Shown here piece by piece: positions 1 to 64,000 of a DNA stretch of 64,000 nucleotides. This stretch comes from Polynucleobacter sp. GTDB lineage: Bacteria > Pseudomonadota > Gammaproteobacteria > Burkholderiales > Burkholderiaceae. The DNA is taken from contig JAHEBW010000045.1 of NCBI GenBank assembly GCA_024642065.1, forward strand, positions 186,001 to 250,000. Direction: 5' to 3'. A program made the translations under genes and the position numbers. The notes under the pieces were generated by a model that saw nothing but the letters and a program-made list of their open reading frames with translations, searched no databases and was not told the origin of the DNA. How positions within the stretch are numbered: the stretch's first letter is position 1; every line of letters starts with the position of its first letter.

Positions 1-679
<679 letters not shown>

Positions 680-704
680 TCAAGCATTGCGTCTTTTAGC
701 TAGT

Positions 705-1304
705 TTATATCGCTTTAGGTGCTAATAAGCTACCTGTTGCTATCCCGGAGCGTATGGTACGCTGAATTTCCCATAAATCGCCATATTCAGGGATATCTTT
801 TAGTAAATTTTCAGGAATAACTGTTTTAGGGTGTTCTATATAGATATAAGAACCCTCATCTTTCCTGGTAAGCCTTGAAGCCTCTGTGAGAGCCTTCAAA
901 AATATGCCCTCATTGGCAAACGGAGGGTCAATAAAAGTAACGTCAATAGAATTAGCTGGCAATCGTGCGCTATGAGCAATAGCATCCGTCTTAATGATCT
1001 CGATAGACCCTAGCTTTTCATCATGGCCTAGTGACGCTTGATTCTTTTTAAGGGTATCGCAAGCTTTTGCCGATAACTCAAGCATCAGAACAGATTTTGC
1101 GCCACGAGAAATGGCTTCAAAACCAAGCGCGCCCGTTCCTGAAAACATATCTAAACAAGTTAACCCATCCAAACGCTGACCAAGACAATTGAATAATGTT
1201 TCTCTTGTTCTATCTGCAGTTGGTCTCAATCCCGGAAGATCTGCAACTTGTAATTGTCTTCCGCGCCAATACCCGCCAATAATTCTTACCTTGCCAGAAG
1301 TCAT
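705..1304 (-). CDS. rsmD: 16S rRNA (guanine(966)-N(2))-methyltransferase
   Basis: RIIGGYWRGRQL, LRPTADRTRETLFN, LDMFSGTGALGFEA, FIDPPF motifs. Confidence 0.95.
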   Translation of the reverse strand: MTSGKVRIIGGYWRGRQLQVADLPGLRPTADRTRETLFNCLGQRLDGLTCLDMFSGTGALGFEAISRGAKSVLMLELSAKACDTLKKNQASLGHDEKLGSIEIIKTDAIAHSARLPANSIDVTFIDPPFANEGIFLKALTEASRLTRKDEGSYIYIEHPKTVIPENLLKDIPEYGDLWEIQRTIRSGIATGSLLAPKAI

Positions 1305-2620
1305 GGCGCCCCAACAATAACAGTCACCAACTTATCCATATCCAAATGTTTTTTATATGCAGCAATTACTTGCTCTTTAGTTACTGAACTTAATTGTTTT
1401 GTCCAAGTATCAAGGGTATCTAAAGGCAAATCATTCCAAGCAATACTTGCCACGTTATCTAGAATTTTTTTATTGCTATCAATTCTGAGTGGGAAACCAT
1501 TCACTAAATTATTCTTGGCTGCAAGCATCTCTGTATCAGATGGCCCAGATTCAATGAAATCAGAAATAGTTTTTTTCATGACTTCCACAGATAAATCCGC
1601 CTGCTCCTTTTTAGTTTGCATACCAGCAACAAATGGACCGACTTGACGTCCTGGAGATACATAGCTGTAAACGCTATATGCAAGCCCTCTTTTTTCACGA
1701 ACCTCTTTAGTCAAACGGGAAACAAATCCACCGCCCCCCAAGACATAGTTACCAACCAACATAGGAAAGTAGTCAGGATTTTTTCTCGCAATTGTTGGCA
1801 TCCCCATAGAAATATGAGCTTGCTGAGCAGAATGAGGGATTTTGATGACTTGCTGCTTGGCATCTTTCTTCTCAAACAAGTTCACCTCTGGGGCCATTGT
1901 TATAACTTTAGCCTCAGCAGGTAAGGTAGACATGAGCTTACTCACTAATACATCAGCATCTTGGCGAGTGATATCACCAACAATAGTTATCTTTGAACCT
2001 TTCACAGCATATCTCGCCGCATAAAAATGACGGGCATCAGCATCTGTAATGGCCTGAATAGTTTCAACGGTGATGGATTTTCCAAATGGATGTTGACCAT
2101 ACATTTGTCGATCAAATTCTTTACTAAGAATAACCTCAGGCTTTAAGTCAGATTCTTTAATGGCAGCGATAGTTCTAGCTTTTTCTCTTGCAAGAATATG
2201 TTTATCAAACACAGGGGCTTTTAATATTTGCGCAGCCATATTGACTAAAGAATCTCGACGCTGCACATCACTCAATGTCCTTAAGCGCATGCTAGCTTTC
2301 TCCGCACCAGCACTAAAACTCAGGCCCGCACCCAAATCAGCTAAGCGATCAGAGATTTCTGATTCAGAAACTAATTTTCCATCAACTCTTGACCCCTTAT
2401 CAATTAGCCCGGCCGTCATGAAAGCTAAACCCAACTTTTTATCAGGATCTCCTACAGAGCCTGCAAACCAATCAACCTGAATATCAATCATTGGGATTGT
2501 TTTTGCCTCAACCAAATAAACCTTGGCACCATTTGCGTGTGTCCAGTGTTGAATCGGAATACCAGCAAAAGAAATAACTGGGGCAAGTGCACATAAAAAA
2601 GTAAGAAGTATCTTTTTCAT
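1301..2620 (-). CDS. M16 family peptidase-like protein (no HxxEH; probably the non-catalytic partner)
   Basis: M16 domain features (REKRGLAYSVYSYVSPGR) and signal peptide; lacks the zinc motif. Confidence 0.9.
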   Translation of the reverse strand: MKKILLTFLCALAPVISFAGIPIQHWTHANGAKVYLVEAKTIPMIDIQVDWFAGSVGDPDKKLGLAFMTAGLIDKGSRVDGKLVSESEISDRLADLGAGLSFSAGAEKASMRLRTLSDVQRRDSLVNMAAQILKAPVFDKHILAREKARTIAAIKESDLKPEVILSKEFDRQMYGQHPFGKSITVETIQAITDADARHFYAARYAVKGSKITIVGDITRQDADVLVSKLMSTLPAEAKVITMAPEVNLFEKKDAKQQVIKIPHSAQQAHISMGMPTIARKNPDYFPMLVGNYVLGGGGFVSRLTKEVREKRGLAYSVYSYVSPGRQVGPFVAGMQTKKEQADLSVEVMKKTISDFIESGPSDTEMLAAKNNLVNGFPLRIDSNKKILDNVASIAWNDLPLDTLDTWTKQLSSVTKEQVIAAYKKHLDMDKLVTVIVGAP

Positions 2621-2621
2621 A

Positions 2622-4034
2622 TTAGTGCCTCATTCCACTTGCGGTAGATGCTTTGGCTGATGGTTTATTAGCTTCAAGAGTTTGCGGATCAAGAATCGCA
2701 ATTGTTAACTGATCATCAACAAAATACTTAGCCACCACAGACTGAATATCTTTTGATGTCACCTTTTGAACATTCGCAAGTATTTCATTTAAATACTTCC
2801 ATGAAATTCCCTCCATCTCTGACATACCAATTTCCATGGCCTGCGCAAAAACAGAATCTCTTTTATAAATCTGAGAAGAAAGTAACTGAGATTTAACTCG
2901 ATTTAATTCGGAATCAGTAACACCTTTGTTTTTAATTTCATTCAAAATTGTTCTGATATTTTTTTCCAAACCATCTAAGCTAGAACTCTTAGTGGGGGTT
3001 GCGCTAATCGTAAAAAGTTGTGGCCCCCTAGCAGCCATGTCATAGGATGCATCAACTGTATTAGCAATCCTTTGATCTCTGACCAACTTTCGATTTAACC
3101 TTGAATTGGCATGCCCATCCAAAATCGCAGATAAAACACTGAGTGCATAAGGTTCAACATTCTCTAATTGACCAGACTCTAACTTAGGCACTTTCCAAGC
3201 CATATGAATATCGGCATTTTCTGCTGGCACTTTTACAACTATCTTCTTAGCTCCGATTTGCGGTATTTCAATCTGAGACTTTCTCTGAGGAAGGCTCTTT
3301 GAAGGAATGCTACCGTAATATTTTTCAGCCAAATCCAAAACTTCTTTAGGGTTTACATCACCAACAACAATCATGACGGCATTGTTGGGGGCATACCAAG
3401 TGTTGTACCAATCAAGCGCATCTTGATAAGTCATATTTTTCAAATCATCCATCCATCCAACAATCGGATTTCGATAGGGTGAATTTGTAAAAGCCGCAGC
3501 CATTAACTGCTCATAGACTACCGCCAGAGAATTGTCATCCGTTCTTAGGCGACGCTCCTCCATGACAACTTGGATTTCTTTTGCAAACTCATCGGCTGAT
3601 ATTTTCAAATTAACCATACGATCAGCTTCGAGAGCCATCATTTTTGGCAAGTGTGATTTTTCAACTTGCTGGAAGTAGGCTGTGTAATCTTTACTAGTAA
3701 ATGCGTTATCGCGTCCACCAACCTCTCCTACTTTTTTAGAGAACTCTCCTGGTTTGAGATGTTTTGTTTCTTTAAACATCATGTGCTCAAGCACATGAGC
3801 AACACCTGTTTTGCCACTGACCTCATCAATTGACCCGGCTTTGTACCAAACCATATGGGCCACAGTTGGAGCACGATGGTCTTCTTTAACAATTAATCTC
3901 AAGCCATTCTTCAAGAGATATTCATGCGTATCTTTTGGCACTTCGGCTTGCGCAATTACATGCGCACTAAGAAAAAGAAAGGTGCTTGCAAGAAAAAATG
4001 GCCAACGGATCGCCAGGGTTGTTAATATGTTCAT
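2622..4034 (-). CDS. M16 family zinc metallopeptidase
   Basis: HVLEHMMF (HxxEH) motif, N-terminal signal sequence. Confidence 0.93.
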   Translation of the reverse strand: MNILTTLAIRWPFFLASTFLFLSAHVIAQAEVPKDTHEYLLKNGLRLIVKEDHRAPTVAHMVWYKAGSIDEVSGKTGVAHVLEHMMFKETKHLKPGEFSKKVGEVGGRDNAFTSKDYTAYFQQVEKSHLPKMMALEADRMVNLKISADEFAKEIQVVMEERRLRTDDNSLAVVYEQLMAAAFTNSPYRNPIVGWMDDLKNMTYQDALDWYNTWYAPNNAVMIVVGDVNPKEVLDLAEKYYGSIPSKSLPQRKSQIEIPQIGAKKIVVKVPAENADIHMAWKVPKLESGQLENVEPYALSVLSAILDGHANSRLNRKLVRDQRIANTVDASYDMAARGPQLFTISATPTKSSSLDGLEKNIRTILNEIKNKGVTDSELNRVKSQLLSSQIYKRDSVFAQAMEIGMSEMEGISWKYLNEILANVQKVTSKDIQSVVAKYFVDDQLTIAILDPQTLEANKPSAKASTASGMRH

Positions 4035-4055
4035 AATTATTGAATTGTATCGGTC

Positions 4056-4946
4056 ATGTTCGGATTACGTAAAACCCTATCAAGCTTATTCTCTAAGCAA
4101 AAAATTGATGAAGAATGGTATGAATCTCTAGAAGAAGCACTTCTTCTAGGGGATGTTGGCATGCATGCCACCCAAAAACTCATTAAACAATTGCGCATAG
4201 AAGCTAAAAATCAAAAAACTGAATCTGTTGATGATCTTAAGTCAATTCTTGCAACTCTTGTTGAGCAGCTACTGAGCAAGCTAGAACGCCCACAGAACCC
4301 TCTCTTAACCACTCCAGCCAAGGGGATAAACCCCCAAGTTTGGCTAATTGTTGGGGTGAATGGTGCCGGCAAAACAACCAGCATTGGCAAGTTCTGCCAT
4401 TACTTCCAAAATAACGGCAAGAAAGTTCTTTTGGGTGCGGGCGATACTTTTAGGGCCGCAGCCCGAGAACAGTTAATTGCTTGGGGAGATAAAAACCAGG
4501 TCGCTGTTATTACTCAACAAAGCGGCGATGCTGCTGCTGTTGCTCATGATGCTGTTCAAGCTGGGCAATCTAGACAAATGGATATCGTCATCATTGACAC
4601 GGCTGGCCGTTTATCCACGCAAGCTCACCTCATGGATGAGCTTAAAAAGGTCAAGCGCGTCATTACAAAGTCCCAAGAAGATGCTCCTCACGAGACCGTT
4701 CTCGTGATTGATGGCAATACCGGCCAAAATGGCTTATCTCAGGTAAAAGCATTTCATGAAGCCTTGGGCCTAACAGCCATTATTGTGACCAAACTAGATG
4801 GCACAGCAAAAGGTGGCATCCTATGCGCCATTGCGGAAGAGATTCCAGAAAACACCCCTAGCGTCCTAGCTATTGGTCTGGGTGAGAAGTTGGCTGATCT
4901 AAAACCATTTAATGCTTCAGATTTCGCCAAAACACTGATTCCATAA
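4056..4946 (+). CDS. ftsY: Signal recognition particle receptor FtsY
   Basis: GVNGAGKTTSIGK, GDTFRAAAREQL, DTAGR, TKLDGTAKGG SRP GTPase motifs. Confidence 0.96.
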   Translation: MFGLRKTLSSLFSKQKIDEEWYESLEEALLLGDVGMHATQKLIKQLRIEAKNQKTESVDDLKSILATLVEQLLSKLERPQNPLLTTPAKGINPQVWLIVGVNGAGKTTSIGKFCHYFQNNGKKVLLGAGDTFRAAAREQLIAWGDKNQVAVITQQSGDAAAVAHDAVQAGQSRQMDIVIIDTAGRLSTQAHLMDELKKVKRVITKSQEDAPHETVLVIDGNTGQNGLSQVKAFHEALGLTAIIVTKLDGTAKGGILCAIAEEIPENTPSVLAIGLGEKLADLKPFNASDFAKTLIP

Positions 4947-4974
4947 GATTTTTAATCTATATTAATCATGGGGT

Positions 4975-4980
4975 TATAAT
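4975..4980 (+). promoter_or_regulatory. Candidate -10 element (TATAAT) of rpoH
   Basis: TATAAT about 40 bp upstream of the rpoH ATG, just before the CIRCE box; -35 poorly conserved. Confidence 0.5.
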
Positions 4981-4984
4981 GATA

Positions 4985-5011
4985 TTAGCACTCACATTGC
5001 AAGAGTGCTAA
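4985..5011 (+). promoter_or_regulatory. CIRCE element (HrcA operator)
   Basis: Exact TTAGCACTC-N9-GAGTGCTAA (TTAGCACTCACATTGCAAGAGTGCTAA) upstream of rpoH. Confidence 0.92.
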
Positions 5012-5020
5012 TATATAAGT

Positions 5021-5884
5021 ATGACAAACATGAATGCCCTTATTCCGATGCAATTAAATGTAGGTAGCTTAGACGCCTACATTTCTAGCGTTAATCGTCT
5101 GCCGATGCTCAGCGCGGCCGATGAGGTGCGTCTTGCTCGCGAGTTTCGTGATCATGAAAATCTGGATGCAGCTCGCACACTAGTTATGTCACACCTCAGA
5201 TTGGTGGTTTCAATTGCTCGTCAATATTTGGGCTATGGACTACCACACGCTGACTTAATTCAAGAAGGCAATATCGGTCTCATGAAAGCCGTTAAACGCT
5301 ATGATCCTGAACAAGGAACGCGTTTGGTGACTTATTCAATCCACTGGATCAAAGCAGAGATTCATGAGTACATTCTTCGTAATTGGAGAATGGTAAAAAT
5401 TGCCACAACAAAAGCTCACAGAAAACTTTTCTTTAATCTACGCAGCAATAAACCAAGCTTAAATGCATTGTCTCCTAGCGAAATCGCTAACCTTGCTCAA
5501 GCATTGGATGTACGCCAAGAAGATGTAAGAGAGATGGAAAAACGCCTATCGGGTGGCGATATTGCTATTGAGTCAAATGACTCTTCTGATGACGAAGCAT
5601 TTGCTCCAATTAACTGGTTATCTGATGACCGTTATGAACCATCTCAAATTTTGGCTCAACAAGAGAAGCGTGACCTCCAAGGCCCTGGCATTGATAAAGC
5701 TCTAGCAAGCCTTGATGAACGCAGCAGAAAAATTGTTTTAGACCGCTGGTTAAATGTATCTGATGATGGATCTGGCGCAAGTACATTGCATGATCTTGCT
5801 GCTGAATTCAATATTTCAGCTGAGCGTGTTCGCCAAATTGAAGCGGCTGCTCTTAAAAAAATGAAGTTGGCTCTTACAGCCTAA
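5021..5884 (+). CDS. rpoH: RNA polymerase heat shock sigma factor sigma-32
   Basis: LIQEGNIGLMKAVKRYDPEQGTRLVTYSIHWIKAEIHEYILRNWRMVKIATTKAHRKLFFNLR (RpoH box). Confidence 0.97.
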   Translation: MTNMNALIPMQLNVGSLDAYISSVNRLPMLSAADEVRLAREFRDHENLDAARTLVMSHLRLVVSIARQYLGYGLPHADLIQEGNIGLMKAVKRYDPEQGTRLVTYSIHWIKAEIHEYILRNWRMVKIATTKAHRKLFFNLRSNKPSLNALSPSEIANLAQALDVRQEDVREMEKRLSGGDIAIESNDSSDDEAFAPINWLSDDRYEPSQILAQQEKRDLQGPGIDKALASLDERSRKIVLDRWLNVSDDGSGASTLHDLAAEFNISAERVRQIEAAALKKMKLALTA

Positions 5885-5889
5885 AACTC

Positions 5890-5914
5890 TTGATTGGGCT
5901 ACTCGCCCAATCAA
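5890..5914 (+). terminator. Intrinsic terminator downstream of rpoH
   Basis: TTGATTGGGC-TACTC-GCCCAATCAA perfect 10-bp stem followed by TCATTTTT. Confidence 0.75.
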
Positions 5915-5932
5915 TCATTTTTCCCCAACAAA

Positions 5933-6538
5933 TTACTTGAGTAACTTTGCCAAATCTTCAGCGATTGGCTTAGGTCCCTGTTGATGTTTCAAGAACAAGC
6001 GTAATGTTCCGTTGGTATCAAATACATAGCTGCCAGCTGTATGGTCAATCGTGTAACTTGTAGGAGATTTTCCAGGAACCTTGCTATAAAAAACTTTGAA
6101 GTCCTTGGTTACCTTCTCCAAGTCAGCCGCTGATGCAGGTCGCATACCTAGAAACCTCTCATCAAATGATGGCACATACTCAGATAATAATTTTTGAGTA
6201 TCTCTATCTGGGTCAACAGTTACAAATACAACCTGAACTCTGCTGGCATCCTTGCCAAGCAAACTCATCACACCCTGCATCTCTGTCATTGTTGTTGGGC
6301 AAACGTCTGGACACTGTGTGTATCCAAAAAACATCACCACCAATTTACCTTTGAAATCGCCAAGCTGCCTTTGTTGACCATGGTGATCAATCAAAGAGAA
6401 ATCTTTACCAAAGGCTTTACTACCAGTGATATCCACATTATTAAATTTCAAGGCTTGTTGTGAGCACGCGAACAAAAAAGTACTAGCCAACAAGGTAAAG
6501 ATTGTTTTAATGAATATCGAGGTGATATTTTTATTCAT
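5933..6538 (-). CDS. SCO1/SenC copper chaperone for cytochrome oxidase
   Basis: FFGYTQCPDVCPTT CxxxC motif and TIDHTAGSYVFD histidine motif; lipoprotein signal. Confidence 0.93.
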   Translation of the reverse strand: MNKNITSIFIKTIFTLLASTFLFACSQQALKFNNVDITGSKAFGKDFSLIDHHGQQRQLGDFKGKLVVMFFGYTQCPDVCPTTMTEMQGVMSLLGKDASRVQVVFVTVDPDRDTQKLLSEYVPSFDERFLGMRPASAADLEKVTKDFKVFYSKVPGKSPTSYTIDHTAGSYVFDTNGTLRLFLKHQQGPKPIAEDLAKLLK

Positions 6539-6540
6539 AG

Positions 6541-7437
6541 TTATAAGTAGTGATCAATTAGCAAAGCCGCAAACAACAAAGATAAATAAATAATTGAGAA
6601 TCTAAAAGTTTTCTTCGCCAATTCGTCACTGTAATTTCTATATAGAGCGATCGAATAGGCCAAAAATAGGAAGCCTAAGATTAGTGCACACGCTAAATAA
6701 AAATAACCGCTCATTTGGTAAATGAAAGGCAATATCGTTGCTGCAATTAAGATCAACGTGTACAAGAGAATATGCAACAAGGTAAAACTTTCGCCATGCG
6801 TTACTGGCAACATAGGTAAACCAGATTGCTTATAGTCTTCACGACGATAAAGCGCTAGTGCCCAAAAATGGGGTGGCGTCCACGTAAAAATAATTAAGAC
6901 TAATAGCCAGGCTTCTGCAGGAAAGTCATTAGCTACTGCCGCCCATCCTAAAGCTGGAGGCATTGCACCAGACAGACCGCCAATCACAATATTTTGTGGT
7001 GTCGCGGGCTTCAATAACAGCGTATAAATAATGGCATAGCCAATAAAGGTTGCGGCAGTCGCCCACATTGTTAAAGGATTAGCAAAGTGCCACAACAGGG
7101 CCATACCAATTGCACCAATGATCAATGCAAAAATAATAATTTGTAAATCGCTAAGTGCGCCAGTTGCTGATGGCCGCCAAGCAGTCCTTCGCATCTTGGC
7201 ATCAACTTTTTGTTCAACTAAGCAATTAACTGCAAATGCTGCGCCAGCCAATAACCAAATACCTAGGGAGCCCCCGATTAGTATTGGCCAAGGCACCATT
7301 CCAGGTGTGGCCAAGAACATGCCAATAATCGCGCAGAACACAGCCAGCTGTGTAACACGAGGCTTAGTGAGCGCCCAATATTGACGCCATTTAGGCATGA
7401 CTTGAAGCTCTTGTTTAGACACGTTTGAACTCCTCAT
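6541..7437 (-). CDS. ctaB: Protoheme IX farnesyltransferase
   Basis: UbiA-type prenyltransferase; [27 protein letters not shown] motif. Confidence 0.96.
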
Positions 7438-8557
7438 ACCGCAAGGTCAATAGCCTTACTAAAACAACAATTAAACCCGCGGCTCCACCAGTGTGCAATA
7501 AAGCAGCAACCAAAGGCCAATCCAAAATAATATTACTCATACCTGTTACCAACTGAAGCAAGGCTAAGCCAAGTAAGCTAAATGACCAACGTCTAAGTTG
7601 AGGACTAGCCACAATCATCGCCATCTTCAAGTTTTTAAATGCCACAAATAAAAGAAGGCTAAGACAAACCAATGCTCCTAGACGGTGTGTCCAATGGATC
7701 GCTCGCAAAGCCTCAATGCTTAAAAGTCTACCATCGCCCGTTTTACCCAACTCACGCCAAAGCACAAATCCTTCACTGAACTTCATTGAAGGAAAAATTT
7801 GACCATGACACAAAGGAAAATCATCACAAGCTAATACCGCGTAATTTGTACTGACCCATGCACCAAGAAAAATTTGTACACAGAGAACTATCAAAGCAGC
7901 CCAAACCCACCCTCTACCGGGCTGAGTATCTTTGACTAAATATTGCGACTCGTCAAAAACCAAACCTAATCGCGCAGTGCGATTAGATAAATAAGAAAGG
8001 GCCGCTAAAAGACTTAGGCCCAGCATCAAATGAATTGAAACAATTAGAGGCTGCAACTTAAGCGTTACAGTCCATGCCCCAAATGCTCCTTGAACACATA
8101 CCAGTACCAAGATAAAAGTTGAAATAAGCGCAATTTGATTACCCAATACTTTTCTCTTTGCCCAAGACCAAACAACCATGATGATGATTAGAAACCCAAC
8201 ACCCATAGCAAAGTAACGATGCAACATCTCAATCCATGCTTTGCTAAGAGTTACTGGGCCAGTTGGCATTAAGGACTCTGCTTCACGAATCTGGTTGAGT
8301 GCGGCCAAAGGATTTGATAGCCCATAACAACCTGGCCAATCAGGGCAACCTAATCCTGAGTCAGTTAAACGCGTAAATGCGCCAAACAAAATTAAATCAA
8401 AAGTAAAAAATACTGTTAATAAAACCAAGCGGTGAAAAGTAAAAGATCGGTGACGCCACCACAATAAGAGCAGCAACAATCCACCTACAGCTAAACCAAT
8501 TAGCAATAATTGAATCCAAGCAATTAAGGTCATCTTAACTAGCCTTGCCAATAGCAT
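7415..8557 (-). CDS. ctaA: Heme A synthase (COX15/CtaA)
   Basis: [36 protein letters not shown] motifs. Confidence 0.95.
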
Positions 8558-9194
8558 TCCACTTCAAAAGTTTTTCTAAGTCTTTAGAAAACTTTTTGAA
8601 GTCAGGCGCACCCTTGGTAGTATCGAATCGCATCATCCTATCGGAGCGTGGATCTAATAAGTGAATAGCGCTTCCAGCCTGATCAAGATTTAGCCATTGA
8701 TTTAACTTTTCAGCTTTTGCTTTATCTTGGGGCATTCTGATAATGCTAAAGCCAGCCACTTCCTTGTCATATGCTTTTAAAACATCTGGATGTATTGGTG
8801 CTTGATCAGTTACTAACCATACCAATTGGACACGCTGGCTTTCCTTACCCATTGCAACCCGAACCTGTCTCATTAAATACAGTATAGAAACACATTCATC
8901 ATTGCCCACTTGGCAATTTGCGGCAGGTCTTGCAACTAATAGAGTCCATTTGCCTTGCAAACTAGTGTCAAGAATATCTGCAGGCAATGACTGAACAGGG
9001 GTCACCAACTCACCTACGTTAGTTTTACCGCCTTGAGGCTTAATCACATAAAAAGTAAAGTATGAAGCGATGACAGGAGATGCACAGATCAGCAACAGCA
9101 AAATCATCTGTATGCGTCCACGCTTTGTAGCAGCGTCTATTTTTGGCTTACCTGCCGCCGGAATGAGCGGATCTAAATTCGTATTGTCTGTCAC
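8535..9194 (-). CDS. Membrane-anchored thioredoxin-fold/SCO-like protein of the cox cluster
   Basis: ORF track starts at 9311, but a GTG at 9194 with an AAGGA ribosome site overlaps the SURF1 stop (GTGA); one TM helix then GKWTLLVARPAANCQVGNDEC...RVQLVWLVTD. Confidence 0.75.
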   Translation of the reverse strand: MTDNTNLDPLIPAAGKPKIDAATKRGRIQMILLLLICASPVIASYFTFYVIKPQGGKTNVGELVTPVQSLPADILDTSLQGKWTLLVARPAANCQVGNDECVSILYLMRQVRVAMGKESQRVQLVWLVTDQAPIHPDVLKAYDKEVAGFSIIRMPQDKAKAEKLNQWLNLDQAGSAIHLLDPRSDRMMRFDTTKGAPDFKKFSKDLEKLLKWNAIGKAS

Positions 9195-9934
9195 AACTTT
9201 TTCCTTAAAACACCACTTATTAACCAAAATATTACTGCCAATGCAGATAATGAAAACCACTGAAAGGCATAGCCCTGATGTTTTTCTGCACCAGTTGCTA
9301 ACGGCGCCCATTGACGTGATAAACCATCGTCAACATCTGATACTTCTCTCAAAATAAATGGCAAATGTTCAATGCCTAAATAAGTCTCTTGAGACTTCAG
9401 ATCTAGATTTTGCTGAATTTTCTTTTTTTCTGCTTCAGGCCCCAGATTACCCACACTCATAACACGGGCTGGGTGTTCAAACACGACACCTTCAACATTT
9501 ACTAACTTTTCTGGAGTTATTAAATCAGGCAACTTTTCTCGATCTAATCCATCACGAGGAACCCAACCACGGTTGACCCAAATTACTTTATTAGAACCAC
9601 TCAATAACAATGGAGTCATCACATAAAAGCCAACAGCAATTCCTGTTTTAGGATCGCGCCCCATTGGATGAGGTCTATTTTCTAACCAGATGGTTTTATC
9701 TGCGATATAAACGCCCTTAGCGATCATTCTATGGTGAACAGCCTCGTTCAGTGACCAAGCCCTGGCATTGGCATATAAAGCCTCGCCACGCTCTTTTTGA
9801 GCCACCTCATAAGCAAGATCAAGCTTCTGATGCATTCGCTGAACCTGCCAAAAACCCAAGGCTAGACCAGCCAAACAAACGATGAGTGCGGCTATTGTTG
9901 CAGTTGGGCGAGATAAAACTAGTTGTCTAAACAT
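9191..9934 (-). CDS. SURF1 family cytochrome oxidase assembly protein
   Basis: FWQVQRMHQKLDL, ENRPHPMGRDPKTGIAVGFYVMTPLLL, WVNRGWVPRD; C-terminal TM. Confidence 0.93.
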   Translation of the reverse strand: MFRQLVLSRPTATIAALIVCLAGLALGFWQVQRMHQKLDLAYEVAQKERGEALYANARAWSLNEAVHHRMIAKGVYIADKTIWLENRPHPMGRDPKTGIAVGFYVMTPLLLSGSNKVIWVNRGWVPRDGLDREKLPDLITPEKLVNVEGVVFEHPARVMSVGNLGPEAEKKKIQQNLDLKSQETYLGIEHLPFILREVSDVDDGLSRQWAPLATGAEKHQGYAFQWFSLSALAVIFWLISGVLRKKL

Positions 9935-9958
9935 AAAGCAATGATACGATGCATACCT

Positions 9959-10168
9959 ATGAATTGGATTATCCCTATAGCTTTTTTATTTATTTTAGGC
10001 AGCCTCGGCTCGGCTCTGTTTTACATGATGCGAGACAAGGGTAAGAGCTCTAAAACTGTTTACTCTTTGATGTTCAGAATTGGGCTCTCAATTGCCCTAT
10101 TTATTGGCATCTGGATTGCCCACTCCCTTGGGTATATTCAAAGTACAGGCATTCGAGTAGCTGGCTAA
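9959..10168 (+). CDS. Twin transmembrane protein (DUF2909-like)
   Basis: Two TM helices, MNWIIPIAFLFILGSLGSALFYMMRDKG; located between SURF1 and coxC. Confidence 0.75.
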   Translation: MNWIIPIAFLFILGSLGSALFYMMRDKGKSSKTVYSLMFRIGLSIALFIGIWIAHSLGYIQSTGIRVAG

Positions 10169-10200
10169 CTTAAATTATTTATTTTTTCTTCGACACAATT

Positions 10201-10228
10201 AAAAAACGCCGCTGAAGCGGCGTTTTTT
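10201..10228. terminator. Bidirectional intrinsic terminator
   Basis: AAAAAACGCCGC-TGAA-GCGGCGTTTTTT between convergent genes. Confidence 0.9.
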
Positions 10229-10241
10229 AATCTGCTGTTGA

Positions 10242-11102
10242 TTACATCCAGTAAACAACAACGTACAAACCCAACCAAACCACGTCAACAAAGTGCCAGT
10301 ACCAAGCAGCACCTTCGAATGCAAAGTGGTTTTCTGGTGTGAAGTGACCCTTCATCACACGGAACAAAACAACTGCCAACATGATGGCGCCCATTGTTAC
10401 GTGGAAACCGTGGAAACCAGTCAACATGTAGAAAGTTGAACCGTAAACACCTGAACTCAATTTCAAGTTTAGGTCGCTATACGCATGAATGTACTCATAA
10501 ACCTGGAAGCACATGAAAATAGCGCCAAGAAGAACTGTCGCAGCCAAGCCCTGAATCACTTGTTTACGATGGCCTTCACGCATTGCGTGGTGCGCCCATG
10601 TCACTGTTAAACCTGAAGTTAACAACAATGCAGTATTGATTGTTGGAATAGGCCATGGACCCATTGTTTTAAAGCTCTCAACCAAACCAGCTGGGCCAGC
10701 ATGTGGCCATGTAGCAGCAAAGTCTGGCCACAACAATTTATTGTCAATATCACCTAACCAAGGCATCGCAATACTTCTAGCGTAGAAAAGTGCTGAGAAA
10801 AATGCGCCGAAGAACATGATCTCTGAGAAGATGAACCAAGCCATAGACCATCTGTAAGAAACGTCTACGTTCACGCTATTCATACCGCTCTCTGATTCAC
10901 CAATAGCATCACCGAACCAGATATATAAAGAGGCAATCGTCCATGCAATACCAGCAAGACACAAAATCATGCCTGGCGTGCTGCCGTTAACCCACAACGA
11001 AGCACCCCAACCAAATGCTAGCAAACCTAAGCTAGTAACGATTGGATGACGTGTTGGAGCCGGCACATAGTAATAAGGGGCTTTTGAAACACTGGAAGAC
11101 AT
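10242..11102 (-). CDS. ctaE: Cytochrome c oxidase subunit III
   Basis: FSEIMFFGAFFSALFYAR; FYMLTGFHGFHVTMGAIML; WYWHFVDVVWLGLYVVVYW. Confidence 0.97.
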   Translation of the reverse strand: MSSSVSKAPYYYVPAPTRHPIVTSLGLLAFGWGASLWVNGSTPGMILCLAGIAWTIASLYIWFGDAIGESESGMNSVNVDVSYRWSMAWFIFSEIMFFGAFFSALFYARSIAMPWLGDIDNKLLWPDFAATWPHAGPAGLVESFKTMGPWPIPTINTALLLTSGLTVTWAHHAMREGHRKQVIQGLAATVLLGAIFMCFQVYEYIHAYSDLNLKLSSGVYGSTFYMLTGFHGFHVTMGAIMLAVVLFRVMKGHFTPENHFAFEGAAWYWHFVDVVWLGLYVVVYWM

Positions 11103-11120
11103 TCTCTCTCTCCTAAAAAA

Positions 11121-11327
11121 TCAATTCGCAACAACTGCTTTGACAATCATCAACAAAATTGCCATAAAAATAACTGCGCCTAAAACTCCTGCAAGCACAA
11201 TATGTACAAAACTAACTGATGCCATATCGGCTTCTTGACCAGAGCCTTTACGAACACCTAAAAATCCCCACAAAACCGCCCTCATGGAAATTAAAAACAT
11301 CACTAAGGAACTACGCTTCTTTTCCAT
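11121..11327 (-). CDS. DUF2970 family small membrane protein
   Basis: SMRAVLWGFLGVRKGSGQEAD, single TM, position in cox operon. Confidence 0.8.
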   Translation of the reverse strand: MEKKRSSLVMFLISMRAVLWGFLGVRKGSGQEADMASVSFVHIVLAGVLGAVIFMAILLMIVKAVVAN

Positions 11328-11328
11328 A

Positions 11329-11922
11329 CTAAATCTTTGACGGCTTACTGTTATGTTCGCCGGTAATCACTTTCTGACCACTACCTACCTCAAAGAATGT
11401 GTATGACAAAGTAATATTTTTTACATCTTTTGGTAAAGCCGGATCAATCACGAAAACGACTGGCATTTCACGTGACTCATTAGGCTTTAAAGTTTGCTGC
11501 TCGAAACAAAAACATTCCAACTTTGTGAAGTGTTGTGTTGCTTGTTTTGGCGCATAACTTGGAATTGCTTGAGCTGATACAGCTCGACCCTGCGTATTAA
11601 CTACCTCATAAACCACTTGAATCATTTCGCCAGGATGCACTTGCATCGAGTTTTTTACTGAACGAAAACGAAAAGGTCCTTGAGTATTTGAATCAAACTC
11701 TACAGTAATCAAACGACTCTCATCAACTTGAGTATTTTTATTAACCGCGCCAACAGCTCTTGTTCCGTAATCATTTTTGCTGGTAACCACATTAATGCCA
11801 GTCACTTCACAAAGAACCCGATACATCGGAATCAGAGCATAACCAAATACAAACATGGCTGAGCTAATCACAATTAGCTTCAACAACATTTGACGGTTAT
11901 ATCTGACGAGATTAAAAGCCAT
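11329..11922 (-). CDS. ctaG: Cytochrome c oxidase assembly protein CtaG/Cox11
   Basis: CFCFEQQTLKPNESREMPVVFVIDP copper-binding motif. Confidence 0.96.
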   Translation of the reverse strand: MAFNLVRYNRQMLLKLIVISSAMFVFGYALIPMYRVLCEVTGINVVTSKNDYGTRAVGAVNKNTQVDESRLITVEFDSNTQGPFRFRSVKNSMQVHPGEMIQVVYEVVNTQGRAVSAQAIPSYAPKQATQHFTKLECFCFEQQTLKPNESREMPVVFVIDPALPKDVKNITLSYTFFEVGSGQKVITGEHNSKPSKI

Positions 11923-11924
11923 GC

Positions 11925-12050
11925 TTAACCAAAGATCGCTTTCTTAGCAAAAATGCCAATAAAGAAGACCAAAGCCACGGTTAATAAAACAAAGCCCAAG
12001 CGGCGATTATTCGCGCTTGGGTTCTTTTGTTGTTGATTTGATTGAGTCAT
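11925..12050 (-). CDS. Cytochrome oxidase small assembly protein (41 aa)
   Basis: Absent from the ORF track; reverse strand reads MTQSNQQQKNPSANNRRLGFVLLTVALVFFIGIFAKKAIFG*, single TM, between ctaD and ctaG. Confidence 0.8.
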   Translation of the reverse strand: MTQSNQQQKNPSANNRRLGFVLLTVALVFFIGIFAKKAIFG

Positions 12051-12068
12051 AAATTCCGTATTAACGGA

Positions 12069-13658
12069 TTACTTAACTGTTGGTGGAGTTTCAAATGTAT
12101 GGAATGGTGCTGGAGATGGAATAGTCCACTCTAAACCTTGAGCATTTTCCCAAGCTTGAGCTTCAGCTTTCTTACCACCACGGTAAGTTGGCAATACAAC
12201 CCATAACAAGAAGTAAACCTGCATCAAACCAAAACCTAAACCACCAATAGAAGCTACTGCGTTGAAGTCAGCAAACTGAACTGGATAGTCAGCGTAACGA
12301 CGTGGCATACCTGCTAAGCCCAAGAAGTGCATTGGGAAGAATGTTAGGTTGAAGAAAATCATTGAACCCCAGAAGTGCACCTTGCCACGGAATTCATTCA
12401 CCATGAAACCAGTCCACTTAGGAGCCCAGTAGTAGAAGCCAGCAAATAATGCAAACAACGATCCAGCAACTAGAACATAGTGGAAGTGAGCCACCACGTA
12501 GTAGGTATCTTGAATCATGATGTCAATTGGAGCCATCGCACAAATCAAACCAGTGAAGCCACCGATTGTGAACACGAAAATAAATCCGATAGACCACAAC
12601 ATAGGAGTTTCAAAAGTCATTGAACCCTTCCACATTGTTGCAATCCAGTTAAAGATTTTTACGCCTGTTGGAACAGCGATCAACATTGTTGCGTACATAA
12701 AGAACAACTGACCAGTTACAGGCATACCTGTAGCGAACATGTGGTGAGCCCAAACGATGAATGACAAGATCGCAATAGAACCAGTCGCATAAACCATAGA
12801 GCTGTAACCAAACAAGCGCTTGCGAGCAAATGTTGGAATCACTTCACTGATGATGCCGAACGCTGGCAAGATCATGATGTAAACCTCTGGGTGACCGAAG
12901 AACCAGAAAATGTGTTGATACATAACTGGGTCGCCACCACCTGCTGCTGAGAAGAAGCTTGTGCCAAAGTGACGATCTGTAAGAACCATTGTGATTGCGC
13001 CAGCCAAAACAGGCATTACAGCAATCAATAAGTAAGCAGTAATTAACCATGTCCAGCAGAACATTGGCATCTTCATTAATGTCATGCCTGGGGCACGCAT
13101 ATTAAGAATAGTCACAATAATATTGATTGAACCCATGATGGATGAAGCACCCATCAAGTGAATCGCAAAAATTGCCATGTCCATACCAGGACCCATTTGC
13201 ACTGATAAAGGTGCGTATAAAGTCCAACCAGCAGCTGTAGCGCCACCAGGTACAAAGAATGAAGACAACAACAATGATGCTGCAACAGGCATGATCCAGA
13301 AGCTGAAGTTGTTCATACGAGCAAACGCCATATCAGAGGCGCCCACTTGTAAAGGAATCATGTAGTTAGCAAAACCAACGAATGCCGGCATGATGGCACC
13401 GAACACCATGACCAAGCCGTGCAAAGTTGTTAACTGATTAAACAATTCTGGACGGATGAACTGCAAACCCGGTTGGAATAATTCCAAGCGAATCAACAAC
13501 GCCATCACACCACCAGCCATTAAGCTGACAAAAGAGAAAATCAAATACAACGTACCAATATCTTTGTGGTTCGTTGCATACAACCAACGACGCCATCCAT
13601 GTGGATGATCGTGTGCGTGATCATCGTGATGATCGTGTGCGTGGCTTACTGTGCTCAT
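12069..13658 (-). CDS. ctaD: Cytochrome c oxidase subunit I
   Basis: Heme-copper oxidase motifs: WFFGHPEVYIMILPAFG, VWAHHMFATG, THLGL-type and HFHYVLVAGS. Confidence 0.98.
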   Translation of the reverse strand: MSTVSHAHDHHDDHAHDHPHGWRRWLYATNHKDIGTLYLIFSFVSLMAGGVMALLIRLELFQPGLQFIRPELFNQLTTLHGLVMVFGAIMPAFVGFANYMIPLQVGASDMAFARMNNFSFWIMPVAASLLLSSFFVPGGATAAGWTLYAPLSVQMGPGMDMAIFAIHLMGASSIMGSINIIVTILNMRAPGMTLMKMPMFCWTWLITAYLLIAVMPVLAGAITMVLTDRHFGTSFFSAAGGGDPVMYQHIFWFFGHPEVYIMILPAFGIISEVIPTFARKRLFGYSSMVYATGSIAILSFIVWAHHMFATGMPVTGQLFFMYATMLIAVPTGVKIFNWIATMWKGSMTFETPMLWSIGFIFVFTIGGFTGLICAMAPIDIMIQDTYYVVAHFHYVLVAGSLFALFAGFYYWAPKWTGFMVNEFRGKVHFWGSMIFFNLTFFPMHFLGLAGMPRRYADYPVQFADFNAVASIGGLGFGLMQVYFLLWVVLPTYRGGKKAEAQAWENAQGLEWTIPSPAPFHTFETPPTVK

Positions 13659-13688
13659 AGTCGCTCCAATTACCTATATATGTATTAA

Positions 13689-14843
13689 TTACTTAGCTGC
13701 GCGTGCAGTTGTGAAATCTTTTGGCTGAATTAATTCGCCAGTCTTATTGCCCCATGAGTTACGTGTGTAAGTCATGACAGAAGCCAATTCAACGTCGTTT
13801 AATTGTGACCACTTAGGCATAGCTCTTACGCCGTTCAAAAGAATCTTGTATTGACCATCTTTAGAACCAAGAACAACTTTTGAGCCATCTAACGCTGGGA
13901 ATGCGCCAGCACCTTTACCGTTTGGTTGGTGACATGCTGCGCAGTTAGCTGCATAAACTTTTTCGCCACGTTTCTTTAACTCATCCATGGTGTATGTCTT
14001 AGATGGATCATCAGCCAAAGCAGCCATTTGAACTTTCTTTTCTGCTGCCCATGCTGTGTACTCTGCGTCTGTTACCACTTTCACTACGATCGGCATGAAA
14101 GCGTGCTCTTTACCGCATAGCTCAGAACATTGACCACGGTATGTACCTACTTTTTCAGCACGGAACCATGTGTCACGAACGAAACCAGGAATCGCATCTT
14201 GCTTAACGCCAAATGCCGGAATAGTCCATGAGTGAATAACGTCGTTAGCAGTTGTCACCATACGAATCTTTTTGCCAACTGGAACAACCATTTCGTTATC
14301 TACTTCCATCAAGTAGGTATCGCTCTTTTCAGCTTGGTTGTTAATTTGTTCACGTGGAGTTGTCAAAGTTTGCAAGAATGAAATGCCTTCACCTTCGCCT
14401 TTGATGTAGTCGTAACCCCATTTCCACTGATAACCAGTTACCTTAATAGTTACATCAGCATTTGTTGTGTCTTTCATTGCCACAACAGTTTTTGTTGCTG
14501 GCAAGGCCATACCGATAACGATCAACAACGGTACAACTGTCCAGATAATTTCAACTGTTGTGCTTTCATGGAAGCTAGCTGATTTGTGACCTAATGATTT
14601 GCGGTGCTTGTAGATGGAATAGAACATCACACCAAAAACAGCCACAAAAATAACCAAACAAATAGCCAACATCATCCAATGCAATACGGCTACTTCTTCC
14701 GCAACCTTAGTTGCTGGAGTTTGAAGATTTAATTGAAAGCGAGCTGGACCGCCAGGCATGTCATTAATAGCTAAAACCAAGTTGCTATGCAGCAAGCCGA
14801 TTAAACCTAAAAACAGACCGGCTAATGATGTGCGATGTTTCAT
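13689..14843 (-). CDS. ctaC: Cytochrome c oxidase subunit II with fused C-terminal cytochrome c domain
   Basis: CuA motif QCSELCGKEHAFM and C-terminal CAACHQ heme c motif; start assigned to MKHRTSLAG rather than the longer ORF start at 14882. Confidence 0.95.
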   Translation of the reverse strand: MKHRTSLAGLFLGLIGLLHSNLVLAINDMPGGPARFQLNLQTPATKVAEEVAVLHWMMLAICLVIFVAVFGVMFYSIYKHRKSLGHKSASFHESTTVEIIWTVVPLLIVIGMALPATKTVVAMKDTTNADVTIKVTGYQWKWGYDYIKGEGEGISFLQTLTTPREQINNQAEKSDTYLMEVDNEMVVPVGKKIRMVTTANDVIHSWTIPAFGVKQDAIPGFVRDTWFRAEKVGTYRGQCSELCGKEHAFMPIVVKVVTDAEYTAWAAEKKVQMAALADDPSKTYTMDELKKRGEKVYAANCAACHQPNGKGAGAFPALDGSKVVLGSKDGQYKILLNGVRAMPKWSQLNDVELASVMTYTRNSWGNKTGELIQPKDFTTARAAK

Positions 14844-14904
14844 CTTATTTCCCGTTAAATAAATTCTTGAATCTGTGCACAAAAAGCATGCGCAATATCA
14901 TGAG

Positions 14905-14934
14905 ATTATATTTGCGGAACTTGATCCAGCGCAA
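14905..14934 (-). promoter_or_regulatory. Candidate sigma70 promoter of the cox operon
   Basis: Reverse strand TTGCGC-N18-TATAAT upstream of ctaC. Confidence 0.55.
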
Positions 14935-15004
14935 TAAATTACTAACTTTTCTGCATCATTTGGCTTAGAAAATTAAAGCTAATTGTATGTAAGCGCTCGC
15001 TCAC

Positions 15005-15769
15005 TTATTGTTTTGATCTAAGGATTTGATCAATTCCAATCGTAGCAACCCCATCATGTGACTTAGATAAACGACGTTCTGGAGTCCAAGCATGGCCATA
15101 AACGACCTCTAAAGTCATTTTTAGAGGGGCTAATTCAGGATTTGCCTTAATTAACTCGGCACCATGCTTATTTACTAAACCCAACTCCATGGCGTCCTTT
15201 AAGAGTAAATCTATATGCTCATACTCAAGAGTGATGTACTCCATATCCATGACTGGCTCTGCAAAACCTGATTTCAAGAGTGCGTCACCCACATCATGCA
15301 TATCCCAGGCACCAGCTATTGGCTCTGAGGCTCCACTCATCACTCTTAATTCTTTTCCTGTATCAGGTCCTAAATAAGCAAACATCAATAAAGACTCTGG
15401 CTTTAAGAGCCGCTCCCAACTTTGCACTAATAACTCCGGCTGTGAATGATGTTGAAGCTCTAAGTTGGACCAAACCAAATCCATGAAATGTTGCTGCTGT
15501 GAAACATCGCTTGAGTGGTATTGCACAGCAGGTCGTCTCAACAATTGCAGTAAAAGCCTCTGGATCGACGAATGTTGATGTCTAGCGTCAGAGCAGTAAT
15601 GCTGAGCTTTAGGAAATCGCTGATGCATTAATTCAAGCTGCATCGAACCAGAATGAAAAATATGCTCAGCTTGCAATTTAATAATCGTCAACTTCTCCAT
15701 CATCCTGTTAGCTATCTCTAAAGATAACCAATTAGGAATGGCGGGAGTCAATGTTGGCGATGTGGACAT
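15005..15769 (-). CDS. BioC-like/SAM methyltransferase-fold protein with degenerate motif I
   Basis: DLVWSNLELQHHSQPELLVQSWERLLKPESLLMFAYLGPDT resembles the BioC C-terminal half; no glycine-rich GxGxG motif. Confidence 0.65.
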   Translation of the reverse strand: MSTSPTLTPAIPNWLSLEIANRMMEKLTIIKLQAEHIFHSGSMQLELMHQRFPKAQHYCSDARHQHSSIQRLLLQLLRRPAVQYHSSDVSQQQHFMDLVWSNLELQHHSQPELLVQSWERLLKPESLLMFAYLGPDTGKELRVMSGASEPIAGAWDMHDVGDALLKSGFAEPVMDMEYITLEYEHIDLLLKDAMELGLVNKHGAELIKANPELAPLKMTLEVVYGHAWTPERRLSKSHDGVATIGIDQILRSKQ

Positions 15770-15794
15770 AGGTGCTCAGTATACTCAGCGCCCC

Positions 15795-16484
15795 ATGAAA
15801 TTTCTTCTACCTAGCTCATGTATTGCCTGCAAGAAATTTCAAGCATTTAGTATTTGCGATAAATGCCTAAAACTCATAAAAAATAAACAAACACATCGTT
15901 GCAGGCAATGCGCTCTACCCTGCCAAGCACAGAAATTAATTTGTGACTTATGCCAACGGCACCCGCCTTCATTTGATAGCACCATTTGCTTAGACGGTTA
16001 TGGAGGAATACTGACTGAGGCTTTACAGGATTACAAATACCAAGGCAAGGTTGCATTAGCAACTTGCTTTACAGATGCTTGGAAATGCGCTTTTCAAAAT
16101 GAGCGCCTTTTTCATGAAGAAATTGATTGGATGATTCCAGTTCCCCTGAGCATTAAAAAACTGCATCACAGAGGATTTAACCAATCTTGGGAGTTGTGCA
16201 AACGATTTGCTAAGACATTTAACAAAAATGCCGACCCCTATATATTAGGTCGCAACCACATTGAAGGCGATCAAGCTCACGCGACCAGAGAGGAGCGATT
16301 CACAAGACTGATTAATACGTTTCGCGTGAACCCCAAAAGACTTCACCATATTGAGAATCAACATATTGTGATTGTTGATGATGTGATGACAACGGGTGCC
16401 ACATTAAACATCATGGCTAAACTATTAAAAGATTTTGGCGCCCAAAGTGTTCATAATTGGGTCATTCTTAGAACATCTTTGTAA
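15795..16484 (+). CDS. ComF family phosphoribosyltransferase
   Basis: CxxC zinc-ribbon pairs followed by the PRTase motif [15 protein letters not shown]. Confidence 0.92.
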
Positions 16485-16489
16485 AACAT

Positions 16490-16960
16490 ATGATTAACGT
16501 TGTACTTGTTGAACCTGAAATACCTCCTAATACTGGCAACATCATTCGCCTGTGCGCAAACACTGGCGCGCAATTGCATTTAATTGAACCATTAGGATTT
16601 CCGTTAGAAGATTCAAGAATGAAACGTGCGGGATTGGATTACCACGAATACGCTCACATGAAAGTTCATAAAAATTGGGAGGCGTTTTTAGAATCCGAAA
16701 AACCTTCACAAGACAGAATGTTTGCCATCACCACCAAAGGCAAAGCTCAGTTATCGAAGTGTCAGTTTTTAGAAAACGATTACTTAGTTTTTGGGTCTGA
16801 GACAAAAGGACTCGCTCAAAACGTTAGAGATTACTTTCTACCAGAGCGTGCTTTGAGATTACCTATGAGAGAAAATAGTCGTAGCCTCAACTTATCAAAT
16901 GCTGTTGCAGTGATGGTTTATGAAGCCTGGCGACAAATGGATTTTATCGGTGGCGATTAA
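16490..16960 (+). CDS. trmL: tRNA (cytidine(34)-2'-O)-methyltransferase
   Basis: SPOUT fold: [61 protein letters not shown]. Confidence 0.95.
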
Positions 16961-17991
16961 TTTGATAAATGAGTTTCAGATTTAGCATCGCGACCCATCA
17001 AAAGCTTCACAGCGCTTGGTAAATCTAAATCACTAAAGAGAACCTGACAAACCATTTGAGTAATTGGCATATCAACATTTTTAGCAATTGCTAAATCATT
17101 AACAGCTTGGGCACAACGAACACCTTCAGCAACATGACCCAAACTAGATAGCACTTCAGATAATTTTTTGCCTGAGGCCAACTGAAGACCTACCTGTCTG
17201 TTGCGAGATAAATCGCCAGTAGCAGTCAAAATTAAATCACCGACACCTGTTAAGCCCATAGCAGTCTCAGGTTGACCACCCATGGCGGTAATCAAACGCA
17301 TCATTTCAGTAAGGCCACGTGTCAGCAACGCAGCGCGAGCATTCAGGCCTAAACCCAAGCCATCCCCAATACCTGTCGCAATTGCCAAGACATTCTTAAT
17401 GGCTCCACCTAGCTCAACGCCAACAATGTCACTGCTGCCGTAAATTCTCATATTGCCGTAATGGAAAACTTGCTGAACGAGAGCTACCAATTCTTGTGAG
17501 TCACTTGCAACTGTTAATGCACAAGGCATCCCTTTAGCAACTTCACTGGCAAAACTTGGACCTGATAGAACAGCTAAGCGAATTCCTTTATTAAGTGAAT
17601 GGCTTGCTTTGAGTTCTCGCTCGATCACTTGATGTGGCATTAAGGATGTTTCTGGCTCCAAACCTTTACACAACCAAACCCAATTTTTCGGGCAGTTATC
17701 TAGAGACAACAAGGCATGTACCGTTTCTTTTAATCCAGAGACGGGTGTTGCAATAACAACTAAATCTTGTTCTTTGGCATCAGCAAAAATGCCTTGCCAA
17801 TCATCTGTCACATTTAAAGAGTCTGGCAAAGAAATATCTTTTAAATATTTCTGATTCAATCGCGTTTCTTGCATTTGCTTTGCAAGCAACGCAGAACGAC
17901 TCCATAAACCAACATCTAAATTGTGAGCATTCTTGGAGGCGTGCATAGCCATTGCGGTTCCCCACGCACCTGCTCCAAGAAAAATGACTTT
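16957..17991 (-). CDS. gpsA: Glycerol-3-phosphate dehydrogenase [NAD(P)+]
   Basis: [63 protein letters not shown]; start at MKVIFLGAG. Confidence 0.96.
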
Positions 17992-17995
17992 CATA

Positions 17996-18490
17996 TTAGT
18001 TCGGCAAAATAATGCCGCTATCGCTAGGGGCACTTGCTCCAGCAGCTTGAGCTAAACGCTGCTCATAAAGTGCATGGAAATTAATTTCTGCTAAATGCAC
18101 AGGTTGGAAACCGGCACGACTAATCATGTCAGCAATATTTGACCTCAAATATGGGAACAAGATAGTTGGGCAAGCAATGCCCAACATAGGATCAATTTGT
18201 TCCGCTGGCATATGGCGCATTTCAAAAATACCTGACTGTTGTGCTTCTATTAAAAACAGCACTTTATCTTCAATGCGAGTAGTTACCGTGCCAACTAATG
18301 TCACATGAAAGTTACTGTCATCTAATTGATTAGCCTGAATATCTACTTGAACTTCTAGTTTTGGCTCAGCTTGAACTAAAAGAATTTCTGGAGCATTCGG
18401 TTGCTCCAAAGACATATCTTTAAGGTAAACACGTTGAATTTGAAAACTTGGTGCGTTATCAGCAACACCATTAGCAGCTACATCTGTCAT
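17996..18490 (-). CDS. secB: Protein-export chaperone SecB
   Basis: [55 protein letters not shown]. Confidence 0.97.
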
Positions 18491-18501
18491 GATTTTCCTA
18501 T

Positions 18502-18759
18502 TTATTGACCTAATAATGGATCTAGCTTACCAGCACGGTCAAGTGCTGAAAGATCATCGAAGCCACCAACATGAGTGTCTCCAATAAAAATTTGAGGAAC
18601 AGTGCGTCTTCCGGTTCTGGCAATCATCTCGTCTTTTTTGCCAGGCTCCTTATCAACTAGTATTTTTTCCGTAATAACGACGCCCTTGGCCGTTAATAAA
18701 CGCTCTGCCATAACGCAATATGGGCAGACCTGTGTGCTGTACATCGTTATCTTTGCCAT
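18502..18759 (-). CDS. grxC: Glutaredoxin 3
   Basis: [31 protein letters not shown]. Confidence 0.95.
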
Positions 18760-18787
18760 TTTTAATCCCTAGTAGCACTGAATACGT

Positions 18788-19201
18788 TTACTTAACTAAC
18801 GGTAAACCAGCCTGATTCCACGCAGAAATGCCGCCATCCATGCATGCAACCTCAGTAAATCCAGCTTTTTTGAACTTTCCAGAGGCCGTATTTGCTCTAG
18901 AACCGCTTAAACAAACTAAAATAACAGGCTTATTGCTGTCTAACTTCAGTTGTTTGATGCCGTTATCCAGATCAGCTAAAGGTAAGTGCTTTGATTGAGC
19001 TATATGCCCTGTCTTGTACTCATCAGCTGTGCGTATATCAACAATTTGCGCATTTCTTTGGTTGACCCACTGAACTGCTGTGTGTACGCTAAGAAGCTGT
19101 TTGTTTAAACGACCCAAGATCTGGGGCAAGGCTAAGGCTAAACCTGAAGTGATCAAGGTGGCCAGTAGCAATAAATTATTTGTATTTGTTAAGAAGTCCA
19201 T
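18788..19201 (-). CDS. Membrane-anchored rhodanese-like domain protein
   Basis: ILVCLSGSRANTASGKFKKAGF rhodanese active-site loop; start placed at MDFLTNTNNLL since the longer ORF runs into gpmA. Confidence 0.88.
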   Translation of the reverse strand: MDFLTNTNNLLLLATLITSGLALALPQILGRLNKQLLSVHTAVQWVNQRNAQIVDIRTADEYKTGHIAQSKHLPLADLDNGIKQLKLDSNKPVILVCLSGSRANTASGKFKKAGFTEVACMDGGISAWNQAGLPLVK

Positions 19202-19217
19202 TAGTAAATTATAGAAT

Positions 19218-19916
19218 GTGAATATGAAACAACTAGTACTTATCCGCCATGGCGAATCCCAATGGAACCTAGAAAACCGTTTTACCGGCTGGGTTGATGT
19301 AGATTTAACACCTACCGGCATCCAGCAAGCAACGCAAGCTGGCGAAAGTTTAAAGGCTGCAGGGTATGATTTTGACATTGCTTACACTTCTGTGCTGAAA
19401 AGGGCTATTCGCACTCTTTGGCACACTCAAGAAGCCATGGATAGACTTTGGCTGCCCGTTGTCCACAGCTGGCGTTTGAATGAGCGCCACTATGGTGCTT
19501 TAGCAGGCCTCAACAAAGCTGAGACCGCTCAAAAATACGGCGACGAACAAGTTCATATTTGGAGAAGGTCTTACGACGTCAGACCCCCACTATTAGATCC
19601 AACAGATCCAAGAACTTCGTTTAATGACCCACGCTACGCCAAGTTAAAGCGCGAAGAGATTCCTTTAGGCGAATGCTTAAAAGATAACGTTGCCCGAGTT
19701 ATTCCTCTCTGGGAAGAATCTATTGCTCCTGCCCTTCGTGCAGGTAAGCGTGTATTAATTGCAGCTCACGGCAATAGCATTCGCTCACTGGTGAAGTACT
19801 TAGACAACGTCTCTGAAGAAGACATTATGGAAATCAACATTCCAAACGGAGTCCCTTTGGTCTACGAGTTGGACGACAACCTTAAACCAATCAAGCACTT
19901 TTACTTAGAAAAATAA
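19218..19916 (+). CDS. gpmA: 2,3-bisphosphoglycerate-dependent phosphoglycerate mutase
   Basis: [44 protein letters not shown]. Confidence 0.97.
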
Positions 19917-19918
19917 AT

Positions 19919-21352
19919 ATGTATCGCTCAATTAAGAGTATTGCCCTCATTTGTACAGGTCTGATTGCTGGTGTTGCATTAACTTTGCAACTTTCAGCAA
20001 CAGCCCAGCAAAGTGGCTCCAACCTACCATTAGATGAACTAAGAAGCTTGTCTAATGTGTTTGGTCAAATCAAAAGAGATTATGTTGAGCCAGTTGATGA
20101 CAAAAGACTTTTAACTGATGCGATCAAAGGCATGGTCAGCGGTTTAGATCCGCACTCATCTTTTTTAGATAAAAAAGACTTCGCTGAAATGCAAGAACAT
20201 ACTCAAGGCAAATTTGCAGGCCTTGGTATTGAAATCACTTCTGAGGATGGCGTGGTGAAGGTGATGAACCCGATTGAAGATACGCCAGCTGCTAGAGCAG
20301 GGATTCTCTCTGGAGACCTAATTACACGTTTAGATGACAAACCAGTTCGTGGCATGACTTTAGATCAAGCTGTTCGTCGCATGCGTGGTGAGCCTGGCAC
20401 AAAAATTACTTTAACTATTTTTAGAAAAAGTGAAGATCGAACTTTTCCAATCACCATCACTCGAGCTGAAATCAAAGTTCAATCTGTTAAGACTAAGCTT
20501 TTAGATAACGGTATTGCTTATGTTCGAATCACGAGTTTCCAAGAGCGTACGATTCCGGATCTTGCCAAGAAGTTAAATGAATTAACCAAAGACTCTCAAA
20601 TCAAAGGTTTAGTTCTAGATTTACGTAATAACGGCGGCGGCCTTCTTCAGGGCGCTGTTGGAGTATCAGCAGCCTTTTTACCAAGCGATGTTTTGGTGGT
20701 ATCAACCAAGGGTCAGGCTGAAGACGCCAAACAATTATTCACGGCCAACTTTAATAACTACCGCTTATCAGAAAATAAAGATGTCTTAGCTGAACTCAAT
20801 CCGGTCTTCAAAAAAGTACCGATGGTTGTCTTAGTTAATGCTTTCTCTGCATCAGCCTCAGAGATTGTTGCTGGCGCACTTCAAGACCACAAGCGTGCAA
20901 CCATTATTGGTAAAACAACTTTTGGTAAAGGTTCCGTTCAAACTGTAAGACCATTAAGCGCAGACTCTGCACTTAAGCTAACTACAGCTTATTACTACAC
21001 GCCTTCAGGCAAATCAATTCAGGCTTTTGGCGTCAAGCCAGATATTCCGGTGGATCAAAACTCAGAAGGCGACCCTGATGATGTTTTAATCACAAGAGAA
21101 ATCGACAGCGAGAAGCATCTTAAGAATAAGCAATCATCTGAAGAAAAGTTAATCAATGATCGCGAAAAACGTCGCTTAGAAGAACTTCAGCGCATTGAAG
21201 AAATTAATGCGAAGAAATCTACTGAAGATAAAGAAAAAGATCGCAAGAAGCGTCCTGCAGAGTTTGGATCTGCAGAAGACTTCATGCTGACGCAAGCTGC
21301 TGCTTACCTAAAAGGTCAGCCAGTCAAACGCTCTAAATCACGTCTTGAGTAA
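19919..21352 (+). CDS. S41 family C-terminal processing peptidase
   Basis: PDZ domain followed by VLVNAFSASASEIVAGALQDHKRATIIGKTTFGKGSVQ catalytic Ser/Lys region. Confidence 0.95.
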   Translation: MYRSIKSIALICTGLIAGVALTLQLSATAQQSGSNLPLDELRSLSNVFGQIKRDYVEPVDDKRLLTDAIKGMVSGLDPHSSFLDKKDFAEMQEHTQGKFAGLGIEITSEDGVVKVMNPIEDTPAARAGILSGDLITRLDDKPVRGMTLDQAVRRMRGEPGTKITLTIFRKSEDRTFPITITRAEIKVQSVKTKLLDNGIAYVRITSFQERTIPDLAKKLNELTKDSQIKGLVLDLRNNGGGLLQGAVGVSAAFLPSDVLVVSTKGQAEDAKQLFTANFNNYRLSENKDVLAELNPVFKKVPMVVLVNAFSASASEIVAGALQDHKRATIIGKTTFGKGSVQTVRPLSADSALKLTTAYYYTPSGKSIQAFGVKPDIPVDQNSEGDPDDVLITREIDSEKHLKNKQSSEEKLINDREKRRLEELQRIEEINAKKSTEDKEKDRKKRPAEFGSAEDFMLTQAAAYLKGQPVKRSKSRLE

Positions 21353-21366
21353 TTAGAGATTAGCGC

Positions 21367-22119
21367 ATGAATGATCAAGATCTTCTTCGCTATTCTCGAC
21401 ACATCCTTCTCGATGAAATCGGCATAGAAGGCCAAGAAAAAATCTTGGCCGCTCATGTCGTCATTATTGGCGCCGGCGGTCTTGGCTCTGCTGCTGCACC
21501 TTATTTAGTTGCAGCCGGCGTTCAAACAATCACTCTGATTGATCATGACACAGTTGATCTTACAAATCTTCAGCGCCAAATCATGCATCAGCATGCATCA
21601 ATAGGTAAACCTAAAGTTACATCAGGCAAAGAAACTTTAGAAAAGTTAAATCCTGCCATCAAGGTCAATGCACTTCAAGAAAAAGCCAGCGCATCATTAC
21701 TTAATGAACTTTTACCAACAACAACTGTTGTACTTGATTGCAGCGATAATTTCACAACAAGACAATTAGTCAATGAACTATGCGTCCAACATCGTGTGCC
21801 ATTAGTCAGTGGCTCTGCTATACGGTTTGATGGTCAAGTTAGCGTATTTGATCAACGTAAAGATGACTCTCCATGCTACGCGTGCATCTTCCCCAAGGAC
21901 CAGAGCTTCGATGAAGTTAAATGCTCAACGATGGGTGTTTTTTCACCATTGGTCGGCATCATCGGCACAATTCAAGCCGCCCAAGCATTGCAGATCATCA
22001 TGGATATTGGGCAAACTCTCAAAGGTAGATTATTACTTTGGGATGCGCAGTCAACCGAAATTAATCAGATTCAAATTAACAAACAGCACAACTGCCCTGT
22101 TTGTTCTATAAAGAATTAA
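21367..22119 (+). CDS. HesA/MoeB/ThiF family adenylyltransferase
   Basis: RYSRHILLDEIGIEGQEKI; GAGGLGSAAAPYLVAAGV; CYACIF...CPVC zinc cysteines. Confidence 0.93.
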   Translation: MNDQDLLRYSRHILLDEIGIEGQEKILAAHVVIIGAGGLGSAAAPYLVAAGVQTITLIDHDTVDLTNLQRQIMHQHASIGKPKVTSGKETLEKLNPAIKVNALQEKASASLLNELLPTTTVVLDCSDNFTTRQLVNELCVQHRVPLVSGSAIRFDGQVSVFDQRKDDSPCYACIFPKDQSFDEVKCSTMGVFSPLVGIIGTIQAAQALQIIMDIGQTLKGRLLLWDAQSTEINQIQINKQHNCPVCSIKN

Positions 22120-23866
22120 TCTTATTCAAAGCTGCTTGCAAATCTTCCGGCTCAATTGCAGATAGCAATTGATTAACTGCCAGTTTCAAACTTCCTACGT
22201 CAGCACGCAAGACCTCTTTCTTCACAGAAAGCAGTTGATTGAAGTGCAATGAAAAGTCAGTTAAGCCCATCCCCAACAAGACTCTTGTCATAGATGCTTC
22301 ACCTGCCATCTCTCCACAAACAGAAACTGGCATATTGGCAGCTTTTGCGTCGCGAATCACGCCTGCGATTAATCTTAAAACAGCAGGATGCAGAGGGTCA
22401 TATAAATGGGCTACTGCGTTATCTGCACGGTCAATCGCTAATGTGTACTGAATTAAGTCATTCGTACCAATCGATAAGAAGTCTAAGCGCTTAATAAATA
22501 ATGGCAGCGCTAGGGCAGCAGCTGGAATTTCAATCATCGCTCCAACACGAATATTGGGGTCAAATAAAATGCCGCGATCTTCCAGTTGCTTTTTAGCTGT
22601 ATCGATGAGATCCAAAGTCTGATCAATTTCTTGAGCATGCGCCAACATTGGAATTAAGATTTTCATCTGCCCAAAAGCAGATGCCCTAAGGATGGCACGA
22701 ATCTGAATCAAGAACATATCGGGCTCTGATAAAGACCACCGGATAGCTCTAAGCCCTAAAGGTGATAAATAGGCCGAGCGACCATCCTCATCAACATCCA
22801 AAGGTTTGTCAGCGCCAATATCAATCGTTCTAATAGTTACAGGCAGACCCTTCATAGCCTCAACTGTTTTTCTATAAGCCCAGAACTGCTCTTCTTCATC
22901 GGGCATATGCCCCTTGCGATTCATGAATAAGAATTCAGATCTAAATAAACCAATTCCAACTGCGCCCGACTCCAAAGCCAATGAAGCGTCATCAGGCATC
23001 TCAACGTTAGCCATTAGATCGACTGCTACGCCATCTAAAGTAAAAGTAGGAGTGTGCTTAAGTCTTAGGAGCTTTTTCTTTTCTAATTTTCTTTGAGATT
23101 GAAGATGGCGATACTCTTCAAGAATCAAAGGACTTGGATCAACAATAACAATGCCGCGATCACCATCGATGATTAACCAATCATCCTGATGAATAAGTTC
23201 ACTGGCACGTCTAACACCCACAGCAGCAGGGATATCTAAACTTCTAGCAACAATCGCGGTGTGAGATGTTCTACCGCCTAAATCTGTAATAAAGCCACCA
23301 AAAGCCACGTCTTTAAAACGCATCATGTCTGGTGGCGCTATGTCATGAGCCACCACAATGACTTCAGATAATTGATCACCATCACTAACGCTCTTATAAA
23401 AAGAATTCAAAGTTTGATGATCTGCGCCATGGTGAAGTACTTTCATCACGCGCTCAACTACCTGCCTAATATCTGTAGCTCGCTCTCGAAGATATTCATC
23501 TTCAATCTCAGCAAACTGCTCTAATAAATCTTCAAGCTGAGTGGCTAGCGCCCATTCAGCGTTATATCTTCTTAACTTAATCAGCTCTAATGGTTTTTCG
23601 GTCAGAGTGGGGTCTGCCAAAATCATGCCATGAACATCTAAGAATGCCGCCATCTCTTCTGGCGCCGCGTCTGGCAAGCTTGCCCTGATGCTTTTTAATT
23701 CACCACGAACAACCTCGAACGCATTTAATAATCTTTTTTCTTCTTCTGCTTCTGTACCTTCTGGAACAAGGTAATGCTTTACATCCATTGCCGATGGGGC
23801 AATACGTAAAGCTCTACCAATAGCTATGCCGTTGGTAACTGGGACGCCGTGAAGAGTAAAAGACAA
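22106..23866 (-). CDS. ptsI: Phosphoenolpyruvate-protein phosphotransferase (PTS enzyme I)
   Basis: GGRTSHTAIVARSLDIPAAVG; GIGLFRSEFLFMNR; VCGEMAGE motifs. Confidence 0.97.
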   Translation of the reverse strand: MSFTLHGVPVTNGIAIGRALRIAPSAMDVKHYLVPEGTEAEEEKRLLNAFEVVRGELKSIRASLPDAAPEEMAAFLDVHGMILADPTLTEKPLELIKLRRYNAEWALATQLEDLLEQFAEIEDEYLRERATDIRQVVERVMKVLHHGADHQTLNSFYKSVSDGDQLSEVIVVAHDIAPPDMMRFKDVAFGGFITDLGGRTSHTAIVARSLDIPAAVGVRRASELIHQDDWLIIDGDRGIVIVDPSPLILEEYRHLQSQRKLEKKKLLRLKHTPTFTLDGVAVDLMANVEMPDDASLALESGAVGIGLFRSEFLFMNRKGHMPDEEEQFWAYRKTVEAMKGLPVTIRTIDIGADKPLDVDEDGRSAYLSPLGLRAIRWSLSEPDMFLIQIRAILRASAFGQMKILIPMLAHAQEIDQTLDLIDTAKKQLEDRGILFDPNIRVGAMIEIPAAALALPLFIKRLDFLSIGTNDLIQYTLAIDRADNAVAHLYDPLHPAVLRLIAGVIRDAKAANMPVSVCGEMAGEASMTRVLLGMGLTDFSLHFNQLLSVKKEVLRADVGSLKLAVNQLLSAIEPEDLQAALNKINSL

Positions 23867-24136
23867 TTATTCGCCCTCACCAAATCGGTCATTGATTAGA
23901 GCTTTTAGAGCATCAAACGCTTCTTGCTCTTTTTCACCTGATGTTTCTAGCGTTACAACACTGCCCATACCAGCAGCCAGCATCATGACACCCATAATAC
24001 TTTTTGCATTGACCTTACGGCCACCCTTAGATAAAAATATTTCACTAGGAAATTGTCCTGCTAGCTGAGTCAACTTAGCTGATGCCCTCGCATGCAAACC
24101 TAATTTATTAATGATGTTGATGTCTTCGCTAGGCAT
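23867..24136 (-). CDS. ptsH: HPr family phosphocarrier protein
   Basis: NKLGLHARASAKL active-site His; KSIMGVMMLAAGMG. Confidence 0.95.
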   Translation of the reverse strand: MPSEDINIINKLGLHARASAKLTQLAGQFPSEIFLSKGGRKVNAKSIMGVMMLAAGMGSVVTLETSGEKEQEAFDALKALINDRFGEGE

Positions 24137-24138
24137 CT

Positions 24139-24588
24139 TTATTCCTTACTTAGTATTTTTTCTGAACTTGAGGTGTCAATTGGCGCACCTAGATGTCCGA
24201 TTGGAATGATGCCCTGTTGGCCACCATGCATCGCTTTTTGCATAGCCGAATCCAAAGACTCGCCACGATATGAGATGGCTCTCATGAGCATAGGCAAATT
24301 AACCCCTGCCAATACCCTAACGCGACCCTCAAACTCTGCTTTATGAGCAAGGCGACTGGCAACGTTTGCGGGTGTAGCGCCCATGATGTCTGTTAGCACC
24401 AGTAATCCATTTTTAGAATTGATCGATAGCGCAGCCTGCATTGCTTTTTCTAGTGTTAATTTGGCATCTTCATGCGCCATCACATCAAGCGCCACTAAAC
24501 GATCAGGCACCTCTCCATAAACATGACGCACAAACTCTTTAAGTGCGGATGCCAAAGGCGCATGAGCGATGATTAAGATTCCAGCCAT
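24139..24588 (-). CDS. PTS mannose-type EIIA component
   Basis: ILIIAHAPLASAL active-site His; VLTDIMGATPANVASRL. Confidence 0.92.
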   Translation of the reverse strand: MAGILIIAHAPLASALKEFVRHVYGEVPDRLVALDVMAHEDAKLTLEKAMQAALSINSKNGLLVLTDIMGATPANVASRLAHKAEFEGRVRVLAGVNLPMLMRAISYRGESLDSAMQKAMHGGQQGIIPIGHLGAPIDTSSSEKILSKE

Positions 24589-24593
24589 TGTTA

Positions 24594-25535
24594 TTAATTC
24601 AAATATTTTTCTAAATTATTAAGCCACTGCTTTGCAACATCATGACCTGTTTGCTCTGTAATTTCAACAAAACATGTCGGACTGGTCACATTAATTTCTG
24701 TTAAATATCCACCGATAAAATCTAAGCCAATCAGATGTAAGCCACGCGCTGCTAATTGAGGTCCAATCTTAGTTGCTACATCTAATTCTTTCTGTGACAA
24801 CTTTTGAGCAACGCCACGACCACCTGCAGCTAAATTACCCCTCACTTCACCCTCCTGAGGAATTCTGGCAAGAGAATAAGGAACAGGCTCTCCACCGATC
24901 AATAAAACTCGTTTATCGCCTTCAGCAATCTCAGGGATGAATTTTTGAACCATTAAAGCGCGGCGCCCAACATCTCCCAAACTTTCAACAATACTAGCAA
25001 TATTTAGGCCATCTTCTTTGACTCTAAAAATCCCCATTCCACCCATACCATCTAAGGGCTTAATGATAATGTCCTGGTGTTGACGATGAAATGCTTTGAT
25101 ATCTTCCAAATCATGGCTGATGATTGTTGGAGGCGCAAATTCTAAAAACTCAAGCAATGCTAATTTTTCAGAATGATTCCTCAAGGCCTCAGGGCAATTG
25201 AATACTTTTGCGCCTTGGCGAACAGCTTCCGATAAAAACCATGTGGCTGTCACATAGCTAACATCAAACGGTGGGTCTTTTCTCATGATCACCGCATCAA
25301 AAGAAGGCAGATTTAATGTATCAACAACTACCTGCTGATACCAATCAGACTGATGACGAGCAACTTTAATCTGCTGACATCGGGCCTTCATCAAACCATC
25401 AATACTTTTTAAATCGTGTACATGGCAATGCCAAACCTCATGGCCTGCCGTTTGTGCAGCATCCATCATGGCTAAAGTACTGTCTTTTTTAACCGCAAAA
25501 CTACTTAAGGGATCTGCAATAAATAAAAATTTCAT
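24594..25535 (-). CDS. gshB: Glutathione synthetase
   Basis: MRKDPPFDVSYVTATWFL; IIKPLDGMGGMGIFRV; ATP-grasp. Confidence 0.97.
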   Translation of the reverse strand: MKFLFIADPLSSFAVKKDSTLAMMDAAQTAGHEVWHCHVHDLKSIDGLMKARCQQIKVARHQSDWYQQVVVDTLNLPSFDAVIMRKDPPFDVSYVTATWFLSEAVRQGAKVFNCPEALRNHSEKLALLEFLEFAPPTIISHDLEDIKAFHRQHQDIIIKPLDGMGGMGIFRVKEDGLNIASIVESLGDVGRRALMVQKFIPEIAEGDKRVLLIGGEPVPYSLARIPQEGEVRGNLAAGGRGVAQKLSQKELDVATKIGPQLAARGLHLIGLDFIGGYLTEINVTSPTCFVEITEQTGHDVAKQWLNNLEKYLN

Positions 25536-25537
25536 TT

Positions 25538-26833
25538 TTAATTATCTGCATCCGGGTCTGTTCGCTCGAGCTCTAAAGACGCTGCCAATAGAGCAAGTCT
25601 TGCTACGACACCATATAAATAGAAGCGATTAGGAACTGCTACACCAGGCTTTGCACCAACATCTGGAATTGAATTGTGATCAAAGGCCAATGGCACAAAG
25701 TGCATGCCTGGAGAATTAAGGTTCTCGTCAACGCCTCGCCCTGTGTGAACACGATAGAAACCACCAACAACATAGCGATCCATCATATAAACGACAGGCT
25801 CTGACACAGCTTCATTGATTTTTTCAAATGTGTAAACACCTTCTTGCACCAACACATCGGAAACTTCTAAACCTTCTTTAACGACGCTCATCTTATTTCG
25901 CTCTTTGCGATTAAGATCTTTCACCTCGCTAGCATCCTTAACCGTCATGATGCCCATGCCGTAAGTACCTGCATCGGCCTTAACAATCACATATGGTTTT
26001 TCTTTAATGCCGTATTCGCGATATTTGCGAGCCGTTTTTTTCAAAATAGCATCTACGCTGTCCTGTAACTCTTGCTCTCCAATACGCTCATGGAAATTAA
26101 CCCCTGAACATTTCGTAAAGAATGGATTAATCATCCATGGATCAATGTCGATTACTTTTGAAAACTTTTTCGCCACATCATCATAAGCAGCAAAGTGATT
26201 TGATTTGCGGCGTACTGACCAACCTGAATGTATCGGTGGCAATACATACTGCTCATGCAAGTTTTCCAAGATGGCAGGAACACCACCTGATAGATCATTA
26301 TTTAAAAGAATCGTGCAAGGATCAAAATCCTTAAGACCTAATCGACGACCCTTGATACCTAAACGAACCAATGGCTCCAGAATAAGTCTTTGTCCATCTG
26401 GCAAATCAATTGGCGTTGGCTTTGTAATTTCTTCAGATAAAGAACCTAAACGAACATTTAATCCTGTTTGTCTCAGTATCGATGCCAAACGCGCCACGTT
26501 TTGCAAATAAAACACGTTACGGGTGTGACGCTCAGGAATTAATAATAAATTTTTTGCATCCGGGCAAATCTTCTCAATGGCAGCCATAGCTGCTTGCACC
26601 GCCAAGGGCAACATTTCTGGAGATAAATTATTAAATCCACCAGGAAATAAATTTGTATCAACTGGCGCTAATTTAAAACCAGCATTGCGCAAATCGACGG
26701 AGCAATAAAAAGGTGGCGTGTGCTCTTGCCACTCCAACCTAAACCATCTCTCGATAGCAGGGGTAGCTTCTAAAACCTTGCGCTCTAATTCAAGCAAAGG
26801 GCCATTAAGGGCAGTAATCAAATGAGGAACCAT
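25538..26833 (-). CDS. gshA: Glutamate-cysteine ligase (proteobacterial type)
   Basis: VDLRNAGFKLAPVDTNLFPGGFNNL; VIVKADAGTYGMGIMTV; adjacent to gshB. Confidence 0.94.
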   Translation of the reverse strand: MVPHLITALNGPLLELERKVLEATPAIERWFRLEWQEHTPPFYCSVDLRNAGFKLAPVDTNLFPGGFNNLSPEMLPLAVQAAMAAIEKICPDAKNLLLIPERHTRNVFYLQNVARLASILRQTGLNVRLGSLSEEITKPTPIDLPDGQRLILEPLVRLGIKGRRLGLKDFDPCTILLNNDLSGGVPAILENLHEQYVLPPIHSGWSVRRKSNHFAAYDDVAKKFSKVIDIDPWMINPFFTKCSGVNFHERIGEQELQDSVDAILKKTARKYREYGIKEKPYVIVKADAGTYGMGIMTVKDASEVKDLNRKERNKMSVVKEGLEVSDVLVQEGVYTFEKINEAVSEPVVYMMDRYVVGGFYRVHTGRGVDENLNSPGMHFVPLAFDHNSIPDVGAKPGVAVPNRFYLYGVVARLALLAASLELERTDPDADN

Positions 26834-26853
26834 GTCACCATTCTAAGACAGAT

Positions 26854-26890
26854 AAAAAAAGAGCGGGCTCTTATTCAGAATCCGCTCTTT
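26854..26890 (-). terminator. Intrinsic terminator downstream of amtB
   Basis: Reverse strand AAAGAGCGG-loop-CCGCTCTTTTTTT. Confidence 0.8.
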
Positions 26891-26962
26891 AAACCCCCTA
26901 AAATTGGACTTTCAGGGGTTATTCCACACTACATTTCACACAGATTTACGAAATATTACTAA

Positions 26963-28450
26963 TTAAGCTTCGTATGCAGTTTCACCATGAGACGTGATAT
27001 CTAAACCTTCACGCTCTTCGTCTTCTGGCACACGTAAACCGATTACCAAATCTACTAGTTTGTAAGCGATGTATGAAACCACGCCAGACCAAACAATAGT
27101 TGTTAATACAGCTTTAGCTTGAATCCAAACTTGTCCTACGATTGAGTAGTCAGGAGCTACAGCGTTAGCTACGTAGTCATAGATACCTGTACCGCCCAAT
27201 GATGGGTCTGCAAACACACCAGTTAGCAATGCACCCAAGATACCGCCAACACCGTGAACACCAAACACGTCCAAGCTGTCGTCTGCACCAAGCATGCGCT
27301 TCAAACCAGTAACACCCCACAAGCATAGGAAACCAGAGATCAAACCGATCACGATGGCACCCATTGGGCCTACAAAACCAGCCGCTGGAGTAACTGCAAC
27401 CAAGCCTGCTACCGCACCTGATGCTGCACCCAACATTGATGGCTTACCTTTGCCTAACCACTCACCTAAGCTCCAAGTTAGAACTGCAGCAGAAGTTGCT
27501 AAGAATGTATTAGCAAATGCCATTGCTGAACCACCTGATGCTTCTAGTGCTGAACCAGCGTTGAAACCAAACCAACCGAACCACAATAGTGATGCACCAA
27601 CCATTGTCAAAGTTAAGCTATGTGGCTTCATTGCTTCTTTACCGAAACCAATACGCTTACCGATAACGAAGGCACCAACTAAACCAGCAACCGCTGCGTT
27701 GATATGCACAACTGTACCGCCAGCAAAGTCTAGAGCACCCATTTGGAACAACCAACCTGAAGCTGCTGTAGCTGCTTCTGCGGCTGCTGCATCTGTATAT
27801 GCATCAGGACCAGGCCAGAACCAAACCATGTGAGCGATTGGCAAGTAGCTAAATGTGAACCATAGAACAACGAACAACAATACTGCAGAGAACTTAGCGC
27901 GTTCAGCAAATGCACCAATGATCAAGCAGCAAGTAATCGTTGCAAATGCGCCTTGGAATGAGAAGAATGCAAATTCAGGAATCACTACGCCCTTGCTGAA
28001 TGTCGCACCCATCGCTTCAGGTGTTAAACCAGCTAAGAAAAGACGATCAAATCCACCGAAGAATGCGCCGCCTGGTGTGAACGCAATACTGTAGCCATAA
28101 ACTGCCCACAATACTGAGATCAATGAAAAAATCACCATACATTGCATCAACACAGACAACATGTTTTTGCTACGTACTAAACCACCGTAGAAAAGACCCA
28201 AACCTGGCAATGTCATGAGAATTACTAAAGCAGTACAAATCATGATCCAAGCTGTGTCACCTTTGTTAGCAACTGGCGCCGGAGCGGCAGGAGCTGCTGG
28301 TGCAGCACTTGCTGCAGCTGCTGCAGGAGCAGTTACTGCTGGCTTAGCTTCTTCAGCAGCATAAGCTGGTGAAGATACTGCCATCGTAAAAGAACCTAGA
28401 GCTAAAGCTGCTGCACTGGCTGCGAGTAGACGTTTAATCCAATGTGTCAT
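26963..28450 (-). CDS. amtB: Ammonium transporter
   Basis: GLFYGGLVRSKNMLSVLMQC; WFGWFGFNAGSAL; FGVHGVGGILGALLTG. Confidence 0.97.
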   Translation of the reverse strand: MTHWIKRLLAASAAALALGSFTMAVSSPAYAAEEAKPAVTAPAAAAASAAPAAPAAPAPVANKGDTAWIMICTALVILMTLPGLGLFYGGLVRSKNMLSVLMQCMVIFSLISVLWAVYGYSIAFTPGGAFFGGFDRLFLAGLTPEAMGATFSKGVVIPEFAFFSFQGAFATITCCLIIGAFAERAKFSAVLLFVVLWFTFSYLPIAHMVWFWPGPDAYTDAAAAEAATAASGWLFQMGALDFAGGTVVHINAAVAGLVGAFVIGKRIGFGKEAMKPHSLTLTMVGASLLWFGWFGFNAGSALEASGGSAMAFANTFLATSAAVLTWSLGEWLGKGKPSMLGAASGAVAGLVAVTPAAGFVGPMGAIVIGLISGFLCLWGVTGLKRMLGADDSLDVFGVHGVGGILGALLTGVFADPSLGGTGIYDYVANAVAPDYSIVGQVWIQAKAVLTTIVWSGVVSYIAYKLVDLVIGLRVPEDEEREGLDITSHGETAYEA

Positions 28451-28462
28451 TTTTAACCTCGC

Positions 28463-29613
<1,151 letters not shown>

Positions 29614-29663
29614 GTAGTGCACTCCTAATAAACAATCCAAGGGAAATTCCTTGTGTTTAATAC

Positions 29664-29680
29664 AAGCAAAAGGTGTGCCA
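29664..29680 (-). promoter_or_regulatory. Sigma54 (RpoN) -24/-12 promoter
   Basis: Reverse strand TGGCACACCTTTTGCTT (TGGCAC-N5-TTGCT) about 50 bp upstream of the porin start codon. Confidence 0.88.
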
Positions 29681-29774
29681 GTTTCATTTTTACAATTAAA
29701 ACAATGACTTATATTGCTAATTATTTAAGAAGCTGCTCGATTGAAGGTTGCGCACCAAGATAGCTTCACAGACA

Positions 29775-29804
29775 TGCACCAAAATGAAGCACTGATTTGG
29801 TGCA
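29775..29804. promoter_or_regulatory. Overlapping pair of NtrC-like enhancer sites
   Basis: TGCACCAAAATGAAGCACTGATTTGGTGCA: two 17-bp TGCACC-N5-GGTGCA-type sites, about 95-125 bp upstream of the sigma54 promoter. Confidence 0.8.
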
Positions 29805-29860
29805 TGAGAATTTCATAATTTTGGTAAAAAGTAGGTATTAAAGATTTATCTGGAGAAGAT

Positions 29861-30112
29861 ATGAACCCGCAAGACATCATGCAAAAAGTGCAAACCATTG
29901 CCAACGATATGCAGAGCAAAGTAGAAGATGCTATTCGTCAGTCACCAGCTAAAGATTTAGAAAAGAATGTTCGCAGTCTCATGACTCAGGGATTCCAAAA
30001 GATGGATTTGGTCACTCGTGAAGAATTTGATTTACAAACACAAGTTCTTGCAAAGACAAGAGCAAAGTTAGAAGAACTTGAGGCAAAAGTAAGCGCGCTA
30101 GAAAAGAAGTAA
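29861..30112 (+). CDS. ubiK: Ubiquinone biosynthesis accessory factor UbiK (BMFP family)
   Basis: FQKMDLVTREEFDLQTQVLAKTRAKLEELEAKVSALE coiled coil. Confidence 0.9.
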   Translation: MNPQDIMQKVQTIANDMQSKVEDAIRQSPAKDLEKNVRSLMTQGFQKMDLVTREEFDLQTQVLAKTRAKLEELEAKVSALEKK

Positions 30113-30129
30113 TTCAAATCCAGCTTTGT

Positions 30130-30159
30130 AAAACAGCAGAACCATGTTCTGCTGTTTTT
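30130..30159. terminator. Bidirectional intrinsic terminator
   Basis: AAAACAGCAGAAC-CAT-GTTCTGCTGTTTTT, perfect 13-bp stem between convergent genes. Confidence 0.88.
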
Positions 30160-30161
30160 AT

Positions 30162-31418
30162 TTAGAGACCTGCCAAATGATGTTTCAATGGTTTTGGATA
30201 AAACAAAAACCAGAGATAAGAAAAGAATTGAATAAGCAAGAAGATAAAAAACACTTGTTTGAATGCGTCAACTTTTTCAATGCCCAATGAGGCGGCAAGA
30301 TCAATACCCCAACCTATACCCCATTGAAAAATAAACGCCCCTACAAATATCAATAAGTTGTAACTTGTAGCGGCAACACCGGCGTTACGCGATGGAAATG
30401 CAGTGATGACAGTACTTTGCCCCAAGATATGGCCCGTTGCACTCACCGCCAAAATAATCCACAAGATCCAACTCAAAGGTGTACTGAAGTAAATACCTAG
30501 CAACTGGCTAAGCAATCCAACTGCTAGCAACCACTTCACATAATTGAGAGTTTTAAATCCTTTGCTATTGGCTCTAGGCAAAAACCAAGCATTAAAAGCG
30601 TAACCCAATAGCATCATGCCGTTAAATAAAAATAAAACAGTCGCACTTGTTTCAGAGCTGTAACCTAAAACCTCAATCATCCAAGGCCCTAGCCACAAAG
30701 TTTGCAAAGCTAAGAAACCACCGTGGTTAACAATACCGATCGGTAACATTCTTAAAAAGAAAGGATGAATCAGAATATCTTTTAAACCAAATGATTTTTC
30801 TTCATTGATATTTGCTTGCTTAGCAGCTGGCTGATCATCCAGCTTAGGGATGCCCAATCGAATACCGATAAATGCAAGACCTACCAAAATTGCCATGATA
30901 AAAAATGCGCCACGCCATCCGATGTAGGGCAATGCCATTTGAACTGGAATGGTTGTTACCAATGCCCCTGCAGTTCCGAACACCAACATGCCAGAAGCCA
31001 ATTGACTCTGTTGCTCCACTGCGAACCAGCGCCTATAGGCGGTGAATGCTGCCATCAAGCAAGCGGATACGCCGATACCAATAAGTAATCGACCAACAGT
31101 CAGCCCCCACAAACTATCTGCATAAGCAAAAATTGCTGAACCAACTAATGCAATTAATAACAATGCACTCTCAGTTCGTCTTGGGCCAAAATGGTCTAAG
31201 GCCATACCAATTGGAATTTGCATAAGAGCAAATCCAACAAAGTAAGCTGAAGATAAAAGACCTAACTCTGAATGACTAATATTTAAATCAGAGATCAGCT
31301 CGGGCGCTATCACTGCATTGACTGCTCTAAATGCATATGATAAAAAATAGGCAAAAGCAAAAAATAGAAACACACGCCAAGCCAAAGCGCCACGCATAGG
31401 AAGTTGAGTATGAATCAT
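30162..31418 (-). CDS. MFS transporter
   Basis: 12 TM-like pattern, NVIAPELISDLNISHSELGLLSSAYFVGFALMQIPIGMALDHFGPRR; start at MIHTQLPMRG. Confidence 0.92.
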   Translation of the reverse strand: MIHTQLPMRGALAWRVFLFFAFAYFLSYAFRAVNAVIAPELISDLNISHSELGLLSSAYFVGFALMQIPIGMALDHFGPRRTESALLLIALVGSAIFAYADSLWGLTVGRLLIGIGVSACLMAAFTAYRRWFAVEQQSQLASGMLVFGTAGALVTTIPVQMALPYIGWRGAFFIMAILVGLAFIGIRLGIPKLDDQPAAKQANINEEKSFGLKDILIHPFFLRMLPIGIVNHGGFLALQTLWLGPWMIEVLGYSSETSATVLFLFNGMMLLGYAFNAWFLPRANSKGFKTLNYVKWLLAVGLLSQLLGIYFSTPLSWILWIILAVSATGHILGQSTVITAFPSRNAGVAATSYNLLIFVGAFIFQWGIGWGIDLAASLGIEKVDAFKQVFFIFLLIQFFSYLWFLFYPKPLKHHLAGL

Positions 31419-31425
31419 GTGGCCT

Positions 31426-32031
31426 TTAGTAGGGCTTAAACCCACTCAGAAACATACTATGCTCATCTGAGCTTAAAGTTTTTTCTAAGTCTTGATTAGA
31501 TGTCAGTGTTTGCAAAATAGTTTGTTGATAAATTAAAACTTGACCATCAGGAAAGACTCTTTGCACAAGTCGAGTTCGCATCAATCGGCGCTGACCATCT
31601 GGACCCAAACCATCAACGATCCATTCTTTAGCTGGCAATTTTTCTGATGCCTGACCAGAAGTATTGATTGTGATTGGATTATGAGGCGTAGGTTGACTAG
31701 CCTTTAAATTACTCAAAGTGCCTGCTTGAATGAATTCAAGTAATTGAGACATGCTTGCCGACGATCTTAATTCCTTTGGAACCTGAATCACTCCAACAGC
31801 GTACAAGCCATCTTTTACCTTAATGGCTTCCATGGTCATTGTTAATTTTTGTTGCTGAAATAACATCGCCTTTTCAGCACGGCTTGGCTTTCCAGGATAA
31901 AGAGCCTCATACATCAAGTCATCAGATCGAACTGTGCGCCAATCAAATGTGGGCGTACAAGCAGAAAGCACGAACAGAAGACATAAAAATGAAAAGAGGC
32001 GGTTTATCAACATAAAAGAATTATTTTGCAT
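31426..32031 (-). CDS. Hypothetical lipoprotein
   Basis: Lipobox LLFVLSAC; no recognised domain. Confidence 0.75.
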   Translation of the reverse strand: MQNNSFMLINRLFSFLCLLFVLSACTPTFDWRTVRSDDLMYEALYPGKPSRAEKAMLFQQQKLTMTMEAIKVKDGLYAVGVIQVPKELRSSASMSQLLEFIQAGTLSNLKASQPTPHNPITINTSGQASEKLPAKEWIVDGLGPDGQRRLMRTRLVQRVFPDGQVLIYQQTILQTLTSNQDLEKTLSSDEHSMFLSGFKPY

Positions 32032-32042
32032 AAAATAGGATT

Positions 32043-32573
32043 ATGCCTACTCAATCTATTTTTCGTTTATTTATTCGCGCTAGATGCTTGTCATTGTTAA
32101 GCGCATTTGTGTTCATCCTCGGTCTCGCTGCTTGCTCTTCAGATACACAGCAATCCATGCCTAACTTTAAAGTATCAGAAATATCAGGCAAACAACTGAC
32201 ACAAGATGATTTTAAAAATAAGGTCGTTATCTTCAATTTTTGGGCAACCAGCTGCACTACATGCGTGAAAGAAATGCCTCAGCTAGTAGAGACCTATCAA
32301 AAGTATAAAACCGAAGGTCTTGAATTAGCAGCTGTTGCTATGGCCTATGACCCACCGATGTATGTGGTGAACTTCGCAGAAACCAGAAAGCTTCCATTTA
32401 AGGTTGTTTTAGATTCTGACGGAAGTGTTGCCAAAGCTTTTGGAAAGATTCAGTTAACGCCAACAACTATCGTTGTTAATAAAAAAGGCAAGATTATTAA
32501 GCGCTATGTTGGCGAACCAGACTGGTCTGAATTTCACCAGCTCATTGAAAAGTCTTTAGCTGAAAAAGCCTAA
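32043..32573 (+). CDS. TlpA-like thioredoxin-fold lipoprotein
   Basis: FNFWATSCTTCVKEMPQLVETY; GLAAC lipobox. Confidence 0.93.
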   Translation: MPTQSIFRLFIRARCLSLLSAFVFILGLAACSSDTQQSMPNFKVSEISGKQLTQDDFKNKVVIFNFWATSCTTCVKEMPQLVETYQKYKTEGLELAAVAMAYDPPMYVVNFAETRKLPFKVVLDSDGSVAKAFGKIQLTPTTIVVNKKGKIIKRYVGEPDWSEFHQLIEKSLAEKA

Positions 32574-32581
32574 AGACTTTT
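32548..32581. terminator. Bidirectional terminator overlapping the TlpA-like stop codon
   Basis: AAAAGTCTTTAG-N10-CTAAAGACTTTT, perfect 12-bp stem between convergent genes. Confidence 0.75.
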
Positions 32582-32586
32582 GAGGA

Positions 32587-33540
32587 TTAAACTGCGCCAG
32601 CCTTTTCTGCTTGCTGGTCAGCATGGTAACTAGATCGCACCATTGCACCAACTGCAGCATGAGTAAAGCCCATTGCATAGGCCTCTTTTTCAAACATGGC
32701 AAATGTGTCCGGGTGAACATAACGACGCACTGGCAAATGATGTCCTGATGGCGCTAAATATTGGCCAATGGTCAACATATCAATGTTGTGCTCACGCATA
32801 TCGCGCATGACTTCAAGAATTTCCTCATCCGTCTCACCCAAGCCCACCATCAAGCCACTCTTGGTGGCAACTTTTGGATACAAGGCTTTAAAGTCTTTAA
32901 GTAACTTTAATGAGTGCATATAGTCAGAGCCTGGTCTTGCTTCTTTATATAAGCGAGGTACAGTTTCTAGATTGTGATTCATAACATGAGGTAGGCCATT
33001 AGCAAAAATATCTAAAGCCTTTTCAAGACGACCACGGAAATCAGGAACCAAAACCTCAATACTGGTGTTCGGTGACAAATCTTTTGTTTTAGTAATGCAA
33101 TCAACAAAATGTTGAGCGCCACCATCACGTAAATCATCACGATCAACACTGGTGATCACGACATAAGACAACTTCAAAGCAGCAATTGTTTTAGCCAAAT
33201 TAAGTGGCTCATCCACATCTAGAGGATCAGGGCGGCCGTGTCCAACATCACAAAATGGACAGCGACGAGTACATTTATCACCCATGATCATGAATGTTGC
33301 GGTACCTTTGCCAAAACATTCTCCGATGTTAGGGCAGCTAGCTTCTTCACAAACTGTAACCAGTTGGTTTTCTCTTAGGATTTTTTTAATCTCATGAAAG
33401 CGAGAATTGCCGGAAGCCGCCTTGACTCGAATCCACTCAGGCTTTTTAAGCACCTGCTCGATAGGAACAATTTTGATAGGAATGCGAGATGTCTTATCAG
33501 CTGATTTTTGTTTTTGATTTGGATCGTAGGTCTTGGTCAT
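32587..33540 (-). CDS. lipA: Lipoyl synthase
   Basis: [36 protein letters not shown] radical SAM cysteines. Confidence 0.98.
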
Positions 33541-34187
33541 GACCGCACCTCTAGTTGTTTTGATAATTGGCTCAATAGGTATTTAGCCACAATATCGATA
33601 TTGTCGCTCACTCCAAGGGAGCGCAGGTCAATTGTCTTTAAACCCGCATAACCACAAGGGTTGATGGCCTCAAATGGCGCTAAATCCATATGCACATTGA
33701 GCGCGAGACCATGATAACAACATTGCTTGGTCACTTTAAGCCCTAATGCTGCGATTTTGGCCCCAATATTATTGGATGAAATTTTGTCCTGTGGGGCTAA
33801 ATAGATTCCAGGGGCCCCCGTATGGCGCTCACCTTGAATACCCAAATCTGCCAAGGTATCAATAATGGATTGCTCAATTCGATGCACCAAGTCACGAACA
33901 AATAAATGGCGACGTCTTAAATCTAACAACAAATAAATAACTAACTGACCAGGGCCGTGATAAGTAATTTGCCCACCCCTATCAATCGGTATGAGCGGAA
34001 TTTCAGAATTGGCTTGAAGTAAGTGTGCAGGATCTCCTGCCTGACCCAATGTATATACCGAAGGATGTTCTAGAACCCAAATCTCATCCGGGGTATTTGC
34101 GTCGCGCTGCGCCGTAAATTGCTTCATCGCCTCATAAGTTGGCAAATATTCTTGACGCCCCAAGTGACGAATAACCATATCCATCAT
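33537..34187 (-). CDS. lipB: Octanoyltransferase
   Basis: [47 protein letters not shown]. Confidence 0.97.
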
Positions 34188-34493
34188 TTATAGAACAACG
34201 CTCACCATGGGATGTGTTGATAGTGTTCGATACAACTCATCTAACTGTTCGCGACTTGTTACTCTGACTGTTACGGTTAGCCCCAAATAATTTCCATTTT
34301 TTGATGGGCGACGTTCAATTGTTTGCACATTGAAGTTGGGATCAAAATTCAATACAACACGCTCAATAGCTGATTGATAACCTTCAACTGCCTTACCCAT
34401 TACTTTGATAGGAAAATCACATGGGTACTTGATCAAGGACTCTTCTGGAGGAATATCCACATTAAGCTCCTTGGGTTGGATCTGGCTGACCAT
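34188..34493 (-). CDS. DUF493 (YbeD-like) family protein
   Basis: IKYPCDFPIKVMGK...RPSKNGNYLGLTVTV, adjacent to lipB. Confidence 0.9.
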   Translation of the reverse strand: MVSQIQPKELNVDIPPEESLIKYPCDFPIKVMGKAVEGYQSAIERVVLNFDPNFNVQTIERRPSKNGNYLGLTVTVRVTSREQLDELYRTLSTHPMVSVVL

Positions 34494-35181
34494 GCCATGC
34501 TCTTAAAATTAAATCGCGAATGCAATGCAATTTGCGATGAAAGAAATGGTCTGCTCCTGGAATGACTTGAACAGTTAATTCTTGTGGTCGAGCCCAATCA
34601 ATCACACTGCTAAGCGGTATAACATCGTCCACTTCACCATGAATCACAATCGTATCCTTGGGCACGGGGGCTACTTCCCATTTTGAAGTAGCGCTACCAA
34701 CCATAATCAATCGCTCTGGTGGCGACCCAATTTCTTCTAAATGTTTAACAACGTAGCTGCTGACATAACTACCAAAAGAAAATCCTGCCATTGCTAAAGG
34801 AAGCACGCCAACCAATGCCGGCCAAGCGTGGCCTTCTAGCTCAGCAATACCTTGCCAACTAAACGAATCACGCATCCATGCAATGACTGCAATTAAATCT
34901 TCAGCCTCGCCTTTACCATCATCGTGCGTTCCTTCACTACTACCAACGCCCCTAAAATTGGGTCGCAAGGTTACATAACCTAATTGCGCAAATGTTCGTG
35001 CCAAAGTTTGCGCCACCTTGTTGTCCATTGTTCCGCCCAACAAAGGATGCGGATGAGCAACTAATGCAATCCCTCTTGGGCGATAGCTATGAGGGTGATG
35101 CTTAATTTCATCAGGCAAATCGAGGGATGCCTCGATTAGACCTGCAGGACCCTGAAAATGTATCTTGATTGTGCGACTCAC
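34462..35181 (-). CDS. Alpha/beta hydrolase
   Basis: VAHPHPLLGGTMDNKVAQTLARTFAQLGYVTLRPNFRGVGSSEG; GFSFGSYV nucleophile elbow. Confidence 0.92.
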   Translation of the reverse strand: MSRTIKIHFQGPAGLIEASLDLPDEIKHHPHSYRPRGIALVAHPHPLLGGTMDNKVAQTLARTFAQLGYVTLRPNFRGVGSSEGTHDDGKGEAEDLIAVIAWMRDSFSWQGIAELEGHAWPALVGVLPLAMAGFSFGSYVSSYVVKHLEEIGSPPERLIMVGSATSKWEVAPVPKDTIVIHGEVDDVIPLSSVIDWARPQELTVQVIPGADHFFHRKLHCIRDLILRAWHGQPDPTQGA

Positions 35182-35493
35182 TTATTCAATCCTCAATCGA
35201 TCAACAATTTGACCTTTGATGAAATGCTCATTAATGATTTCATCCATGTCACTTTGATCAACGGCTGTGTACCAAATACCCTCTGGATAAACGACCATAG
35301 CAGGACCATGCGCACAACGATCTAAACAACCTGCTTTATTGATTCTGACTTTACCCGCACCAGACAAGCCTAGTTCTTTACAACGAATTTTCGTGTATTC
35401 AAACAATTGATTGGCGCCATGCTGGGCGCAACAGTCATCACCGTTTTCACGCTGATTTAAACAAAAGAATAGGTGGTATTTAAAGTAGCTCAT
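35182..35493 (-). CDS. Thioredoxin-like (2Fe-2S) ferredoxin
   Basis: FFCLNQRENGDDCCAQHG...RINKAGCLDRCAHGPAMVVYPEGIWY; start at MSYFKYHLFFC. Confidence 0.9.
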   Translation of the reverse strand: MSYFKYHLFFCLNQRENGDDCCAQHGANQLFEYTKIRCKELGLSGAGKVRINKAGCLDRCAHGPAMVVYPEGIWYTAVDQSDMDEIINEHFIKGQIVDRLRIE

Positions 35494-35501
35494 AAGCAAA
35501 A

Positions 35502-36596
35502 TTATATAGAGGAAGAGCGCATTAGACGCTTGAGTAAAGATAAGGATGCCCCAATTGGCCAAATCCAAGCAAGCCAAGCCATCAAATGATTAAAGTGGAT
35601 TAATCGACCTTGTCGCCATTCTTGAATGGTGAGGATGTAATAAGGATTTTTTGGAAAGAAATTCACCAATAAGATCATCCCCGCCAAACTTAACAAAGCC
35701 ACCAAATATAACCACCTGTTTTTTAGTTGCAAAACGGCGATCAAAATCAGAGTGGCAAAAATCATTCCCCATAAAGCAGCGGGTGTTAACCACAAGAAAC
35801 TCTTATCAACCCCAAACTGCATACCAGAGAAAAGCGCCTTTAAAACAATGGTGGCAACCAGCAAAGTTAACAGTAGTCGCGCCCTAGGGGCACCTAATCG
35901 CATGGTGATGGCAAGACATGAGCCAGCAGCCAACCAAGCCACCATCGTTGTGGCAATCTCTAAGGCTGCAAAATTAAATGTATCTTTCCAAATAGCTTGG
36001 TTAGCCCATACACCACCCCAGTCACCCATAGCCAACCATGCAGTTTGAGGATAAATTTGAGCAAACGGAAATGCCATCATCAGAATAATCCCGCTGGTGT
36101 GTAAACCAAACCACTCAATACGTCGATGTTGGAATGCACTGCCGGATAACCATCTTGGATCCAGTGGCATAGCTAATAACGCACCAATAGTTGCGCCACC
36201 CATATTTGCCCACCAATCAACATTGCTTGGAATCCGGGTTGATAACCAAGTCTGCAAAGATTCCAATGAGCCAGATACCAAGCCGCCTAGCAATAAAGCG
36301 AATAAAAGAGCTTTATAAGCTTTCAAACGTGGATAAACAGCAAATACAGTTAAGAAACCTAAAGGCAAATAACCCAAAATATTAGTAAATACATCAAATG
36401 AGGTGATGTATCTAGGGATGGGTGCATTGATCCAATCAAATATTCCAGCCCCAACCGCAACATTAAAGTTAAATGGATAAATACTGGCGTAGATAATCAA
36501 CAACACATAGGCAAAAGCCGCTATGCGGGCAGTTGGCATGGGTAAATCTGGCCAAGATAAGCGCTGAGGACGTTGAAAATTGTCTGACATATGCAC
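35502..36596 (-). CDS. VanZ family membrane protein
   Basis: YASIYPFNF; DVFTNILGYLPLGFL; multiple TM. Confidence 0.88.
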   Translation of the reverse strand: MHMSDNFQRPQRLSWPDLPMPTARIAAFAYVLLIIYASIYPFNFNVAVGAGIFDWINAPIPRYITSFDVFTNILGYLPLGFLTVFAVYPRLKAYKALLFALLLGGLVSGSLESLQTWLSTRIPSNVDWWANMGGATIGALLAMPLDPRWLSGSAFQHRRIEWFGLHTSGIILMMAFPFAQIYPQTAWLAMGDWGGVWANQAIWKDTFNFAALEIATTMVAWLAAGSCLAITMRLGAPRARLLLTLLVATIVLKALFSGMQFGVDKSFLWLTPAALWGMIFATLILIAVLQLKNRWLYLVALLSLAGMILLVNFFPKNPYYILTIQEWRQGRLIHFNHLMAWLAWIWPIGASLSLLKRLMRSSSI

Positions 36597-36610
36597 ATAG
36601 TACCTACAAT

Positions 36611-37399
36611 ATGAATATGGCTATAAATTGGATACTTGAGCGCGTAGAAGAAAGCACCTCCACTAATGAAGACTTGATGTCTCGTTGGAGGGCTGGATTG
36701 CTATGGGAGCCTGTTGCAAGAATGGCACTTAAGCAAACTTCTGGCAGGGGCAGAATGGGAAGAGCCTGGGTCAGCGGCCCTGATACAGCACTTACTTTCT
36801 CAGTAGCCTATCCATTTAAAAAAGGTATTCAAGATTTATCTGGCTTAAGTCTTGCCTGTGGCTTGGCTGTGGTTAAAGGAATTGCATCAGCCACAAACAC
36901 CAGCAAAGAAGATCTTCAAAAGATGGGCTTAGGTTTAAAGTGGCCTAACGACATTTTATTGAATCAAAAGAAATTAGCTGGCATGCTTATTGAAGGTGGC
37001 CGGTTGAAAACTGAAGAGCCGACCTGGTTAATTATCGGCATTGGTATCAACCTTAATAGCAATTCAAATATCTCTGCTCAGATTGGTAGAGAAATTGCCG
37101 GCGTTAACGACCTGGCCATCTCAACACCCATCAATGCTGACTTATTGTGGCTAGAACTTCTGAAAGAATTAGGTGCCGTCATTGTGGATTTTGAAAATTC
37201 TTCATTTAAGAAGTTTCAAACTGAATGGAATGACTGGGATGTGTATAAAAACAAAATGTGTCAAATCCACCAACAAGATAAGTTAGAGTTGGAAGGCACC
37301 GCAAAAGGTGTTGATGAAAATGGCTGCCTGTTGATTGAAAGTTCAGGCACTTTAAAGAAAATTATTAGCGGTGATGTTTCCTTAAGAATAGCTGAATGA
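36611..37399 (+). CDS. birA: Biotin-[acetyl-CoA-carboxylase] ligase
   Basis: QTSGRGRMGRAWVSG; LGLKWPNDILLNQKKLAGMLIEG. Confidence 0.95.
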   Translation: MNMAINWILERVEESTSTNEDLMSRWRAGLLWEPVARMALKQTSGRGRMGRAWVSGPDTALTFSVAYPFKKGIQDLSGLSLACGLAVVKGIASATNTSKEDLQKMGLGLKWPNDILLNQKKLAGMLIEGGRLKTEEPTWLIIGIGINLNSNSNISAQIGREIAGVNDLAISTPINADLLWLELLKELGAVIVDFENSSFKKFQTEWNDWDVYKNKMCQIHQQDKLELEGTAKGVDENGCLLIESSGTLKKIISGDVSLRIAE

Positions 37400-38187
37400 G
37401 CACCTTATTAATTGATCTAGGCAACACAAGACTTAAATGGGCTTTAGCCCAAAGTGACGCCACTCCCTTATCTCAAGATTTTGATCACCAAGGCTCTTTG
37501 CCAAAAGAAGCGGTGCTTTCAATCGTGGATCTTTGCATTGATAAGGCATGGGCAATCGAGCACATTGTTTGTTCTAGCGTTATCTCCAAAGAAATAACTT
37601 CTGATATTCAATGCGCATTTGAAAAAGGCTTTCCTAAGGCAAGCTGGCATCAGATCAATGGCGCCACTCTGCTTGATCAAGTTTCAACCAGTTACACAGA
37701 TGCGACACAACTCGGTAGCGATCGTAGAGCAATGATTATTGGGGCTCAAGCGCTACACCCTAAGAAGAACCTACTCATTGTGGGCCTAGGAACAGCAAGT
37801 ACCATTGACTTATTGACGGCAAAATCACATCATCACGGCGGCTGGATCCTGCCAGGCTTTTCTCTAATGAAAGAGGCTCTTGCGAGCGGCACAGACAGAC
37901 TTCCTAATGGAGAGCTCAACCCAAATAGTCATTTGTCATTAAGTATTGGGCTGGACACTCTTGCCGCCATTAATCAAGGTGTACTTGCAAGTCAAATAGG
38001 CGCTATTGAAATGGCCAAAAAATATGCTGCTAAAGAAGGTATTCCATTAGATTTAATCATTGTGGATGGCGGCAATGCCACTCAATTAATCCAAGATCAT
38101 TACAACAATGATTTGCCAATTAAACAGGAAGCCAATTTAGTCCTGAAGGGCTTGCTTGCTTGGCAACAAAGTATGATTAATCAATGA
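37396..38187 (+). CDS. coaX: Type III pantothenate kinase
   Basis: LLIDLGNTRLKWAL; LGSDRRAMIIGA; GTASTIDLL; IVDGGNATQL. Confidence 0.95.
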   Translation: MSTLLIDLGNTRLKWALAQSDATPLSQDFDHQGSLPKEAVLSIVDLCIDKAWAIEHIVCSSVISKEITSDIQCAFEKGFPKASWHQINGATLLDQVSTSYTDATQLGSDRRAMIIGAQALHPKKNLLIVGLGTASTIDLLTAKSHHHGGWILPGFSLMKEALASGTDRLPNGELNPNSHLSLSIGLDTLAAINQGVLASQIGAIEMAKKYAAKEGIPLDLIIVDGGNATQLIQDHYNNDLPIKQEANLVLKGLLAWQQSMINQ

Positions 38188-38393
38188 ATAAAAAATTAAA
38201 CTTCTTTTTATCAGTTTTAATTATTTTGGGGACTGTATTGAGTCTGCTCATCGTAGCGCTGCCATCTAATACTCAGCAAATGATCAACTCTTGGTTTGAG
38301 AATAAAGAGGCGGCAACAGGCGCCCCCATTAAACAATCGCCCGAATTAAAAACAACAGGTCCTGCGACCTCAGGCTCTAATTTTTCTCAATAA
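38184..38393 (+). CDS. Small predicted membrane protein (69 aa), unknown function
   Basis: ATGA overlap with coaX; one hydrophobic helix then a polar Ser/Thr/Pro tail. Confidence 0.6.
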   Translation: MNKKLNFFLSVLIILGTVLSLLIVALPSNTQQMINSWFENKEAATGAPIKQSPELKTTGPATSGSNFSQ

Positions 38394-38873
38394 GGCAGTT
38401 GTTGAGCGATCGTGTAAGAAAGGTATTGCATAAGCTTTGCCTCCCCATGTCTTCACTAAAGCAGTTTCAGCCAAAGTATCAATTTCATAGTCGCCGCCTT
38501 TGACATAAATGTCAGGCTTGATTTGGGCAATCAACTCTACTGGCGTTTTTTCAGAAAAAAGCACGACAAGATCAACGGACTCCAAAGAAGCCAACAAGGC
38601 CAGGCGATCTGCTTCTGCGTTAAGCGGGCGATCATCCCCCTTACCCAACATGCGAACTGAGGCATCAGCATTAACACCCACAACCATGCTTGCACCCAAG
38701 CTTCTTGCTTGCGCAAGATAACTCACATGACCACGATGAAGAATGTCAAAAACCCCATTTGTAAATACAACGGGCTTAGGTAATTGACTTAATTTCTCTT
38801 GCAAATTTTGAGCGGTACAAATTTTTTGCTCAAAGTTTGGTGGCGGTAATTTTGATAGATCTGCTGGTCTCAT
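38370..38873 (-). CDS. rfaE2: D-glycero-beta-D-manno-heptose 1-phosphate adenylyltransferase
   Basis: VFTNGVFDILHRGHVSYLAQARSLGASMVVGVNADASVR; KGGDYEIDTLAE. Confidence 0.96.
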   Translation of the reverse strand: MRPADLSKLPPPNFEQKICTAQNLQEKLSQLPKPVVFTNGVFDILHRGHVSYLAQARSLGASMVVGVNADASVRMLGKGDDRPLNAEADRLALLASLESVDLVVLFSEKTPVELIAQIKPDIYVKGGDYEIDTLAETALVKTWGGKAYAIPFLHDRSTTALLRKIRA

Positions 38874-38891
38874 AAATGAGATATTAACCGA

Positions 38892-40418
38892 CTATATGCT
38901 GTCCAAATCATTCAATATTTTTTTAGCATGCATTGAAATCAATTTTTGCTCTTCCACGGGTATTCTTTTGAGATTGGCCACCATTAATTTAGTGCGTGGA
39001 TTTTTACCAAATTCATCTTGATGATTAATTAGGAAATTCCAATATAAATTGGTCATTGGGCAGGCATTTTCACCGTAACGGACGTCGCTTTGATAACTAC
39101 AATTTTGACAATAGTTACTCATTCTTTTGACGTAGGCGCCACTTGCTACATATGGCTTACTTGTAAATCGTCCGCCATTGGCAAATAGAGCCATACCTGC
39201 GGTATTTGGTAACTCAACCCATTCAATAGCATCAACATAGACAGCGAGATACCATGCGCACACTTCCTGCGGAAGAATTTCTGCTAGCAATGCAAAGTTA
39301 CCGGTAATCATTAATCTTTGTATATGGTGCGCATAGCCATACTCGAGCGTTTGATTGATCGCGTCTTTCATGCACTCCATTTTGGTATTGGCTGACCAAT
39401 ACCAAGCGGGCAATTTTCTTTGATGATCGAAGTAATTATCTTGTGCCATTTTTGGCATATCTAAGTAATAAACACCACGCACAAATTCTCTCCAACCAAG
39501 AATTTGTCGAATAAACCCTTCAACAGAACTTATAGACCCACCACGAAGCTTCCAAGCATCCAAGGTTTTCTGAATAACCTCTTGCGGACTAATCAGCTTC
39601 AAATTGAGCGCACATGAAATTGTGGAATGCCATCCAAATGGTGTATTGGTCCACATGGCATCTTGATAACTGCCAAACAACTCTAGCCGATGCTCCACAA
39701 AATAATCGAGGGCTTTTAATGCATCCGTTCTAGTGACAGGCCATGCAAATTTATCCAGTCGGCCAGGATGATCTGGGTATTTTTTTAAAACATAATTAAT
39801 CACATCTTGCGTTATGTCATCAGGCACAAACGTTAATGGCCCATTGATTAAGCCGGGGCCTTTTTTGGAATAAGGCTTTCTATTTTGATCATCAAAATTC
39901 CATTGGCCGCCCTCTGGCTCACCATCTGCCTGCATCAATATTTGATGCTTTTTTCTCATGTATCTATAAAAGTACTCGAGTCTTAATTCTTTCTTATCAC
40001 CAGCCCACTCTTTAAACTCTTGTGTTGTGCAATAAAAATGAGTGTCTGGTCTTAACTCTAAATGGATCTTCAGACTTTGAGATAAAGATATCAAAGCATC
40101 TCGAAGTCTTACTTCACCAGGCTCAACACAAATTAAATGCGTAAAAGAATGCTCTGAAATATAAGCACTTAAAACTTCAACAATTGGAAGTTGATTTTCT
40201 TTTAGATAGCTAAGTCGATATCCTTGAGATATAAGATCAGCTGCAAAGTGGCGCATCGCCGATAAAAAGAGGGCTATTTTGGCTTTATGAGACCAGACGT
40301 ACTGAGCTTCATCTACAGACTCGATCATGATGATCTCGTCAGTAGCTAAATTAATGTCTTCTAAAGCAGAGCTATCGCTCTGCAGTTGGTCGCCCAGGAT
40401 AAGAACAAGTTTTTTCAA
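38892..40418 (-). CDS. Cryptochrome/photolyase family protein, FeS-BCP (PhrB-like, (6-4) photolyase-related)
   Basis: LVLILGDQLQ; RQILGWREFVRGVYY; VYVDAIEWVELPNTAGMALFANGGRFTSKPYVASG; cysteines EVC, YCQNC, ACPMTN fit the 4Fe-4S ligands. Confidence 0.93.
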   Translation of the reverse strand: MKKLVLILGDQLQSDSSALEDINLATDEIIMIESVDEAQYVWSHKAKIALFLSAMRHFAADLISQGYRLSYLKENQLPIVEVLSAYISEHSFTHLICVEPGEVRLRDALISLSQSLKIHLELRPDTHFYCTTQEFKEWAGDKKELRLEYFYRYMRKKHQILMQADGEPEGGQWNFDDQNRKPYSKKGPGLINGPLTFVPDDITQDVINYVLKKYPDHPGRLDKFAWPVTRTDALKALDYFVEHRLELFGSYQDAMWTNTPFGWHSTISCALNLKLISPQEVIQKTLDAWKLRGGSISSVEGFIRQILGWREFVRGVYYLDMPKMAQDNYFDHQRKLPAWYWSANTKMECMKDAINQTLEYGYAHHIQRLMITGNFALLAEILPQEVCAWYLAVYVDAIEWVELPNTAGMALFANGGRFTSKPYVASGAYVKRMSNYCQNCSYQSDVRYGENACPMTNLYWNFLINHQDEFGKNPRTKLMVANLKRIPVEEQKLISMHAKKILNDLDSI

Positions 40419-40422
40419 CTTG

Positions 40423-41391
40423 TTAGCTAGTATGTTTTTGTCGCCAGGCCTTAATGCCCAAAGAAATATCTTGTAATGCAGACATGATCATCACATCTTC
40501 TGGTGGACGTTTTCTTAAAGCTGAGTTTTCACCACCAGCCCAAACCTCAACTCCAGGGGCTAATTTTGACTTCAGTTCTTTTAAACCATCAACCACTTGA
40601 TTTTGATTAATTTGAGATGAGAATGACAAAGCAATAATGTCAGCTTTTTGAGCTCTAGCAGCTTGTGCAATTTCAAGAATCGGCGTTTGAGTTCCCAAGG
40701 ATACGCAAACACAACCCTCTAGAGCCATCAGAGCTTCAGCCATCAACAAACCAAGGCTGTGCTGCTCTTGAGGAAATGTGGTTAACAAAACTCTTGGTCT
40801 TGCTAACTCTTCGTTTTGACCTGTATGCCCACGCGGCACAGAGTTAATTGCAGTACGCAATAGATGCTTAATCTGCTCTGTAAACAAATGCTCTTCGTGG
40901 ATTTCAATCTTGCCTTCGGCCCAATAATCACCGATATTTTTGATAAGCGGGGCAACCACTTCAATCACAAATCGATCAAGACCAATTTTCATCAAAGTTG
41001 TTGATAAGGCAAGTCTTAAAGCCTCGGTTTGATGTGAACGCAATAAATCTAAATAACGTGCCATCTCATCTTGGGATATAACAGGACCATGAGATTGACG
41101 ATTTTCCTGCTCCTGCTCATGCATTAATTTCGAACTTAATTCTCTTAGTGCTTCAATCGGCAGAGGCACAATTCGACCCGGGCGATGGCCTAAATCAAGT
41201 AATCTCTTGATTAATCTTAGTTTTTCGATTTGGTCAGCTGGATAGACTCTATCGTCGTTACTGTCTCTAAGAGGCCTTGGAAAGTCATAACGACGCTCCC
41301 AGACCCTTAGAGTATCTTTTGCAATGCCAGTATCTCGCTCCACCGCAGCAATGCTTAGCATGTCGGGCAGGTTAGTAAATCTAACATTCAT
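40423..41391 (-). CDS. MerR family regulator with C-terminal cobalamin-binding domain (CarH/LitR-like)
   Basis: LSIAAVERDTGIAKDTLRVWERRYDFPRPLRDSNDDRVYPADQIEKL HTH; W-x9-EH (WAEGKIEIHEEH) and EQHSLG cobalamin motif; start at MNVRFTNLPD. Confidence 0.92.
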   Translation of the reverse strand: MNVRFTNLPDMLSIAAVERDTGIAKDTLRVWERRYDFPRPLRDSNDDRVYPADQIEKLRLIKRLLDLGHRPGRIVPLPIEALRELSSKLMHEQEQENRQSHGPVISQDEMARYLDLLRSHQTEALRLALSTTLMKIGLDRFVIEVVAPLIKNIGDYWAEGKIEIHEEHLFTEQIKHLLRTAINSVPRGHTGQNEELARPRVLLTTFPQEQHSLGLLMAEALMALEGCVCVSLGTQTPILEIAQAARAQKADIIALSFSSQINQNQVVDGLKELKSKLAPGVEVWAGGENSALRKRPPEDVMIMSALQDISLGIKAWRQKHTS

Positions 41392-41524
41392 AATTTGAGC
41401 ACTCGATATTTGTTGCCAAGCCAAATACTTGGTTCATATTAAGGGGAATTCTACACCGTCCTAGACAGAATTTGCATTTATTTATAATTAAGGGTAATAT
41501 TCCTCCATAAATATTTATTTGCCC

Positions 41525-41547
41525 TAGACAAAGCATCATTTTGTCTA
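41525..41547. promoter_or_regulatory. Palindromic candidate operator in the divergent litR-like/GPx promoter region
   Basis: TAGACAAA-GCATCAT-TTTGTCTA perfect 8-bp arms; related TAGACAGAA at 41462. Confidence 0.55.
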
Positions 41548-41588
41548 AGCAAGCATAAATAAAAATAGGGTCGAGGAGACAAGCCCAC

Positions 41589-42218
41589 ATGCAGGTCGAA
41601 GATAATAAAAGGCCATTCCCCACTCAAAAGGCTACAGACCTTGGGGATTCTTTTTTAAAAATACCCTTCATTGTTCTTTTCATTAGCGCTTTGATGTGGC
41701 TTTCTTGGCCAAAGGATTCGCAAGCTATGACATGCCCTGCATCACTATCCCACCAATTTTTAAGGCTTCAAGATGAAGCGCCGCAAGATCTTTGCCAATA
41801 CAGTGGCAAAGTGATCTTAGTTGTAAACACCGCAAGTTACTGTGGCTTCACAAGTCAATATGAAGGTTTAGAGCAACTCTACGCAAAATATAAAGATCAG
41901 GGTTTTGTGATCCTAGGCTTCCCATCGAATGACTTTGGTAAACAAGAGCCTGGGAACAACAAAGAAATTGCCGACTTTTGCCACAACACTTACGGCGTTA
42001 AATTCCCCATGTTTGCAAAGAGCTCTGTCTCAGGCAAAGATGCCAACCCATTATTTAAGTATTTAATAGAGAAAACAGGGACTAAGCCTCGTTGGAACTT
42101 TTATAAATACATCATTGACCGTCAAGGCAATGTAGTTGAGTCATTTAACAGCATGGCTTCTCCTAACAGCAAAAAACTAACTTCACTTGTTGAGAAGTTA
42201 TTGCAGGAGAAAAAATAA
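41589..42218 (+). CDS. Glutathione peroxidase family protein with N-terminal TM/signal
   Basis: VVNTASYCGFTSQYEGLEQLYAKYKDQGFVILGFPSNDFGKQEPG; KWNF-like PRWNFYKYIID. Confidence 0.93.
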   Translation: MQVEDNKRPFPTQKATDLGDSFLKIPFIVLFISALMWLSWPKDSQAMTCPASLSHQFLRLQDEAPQDLCQYSGKVILVVNTASYCGFTSQYEGLEQLYAKYKDQGFVILGFPSNDFGKQEPGNNKEIADFCHNTYGVKFPMFAKSSVSGKDANPLFKYLIEKTGTKPRWNFYKYIIDRQGNVVESFNSMASPNSKKLTSLVEKLLQEKK

Positions 42219-42357
42219 TGCCTGCCTTAGTTATACAAATTCTGTCGTAAAGTTTTCAACCATAAAACACATTAATTTTGAGCATGATTTCTCTCCCTCC
42301 CTTATTGATGTTCAAAAGTGTCTTATGGTTTTTTCTATTCACCTGTGGACATAAGTA

Positions 42358-43692
42358 ATGAAAATAGCAATTATTGGCGCAGGAATATCAGGCTTGGGTT
42401 GCGCATACGCACTCAGCAAATTACCTCAAGTTGAATTAACCATTTACGAAGGTGGCGATCATATCGGCGGTCACAGCAATACCGTAGATCTAACGATAGA
42501 CACTGCTCATGGGGCCATTACTCACGGTATTGATACTGGGTTTTTAGTTTTCAATCAAAGAACATACCCTCGTCTATTACGCCTGTTTGATGAATTAAAT
42601 GTTCCGGTTGCAAAATCAGACATGTCATTTTCTGCCTCTATTCCGCAAAGAGATAGCGGAGCCATAGAATGGGCCGGAACGAATATTGACTCAGTTTTTG
42701 CACAAAGAAAAAATCTAGCTAAGCCAGCCTTTCTCAGAATGGTTGCAGACATTATTAGATTCAATAAGCTTTGCACAAATTTAGCCATCGAAAATAAGTT
42801 GGGAACGCTGGAGCTATCAGTTGGTGAATTTATTGATAAGCATAAATTCAGCAAATCATTTAAGGATTGGTATTTCTTGCCAATGATTGGCGCCATCTGG
42901 TCATGTTCTACAGATCAGATGTTGTCATTTCCAATTTCAACCATGATTAGATTTTGTCATAACCATGGCTTGATCAAAATTACTGACAGACCACAATGGC
43001 TAACCGTTAACGGTGGGTCTAAGGAGTATGTCAAAAGAATCACTGATGCAATCAAATCTAATGGTGGAAAGTTTGTTAGAGAGCATGCAAACTCAGTAAC
43101 AAGATTGAATGGTGAAGTTGAAGTTGTGTCCAACACATCCTCAGAAAAATATGACCATGTTGTGATGGCAAGTCACAGTGATCAAACATTAAACATGTTG
43201 ACAGATCCAAGCAAAGAAGAAGAAAAGATTCTGGGCGCTATCACTTATCAAGACAACAGAGCAGTGCTACACACAGACCAGGGAGTTCTCCCTAAAAATA
43301 AAAAATGTTGGGCTGCTTGGAATTACGCAACAACACTAAGCGAAGGCAAAGAGGCGCAAAGAGTATGCGTTAATTACTTAATTAACAAACTTCAGCCTTT
43401 ACCAAGTGAATGGGAAGATCAACCAGTGATTGTGAGCTTAAACCCCGTCACTGAGCCAAGAAAAGAATCTATTCGCGCCGATATTCAATATGCTCACCCA
43501 GTGTTTGATGATGCCGCCATTCATGCGCAAGCTAACCTACCCCTGATTCAAGGAAACAATAACACTTGGTTCTGTGGTGCATGGACTGGCTATGGCTTTC
43601 ATGAAGATGGACTGCGCTCAGGTGAACTTGTAGCGGAAGCTATTTATGAAGTGCTTCACAAACCACAAAAACAGAGCCTCAATACAATATGA
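42358..43692 (+). CDS. FAD-dependent amine oxidase/NAD(P)-binding protein
   Basis: IAIIGAGISGLGCAYALSKL; GGDHIGGHSNTVDL; GAWTGYGFHEDGLRSGELVAEAI. Confidence 0.93.
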   Translation: MKIAIIGAGISGLGCAYALSKLPQVELTIYEGGDHIGGHSNTVDLTIDTAHGAITHGIDTGFLVFNQRTYPRLLRLFDELNVPVAKSDMSFSASIPQRDSGAIEWAGTNIDSVFAQRKNLAKPAFLRMVADIIRFNKLCTNLAIENKLGTLELSVGEFIDKHKFSKSFKDWYFLPMIGAIWSCSTDQMLSFPISTMIRFCHNHGLIKITDRPQWLTVNGGSKEYVKRITDAIKSNGGKFVREHANSVTRLNGEVEVVSNTSSEKYDHVVMASHSDQTLNMLTDPSKEEEKILGAITYQDNRAVLHTDQGVLPKNKKCWAAWNYATTLSEGKEAQRVCVNYLINKLQPLPSEWEDQPVIVSLNPVTEPRKESIRADIQYAHPVFDDAAIHAQANLPLIQGNNNTWFCGAWTGYGFHEDGLRSGELVAEAIYEVLHKPQKQSLNTI

Positions 43693-44465
43693 GCCTGGCT
43701 AAGTTGTGTTTTGGGCAAGTTCGTCATGCCCGCCTTCAACCGTCAAAAAATGCATTTGCTTATTCTGTCTTTACATTGCGTATTCCAATGCGCCAAAGAG
43801 AGCTTTCTCCAAGGGGTATTGCTCAAACTGGCTTAGGGGATAACTCATTTTCATGTTTATCTTTTTTCGACAAAGATCACGGAAATGGTAATGGCAAGTC
43901 TTTGGAATGGGCGCTCAATATTGCAAGATCTAATGGCATCACAGATATAGAGGGTGAAGTCTGGCTACAAACCTTTCCTCGCGTTCTCGGGTATGTATTT
44001 AATCCTGTTAGCTTTTGGTTTTTTGAAAACAAACAAGGCGATTTAAGAGCCATCATTGCTGAAGTTAACAACACATTTGGCGAAAGACACTCTTATCTTA
44101 TTTGTGATGATGAAGGTCAAAATCTAAAGTGGGGGCAGACTTTTGAATCTAACAAGGTTTTTCACGTATCTCCATTTTGCGAAACAACCGGTAAATACTT
44201 TTTTAGATTTTTTAGAACAGAAAACTCAAAGACTCAGCACGTCGCTAGAATTGAATATCATCACCAAGGCCCCGTCTTAATTACGAGCGTGAATGGTGAT
44301 GAAAATGACATTAGATTTAAAACCATTGTCTGGGCAATGCTTAGATACCCAGCAATGAGTTTTGGAGTTATATTTAGGATCCATTGGCAAGCATTAAAAC
44401 TTTGGATAAAAGGCGTGCAATTTCATAGCAAACCCAATCCGCCCGCAACGGAAGTCAGTAAATGA
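43689..44465 (+). CDS. DUF1365 family protein
   Basis: GQVRHARLQPSKNAFAYSVFTL; LGYVFNPVSFWFFENKQGDLRAIIAEVNNTFGERHSYL; ATGA overlap. Confidence 0.92.
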   Translation: MSLAKLCFGQVRHARLQPSKNAFAYSVFTLRIPMRQRELSPRGIAQTGLGDNSFSCLSFFDKDHGNGNGKSLEWALNIARSNGITDIEGEVWLQTFPRVLGYVFNPVSFWFFENKQGDLRAIIAEVNNTFGERHSYLICDDEGQNLKWGQTFESNKVFHVSPFCETTGKYFFRFFRTENSKTQHVARIEYHHQGPVLITSVNGDENDIRFKTIVWAMLRYPAMSFGVIFRIHWQALKLWIKGVQFHSKPNPPATEVSK

Positions 44466-45682
44466 ATACTCAAACTAACATATTGAATGATCAATCTGGG
44501 GCACTTCCATGGCATGCCAAAGCCCTGCTTAAACTTTTAGAAAATTTATGTGTTGGAAAGCTAAACCTAGTTGACCCCAACGGTAACCAATTCTGCTTTG
44601 AAGGCACTCAACCCGGCATTACTGCTCATATTCATATTCATAATTGGTCAGTATCAAAGGCCTGCCTTAAATCTGGTGACATTGGTTTTGCTGAGAGCTA
44701 TATCAATGGTGACTGGGATTCATCAGATATTGAAAGTTTATTGCGCTTACTGTTAGTCAATCGCCAAGTTATTGAAAAACTGATTTATGGCAGCTGGTGG
44801 GGAAGCCTTTTTCACAGACTCAAGCATTGGCTTAACAAAAACTCTAAAAAGGGTAGCAAGAAAAATATTCATGCTCACTACGATATAGGCAACTCGTTTT
44901 ATTCTCTTTGGCTAGATGAAAGCATGACTTACTCAAGTGCGTGCTTTGATGATAAAAACGTGTCTCTTGTTGATGCTCAAAAGAATAAATACGAAAAAAT
45001 CATTGCATCCATAGGCATTCAAGAAAATGAGCGCCTTCTAGAGGTTGGTTGTGGCTGGGGTGGCTTGATGGAGACCGCCAAAAGAAAGAATATCGCAATT
45101 GATTGCCTAACCATTTCTCAAGAGCAGGCAGCATATGCTCAAACAAGAGCTAATGAACTAAACCTTACTCATTCAAGCCCCGCCAATATTATTCTTCAAG
45201 ACTATCGTGATCACGAAACTCAATATGATGGTATTGCATCTATTGAAATGTTTGAAGCCGTCGGTGAGGAGTATTGGCCAAGTTACTTTGAGATGATTAA
45301 TCGCTGTCTCAAACCAGGTAAAAAAGCATGCATACAAACTATTGTGATTGCTGAAGAATTATTTGAAAAATATCGTCATAACTCTGACTTTATCCAGCAA
45401 TATATTTTCCCGGGTGGCATGCTGCCTTCAACTGCCATATTTAAAAAATGTGCTGAAGATGCTGGCCTTATTGTTGAAGATGCTTTCTCTTTCGGCAAGG
45501 ACTACCAAAAAACTTTAGAGATCTGGCATTCACAATTCAACTCATCCCTTGGTGAAATTAAAGCGCAGGGTTTTGATGAAAAGTTTATTAGGCTTTGGAA
45601 TCTATACCTCATGTATTGCGCGGCTGGCTTTGCCGAAGAAAGCACAGACGTGATTCAATTTACATTAAGAAAACCTGCCTAG
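44462..45682 (+). CDS. Cyclopropane-fatty-acid synthase family SAM methyltransferase
   Basis: HYDIGNSFYSLWLDESMTYSSACF; LLEVGCGWGGLMETA; SIEMFEAVGEEYWPSYF; QQYIFPGGMLPS. Confidence 0.94.
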   Translation: MNTQTNILNDQSGALPWHAKALLKLLENLCVGKLNLVDPNGNQFCFEGTQPGITAHIHIHNWSVSKACLKSGDIGFAESYINGDWDSSDIESLLRLLLVNRQVIEKLIYGSWWGSLFHRLKHWLNKNSKKGSKKNIHAHYDIGNSFYSLWLDESMTYSSACFDDKNVSLVDAQKNKYEKIIASIGIQENERLLEVGCGWGGLMETAKRKNIAIDCLTISQEQAAYAQTRANELNLTHSSPANIILQDYRDHETQYDGIASIEMFEAVGEEYWPSYFEMINRCLKPGKKACIQTIVIAEELFEKYRHNSDFIQQYIFPGGMLPSTAIFKKCAEDAGLIVEDAFSFGKDYQKTLEIWHSQFNSSLGEIKAQGFDEKFIRLWNLYLMYCAAGFAEESTDVIQFTLRKPA

Positions 45683-46462
45683 ATGCCCCTCAATCAACCC
45701 ATTAATAACTTTATTAATAAGAGAGTTTGGATAATTGGTGCATCCAGCGGCATCGGGGAAGCAACCGCTCATAGCCTTCTTAAGCTTGGGGCAAAGGTTG
45801 CGCTAAGCGCAAGAAAAACCGAAGAGCTCCATAAGATTCAGAGCCAGTACCCCGAAGATCAAACACTTGTTTTACCGTGTGATGTATTAGATGACGCTGC
45901 CATAGAAAATTCATATAAAACAATTAAAGAATTTTGGGGCGACCTTGATCTACTACTTTATGTCGCCGGCATTTATGAGCCCATGAGAGCAGAGGAATTT
46001 AACTTAAGCGCCGCAAAAAATATCATTGCAACCAATGTCATCGGGCCAATGGCAGCATGCGCAACCGTTCTGCCAGATTTCATAATCCGTCAATCGGGCG
46101 GCATTGGGATTGTTTCCAGCGTAGCGGGTTATAGTGGCTTACCAAAAGCTCTTGCTTACGGTCCGAGTAAAGCAGCCATGATTAATTTCTGCGAAAACCT
46201 CTACTACGATCTTAAACCTCTTGGCATTAATGTTTATATGATCAATCCAGGGTTTGTTGCAACCAGAGCAACTGCCAATAATGATTTTTATATGCCCGCC
46301 TTGATTTCTAGCGAAGCTGCTGCGGACTATATTGTGAATGGCTTAAGAGATGGGGAATTTGATATTCATTTTCCAAAAAGATTTTCTTTGTTCTTAAAAT
46401 TTCTCAGAATTCTTCCTTACTCAGTATATTTTTTCTTTATCAAAAGAATTTTGAAAATCTAA
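45683..46462 (+). CDS. SDR family NAD(P)-dependent oxidoreductase
   Basis: VWIIGASSGIGEATAHSLLKLGAKVALSAR; SSVAGYSG...AYGPSKAAM. Confidence 0.93.
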   Translation: MPLNQPINNFINKRVWIIGASSGIGEATAHSLLKLGAKVALSARKTEELHKIQSQYPEDQTLVLPCDVLDDAAIENSYKTIKEFWGDLDLLLYVAGIYEPMRAEEFNLSAAKNIIATNVIGPMAACATVLPDFIIRQSGGIGIVSSVAGYSGLPKALAYGPSKAAMINFCENLYYDLKPLGINVYMINPGFVATRATANNDFYMPALISSEAAADYIVNGLRDGEFDIHFPKRFSLFLKFLRILPYSVYFFFIKRILKI

Positions 46463-46894
46463 ATGACTCAAGAATCTATAACGCAAGAAATTATTCAAAG
46501 ATTTGAAAATCTTGAGTTAAATAGCATTGATAGCCTATTAGTGCTCTACGATGCGCAAGCGCTTTTTAAAGATCCCTTTAATGAAGTCACTGGAAAGCCA
46601 GCAATTCAAAGAATCTTTACGCACATGTTTGACCAAGTCGACAACCCTAGGTTTATTGTGACTAAACATATGGCAGCAGACAATCAAGTTTGTCTTACTT
46701 GGGAGTTTTGCTTTAACTTTAAAAATAGTTCTGATGAGCAACAAGTCATCAAAGGTTGCACATGGCTGACATTGAGTCGTGAACTCTTAATCACCGAACA
46801 TAGAGACTATTGGGACCCCGCCGAGGAACTTTATGAAAAGATTCCTCTCCTTGGGGGTTTTATGCGCTTTCTTAAGAAAAGTCTTCGCGCTTAA
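46463..46894 (+). CDS. Nuclear transport factor 2 (SnoaL-like) family protein
   Basis: YDAQALFKDPFNEVTGKPAIQRIFTHMF; EHRDYWDPAEELYEKIPLLGG. Confidence 0.88.
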   Translation: MTQESITQEIIQRFENLELNSIDSLLVLYDAQALFKDPFNEVTGKPAIQRIFTHMFDQVDNPRFIVTKHMAADNQVCLTWEFCFNFKNSSDEQQVIKGCTWLTLSRELLITEHRDYWDPAEELYEKIPLLGGFMRFLKKSLRA

Positions 46895-46916
46895 TTGAAG
46901 CAAGAAGTCTTTTTAA

Positions 46917-47570
46917 TTAACGCTTTTCTTTTCTGGATTTATTAATTAAATGATCCATCGCATCAATAGCTCGAGCCTTTGAGCCCCCAGTAATAGAGGG
47001 TGATGTGATGTACTTCCCCTGAATAGCAACAGTAGGAACTCCATCAATTCTGTAGCTTTGTGCAATTTGATTGGCTGCTCTTGCCTTGGAGGTAACTGTA
47101 AATGACTTAAATGCTTTTAAGAAAGCTTCTCTGTCAACACCCTGTGAAACAACCCAGTCAGTAATTTCTGCTTCACTTAATAACTTCTTTTTACCAACGT
47201 GTATTGCTTCCATTACCTTAGCGTGCAAGTTTGACTTGCCAAGACTTTCTAAAGCATAAAAGAGCTGGCTATGCGGCAACAAATCATCTCTGAATGCTAC
47301 TGGTACTTTACGTATAGAAACATCTTTACCTTGTCGCTTTACCCAAGCATCCAATTGCGGTTCAAAGTCGTGACAATGAGGGCAACCGTACCAAAAAAAT
47401 TCAAGGACTTCTATTTTTCCCTTTGCTTCTATTGCCTGTGCAGCTGGCAATACTCGATAATCGAAACCTTCTTCAATTGGTCTTGACTGAGCTAAGACCA
47501 TAGATGAAAGGCCAACCAAAAAAAAGCTTAGGCAAGTTTTTTTAATAAAAGAGCTTAAATTGAATTTCAT
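46917..47570 (-). CDS. dsbA: Thiol:disulfide interchange protein DsbA-like
   Basis: VLEFFWYGCPHCHDFEPQLDAW; IDGVPTVAIQGKY. Confidence 0.94.
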   Translation of the reverse strand: MKFNLSSFIKKTCLSFFLVGLSSMVLAQSRPIEEGFDYRVLPAAQAIEAKGKIEVLEFFWYGCPHCHDFEPQLDAWVKRQGKDVSIRKVPVAFRDDLLPHSQLFYALESLGKSNLHAKVMEAIHVGKKKLLSEAEITDWVVSQGVDREAFLKAFKSFTVTSKARAANQIAQSYRIDGVPTVAIQGKYITSPSITGGSKARAIDAMDHLINKSRKEKR

Positions 47571-47572
47571 AT

Positions 47573-48133
47573 TTAATTGGCTTTATTAATTCTGATAACT
47601 GTTGATGTAATACCAGCACTTTGCAATCTTGTACGTATTTGTGTAACTTCTGATTGACCAATATATGGACCAACACGAACGCGCCAGAGTGTTGCGCCCT
47701 CTACTTCACGCTCAGAGATAAGAGCTTCTAAGCCTTGCATCGCTAGAGCAGCCTTTTGTCTTTGCGCTTCATCTTGATTTCTATATGCGCCTGTTTGCAA
47801 CCAGTATTCTGGGCCTTGAGTAGCCGCTGCTATATTTGCAATTGGATCCTTTTTGGATGCCTCGCTTGGCAAAGGTACTTTACTTTGCAAAGCTTTATTA
47901 AGGTTAGGTCGATCTTCAACCTGAACCTCACCCTCCTCGATCGCCTCTACTGCTACTGTTTTACTTGCAGCATCAGGAGCTCTCTGCCCCAACTTAGCCT
48001 CAGGTGCGCCTTTTTTTAAGCTAACAGCTACACCAACTGCGATAGCTAAGCCCAATAGCAAGCCTAGAACAAAACCCATGAGAGTGCCACCAGAGCTGGC
48101 ACCTTTTAATTGCGTGTGCTTGTTTGTATTCAT
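47573..48133 (-). CDS. SPOR domain-containing protein
   Basis: N-terminal TM; C-terminal WLQTGAYRNQDEAQRQKAAL...TLWRVRVGPY. Confidence 0.9.
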   Translation of the reverse strand: MNTNKHTQLKGASSGGTLMGFVLGLLLGLAIAVGVAVSLKKGAPEAKLGQRAPDAASKTVAVEAIEEGEVQVEDRPNLNKALQSKVPLPSEASKKDPIANIAAATQGPEYWLQTGAYRNQDEAQRQKAALAMQGLEALISEREVEGATLWRVRVGPYIGQSEVTQIRTRLQSAGITSTVIRINKAN

Positions 48134-48150
48134 AGCGCTTATATTACCCC

Positions 48151-49911
48151 TTACATCTTATTGGGTGAAGATACACCCAAAATTGATAATCCATTGGCAA
48201 TGACTTGTTTAGTTGCAGACAGCAAAGCCAACCTGGCCAAGCGTAACTCTTCTTCATCTACCAATACACGATCTGCGTTGTAAAAGCTGTGGAACTCTCC
48301 GGCTAAGTCTCGTAAGTAAAAAGCCAATGAGTGAGGCGTCATTTCTTTAGCGGCATCAGTTAGAACATCTGGATATTCAGCTAGACGTCTTAACAAAGAG
48401 TCCGATGCGCCACTCGTTAAACTAGTTAAGGAAGCATTCGCCAAACTTGCTTCATCACCAGCCCACTGACGCAATATTGAACATATTCTGGCGTGTGCGT
48501 ATTGAACATAGAACACCGGATTTTCATCATTTTGTTTAAGCGCCAAATCTACGTCAAAAACAAACTCAGTATCTGCTTTACGTGAAATTAAGAAAAATCT
48601 CACCGCATCACGACCTCGACGAATTGCATCGTCACGCTCAGCTGGTGTTGTGTTTTCAGTAATGCCGCCAGACCATTCAATCAAATCTCTAACCGTGACA
48701 TATGAGCCAGCCCGCTTTGAAATCTTGACCTCTTCGCCACCCTTCATAACTGTAACCATTTTATGAAGAACGTATTGAGGGTAATCTTTTGGAATATCCC
48801 ATTGACGCTTTTGAGCCACACCCTGAATACCAGATCTAACTCGCGCAATCGTGCCGTGGTGATCACTACCTTGAATATTGATAACATGAGTGAACCCACG
48901 CGACCATTTGCTTGCATGATAAGCAACATCAGGAACAAAGTAGGTGTAACTGCCATCTGACTTACGCATCACACGATCTTTATCGTCACCATCATCCGTT
49001 GTTCTTAACCAAAGAGCACCTTCAGATTCATAGCTCTTTCCAGTAGACTTTAAATCGGCTACAACAGCTTCAACGCTACCATCGCTATATAAAGATGATT
49101 CTAAATAGTAACAATCAAACTTAACGCCAAAAGATTGCAAATCAATATCTTGTTCGCGTCTTAGATAAGCCACAGCAAAACGTCTGATCGCTTCCATGTT
49201 GTCAATATCACCATCGCCGACTACCGGCTCGCCATCTGCCGCACTAACAGTTGCTTTTGCAAGGTAATCGCGAGCAATATCGGCAATGTACTCGCCGTTA
49301 TAGGCAAGCTCTGGCCAAGCAGCGTCACCAGGCTTATGTCCTTTGGCTCTTGCTTGAACCGAAATCGCTAAATTCTGTATCTGAACACCAGCATCGTTAT
49401 AGTAAAACTCGCGATGCACATGCATTCCCTGAGTTTGCAATAGGTTAGATAACACATCACCTAAAGCAGCCTGACGACCATGGCCTACGTGCAAAGGTCC
49501 AGTTGGATTAGCAGACACAAACTCAATTAACACTTTTTTCTGATTAGCTGGCTGTCTACCAAAGCTGGCAGCTTCTTTAAAAATTGTATTTAAAACTTGA
49601 GATTTTGCAGACTGCGTTAATCGCAAATTTATAAATCCCGGTCCAGCGACTTCAACCGAAGACAGCAAAGCTGCGTAGTTTGGTTGTGCCTGCACAGCAG
49701 CAACGAATTCTTGAGCCAATTCTCGAGGGTTTACTTTCCAGGCTTTTGATAACTGCATCGCAATATTCGTTGCCACATCACCATGTTCAGCAACCTTAGG
49801 GCGCTCAAGGTGAGGCACAGGCAATGCCTCAGCAATACCCCGCTTAACGGCAATTGCACTTAGCGCATCTTGCATTAAATCAATGATTTGTTTTTTAATC
49901 ACAGGCAACAT
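48151..49911 (-). CDS. argS: Arginyl-tRNA synthetase
   Basis: [23 protein letters not shown] (HIGH-like); [18 protein letters not shown]. Confidence 0.98.
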
Positions 49912-49956
49912 AAATATTTACTTAATTAGTTATTGTTTTGGTGTTAATCTTAAATA

Positions 49957-50280
49957 ATGCTATATAAATTTCATTGCAAAAAATCAGCTGATGTCTTCAT
50001 GTTGGGTGACCTTACCCAAAAGATTTTTGACATCATTGGCAAGCCCTTAGAAGACAAGGGTGTTTTTTTGCTTGAGCAAATTCCAACTGCAATTGCCAAA
50101 CTTGAAGAGGCTATTGCGCAAGACCTAGAGCTACGCAAAGCCTCGGTTAATGACGAAAATGAAACGTCCTCAGAAAAAGCTCTGGCTAAATCTGACCGAC
50201 TTGGACAAAGAGCATTTCCATTCATTAAATTACTCAAAGAAGCCCTCGCTAACAATGAGATGGTCATTTGGGGCGTTTAG
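49957..50280 (+). CDS. DUF1840 family protein
   Basis: [50 protein letters not shown]. Confidence 0.88.
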
Positions 50281-52960
50281 CAAAATCAGCTTTCTGATCA
50301 TCGTCAATACGTCCTACATCAAAATACTGCGCATTTTTGTTGGCGATATAAAAACCGCTAACGCTTGAAGATGGCAACATCGCCATTGATTCAGTTAAAG
50401 ACATAGCCACTTCATTAGCCTTTAAAACTTCAAACATTTCTTTCTTAACCAAATGATCTGGGCATGCAGGATAGCCAGGCGCAGGCCTGATACCCACATA
50501 AGCCTCATCAATCATTTCATCGTTACTTAAATTTTCATCAGACGCATAAGCCCAAAGTTCTTTTCTAACGCGTTCGTGCATTTTTTCTGCAAACGCCTCA
50601 GCCAATCTATCAGCCAAAGCTTTCAACATAATTGAGCTGTAGTCATCATGCTTAGATTCAAATTCTTTTAATTTCTTTTCTATGGCATGACCGGATGTCA
50701 CAGCAAACATACCAACATAATCAGTAACGCCAGAATCTTTCGGCGCCACAAAATCAGCTAAACATCGATTAGGTTTTTTAACTCCATCGACAACTGGACG
50801 ATCTGATTGTTGCCTGTAGTTTTTCCAAGTTAGCAAAACTTCCTTGCGTGACTCATCTTGATACAACTCAATATTATCCCCTACGCTATTGGCTGGATAT
50901 AAACCAATAACGGCATCGGCTTGCAGCCAACGGCCCTGGATGATCTTTTGCAACATATCTTGAGCATCTTGATAAACCTTGGTGGCAGAATCTCCGACCA
51001 CTTCATCCTTAAGAATTTGCGGGAACTTACCAGCCAAATCCCAAGTTTGAAAGAATGGCGTCCAATCAATACATGTAGCGATTTCTGCTAAGTCATAATT
51101 CTTGAAAACACGGCGCCCAATAAACTTAGGCTTAACGATTTTCTCTTTTGACCAGTCAATTACCTGCTTATTAGCGCGAGCTTCCTCAAGACTAATCAGC
51201 GGTGTTTGTTTTTTATTAGCGTGCTGCTCACGAATTCTTTCGTATTCAACCGTTAAATCATCAATGAATTTCTTTGATCCGTCATCAGACAAAAGGCTAG
51301 AAGCAACAGATACAGCTCTTGATGCATCTGGAACATAAACAACTGGGCCTTCATAGTGCGGAGAAATCTTGACAGCCGTATGAACGCGAGAAGTTGTAGC
51401 GCCACCAATCATTAATGGCATTTTTCTTTCGCGGAAATAGTCATCGCGCTGCATCTCTTCCGCAACATAAGCCATTTCTTCCAATGAAGGTGTAATTAAT
51501 CCAGACAAGCCAATCAAGTCAGCTTTTTCTTCCTTAGCAACTTTTAATATTTCATTACAAGGGACCATCACGCCCATGTTCACAACATCGAAGTTGTTAC
51601 ATTGCAATACAACAGTCACAATATTCTTACCAATATCATGGACGTCACCTTTGACTGTTGCCATGATGATTTTTCCACGGGACTTAACGTCGCCACCGCG
51701 CTCTAATATTTGGCGCTTCTCTTCCTCAATATATGGAATCAAATGCGCAACTGCTTGCTTCATTACACGAGCACTTTTAACCACCTGCGGCAAAAACATT
51801 TTGCCGGCACCAAATAGGTCACCAACAACATTCATACCATCCATTAGAGGTCCTTCAATCACCTCAATCGGACGACCGTTTGCGTTGAATATTTCTAAAC
51901 GCATCTCTTCTGTATCTTCAACGATATGCGATGTAATGCCATGAACCAATGCATGAGTGAGGCGATCACGAACAGAGGCCTCTCTCCAGGCCAGAGTTTC
52001 TTCTGCTTTTGCCCCGCCACCTTTATATTCATCAGCAATCTCTAACAATCTCTCCGTTGGAGTCTTGCCATCTTTTTCTTTGAAGCGATTCAGAACCACA
52101 TCTTCAACGCGCTCTTTAAGCTTCTCATCTAAATCTGCATAGACGCCGAGCTGACCGGCATTAACAATGCCCATGTCTAAACCGGCTTTAATGGCGTGAT
52201 ACAAGAAAACCGTATGAATAGCTTCTCTAACAACATCATTGCCACGGAAAGAAAAGCTCACGTTAGAAACGCCGCCACTTACTTTGGCGCCTGGTAAATT
52301 TTTCTTAATCCAGGCAGTAGCATTAATGAAGTCATTGGCATAGTTGTCATGCTCTTCAATGCCAGTAGCTATTGCAAAAATATTAGGGTCAAAAATAATA
52401 TCTTCTGCAGGAAATCCTAATTCGCCCACCAAGATTTCGTAACTGCGCTGGCAAATTTCAATTTTTCTTTGGTATGTATCTGCTTGGCCTTTTTCGTCAA
52501 ACGCCATCACAACTGTTGCTGCACCATATCGACGAATTAAGTTGGCTTGATGCCTAAAGGCATCCTCCCCCTCTTTCATTGATATTGAGTTAACAATTGC
52601 TTTACCTTGAACACATTGCAGCCCCGCCTCAATCACCGTCCACTTAGAAGAGTCGATCATCACAGGTACGCGAGAAATATCTGGTTCTGATGCAATCAAA
52701 TTTAAGAATCGAACCATGGCGGCTTTTGAATCCAACATGGCTTCGTCCATGTTGATATCAATGATCTGAGCGCCATTTTCAACTTGCTGGCGCGCTACAG
52801 ATAGGGCCTCGTCATACTGACCATTTAAGATCATGCGTGCAAACGCTTTTGATCCTGTCACGTTGGTTCTCTCACCCACGTTAACAAAACCAACGTGCGG
52901 GCTAATGTTGCACGGCTCTAAACCAGACAAACGCATTGGGGGCATAGTTACTGAAGTCAT
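50264..52960 (-). CDS. metH: Methionine synthase, pterin/cobalamin/reactivation domains (split MetH)
   Basis: [40 protein letters not shown] (DxHxxG); activation domain [14 protein letters not shown]. Confidence 0.97.
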
Positions 52961-53997
52961 TACACAGACTCCTTATAAGCATTCCAACGGCGTGAAGGTC
53001 TTTTGGCTACCGCATCAGCGATAGCTTTAATGTGAGCAGGAGTGGTTCCGCAGCACCCCCCCACTAAATTGACTAATCCATCTTTTGAAAACTCATCCAA
53101 TAGTCTTGATGTCATTTCTGGAGTTTCATCAAATCCTGTATCACTCATTGGGTTGGGTAGACCTGCATTGGGATAGCAGGAAACTGCAACATCACACACC
53201 TTAGCAAGCTCAGCAATATATGGGCGCATTAATGTTGCACCCAAAGCACAATTCAAACCAAACGTTAATGGTTTTGCATGGCGCAAACTATTCCAAAAAG
53301 CTTCGACTGTTTGTCCAGACAAAATTCTTCCAGATGCGTCTGTAACCGTACCAGAGATCATGACTGGAATACGAACACCCGCCTCTTCAAAAAATTCATC
53401 AATTGCAAATAATGCAGCCTTTGCATTGAGAGTATCAAAAATTGTCTCTACCAAAAACACATCTGCGCCACCTTCATACAAAGCTTCAACTTGCTCTTTA
53501 TAGGCAACACGCAATTGCTCAAATGTGACATTTCTGGCGCCCGGATCATTGACGTCGGGCGAGATGCTCGCTGTTTTAGGTGTTGGTCCAACTGCACCAG
53601 CTACAAATCGAGGTTTATCAGGTGTTGAAAATTCATCACAAGCTTGCTTCGCCAATTTGGCTGCAGCAATATTCATCTCTCTAGCAAGCTCTGGCATTTT
53701 GTAATCATCTTGAGCAACCGTTGTTGCGCCAAAAGTATTTGTTTCAATTAAGTCAGCACCTGCTGCCAAATACTGTCGATGAATATCCAAAATAACTTCT
53801 GGATGAGTTAGATTTAATAATTCATTATTACCTTTAAGATCACTAGGGTGAGCCTCAAAACGTTTAGATTGCGGCAAGCCTCTATAGTCTTCTTCAGATA
53901 ATTTGCGCTGTTGAATCATGGTGCCCATAGCACCATCTAAAACCAAAATTCGGTTTTTAAGTAAATCCGGCAAATTAGCGCCACGGGTATAAAGCAT
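52960..53997 (-). CDS. metH: Homocysteine S-methyltransferase domain protein (split MetH N-terminal unit)
   Basis: [32 protein letters not shown] zinc cysteines; TAATG overlap with the partner; start at MLYTRGAN. Confidence 0.95.
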
Positions 53998-54114
53998 AGG
54001 TAAAAACTCTTGGTTTAACCGCAAATTGATTGCGGCAAATGAATTAAAGCTATATTTTATCGGTATTAGACATATTTATCTGATTCCATTAACTTTTTTA
54101 TTCTAGGAGCCCTC

Positions 54115-54576
54115 ATGTTTGGAGCGATGCCTGATTTCAATCAAAGTCTTGAAATGTTCAAAACCATGTGGGGCAACTCGCCAACACCTGGTGACTTAAG
54201 TGGCTTTGGGGCTGGTATTGGTGGGGGTGCCGGGATGCCAACACTTGATATTGAAGAGCTAGATAAGCGTATTCAGGACCTTAAAAGCGTTGAAAACTGG
54301 CTGCAATTGAATATGAGCGTCCTCAGAAGCACTATTCAGGGCCTAGAGGTTCAGCGCGCCACATTAGCTGCTTTACAAAGCTTTAGCGCTGCCATGACCC
54401 CTGAAGCAATGGCGGAAGCCGGCAAGGCAGCCCAAAAGGCAGCCAGCCAAGCAACTCAAGCTGCAACAGAAATGGCAACTGAGATGGCTACGGGTAGCTT
54501 TTCAAACAAGAAAACCGCAAAATCCCGTCCGAGCAAGCCTCGCGCAACAAGTAGCCGCCGCGCCAAAGGTAGTTAA
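54115..54576 (+). CDS. phaM: PhaM-like polyhydroxyalkanoate granule regulatory protein
   Basis: DFNQSLEMFKTMW; DIEELDKRIQDLKSVENWLQLNMSVLRSTIQGLEVQRATLAALQ; basic C-terminal tail. Confidence 0.88.
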   Translation: MFGAMPDFNQSLEMFKTMWGNSPTPGDLSGFGAGIGGGAGMPTLDIEELDKRIQDLKSVENWLQLNMSVLRSTIQGLEVQRATLAALQSFSAAMTPEAMAEAGKAAQKAASQATQAATEMATEMATGSFSNKKTAKSRPSKPRATSSRRAKGS

Positions 54577-55561
54577 GATGGGCGATGGCCTCGCCCATCG
54601 CAAACGTGAGTTGGTGTAGATCTAACTCACGTTTAAACATCACGGGTACCAAATCTCTGGCATGCCCAGGTCCACCAGAACAAAATGCCATTGTCTCTTC
54701 AAGACGATCTGCATGATGTTGTTTTAGCTGTTCGATACGAAGATGCAGGCCATTAAATGGTTTGCCATGGGATGGCAACACCAAAACACCCTCTGGCAAA
54801 TCGAAGTATCTCTCTAGCGAACTCAAATAAAGCCCCAAAGGGTCAGCATCTGGCTCAGTATCAAAAACACTAACATTGGTGGATATTCTTGGTAGCACCA
54901 TATCACCAGAAATTAGCAAATTTAAATCCGCACACCAAAGTGATGCATGCTCAGGAGCATGGCCATAGCCCACAACAACTTTCCAAGAGCGGCCTCCAAT
55001 TTGGATATCCTCATTGTCTAGAATTCTTCGAAATCGCGGAGGCAAACTAGGCACCATATTGCTAAAGTAATCTGCACGCGCCCTGATTTTTTCTAAATCA
55101 GATTCTTCAGTTAAGCCATGCTTAGAAAAATGATCTGCCGCTCCACCTCCACCAGCCACTGAACCCGCCTTTGTTCCAGATGGACTGATTAAGTACTTTG
55201 CCAACAAAAAATCAGTCATGGTTATCCAGAGTGGCACATTCCATTTTTCACATAGCCATGATGAAAGCCCAATATGATCAGGATGCATGTGAGTCACAAT
55301 GACTCTAACAATTGGCAAACCCTCAAGTTCATTCTTAAAGATAACTTCCCACGCTTCCTTGCTCGCTTGATTGGCAATTCCACAATCAACAAGCGTCCAG
55401 CCTTCAACGCCATTCAACGAATCTCTTAATAACCACAAATTAATATGGTTAAGGGCAAACGGCAAGGGCATGCGTACCCATTTAACAAAGGGATTAAGCG
55501 CCTTTGCTTGACCGACTTCGGGTAAGTCATCACCTAATGGGTAATTAATTTCGCTCATCAA
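54488..55561 (-). CDS. Metallo-beta-lactamase fold hydrolase
   Basis: VTHMHPDHIGLSSWL; GYGHAPEHASLWCADLNLLISGDMVLP; LPSHGKPF. Confidence 0.94.
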   Translation of the reverse strand: MMSEINYPLGDDLPEVGQAKALNPFVKWVRMPLPFALNHINLWLLRDSLNGVEGWTLVDCGIANQASKEAWEVIFKNELEGLPIVRVIVTHMHPDHIGLSSWLCEKWNVPLWITMTDFLLAKYLISPSGTKAGSVAGGGGAADHFSKHGLTEESDLEKIRARADYFSNMVPSLPPRFRRILDNEDIQIGGRSWKVVVGYGHAPEHASLWCADLNLLISGDMVLPRISTNVSVFDTEPDADPLGLYLSSLERYFDLPEGVLVLPSHGKPFNGLHLRIEQLKQHHADRLEETMAFCSGGPGHARDLVPVMFKRELDLHQLTFAMGEAIAHLNYLWRGGYLLREACSDGILRFSCLKSYP

Positions 55562-55682
55562 TATTTTTCATTCTTACCACTAAAGATAGAGTGGTTTTTT
55601 TAAGATCAAATTTATACAAGTACTAAATAACTATAATGGCACAAAGACAGTTATATTGTTAATCAATCAACATAGGCTTAAC

Positions 55683-56351
55683 ATGACATCATCAAACAAT
55701 CCCTACATCTTATCTAAGTTGCTCGATAACAATAAAGAGTGGGTTGCATCAGTCACAAAATCTGACCCTAATTACTTCAGTCGTTTAGTTGGCCAACAAG
55801 CCCCCGAATACTTATGGATCGGTTGCTCAGACTCTAGAGTTCCAGCGAATCAAATTACGGGACTTGCGCCTGGCGAAGTTTTCGTTCACAGAAATATTGC
55901 TAACGTAGTCGTGCACACTGATTTAAATGCGCTATCAGTCATTCAGTTCGCTGTTGATCAAATTAAAGTTAAGCACATTATTGTTGTTGGCCATTATGGT
56001 TGTTCTGGTGTTCGCGCAGCGCAAAAGAAGGCTCGTATTGGTTTAGCCGACAACTGGATTCGCCACGTTCAAGATGTTCAAGATAAGCATGGCAAATATT
56101 TAGGTACAGTCCTCAAAGAATCAGAGCAGTTTGATCATCTTTGCGAACTTAACGTGATTGAACAAGTCATGAACGTTTGTCAAACAACTAGCGTTCAAGA
56201 TGCTTGGGCTAAGAACCAAGAGATCACTGTTCACGGCTGGATCTATGATTTGAAAGATGGCGGCGTAAGAGATCTTGGCATTAGCATCAAGAGCGCTTCC
56301 GAACTTGAGTCTCGATATCAAACAGTATTAACAAAAAATTATTCTCTGTGA
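55683..56351 (+). CDS. can: Beta-class carbonic anhydrase
   Basis: WIGCSDSRVPANQITGLAPGEVFVHRNIANVV; VVGHYGCSGVRAA; start at MTSSNNPYI. Confidence 0.96.
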   Translation: MTSSNNPYILSKLLDNNKEWVASVTKSDPNYFSRLVGQQAPEYLWIGCSDSRVPANQITGLAPGEVFVHRNIANVVVHTDLNALSVIQFAVDQIKVKHIIVVGHYGCSGVRAAQKKARIGLADNWIRHVQDVQDKHGKYLGTVLKESEQFDHLCELNVIEQVMNVCQTTSVQDAWAKNQEITVHGWIYDLKDGGVRDLGISIKSASELESRYQTVLTKNYSL

Positions 56352-56542
56352 GTAACTCAAATTCATCTATAACCAATAGGCCAGCATCTCCATGCATTAA
56401 CTTATGCAGAATGGATGAGGATGATCTTTATTGTTTGGGCTGCTTTAGAACACTTGATGAAATTGCAGTTTGGGGCGAATTAAGTGAGTCAGAAAGAGAG
56501 CCTGTTTGGCTAGCTCTAGAAGAAAGAGCTTCACAAAAATAA
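56348..56542 (+). CDS. DUF1289 domain-containing protein
   Basis: SPCINLCRMDEDDLYCLGCFRTLDEIAVW; GTGA overlap with can. Confidence 0.9.
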   Translation: MSNSNSSITNRPASPCINLCRMDEDDLYCLGCFRTLDEIAVWGELSESEREPVWLALEERASQK

Positions 56543-56544
56543 AA

Positions 56545-56571
56545 AAAAGGGTCACTTTCGTGACCCTTTTT
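56545..56571. terminator. Bidirectional intrinsic terminator
   Basis: AAAAGGGTCAC-TTTC-GTGACCCTTTTT between convergent genes. Confidence 0.9.
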
Positions 56572-56599
56572 AATACATCTCGAAATTAATTCATATGAA

Positions 56600-57583
56600 T
56601 TAATCTGCGTAGATACCAGCTTTCTTGATAATTGGTGTCCACAACTCAATTTGAGATTTCAAATGAGCTTTGTGACCAGCAGGGCTAGCATTTTTCTCGT
56701 TAGGTACTGTAGCACCTAAATCAAGCATTTTTGCTTTGTAACCTGCATCATTAATACCAGCCTTGATTGCTGCAGCCAATTTATCTGTAGCAGCCTTAGA
56801 TGTGCCCTTTGGAGCATAAACACCGTGCCATACATTCACTTGGAAGTTTTTCAAACCTTGCTCATGCATAGTTGGAATATCTTTGAATGCAGGGATACGT
56901 TGCATTGTAGTTGCGCCATACGCCTTTACTGAACCAGCCTTTAACTGACCAGCCAAGTTAGTTGTTTGGTCACACATCAATTGAACCTGGCCACCCATAA
57001 GATCTGTCAACGCTGGTGCAGTACCTTTGTATGGCACTGTTGTCATATCTTGCTGAATAGAGCTCATGAACAATAAGCCGCACAAGTGGCTAGCTGAACC
57101 GATACCAGCATTTGCATATGCAACTTTTGTACCGTTCGCTTTGATGTAAGCCAATAACTCTTTGTAGTTCTTAGGAGGCAAATCTTTGTTTGCAACCATC
57201 ACCATTGGCACATCAGCTACTTGACCTAAATGCTCAAAGTCAGTCAATGGATCGTAGCCTAAGTTACGGTATAGGCCTGGAGCTGTAGACATACCAATGT
57301 GGTGAATCAAAAGTGTGTAACCGTCATTAGCGGCATTCATTACTTTTTTAGCAGCAATCGTTCCACCAGCGCCTGGTGAGTTATCAACAATAACTTGTTG
57401 CTTTAGTGCTTTACCCATTACAAGTGCTAGCTCACGAGCAACTTTATCTGTTGGGCCACCTGCAGCAAAAGGAACAACCAATGTTACTGGCTTGTCTTCT
57501 GGGAATGCAGCTTGAGAAGTACCTGATACAACGGCCGCTAGAACACCTACAGCAACCATCGCTTTGCGAAAACTCTTGTTCAT
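56600..57583 (-). CDS. Bug/TctC family tripartite tricarboxylate transporter substrate-binding protein
   Basis: KPVTLVVPFAAGGPTDKVARELA; YKGTAPALTDLMGGQVQLM; start at MNKSFRKAM. Confidence 0.94.
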   Translation of the reverse strand: MNKSFRKAMVAVGVLAAVVSGTSQAAFPEDKPVTLVVPFAAGGPTDKVARELALVMGKALKQQVIVDNSPGAGGTIAAKKVMNAANDGYTLLIHHIGMSTAPGLYRNLGYDPLTDFEHLGQVADVPMVMVANKDLPPKNYKELLAYIKANGTKVAYANAGIGSASHLCGLLFMSSIQQDMTTVPYKGTAPALTDLMGGQVQLMCDQTTNLAGQLKAGSVKAYGATTMQRIPAFKDIPTMHEQGLKNFQVNVWHGVYAPKGTSKAATDKLAAAIKAGINDAGYKAKMLDLGATVPNEKNASPAGHKAHLKSQIELWTPIIKKAGIYAD

Positions 57584-57743
57584 AAATATCTCCTTAACGG
57601 TTGTTGCCATTAGAAATAAGCAAATCAACGTTTCCATTGTAAGGAAAAACGAAGGAAAAGTGAGATAAGTTACAAATCGTTTTACTAAGAATTTACCCTT
57701 AGAAAATAATTAAATGCTGCGGTGCAATATTTGATGTTAGGGC

Positions 57744-58172
57744 TTAGTTTTTGGCTAACAAAAATTGATTGTGATCTGAGGTAATGGTTACCTGCTCTTT
57801 TTGAGCCCGCTTGGCAATTTTTAGCACCAACTTATCTTTGCTGATCAAAGTTGCAGGTTTCAATGTGTAGGCCAGATTAATGAAAACTTGATCATCACGA
57901 TCCTTGCATTTCCAAGGCGCAACTTGCAACTCAAGATCATCAATAACTCTGGACCAGGATTGCCATTGCAAGATGGTCTCTTTTTGAGTCTCTTCGTCTA
58001 AATCAAATTGAGGCCGGCTAATGACATCAGCGAACTCTTCAATTGTGTTTTGAGTAGCAACTGCATCAAGCTCGTGATTTGTTAAAGCAGCGCGAAGCGG
58101 ATGCGCTCGCTCATCATCAAATACCAAAATATCCAGCAAAATATTTGTATCTAAAACAACGACAGGTTTCAC
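57744..58172 (-). CDS. PIN domain ribonuclease-like protein (putative toxin family)
   Basis: VVVLDTNILLDILVF; CKDRDDQVFINLAYTLKPATLISKDKLVL acidic residues. Confidence 0.87.
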   Translation of the reverse strand: MKPVVVLDTNILLDILVFDDERAHPLRAALTNHELDAVATQNTIEEFADVISRPQFDLDEETQKETILQWQSWSRVIDDLELQVAPWKCKDRDDQVFINLAYTLKPATLISKDKLVLKIAKRAQKEQVTITSDHNQFLLAKN

Positions 58173-58177
58173 TGGAT

Positions 58178-59998
58178 TTATTCGACGGTAACGGACTTGG
58201 CAAGATTTCTTGGCTTATCAACATCAGTGCCGCGAGCACATGCGGTGTGATATGCCAACAACTGTAGTGGTACCACGTGAAGAATTGGAGAAAGATCGCC
58301 GTAATGCTCAGGCATACGAATCACATGAATGCCATCAACCGCAGTGATGAGAGTATCTGCATCAGCAAATACGTATAACTTTCCACCACGCGCCTTAACC
58401 TCTTGCATATTGGATTTCAACTTCTCTAACAAAGCATCATTGGGCGCCACCGTTACAACTGGCATTTGCTCGGTTACTAAAGCTAATGGGCCATGCTTCA
58501 ATTCTCCAGCAGGATATGCTTCAGCATGAATATAAGAGATCTCTTTTAACTTCAACGCACCCTCTAGGGCAATCGGATAATGCAAACCTCTTCCCAAGAA
58601 AAGAGCATTCTCACACTTAGAGAATGACTCACTCCAAGCAATAATTTGCGGCTCAAGCGCCAAGGCTGCATTGATTGCAGAAGGTAGATGACGCAAACGA
58701 TTGAAGGCATCTTTTTCTTGTGCGTTACTCAATTGCTTTCTGTGTTTTGCCAAAGTAAGCGCCAACAAATACAAGCCAACCAACTGCGTCGTAAATGCTT
58801 TTGTGGAAGCAACACCAATCTCTGTACCAGCATGGGTTAAGAAACGATATTTAGTTTCTCTGACCATAGCGCTAGTGGCAACATTACAAACAGCAAGGGT
58901 TTCAGTATGGCCCAGTGATTGCGCATGACGAAGAGCAGCCAATGTATCGGCCGTTTCGCCAGACTGAGAAACCACGATGACTAGCGCATTTGGATTGGGC
59001 ACAGTTTTGCGATAGCGATATTCACTTGCAATCTCAACCTGAGTCGATATTCCTGCTAAATCTTCTAGCCAATATTTAGCCGTACTTGCAGCGTAATAAC
59101 TTGTACCGCACGCCAAAATCAAAACACTATTAATTTTTTCCCAGTCAGCACTTGTTGCACCAAACAAAGATGGGTCAGCATGTTGCGCGTGACCTAATGT
59201 ATCTGCAATGGCGCGGGGCTGCTCAAAAATTTCTTTTTGCATGTAATGCTGATATGGGCCCAAATCAACGGCTGCCACTTGCGCAGGAACATCTTTTTTA
59301 GCTCGCGTCTGAATCTCGCCATTGACATTAGTAATGGTTACGCCATCAGTTGTTAAAACAGCAATGTCACCTTCTTCAAGATATGACATTGAGTTAGCAT
59401 GCTCTGCAACAGCTAGAGCATCTGAAGCTAGAAAATTTTCTTGATTGCCATAAGCAACCACTAGAGGTGAGCCCACTCGAGCCCCAACCAAAATACCAGG
59501 TGCATCCTGAGCAATAACGCCAATCGCATACGCACCGTGCAATCTTGGAACAATGGCGCGCACGGCGGCTGGCAAATCTCTTTGCGTCATCTTCACATAA
59601 GTTTGATGAATCAGGTGAGCAATGACTTCTGTATCTGTTTGCGAAACAAAAATATAGCCAGCAGCTTTGAGCTCTTCTCTTAATTCTTCATAATTTTCGA
59701 TAATGCCGTTATGAACCAAACCAATCAAATCGTTTGAAAAGTGAGGATGAGCATTAACAGTATCAGGCTTGCCATGAGTGGCCCAGCGAGTGTGAGCAAT
59801 ACCAATATTGCCAGACATTTTCTGGCCCTGCTCTGCTAAATCCGAAACTCGAGCAGTTGTTCGCGCTCTAACTAACTCTCCATTAGATACCAAAGCAAAA
59901 CCGCAAGAGTCATAGCCGCGGTATTCAAGCCGACGAAGGCCTTCAACTAAAACATCAACGATATTTCTTTTAGCTACTGCGCCAACAATCCCACACAT
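58178..59998 (-). CDS. glmS: Glutamine-fructose-6-phosphate aminotransferase
   Basis: [45 protein letters not shown]-terminal KSVTVE. Confidence 0.98.
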
Positions 59999-60031
59999 GA
60001 CTATTTCCTATTAGTTGATGCTCTATCTAAT

Positions 60032-61399
60032 TTATTTTGATTTTTTGACTGGTCGCTGCCAGTTCAATGAAATTTGTTTAACTCTTGTAACCGTGAGCTG
60101 ACCTGCTGGCGCATCTTTAGTAAGCGTCGTTCCTGCGCCCAATGTTGCTCCCTTGCCAACGGTCACGGGGGCCACTAATTGAGTATCTGAACCGATAAAC
60201 GCTTCATCCTCAATAACTGTTCGGAATTTGTTAACGCCGTCGTAGTTACAAGTAATGGTGCCCGCACCAACGTTAACCTTAGAACCAATTGTTGCATCAC
60301 CAATGTAGGCCAAATGATTAGCTTTACTGTTAGAAGCAATTTGACTGTTCTTTACTTCAACAAAGTTACCAATATGAACTTCATTAGCAAGCTCTGTACC
60401 AGGGCGCAATCTTGCATAAGGGCCAATCACACTCTTGGCACCAACTTTAGCTTGATCAATATGCGTGTAGGCATGAATCACAGCGCCAGCCTCAATCACC
60501 GCATCACGAATCACACAGTAAGGACCGACTGATACGCCATCTGCCAAAGTTACCTGGCCTTCAAAAATACATCCAACATCAATTTTTACATCTTGGCCGC
60601 AAACTAATTGGCCTCGAATATCTATTCTTGCAGGATCCATTAAAGTGACGCCCGCATCGAGTAAGCGCTTAGCCAACTCCAGTTGCCATGTGCGCTCTAA
60701 CTCTGCAAGTTGTTCACGACTGTTAACTCCAACAGTTTCCCAAGATGCATCAGGCGCTGTTGTGTGAACTGGCACTCCCTCATTAACCGCCAAAGAGATG
60801 ATGTCTGTTAAATAATATTCACCTTGAGCATTATTTGGCTCTAAAGCTTTTAACCAACGCTTTAATTGCGCGGTAGGAACAGCCATTAGGCCTGTATTAA
60901 TTTCTGTAATAGCCTTGATCTCTGGGTTGGCATCTTTCTCTTCAACGATAGATTGAACGCCACCATCCAGATTTCTAACAATTCTTCCATAGCCACTTGG
61001 GTTCGGCATGATTTGGGTCAACAAACCCAAGGCACCTTCACCAGCTAACTGACATAAACGCTCTAAGGTTTTAGTTTGAATCAATGGCACATCGCCATAC
61101 AAGATCAAAGTTGGTTCACTGTCGACCAAAAGATCTGCCGCCTGTAAAACAGCGTGTCCAGTACCTTTTTGCTCTTTTTGAACAACTGTTTTGGCAGAAA
61201 TCGCTGATTTCTCGAGATATTCTCGAATGGCATCACCACCATGCCCAAGAACAACAATCGCCTGATGCTGGCCTGTTATGGCCGCAGCACTGGCAATTGC
61301 ATGCGCAAGCATGGGCTTGCCGGCAAGCGGGTGTAAAACCTTGGGCAAAGCAGATCGCATACGCTTTCCCTGCCCAGCAGCTAATATGACTATATTCAT
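60032..61399 (-). CDS. glmU: Bifunctional UDP-N-acetylglucosamine pyrophosphorylase/glucosamine-1-phosphate N-acetyltransferase
   Basis: [26 protein letters not shown]; left-handed beta-helix hexapeptides. Confidence 0.98.
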
Positions 61400-61412
61400 T
61401 GATAATAATTAT

Positions 61413-62330
61413 ATGTGTTTATTCAAGCGCCTCCTAACTCCCAAGCTAATAATGGTTTATTTCATATTTGCCATTATTTCTGGGTGTAGTGCTGTTCGCC
61501 TGGTATATAACCAAGGGGATACGCTGACCTATTGGTGGCTAGATGATCATATTGGCTTTAATTCAGAGCAAGAGGCGTTTACCAGGTCGTCTCTAGAGCA
61601 TCTTTTCTGGTGGCACCGAACAGAACAGCTACAAGCTATTTCTGTAACTTTAGATAAAGCCCAGCAAAAACTTCAAAAGCCCATCTCCAAACAAGAAATG
61701 GTGGGTTTAACGGGTGACTTAAAAAAACATGGTTACAGCATATTTGATCAAATCATCCCTGATGCCGCTAAATTAGTAATTAGCCTTCAGCCGGCGCAAA
61801 TTGATTCGATTGAAAGACGTTTTGCAAAAAACAATGAAAAGTTCCGTAAAGAGTTTTTACTGGACAACAAAGATAAACAAGTAAAAATTCGCGCTGACCG
61901 AGTCATCGACAGAACAGAATGGCTATTTGGCAGTCTTAGCAAAGAGCAAGAAAAGAAGATTCGAGAATTTCTAATTAATCACCCAGTCGACATGGAGATG
62001 GTCTACAAAGAACGCTTACGTCGACAATCGGATTTGATTCAAATTTGCAAAGAGGTTAATCAAAAGAAGTTAAGTCAAAAAGCAACCGAGGCGCTATTAA
62101 AAGACTATATGAAGTTTTTTGAAGCAGGCAAAACAAAAGATCAACAAGCCTTTAACAAAAAATGGATGGAGACTGGTGCAGAAGTCACATCATTCATCAC
62201 ACATGTAATGAATGATGAACAACGTCAATATGCTTTTGAAAGAATTGGTGGGTGGCTTACAGATGTTCGCGAACTGATTAGAGATTCATCTGCACTGGCT
62301 GCCAAGAGATCTGCTCTTCTAAATCGCTAG
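61413..62330 (+). CDS. DUF6279-like lipoprotein
   Basis: Lipobox [33 protein letters not shown]; start at MCLFKRLL since the longer ORF runs into antisense glmU. Confidence 0.8.
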
Positions 62331-63129
62331 AGCCACTAGTATCAGTTAAATTTTTAAAATCAAATTCTTTGCCATCCATCAAATGTGATGGCACCACATT
62401 CTGTAATGAGCTAAATAAACTCTCTACACGACCTGGAAATTTCTTTTCCCAGTCACGCAATAAAGCTTTCATCGCATTTCTTTGAAGATTCTCTTGGCTA
62501 CCGCAAAGATTGCAAGGAATAATTGGGAACTCCATTTGTACTGCGTATTTCTCTAAATAGCGCTCTGGTACATAAGCTAAGGGACGAATAACAATATGCT
62601 TGCCATCATCAGACCTTAACTTTGGCGGCATTCCTTTTAACTTGCCGCCATGAAACATATTCATTAATAGCGTTTCTAAAATGTCATCGCGATGATGTCC
62701 CAAGGCAATCTTTGTGGCGCCCAACTCTCCTGCAACGCGATAGAGAATGCCACGACGTAATCTTGAACATAAGCCACAAGTTGTCTTTCCCTCGGGGATG
62801 ACTCTCTTAACAATCCCGTAGGTATCCTGCTCCTCGATGTGGAAAGGTATGCCGAGCTTCTTCAGATAATTCGGCAAAATCTCTTCCGGAAAACCCGGCT
62901 GCTTTTGATCAAGATTAACAGCAACCAACTCAAAATTGATAGGCGCCCGCTCACGCAATTTCATTAAAACATCCAACATGGCATAACTATCTTTTCCGCC
63001 GGAAAGACAAACCATGACCTTGTCACCCTCTTCGATCATGTTGTAATCGACAATAGCTTGCCCTGCTAGACGACAGAGTTTTTTGTCTAGCTTATTTTCT
63101 TCGTAAGCGATTTTGCGAGGATCTTTCAT
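62278..63129 (-). CDS. ttcA: tRNA 2-thiocytidine(32) biosynthesis protein TtcA
   Basis: [18 protein letters not shown]-loop; [37 protein letters not shown]. Confidence 0.96.
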
Positions 63130-63518
63130 TCTTTAATCAAAAATATCTCAACGCCAACAGCGTCACAATCTGGATAAACATCTGGCTTAGCAGTTGAAAC
63201 TCTTACCGCTCTAACATGAGGGTGAGCCAGCATAATTTTAGCAACGTCATCGCATAGAGTTTCTTGCAAATGAATATGGCCCTTGGCCACTCTTTCAACA
63301 ATACTTCTACGCATAAAGTCATAGTCAAGCACTTCCTCAAGACTATCTTTTGTTGGCGTGCTTTCATTTAAGGGAACAAATAAATCAACATTGATTAAAA
63401 CGCGCTGCTCGCCACGCTTCTCAAAATCATGAACGCCAATATTGATATAAATTTCGTAATTGCTTAAAAATAATCTACGGCAATCCATTAAACGCGGATG
63501 GGATAGCAAAGCTTGCAT
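63126..63518 (-). CDS. folB: Dihydroneopterin aldolase
   Basis: [39 protein letters not shown]. Confidence 0.92.
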
Positions 63519-63520
63519 GA

Positions 63521-64000
63521 TTACTCCGTTAAAAACATAACGTCACGATCTGTAGACAACAAATGCTGTCCGCCATCAACGTAAAGTGTGGTGCCAGTAA
63601 TGGCATTAGATTTTGCCAAGTAAACCACTGCACCAGCAATATCTTCAGGTGCCGATGATTTACCAAGCGGCGTCATGGCATGGGCTTTTACAAACCCATC
63701 TTCTGACTGATCTCCAGAAACCATTGTAATTCCTGGAGCAACTCCAACTACTCGCAAAATAGGTGCAAATGACTGCGCCAACAAAGTGGTGGCGGAATGA
63801 AGCGCTGCTTTTGAGAGTGTGTAAGACAAAAAGTCTGGATTAAGATTAGCCAGCTTCTGATCAAGTAAGTTAATAATCACGCCTGAAGGCGCGTCGCCAC
63901 CAGCAGCCTTGAGCTTGGCATGTTGACGGTATAAGTCACGAGACAAGATTAATGGCGCAGCAACGTTAGTGGTCATGTGACGGTCTAATGCTGAATAACT
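63521..64000 (-). CDS. SDR family oxidoreductase (N-terminus beyond window end)
   Basis: SYTLSKAALHSATTLLAQSFAP; AVVYLAKSNAITGTTLYVDGGQHL; frame stays open upstream (SYSALDRH-MTTNVAAPL) to the window edge. Confidence 0.9.
   Translation of the reverse strand, partial: SYSALDRHMTTNVAAPLILSRDLYRQHAKLKAAGGDAPSGVIINLLDQKLANLNPDFLSYTLSKAALHSATTLLAQSFAPILRVVGVAPGITMVSGDQSEDGFVKAHAMTPLGKSSAPEDIAGAVVYLAKSNAITGTTLYVDGGQHLLSTDRDVMFLTE

Follow-up and report, generated by a model that had tools for sequence, protein, structure and literature searches.

A candidate B12-domain LitR divergon joining an FeS-type photolyase to a predicted furan-lipid operon in one clade of Polynucleobacter

The locus described here raises the question of whether a cobalamin-domain regulator encoded beside a photolyase also governs the peroxidase and membrane-lipid genes that diverge from it. 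The window, a stretch of 64,000 nucleotides from a Polynucleobacter sp. genome (contig JAHEBW010000045.1), contains eight ORFs in two units, phr–litR on the minus strand and gpx–ufaD–ufaO–ufaM–sdr–ntf2 on the plus strand. Coordinates and strands agreed with a first-pass annotation of the sequence, as did Pfam for every family that it had named. We consider a divergon under LitR control likely, in which AdoCbl-dependent repression of phr, gpx–ufa and an unlinked osmC gene is released by light.

The product of phr (38892..40418, minus strand) was correctly recognized as an FeS-type photolyase, matching the solved FeS bacterial (6-4) photolyases CryB (PDB 3zxs) and PhrB (4dja) at E~1e-132. It belongs to the DPRP/PhrB family (CryB family, FeS-BCP), and four cluster cysteines (C...CxxC...C) can be read in its sequence. 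The adjoining litR (40423..41391, minus strand) was listed as extending to a TTG at 41424; because its homologues begin MNVRF, the start is probably at 41391, and the divergent intergenic region is therefore 41392-41588. On the plus strand, gpx (41589..42218) encodes a Cys-type glutathione peroxidase (Pfam GSHPx) whose hydrophobic N-terminal segment, a signal or anchor, recurs in its relatives. The combination with a peroxidase had been thought possibly distinct, but other families also have gpx next to litR/ufa, and a periplasmic GPx belongs to the Shewanella RpoE2-ChrR regulon (PMC4336711). The 139 bp between gpx and ufaD (42219..42357) correspond to the folE2–ufaD intergenic region of sister genomes, folE2 being absent here. 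No RNA families or tRNAs were found in the window, and metH is encoded approximately 4 kb downstream. Scanning the intergenic region for sigma-70 promoters gave no more matches than chance, and so we claim no promoter.

The litR product combines a MerR HTH (MerR_1) with two B12-binding domains (B12-binding_2 and B12-binding) and matches CarH in sequence (E 8e-22; 28–29 % identity) and full-length CarH in fold (E 3e-16), scoring 108 bits against the NCBIfam CarH equivalog NF052513, below its 400-bit cut-off. The B12-site residues G128, W131, E141, H142, H177 and G180 were invariant in 14/14 LitR orthologues, and W131, E141, H142 and H177, which are experimentally proven AdoCbl residues (PMC11796333), were also kept in most related LitRs. 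From the published light-sensing signature of GxxW, EH, GxxH and GxxxP (PMC11796333), the window LitR retains GxxW, EH and GxxxP, with Gln in place of the GxxH glycine. We class the protein as a CarH/LitR-type B12-domain regulator, predicted to bind AdoCbl and respond to light. The genome encodes a PduO-type adenosyltransferase, whilst CobA/CobO/BtuR was looked for and found absent. ATP:cob(I)alamin adenosyltransferase was rejected as a marker of LitR, being present in 149/151 genomes, and B12-binding matches of 290–330 aa in LitR-less genomes, at 20–27 % identity, were regarded as different B12-binding proteins and excluded.

Residue 132 is Ala or Val rather than His in 14/14 orthologues, and His132 is also missing from ufa-linked LitR relatives. 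In Thermus CarH this histidine supplies the upper cobalt ligand once light has produced the bis-His state, and TtCarH engineered to carry H132A for the most part remains tetrameric in light instead of disassembling (PMC10442372). LitR might on this evidence be a repressor that is independent of B12, or that binds B12 but is insensitive to light, like CarA or the Pseudomonas class II LitR, with induction through a partner protein or reactive oxygen rather than AdoCbl photolysis. Myxococcus CarA functions without B12 despite keeping the canonical B12-binding motif, class II LitR, released by a LOV partner, governs a very similar set of genes with no need of B12, and a response to reactive oxygen species has been proposed for the Vibrio cholerae MerR. 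However, the 14 orthologues keep complete B12 domains and, without exception, the four proven AdoCbl residues, whereas class II LitR has lost its C-terminal B12 domain, and neither a LOV nor a BLUF gene was noted next to litR in the window. Furthermore, CtMerR has Arg in place of His132 yet still photolyses, indicating that His132 marks the Thermus mechanism and not the family. We therefore regard B12-independent or light-insensitive repression as unlikely.

A candidate operator was found in the form of a palindrome, TTTGTC-N3-GACAAA, which some 11 lineages carry upstream of litR. Allowing at most 1 mismatch, the litR promoter zones contained 32 sites in 14.4 kb, versus 2 sites in 701 kb of flanking sequence. 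An alignment of 14 such intergenic regions placed box A at 41455..41469 (ACCGTCCTAGACAGA) and box B at 41518..41532 (TTTGCCCTAGACAAA, 1 mismatch), with a candidate half-site at 41540..41548 (TTTGTCTAA) that is kept as TTTGTC(C/T)AAG in many sister genomes. Box A of the window is weak, with 4 mismatches, whilst sister genomes have the better CTGTC(C/T)TAGACAG. A count on the window sequence puts the two boxes 63 bp apart, and in relatives the distance is 62 bp. Such pairs are usual, with spacings of 62–64 bp in Polynucleobacter, Eleftheria and genomes G459, G356, G300/G412 and G237, 74 bp in Azoarcus and 21 bp in Comamonas. Allowing at most 2 mismatches, the box was also present upstream of the unlinked osmC in 8/11 LitR-bearing genomes versus 0/19 LitR-less genomes, a result matched by shuffled upstream regions in about 1 % of cases. 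We accepted the box as LitR-linked because unrelated lineages also carry it at litR, and because its occurrence at osmC is limited to genomes that encode LitR. TAGACA boxes alone were not accepted as proof of LitR control, as LitR-less relatives have the TGTCTTAGAC element too.

Within the genus, phr–litR and the extra folE2 were confined to one clade (14/151 genomes). Gene order was identical at a fixed chromosomal site in 14/14 of these, one of which (MAG G008) lacks ufaD–sdr, so that the linkage of the two units, left by the first-pass annotation to neighbourhood comparison, held wherever LitR occurs in Polynucleobacter. The gpx–ufa operon was nearly universal, almost all of the 137/151 genomes without a LitR orthologue keeping ufa, so that the neighbourhood comparison speaks both for and against the proposed module. 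The order phr–litR|gpx–ufaD–ufaO–ufaM also appeared, with three more genes, in L162, from another Burkholderiales family, and its conservation there and in 14 Polynucleobacter genomes argues for more than chance. Relatives across the class below ~30 % identity mostly had neither the ufa genes nor the box. In one clade, phr–litR lies in front of an older, otherwise genus-wide gpx–ufa operon. This distribution would also fit LitR controlling phr–litR only, with gpx–ufa under an older, genus-wide, LitR-independent element and litR a mere neighbour. LitR-less relatives retain a unique AATGTCTTAGACTT ahead of gpx, indicating that some TGTC-N3-GAC-like conservation is independent of LitR. Nevertheless, in 14/14 LitR genomes box B is placed towards gpx within the divergent region, the osmC box is restricted to LitR genomes, and LitR–ufa linkage recurs outside the genus (Azoarcus, Agitococcus, G257, G459, G356, G500 and G237). 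Control limited to phr–litR is thus quite unlikely in our estimation.

Downstream of gpx, the plus strand encodes a ufaD-type FAD-dependent fatty-acyl desaturase (42358..43692; Pfam NAD_binding_8/Amino_oxidase), a ufaO-type DUF1365 protein for the predicted furan-forming, O2-dependent step (43689..44465), a ufaM-type Cfa-like SAM methyltransferase (44462..45682; Pfam CMAS), an SDR oxidoreductase in the family of RSP1087-type genes (45683..46462; Pfam adh_short) and an NTF2/SnoaL-like protein (46463..46894; Pfam SnoaL_2). As annotated, these are joined by 4-nt overlaps (43689/43692 and 44462/44465) and zero-gap junctions (45682/45683 and 46462/46463); ntf2 also comes after sdr in L044, L043, L162 and L163. 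The lipid product had been called undefined. However, the FAD, DUF1365 and Cfa-like families occur together here and correspond, in the order of RPA2571-2570-2569, to the biochemically characterized UfaD, UfaO and UfaM of furan fatty acid synthesis (PMC7380195), which makes the product predictable. By family and gene order, the trio is assigned as UfaD/UfaO/UfaM, and its expected product is a furan fatty acid. The closest solved relatives of the ufaM-type protein are Cfa enzymes, which would suit a cyclopropane product rather than methyl or furan fatty acids. Against this, its gene is overlap-coupled to ufaD- and ufaO-type genes, whose enzymes act on the UfaM product, and in an alignment to Cfa two residues of that enzyme are substituted, the cysteine in YSC (YSS here) and the histidine in HTIG (QTIV here). 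UfaM homologues yield an 11-methyl product, although some cyclic acids with ufaM are also recorded (PMC12089945), and a cyclopropane product appears distinctly improbable. An RpoE-ChrR-type singlet-oxygen regulon, suggested by the same enzyme families in Rhodobacter and Shewanella (PMC7380195, PMC4336711), is highly improbable, given that its TGATC-N18-CGTA promoter is absent upstream of gpx in 22 LitR-less relatives and was not seen in the aligned intergenic region of LitR genomes, and that a whole-genome sigma-70 region 2 search gave one weak ECF-like match, below cut-off (E 6e-4) and on another contig. The lack of an ECF sigma factor in the window was confirmed, the sole sigma-70 region-2 match lying at ~5180-5389 in a 290-aa frame.

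Under the LitR-controlled divergon that we favour, AdoCbl-loaded LitR would in the dark occupy the two palindromes of the litR–gpx interval, which lie some six helical turns from each other, and repress both divergent promoters. Light would break the Co–C bond and release LitR, allowing synthesis of the FeS photolyase and more LitR, of the exported peroxidase with UfaM, UfaD and UfaO, and of the unlinked OsmC-family hydroperoxide-type protein. UfaM would methylate, UfaD desaturate and UfaO oxygenate phospholipid acyl chains to give a furan fatty acid that is methylated, SDR and NTF2 being putative accessory proteins. As the regulator shares its box with relatives in other bacteria, light probably induces DNA repair and membrane protection jointly; in Pseudomonas, phrB and ufaM are light-induced under a LitR homologue (PMC9758184). 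The LitR/CarH light module proposed in the first-pass annotation accordingly stands in its kept CarH residues, adjoining photolyase and membrane-lipid cassette, and operator-like palindrome, whilst the undefined lipid and the distinctive GPx are corrected and singlet oxygen as the direct signal finds no support. More tentatively, the ufa-linked LitRs may form a distinct class of AdoCbl photoreceptors that naturally lack the His132 switch and use another release route, with two TTTGTC-N3-GACAAA sites on one DNA face (2, 6 or 7 turns), probably bridged, and furan-lipid, peroxidase and OsmC targets rather than carotenoid genes. If the favoured reading is true, the reach of coenzyme B12 photoreception in widespread Proteobacteria extends beyond carotenoids to the control of membrane furan-lipid synthesis and of defence against peroxide, and a predicted operator and regulon are now supplied. 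In the Polynucleobacter clade, relatives that have the switch can be paired with others that lack it, on the same operon and chromosomal site. The locus also poses the puzzle of a natural CarH-like protein without His132, the residue that Thermus CarH needs for its light-driven disassembly.

Compared with CarH/class I LitR of Thermus thermophilus and Bacillus megaterium, the window LitR shares the MerR HTH, four-helix and Rossmann B12 domains and the four AdoCbl residues, and in Thermus the gene likewise adjoins a photolyase, but identity is low and His132 is lacking. The CarH operator comprises contiguous 11-bp direct repeats, nAnnTnnACAn (PMC8156234), in contrast to the paired palindromic boxes here. 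Class I targets are carotenoid genes, rather than photolyase, GPx and furan-lipid genes. The furan pathway of Rhodobacter and Rhodopseudomonas has the same three families, in the ufaD–ufaO–ufaM order of RPA2571-2570-2569. The R. sphaeroides ufa operon includes an SDR. Unlike here, in R. sphaeroides the pathway is under RpoE-ChrR, with the genes RSP1089 and RSP1088, dispensable there for the furan acid; other ufa operons carry MFS and DUF3833 genes, both absent from Polynucleobacter. Pseudomonas class II LitRs (PplR1-3/PmlR1-2) similarly have litR beside phrB, SDR, FAD oxidoreductase and ufaM, in a light-induced regulon that includes a folE-type gene (PMC9758184), but they lack a cobalamin-binding motif, use LOV partners and recognize T(G/A)TACA-N12-TGTA(C/T)A. 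The Shewanella RpoE2-ChrR regulon also unites a periplasmic GPx (PgpD), photolyases, SDR and cfa (PMC4336711), albeit at separate loci under ECF sigma control. In Vibrio cholerae, a MerR (VCA0056)–phr operon is blue-light-induced (PMC5241685), but this MerR works beside ChrR-sigmaE, and Vibrio class IV LitRs are reported to be without a B12-binding domain (PMC9758184). In sum, the LitR–photolyase–ufa module was already known, and the Polynucleobacter form is a streamlined one, set apart by its operator and missing H132; new here are the palindrome upstream of litR, the osmC box, the one-clade occurrence of phr–litR with folE2, and the same layout in another Burkholderiales family.

The eight ORFs of the divergent module (38892-46894), phr-litR on the reverse strand and gpx-ufaD-ufaO-ufaM-sdr-ntf2 on the forward strand, had the strands and junctions reported in the first-pass annotation, and each family was supported by Pfam. 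Homologues begin with MNVRF, which shifts the likely litR start from 41424 to 41391. The phr product is an FeS-type bacterial (6-4)/CryB photolyase. The DUF1365, FAD and Cfa-like genes represent the three methylated furan fatty acid families, and such a lipid is the predicted product. UfaM methylates the cis-vaccenoyl chain, UfaD desaturates the UfaM product, and UfaO, the DUF1365 protein, puts in oxygen derived from O2 (PMC7380195). The predicted structure of UfaO (43689-44465) is a beta-barrel with weak, lipocalin-like PDB matches and no solved relative at E < 0.001. GPx (41589-42218) falls in a signal-bearing group that shares a GFPSNDF-like motif and recurs beside litR/ufa in other families; Asp occupies the position of the catalytic Gln of classical GPx (GFPSNDF vs GFPCNQF), and is kept in relatives across families. 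Just upstream of ufaD lies a possible attenuator or leader (42258-42330), in which an inverted repeat of 16 nt encloses a loop of 41 nt and a T run comes next.

In LitR, Pfam recognised a MerR HTH plus the two B12 domains, and its best match was CarH by both sequence and predicted fold. By Thermus CarH numbering, W131, E141, H142 and H177 are unchanged across 14 LitR orthologues, whilst residue 132 is Ala or Val; His at this position was absent from every ufa-linked LitR relative compared. Light-driven disassembly of Thermus CarH needs His132 (PMC10442372), yet the photoactive CtMerR likewise lacks it (PMC11796333). Together these precedents make AdoCbl photolysis by this candidate B12 binder plausible, with a release step that must differ from that of Thermus CarH. 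A PduO-type adenosyltransferase is present in the window genome (1.67 Mb), as in nearly the whole genus, and a MetH gene lies ~4 kb downstream of the module; CobA, CobO and BtuR were searched for and were absent.

In the named collection, the near relatives of this LitR were Polynucleobacter without exception. UfaO was found in 147 of 151 Polynucleobacter genomes, LitR orthologues (matches with E below 1e-150) in only 14. At 24 of 26 inspected LitR-less loci, gpx-ufaD-ufaO-ufaM-sdr occupies the position it has in the window, downstream of rfaE2 and, where the contig extends that far, ahead of dsbA. A few bases separate gpx from ufaD at these loci, and both phr and litR are missing. Two of these loci, L098 (genome G016) and L100 (G102), carry frameshifts or stops in the ufa operon, representing gene decay in two small genomes. 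Loci L103 (G031) and L104 (G086) hold the cassette at another chromosomal site, in L103 near phr and DUF3833 genes without LitR.

The LitR carriers form a single clade (support 0.98 in the flanking-gene tree, 1.0 in the ufa-gene tree), with phr-litR placed between rfaE2 and gpx. Acquisition by this clade and multiple losses elsewhere in the genus are both possible, because G257, a genome of another Burkholderiales family, has a phr-litR|gpx-ufa order identical to that of the window. A second folE2 (GTP cyclohydrolase IB) separates gpx from ufaD in 12 of the 14 carriers and was found in no LitR-less genome; the Pseudomonas LitR regulon also includes a folE gene (PMC9758184). This copy has been lost in the window lineage, whose 139-bp gpx-ufaD gap could be aligned to the stretch between folE2 and ufaD in relatives. 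In the closest relative, a MAG (L091, G008), phr, litR, gpx and folE2 are present and ufaD-ufaO-ufaM-sdr is missing, through either true deletion or an assembly artefact.

TAGACA boxes were common to 14 Polynucleobacter LitR intergenic regions, and the full palindrome TTTGTC-N3-GACAAA, a candidate LitR operator, was seen in distant LitR loci. The litR promoter zones (14.4 kb) had 32 boxes with ≤1 mismatch and 701 kb of other DNA had two, a count in which the 14 Polynucleobacter sites are non-independent, ~11 other lineages add sites, and the pattern derives from some of the counted regions, making it as much description as test. Paired boxes are spaced by 62–64 bp (six lineages), 74 bp (Azoarcus) or 21 bp (Comamonas), near six, seven and two helical turns. 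A window-type LitR with the same box also occurs at L165 and L166 (G300 and G412), L046 (Eleftheria) and L045 (Comamonas), with no ufa genes within 9-10 kb. At L092 (G150), a perfect box accompanies a divergent LitR-like gene whose neighbour is a second gene with a B12-binding domain; the ufa operon of this genome lies elsewhere.

Scanning LitR genomes with TTTGYC-N3-GACAAA revealed a recurrent unlinked box upstream of an osmC-family gene adjoining rplM, ~82–87 kb from litR in four of them. Of 11 LitR genomes, eight, that of the window among them, have this box at ≤2 mismatches, 31–47 bp ahead of the osmC start codon. None of 19 genomes without LitR does, their best sites having 4–5 mismatches, and shuffled upstream regions reached ≤2 mismatches in 1 %. 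The pattern was already fixed when this site turned up, and the site offers the best independent support for LitR acting via the box. In the LitR-less majority, AATGTCTTAGACTT, whose core is similar to the box, is conserved upstream of gpx in the rfaE2-gpx intergenic region (e.g. L110 and L113), with exactly one exact match per genome in 10 of 13 LitR-less genomes, these ten being those with an exact match. It is either read by another regulator or has been turned into a promoter element.

The initial reading of the locus was correct in outline. The module is a streamlined form of a known gene neighbourhood, LitR–photolyase–ufa. Its ufaD-ufaO-ufaM order is that of RPA2571-2569 in R. palustris, whilst the ufa operons of Azoarcus and G257 retain chalcone-isomerase, MFS and DUF3833 genes, all three of which are lacking in Polynucleobacter; in R. 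sphaeroides, furan synthesis does not require RSP1087-1089. The module is marked by an intact B12 domain, the lack of His132 and a distinct paired palindromic candidate operator, which is unlike both the 11-bp direct repeats of known CarH operators (PMC8156234) and the Pseudomonas LitR consensus T(G/A)TACA-N12-TGTA(C/T)A (PMC9758184).
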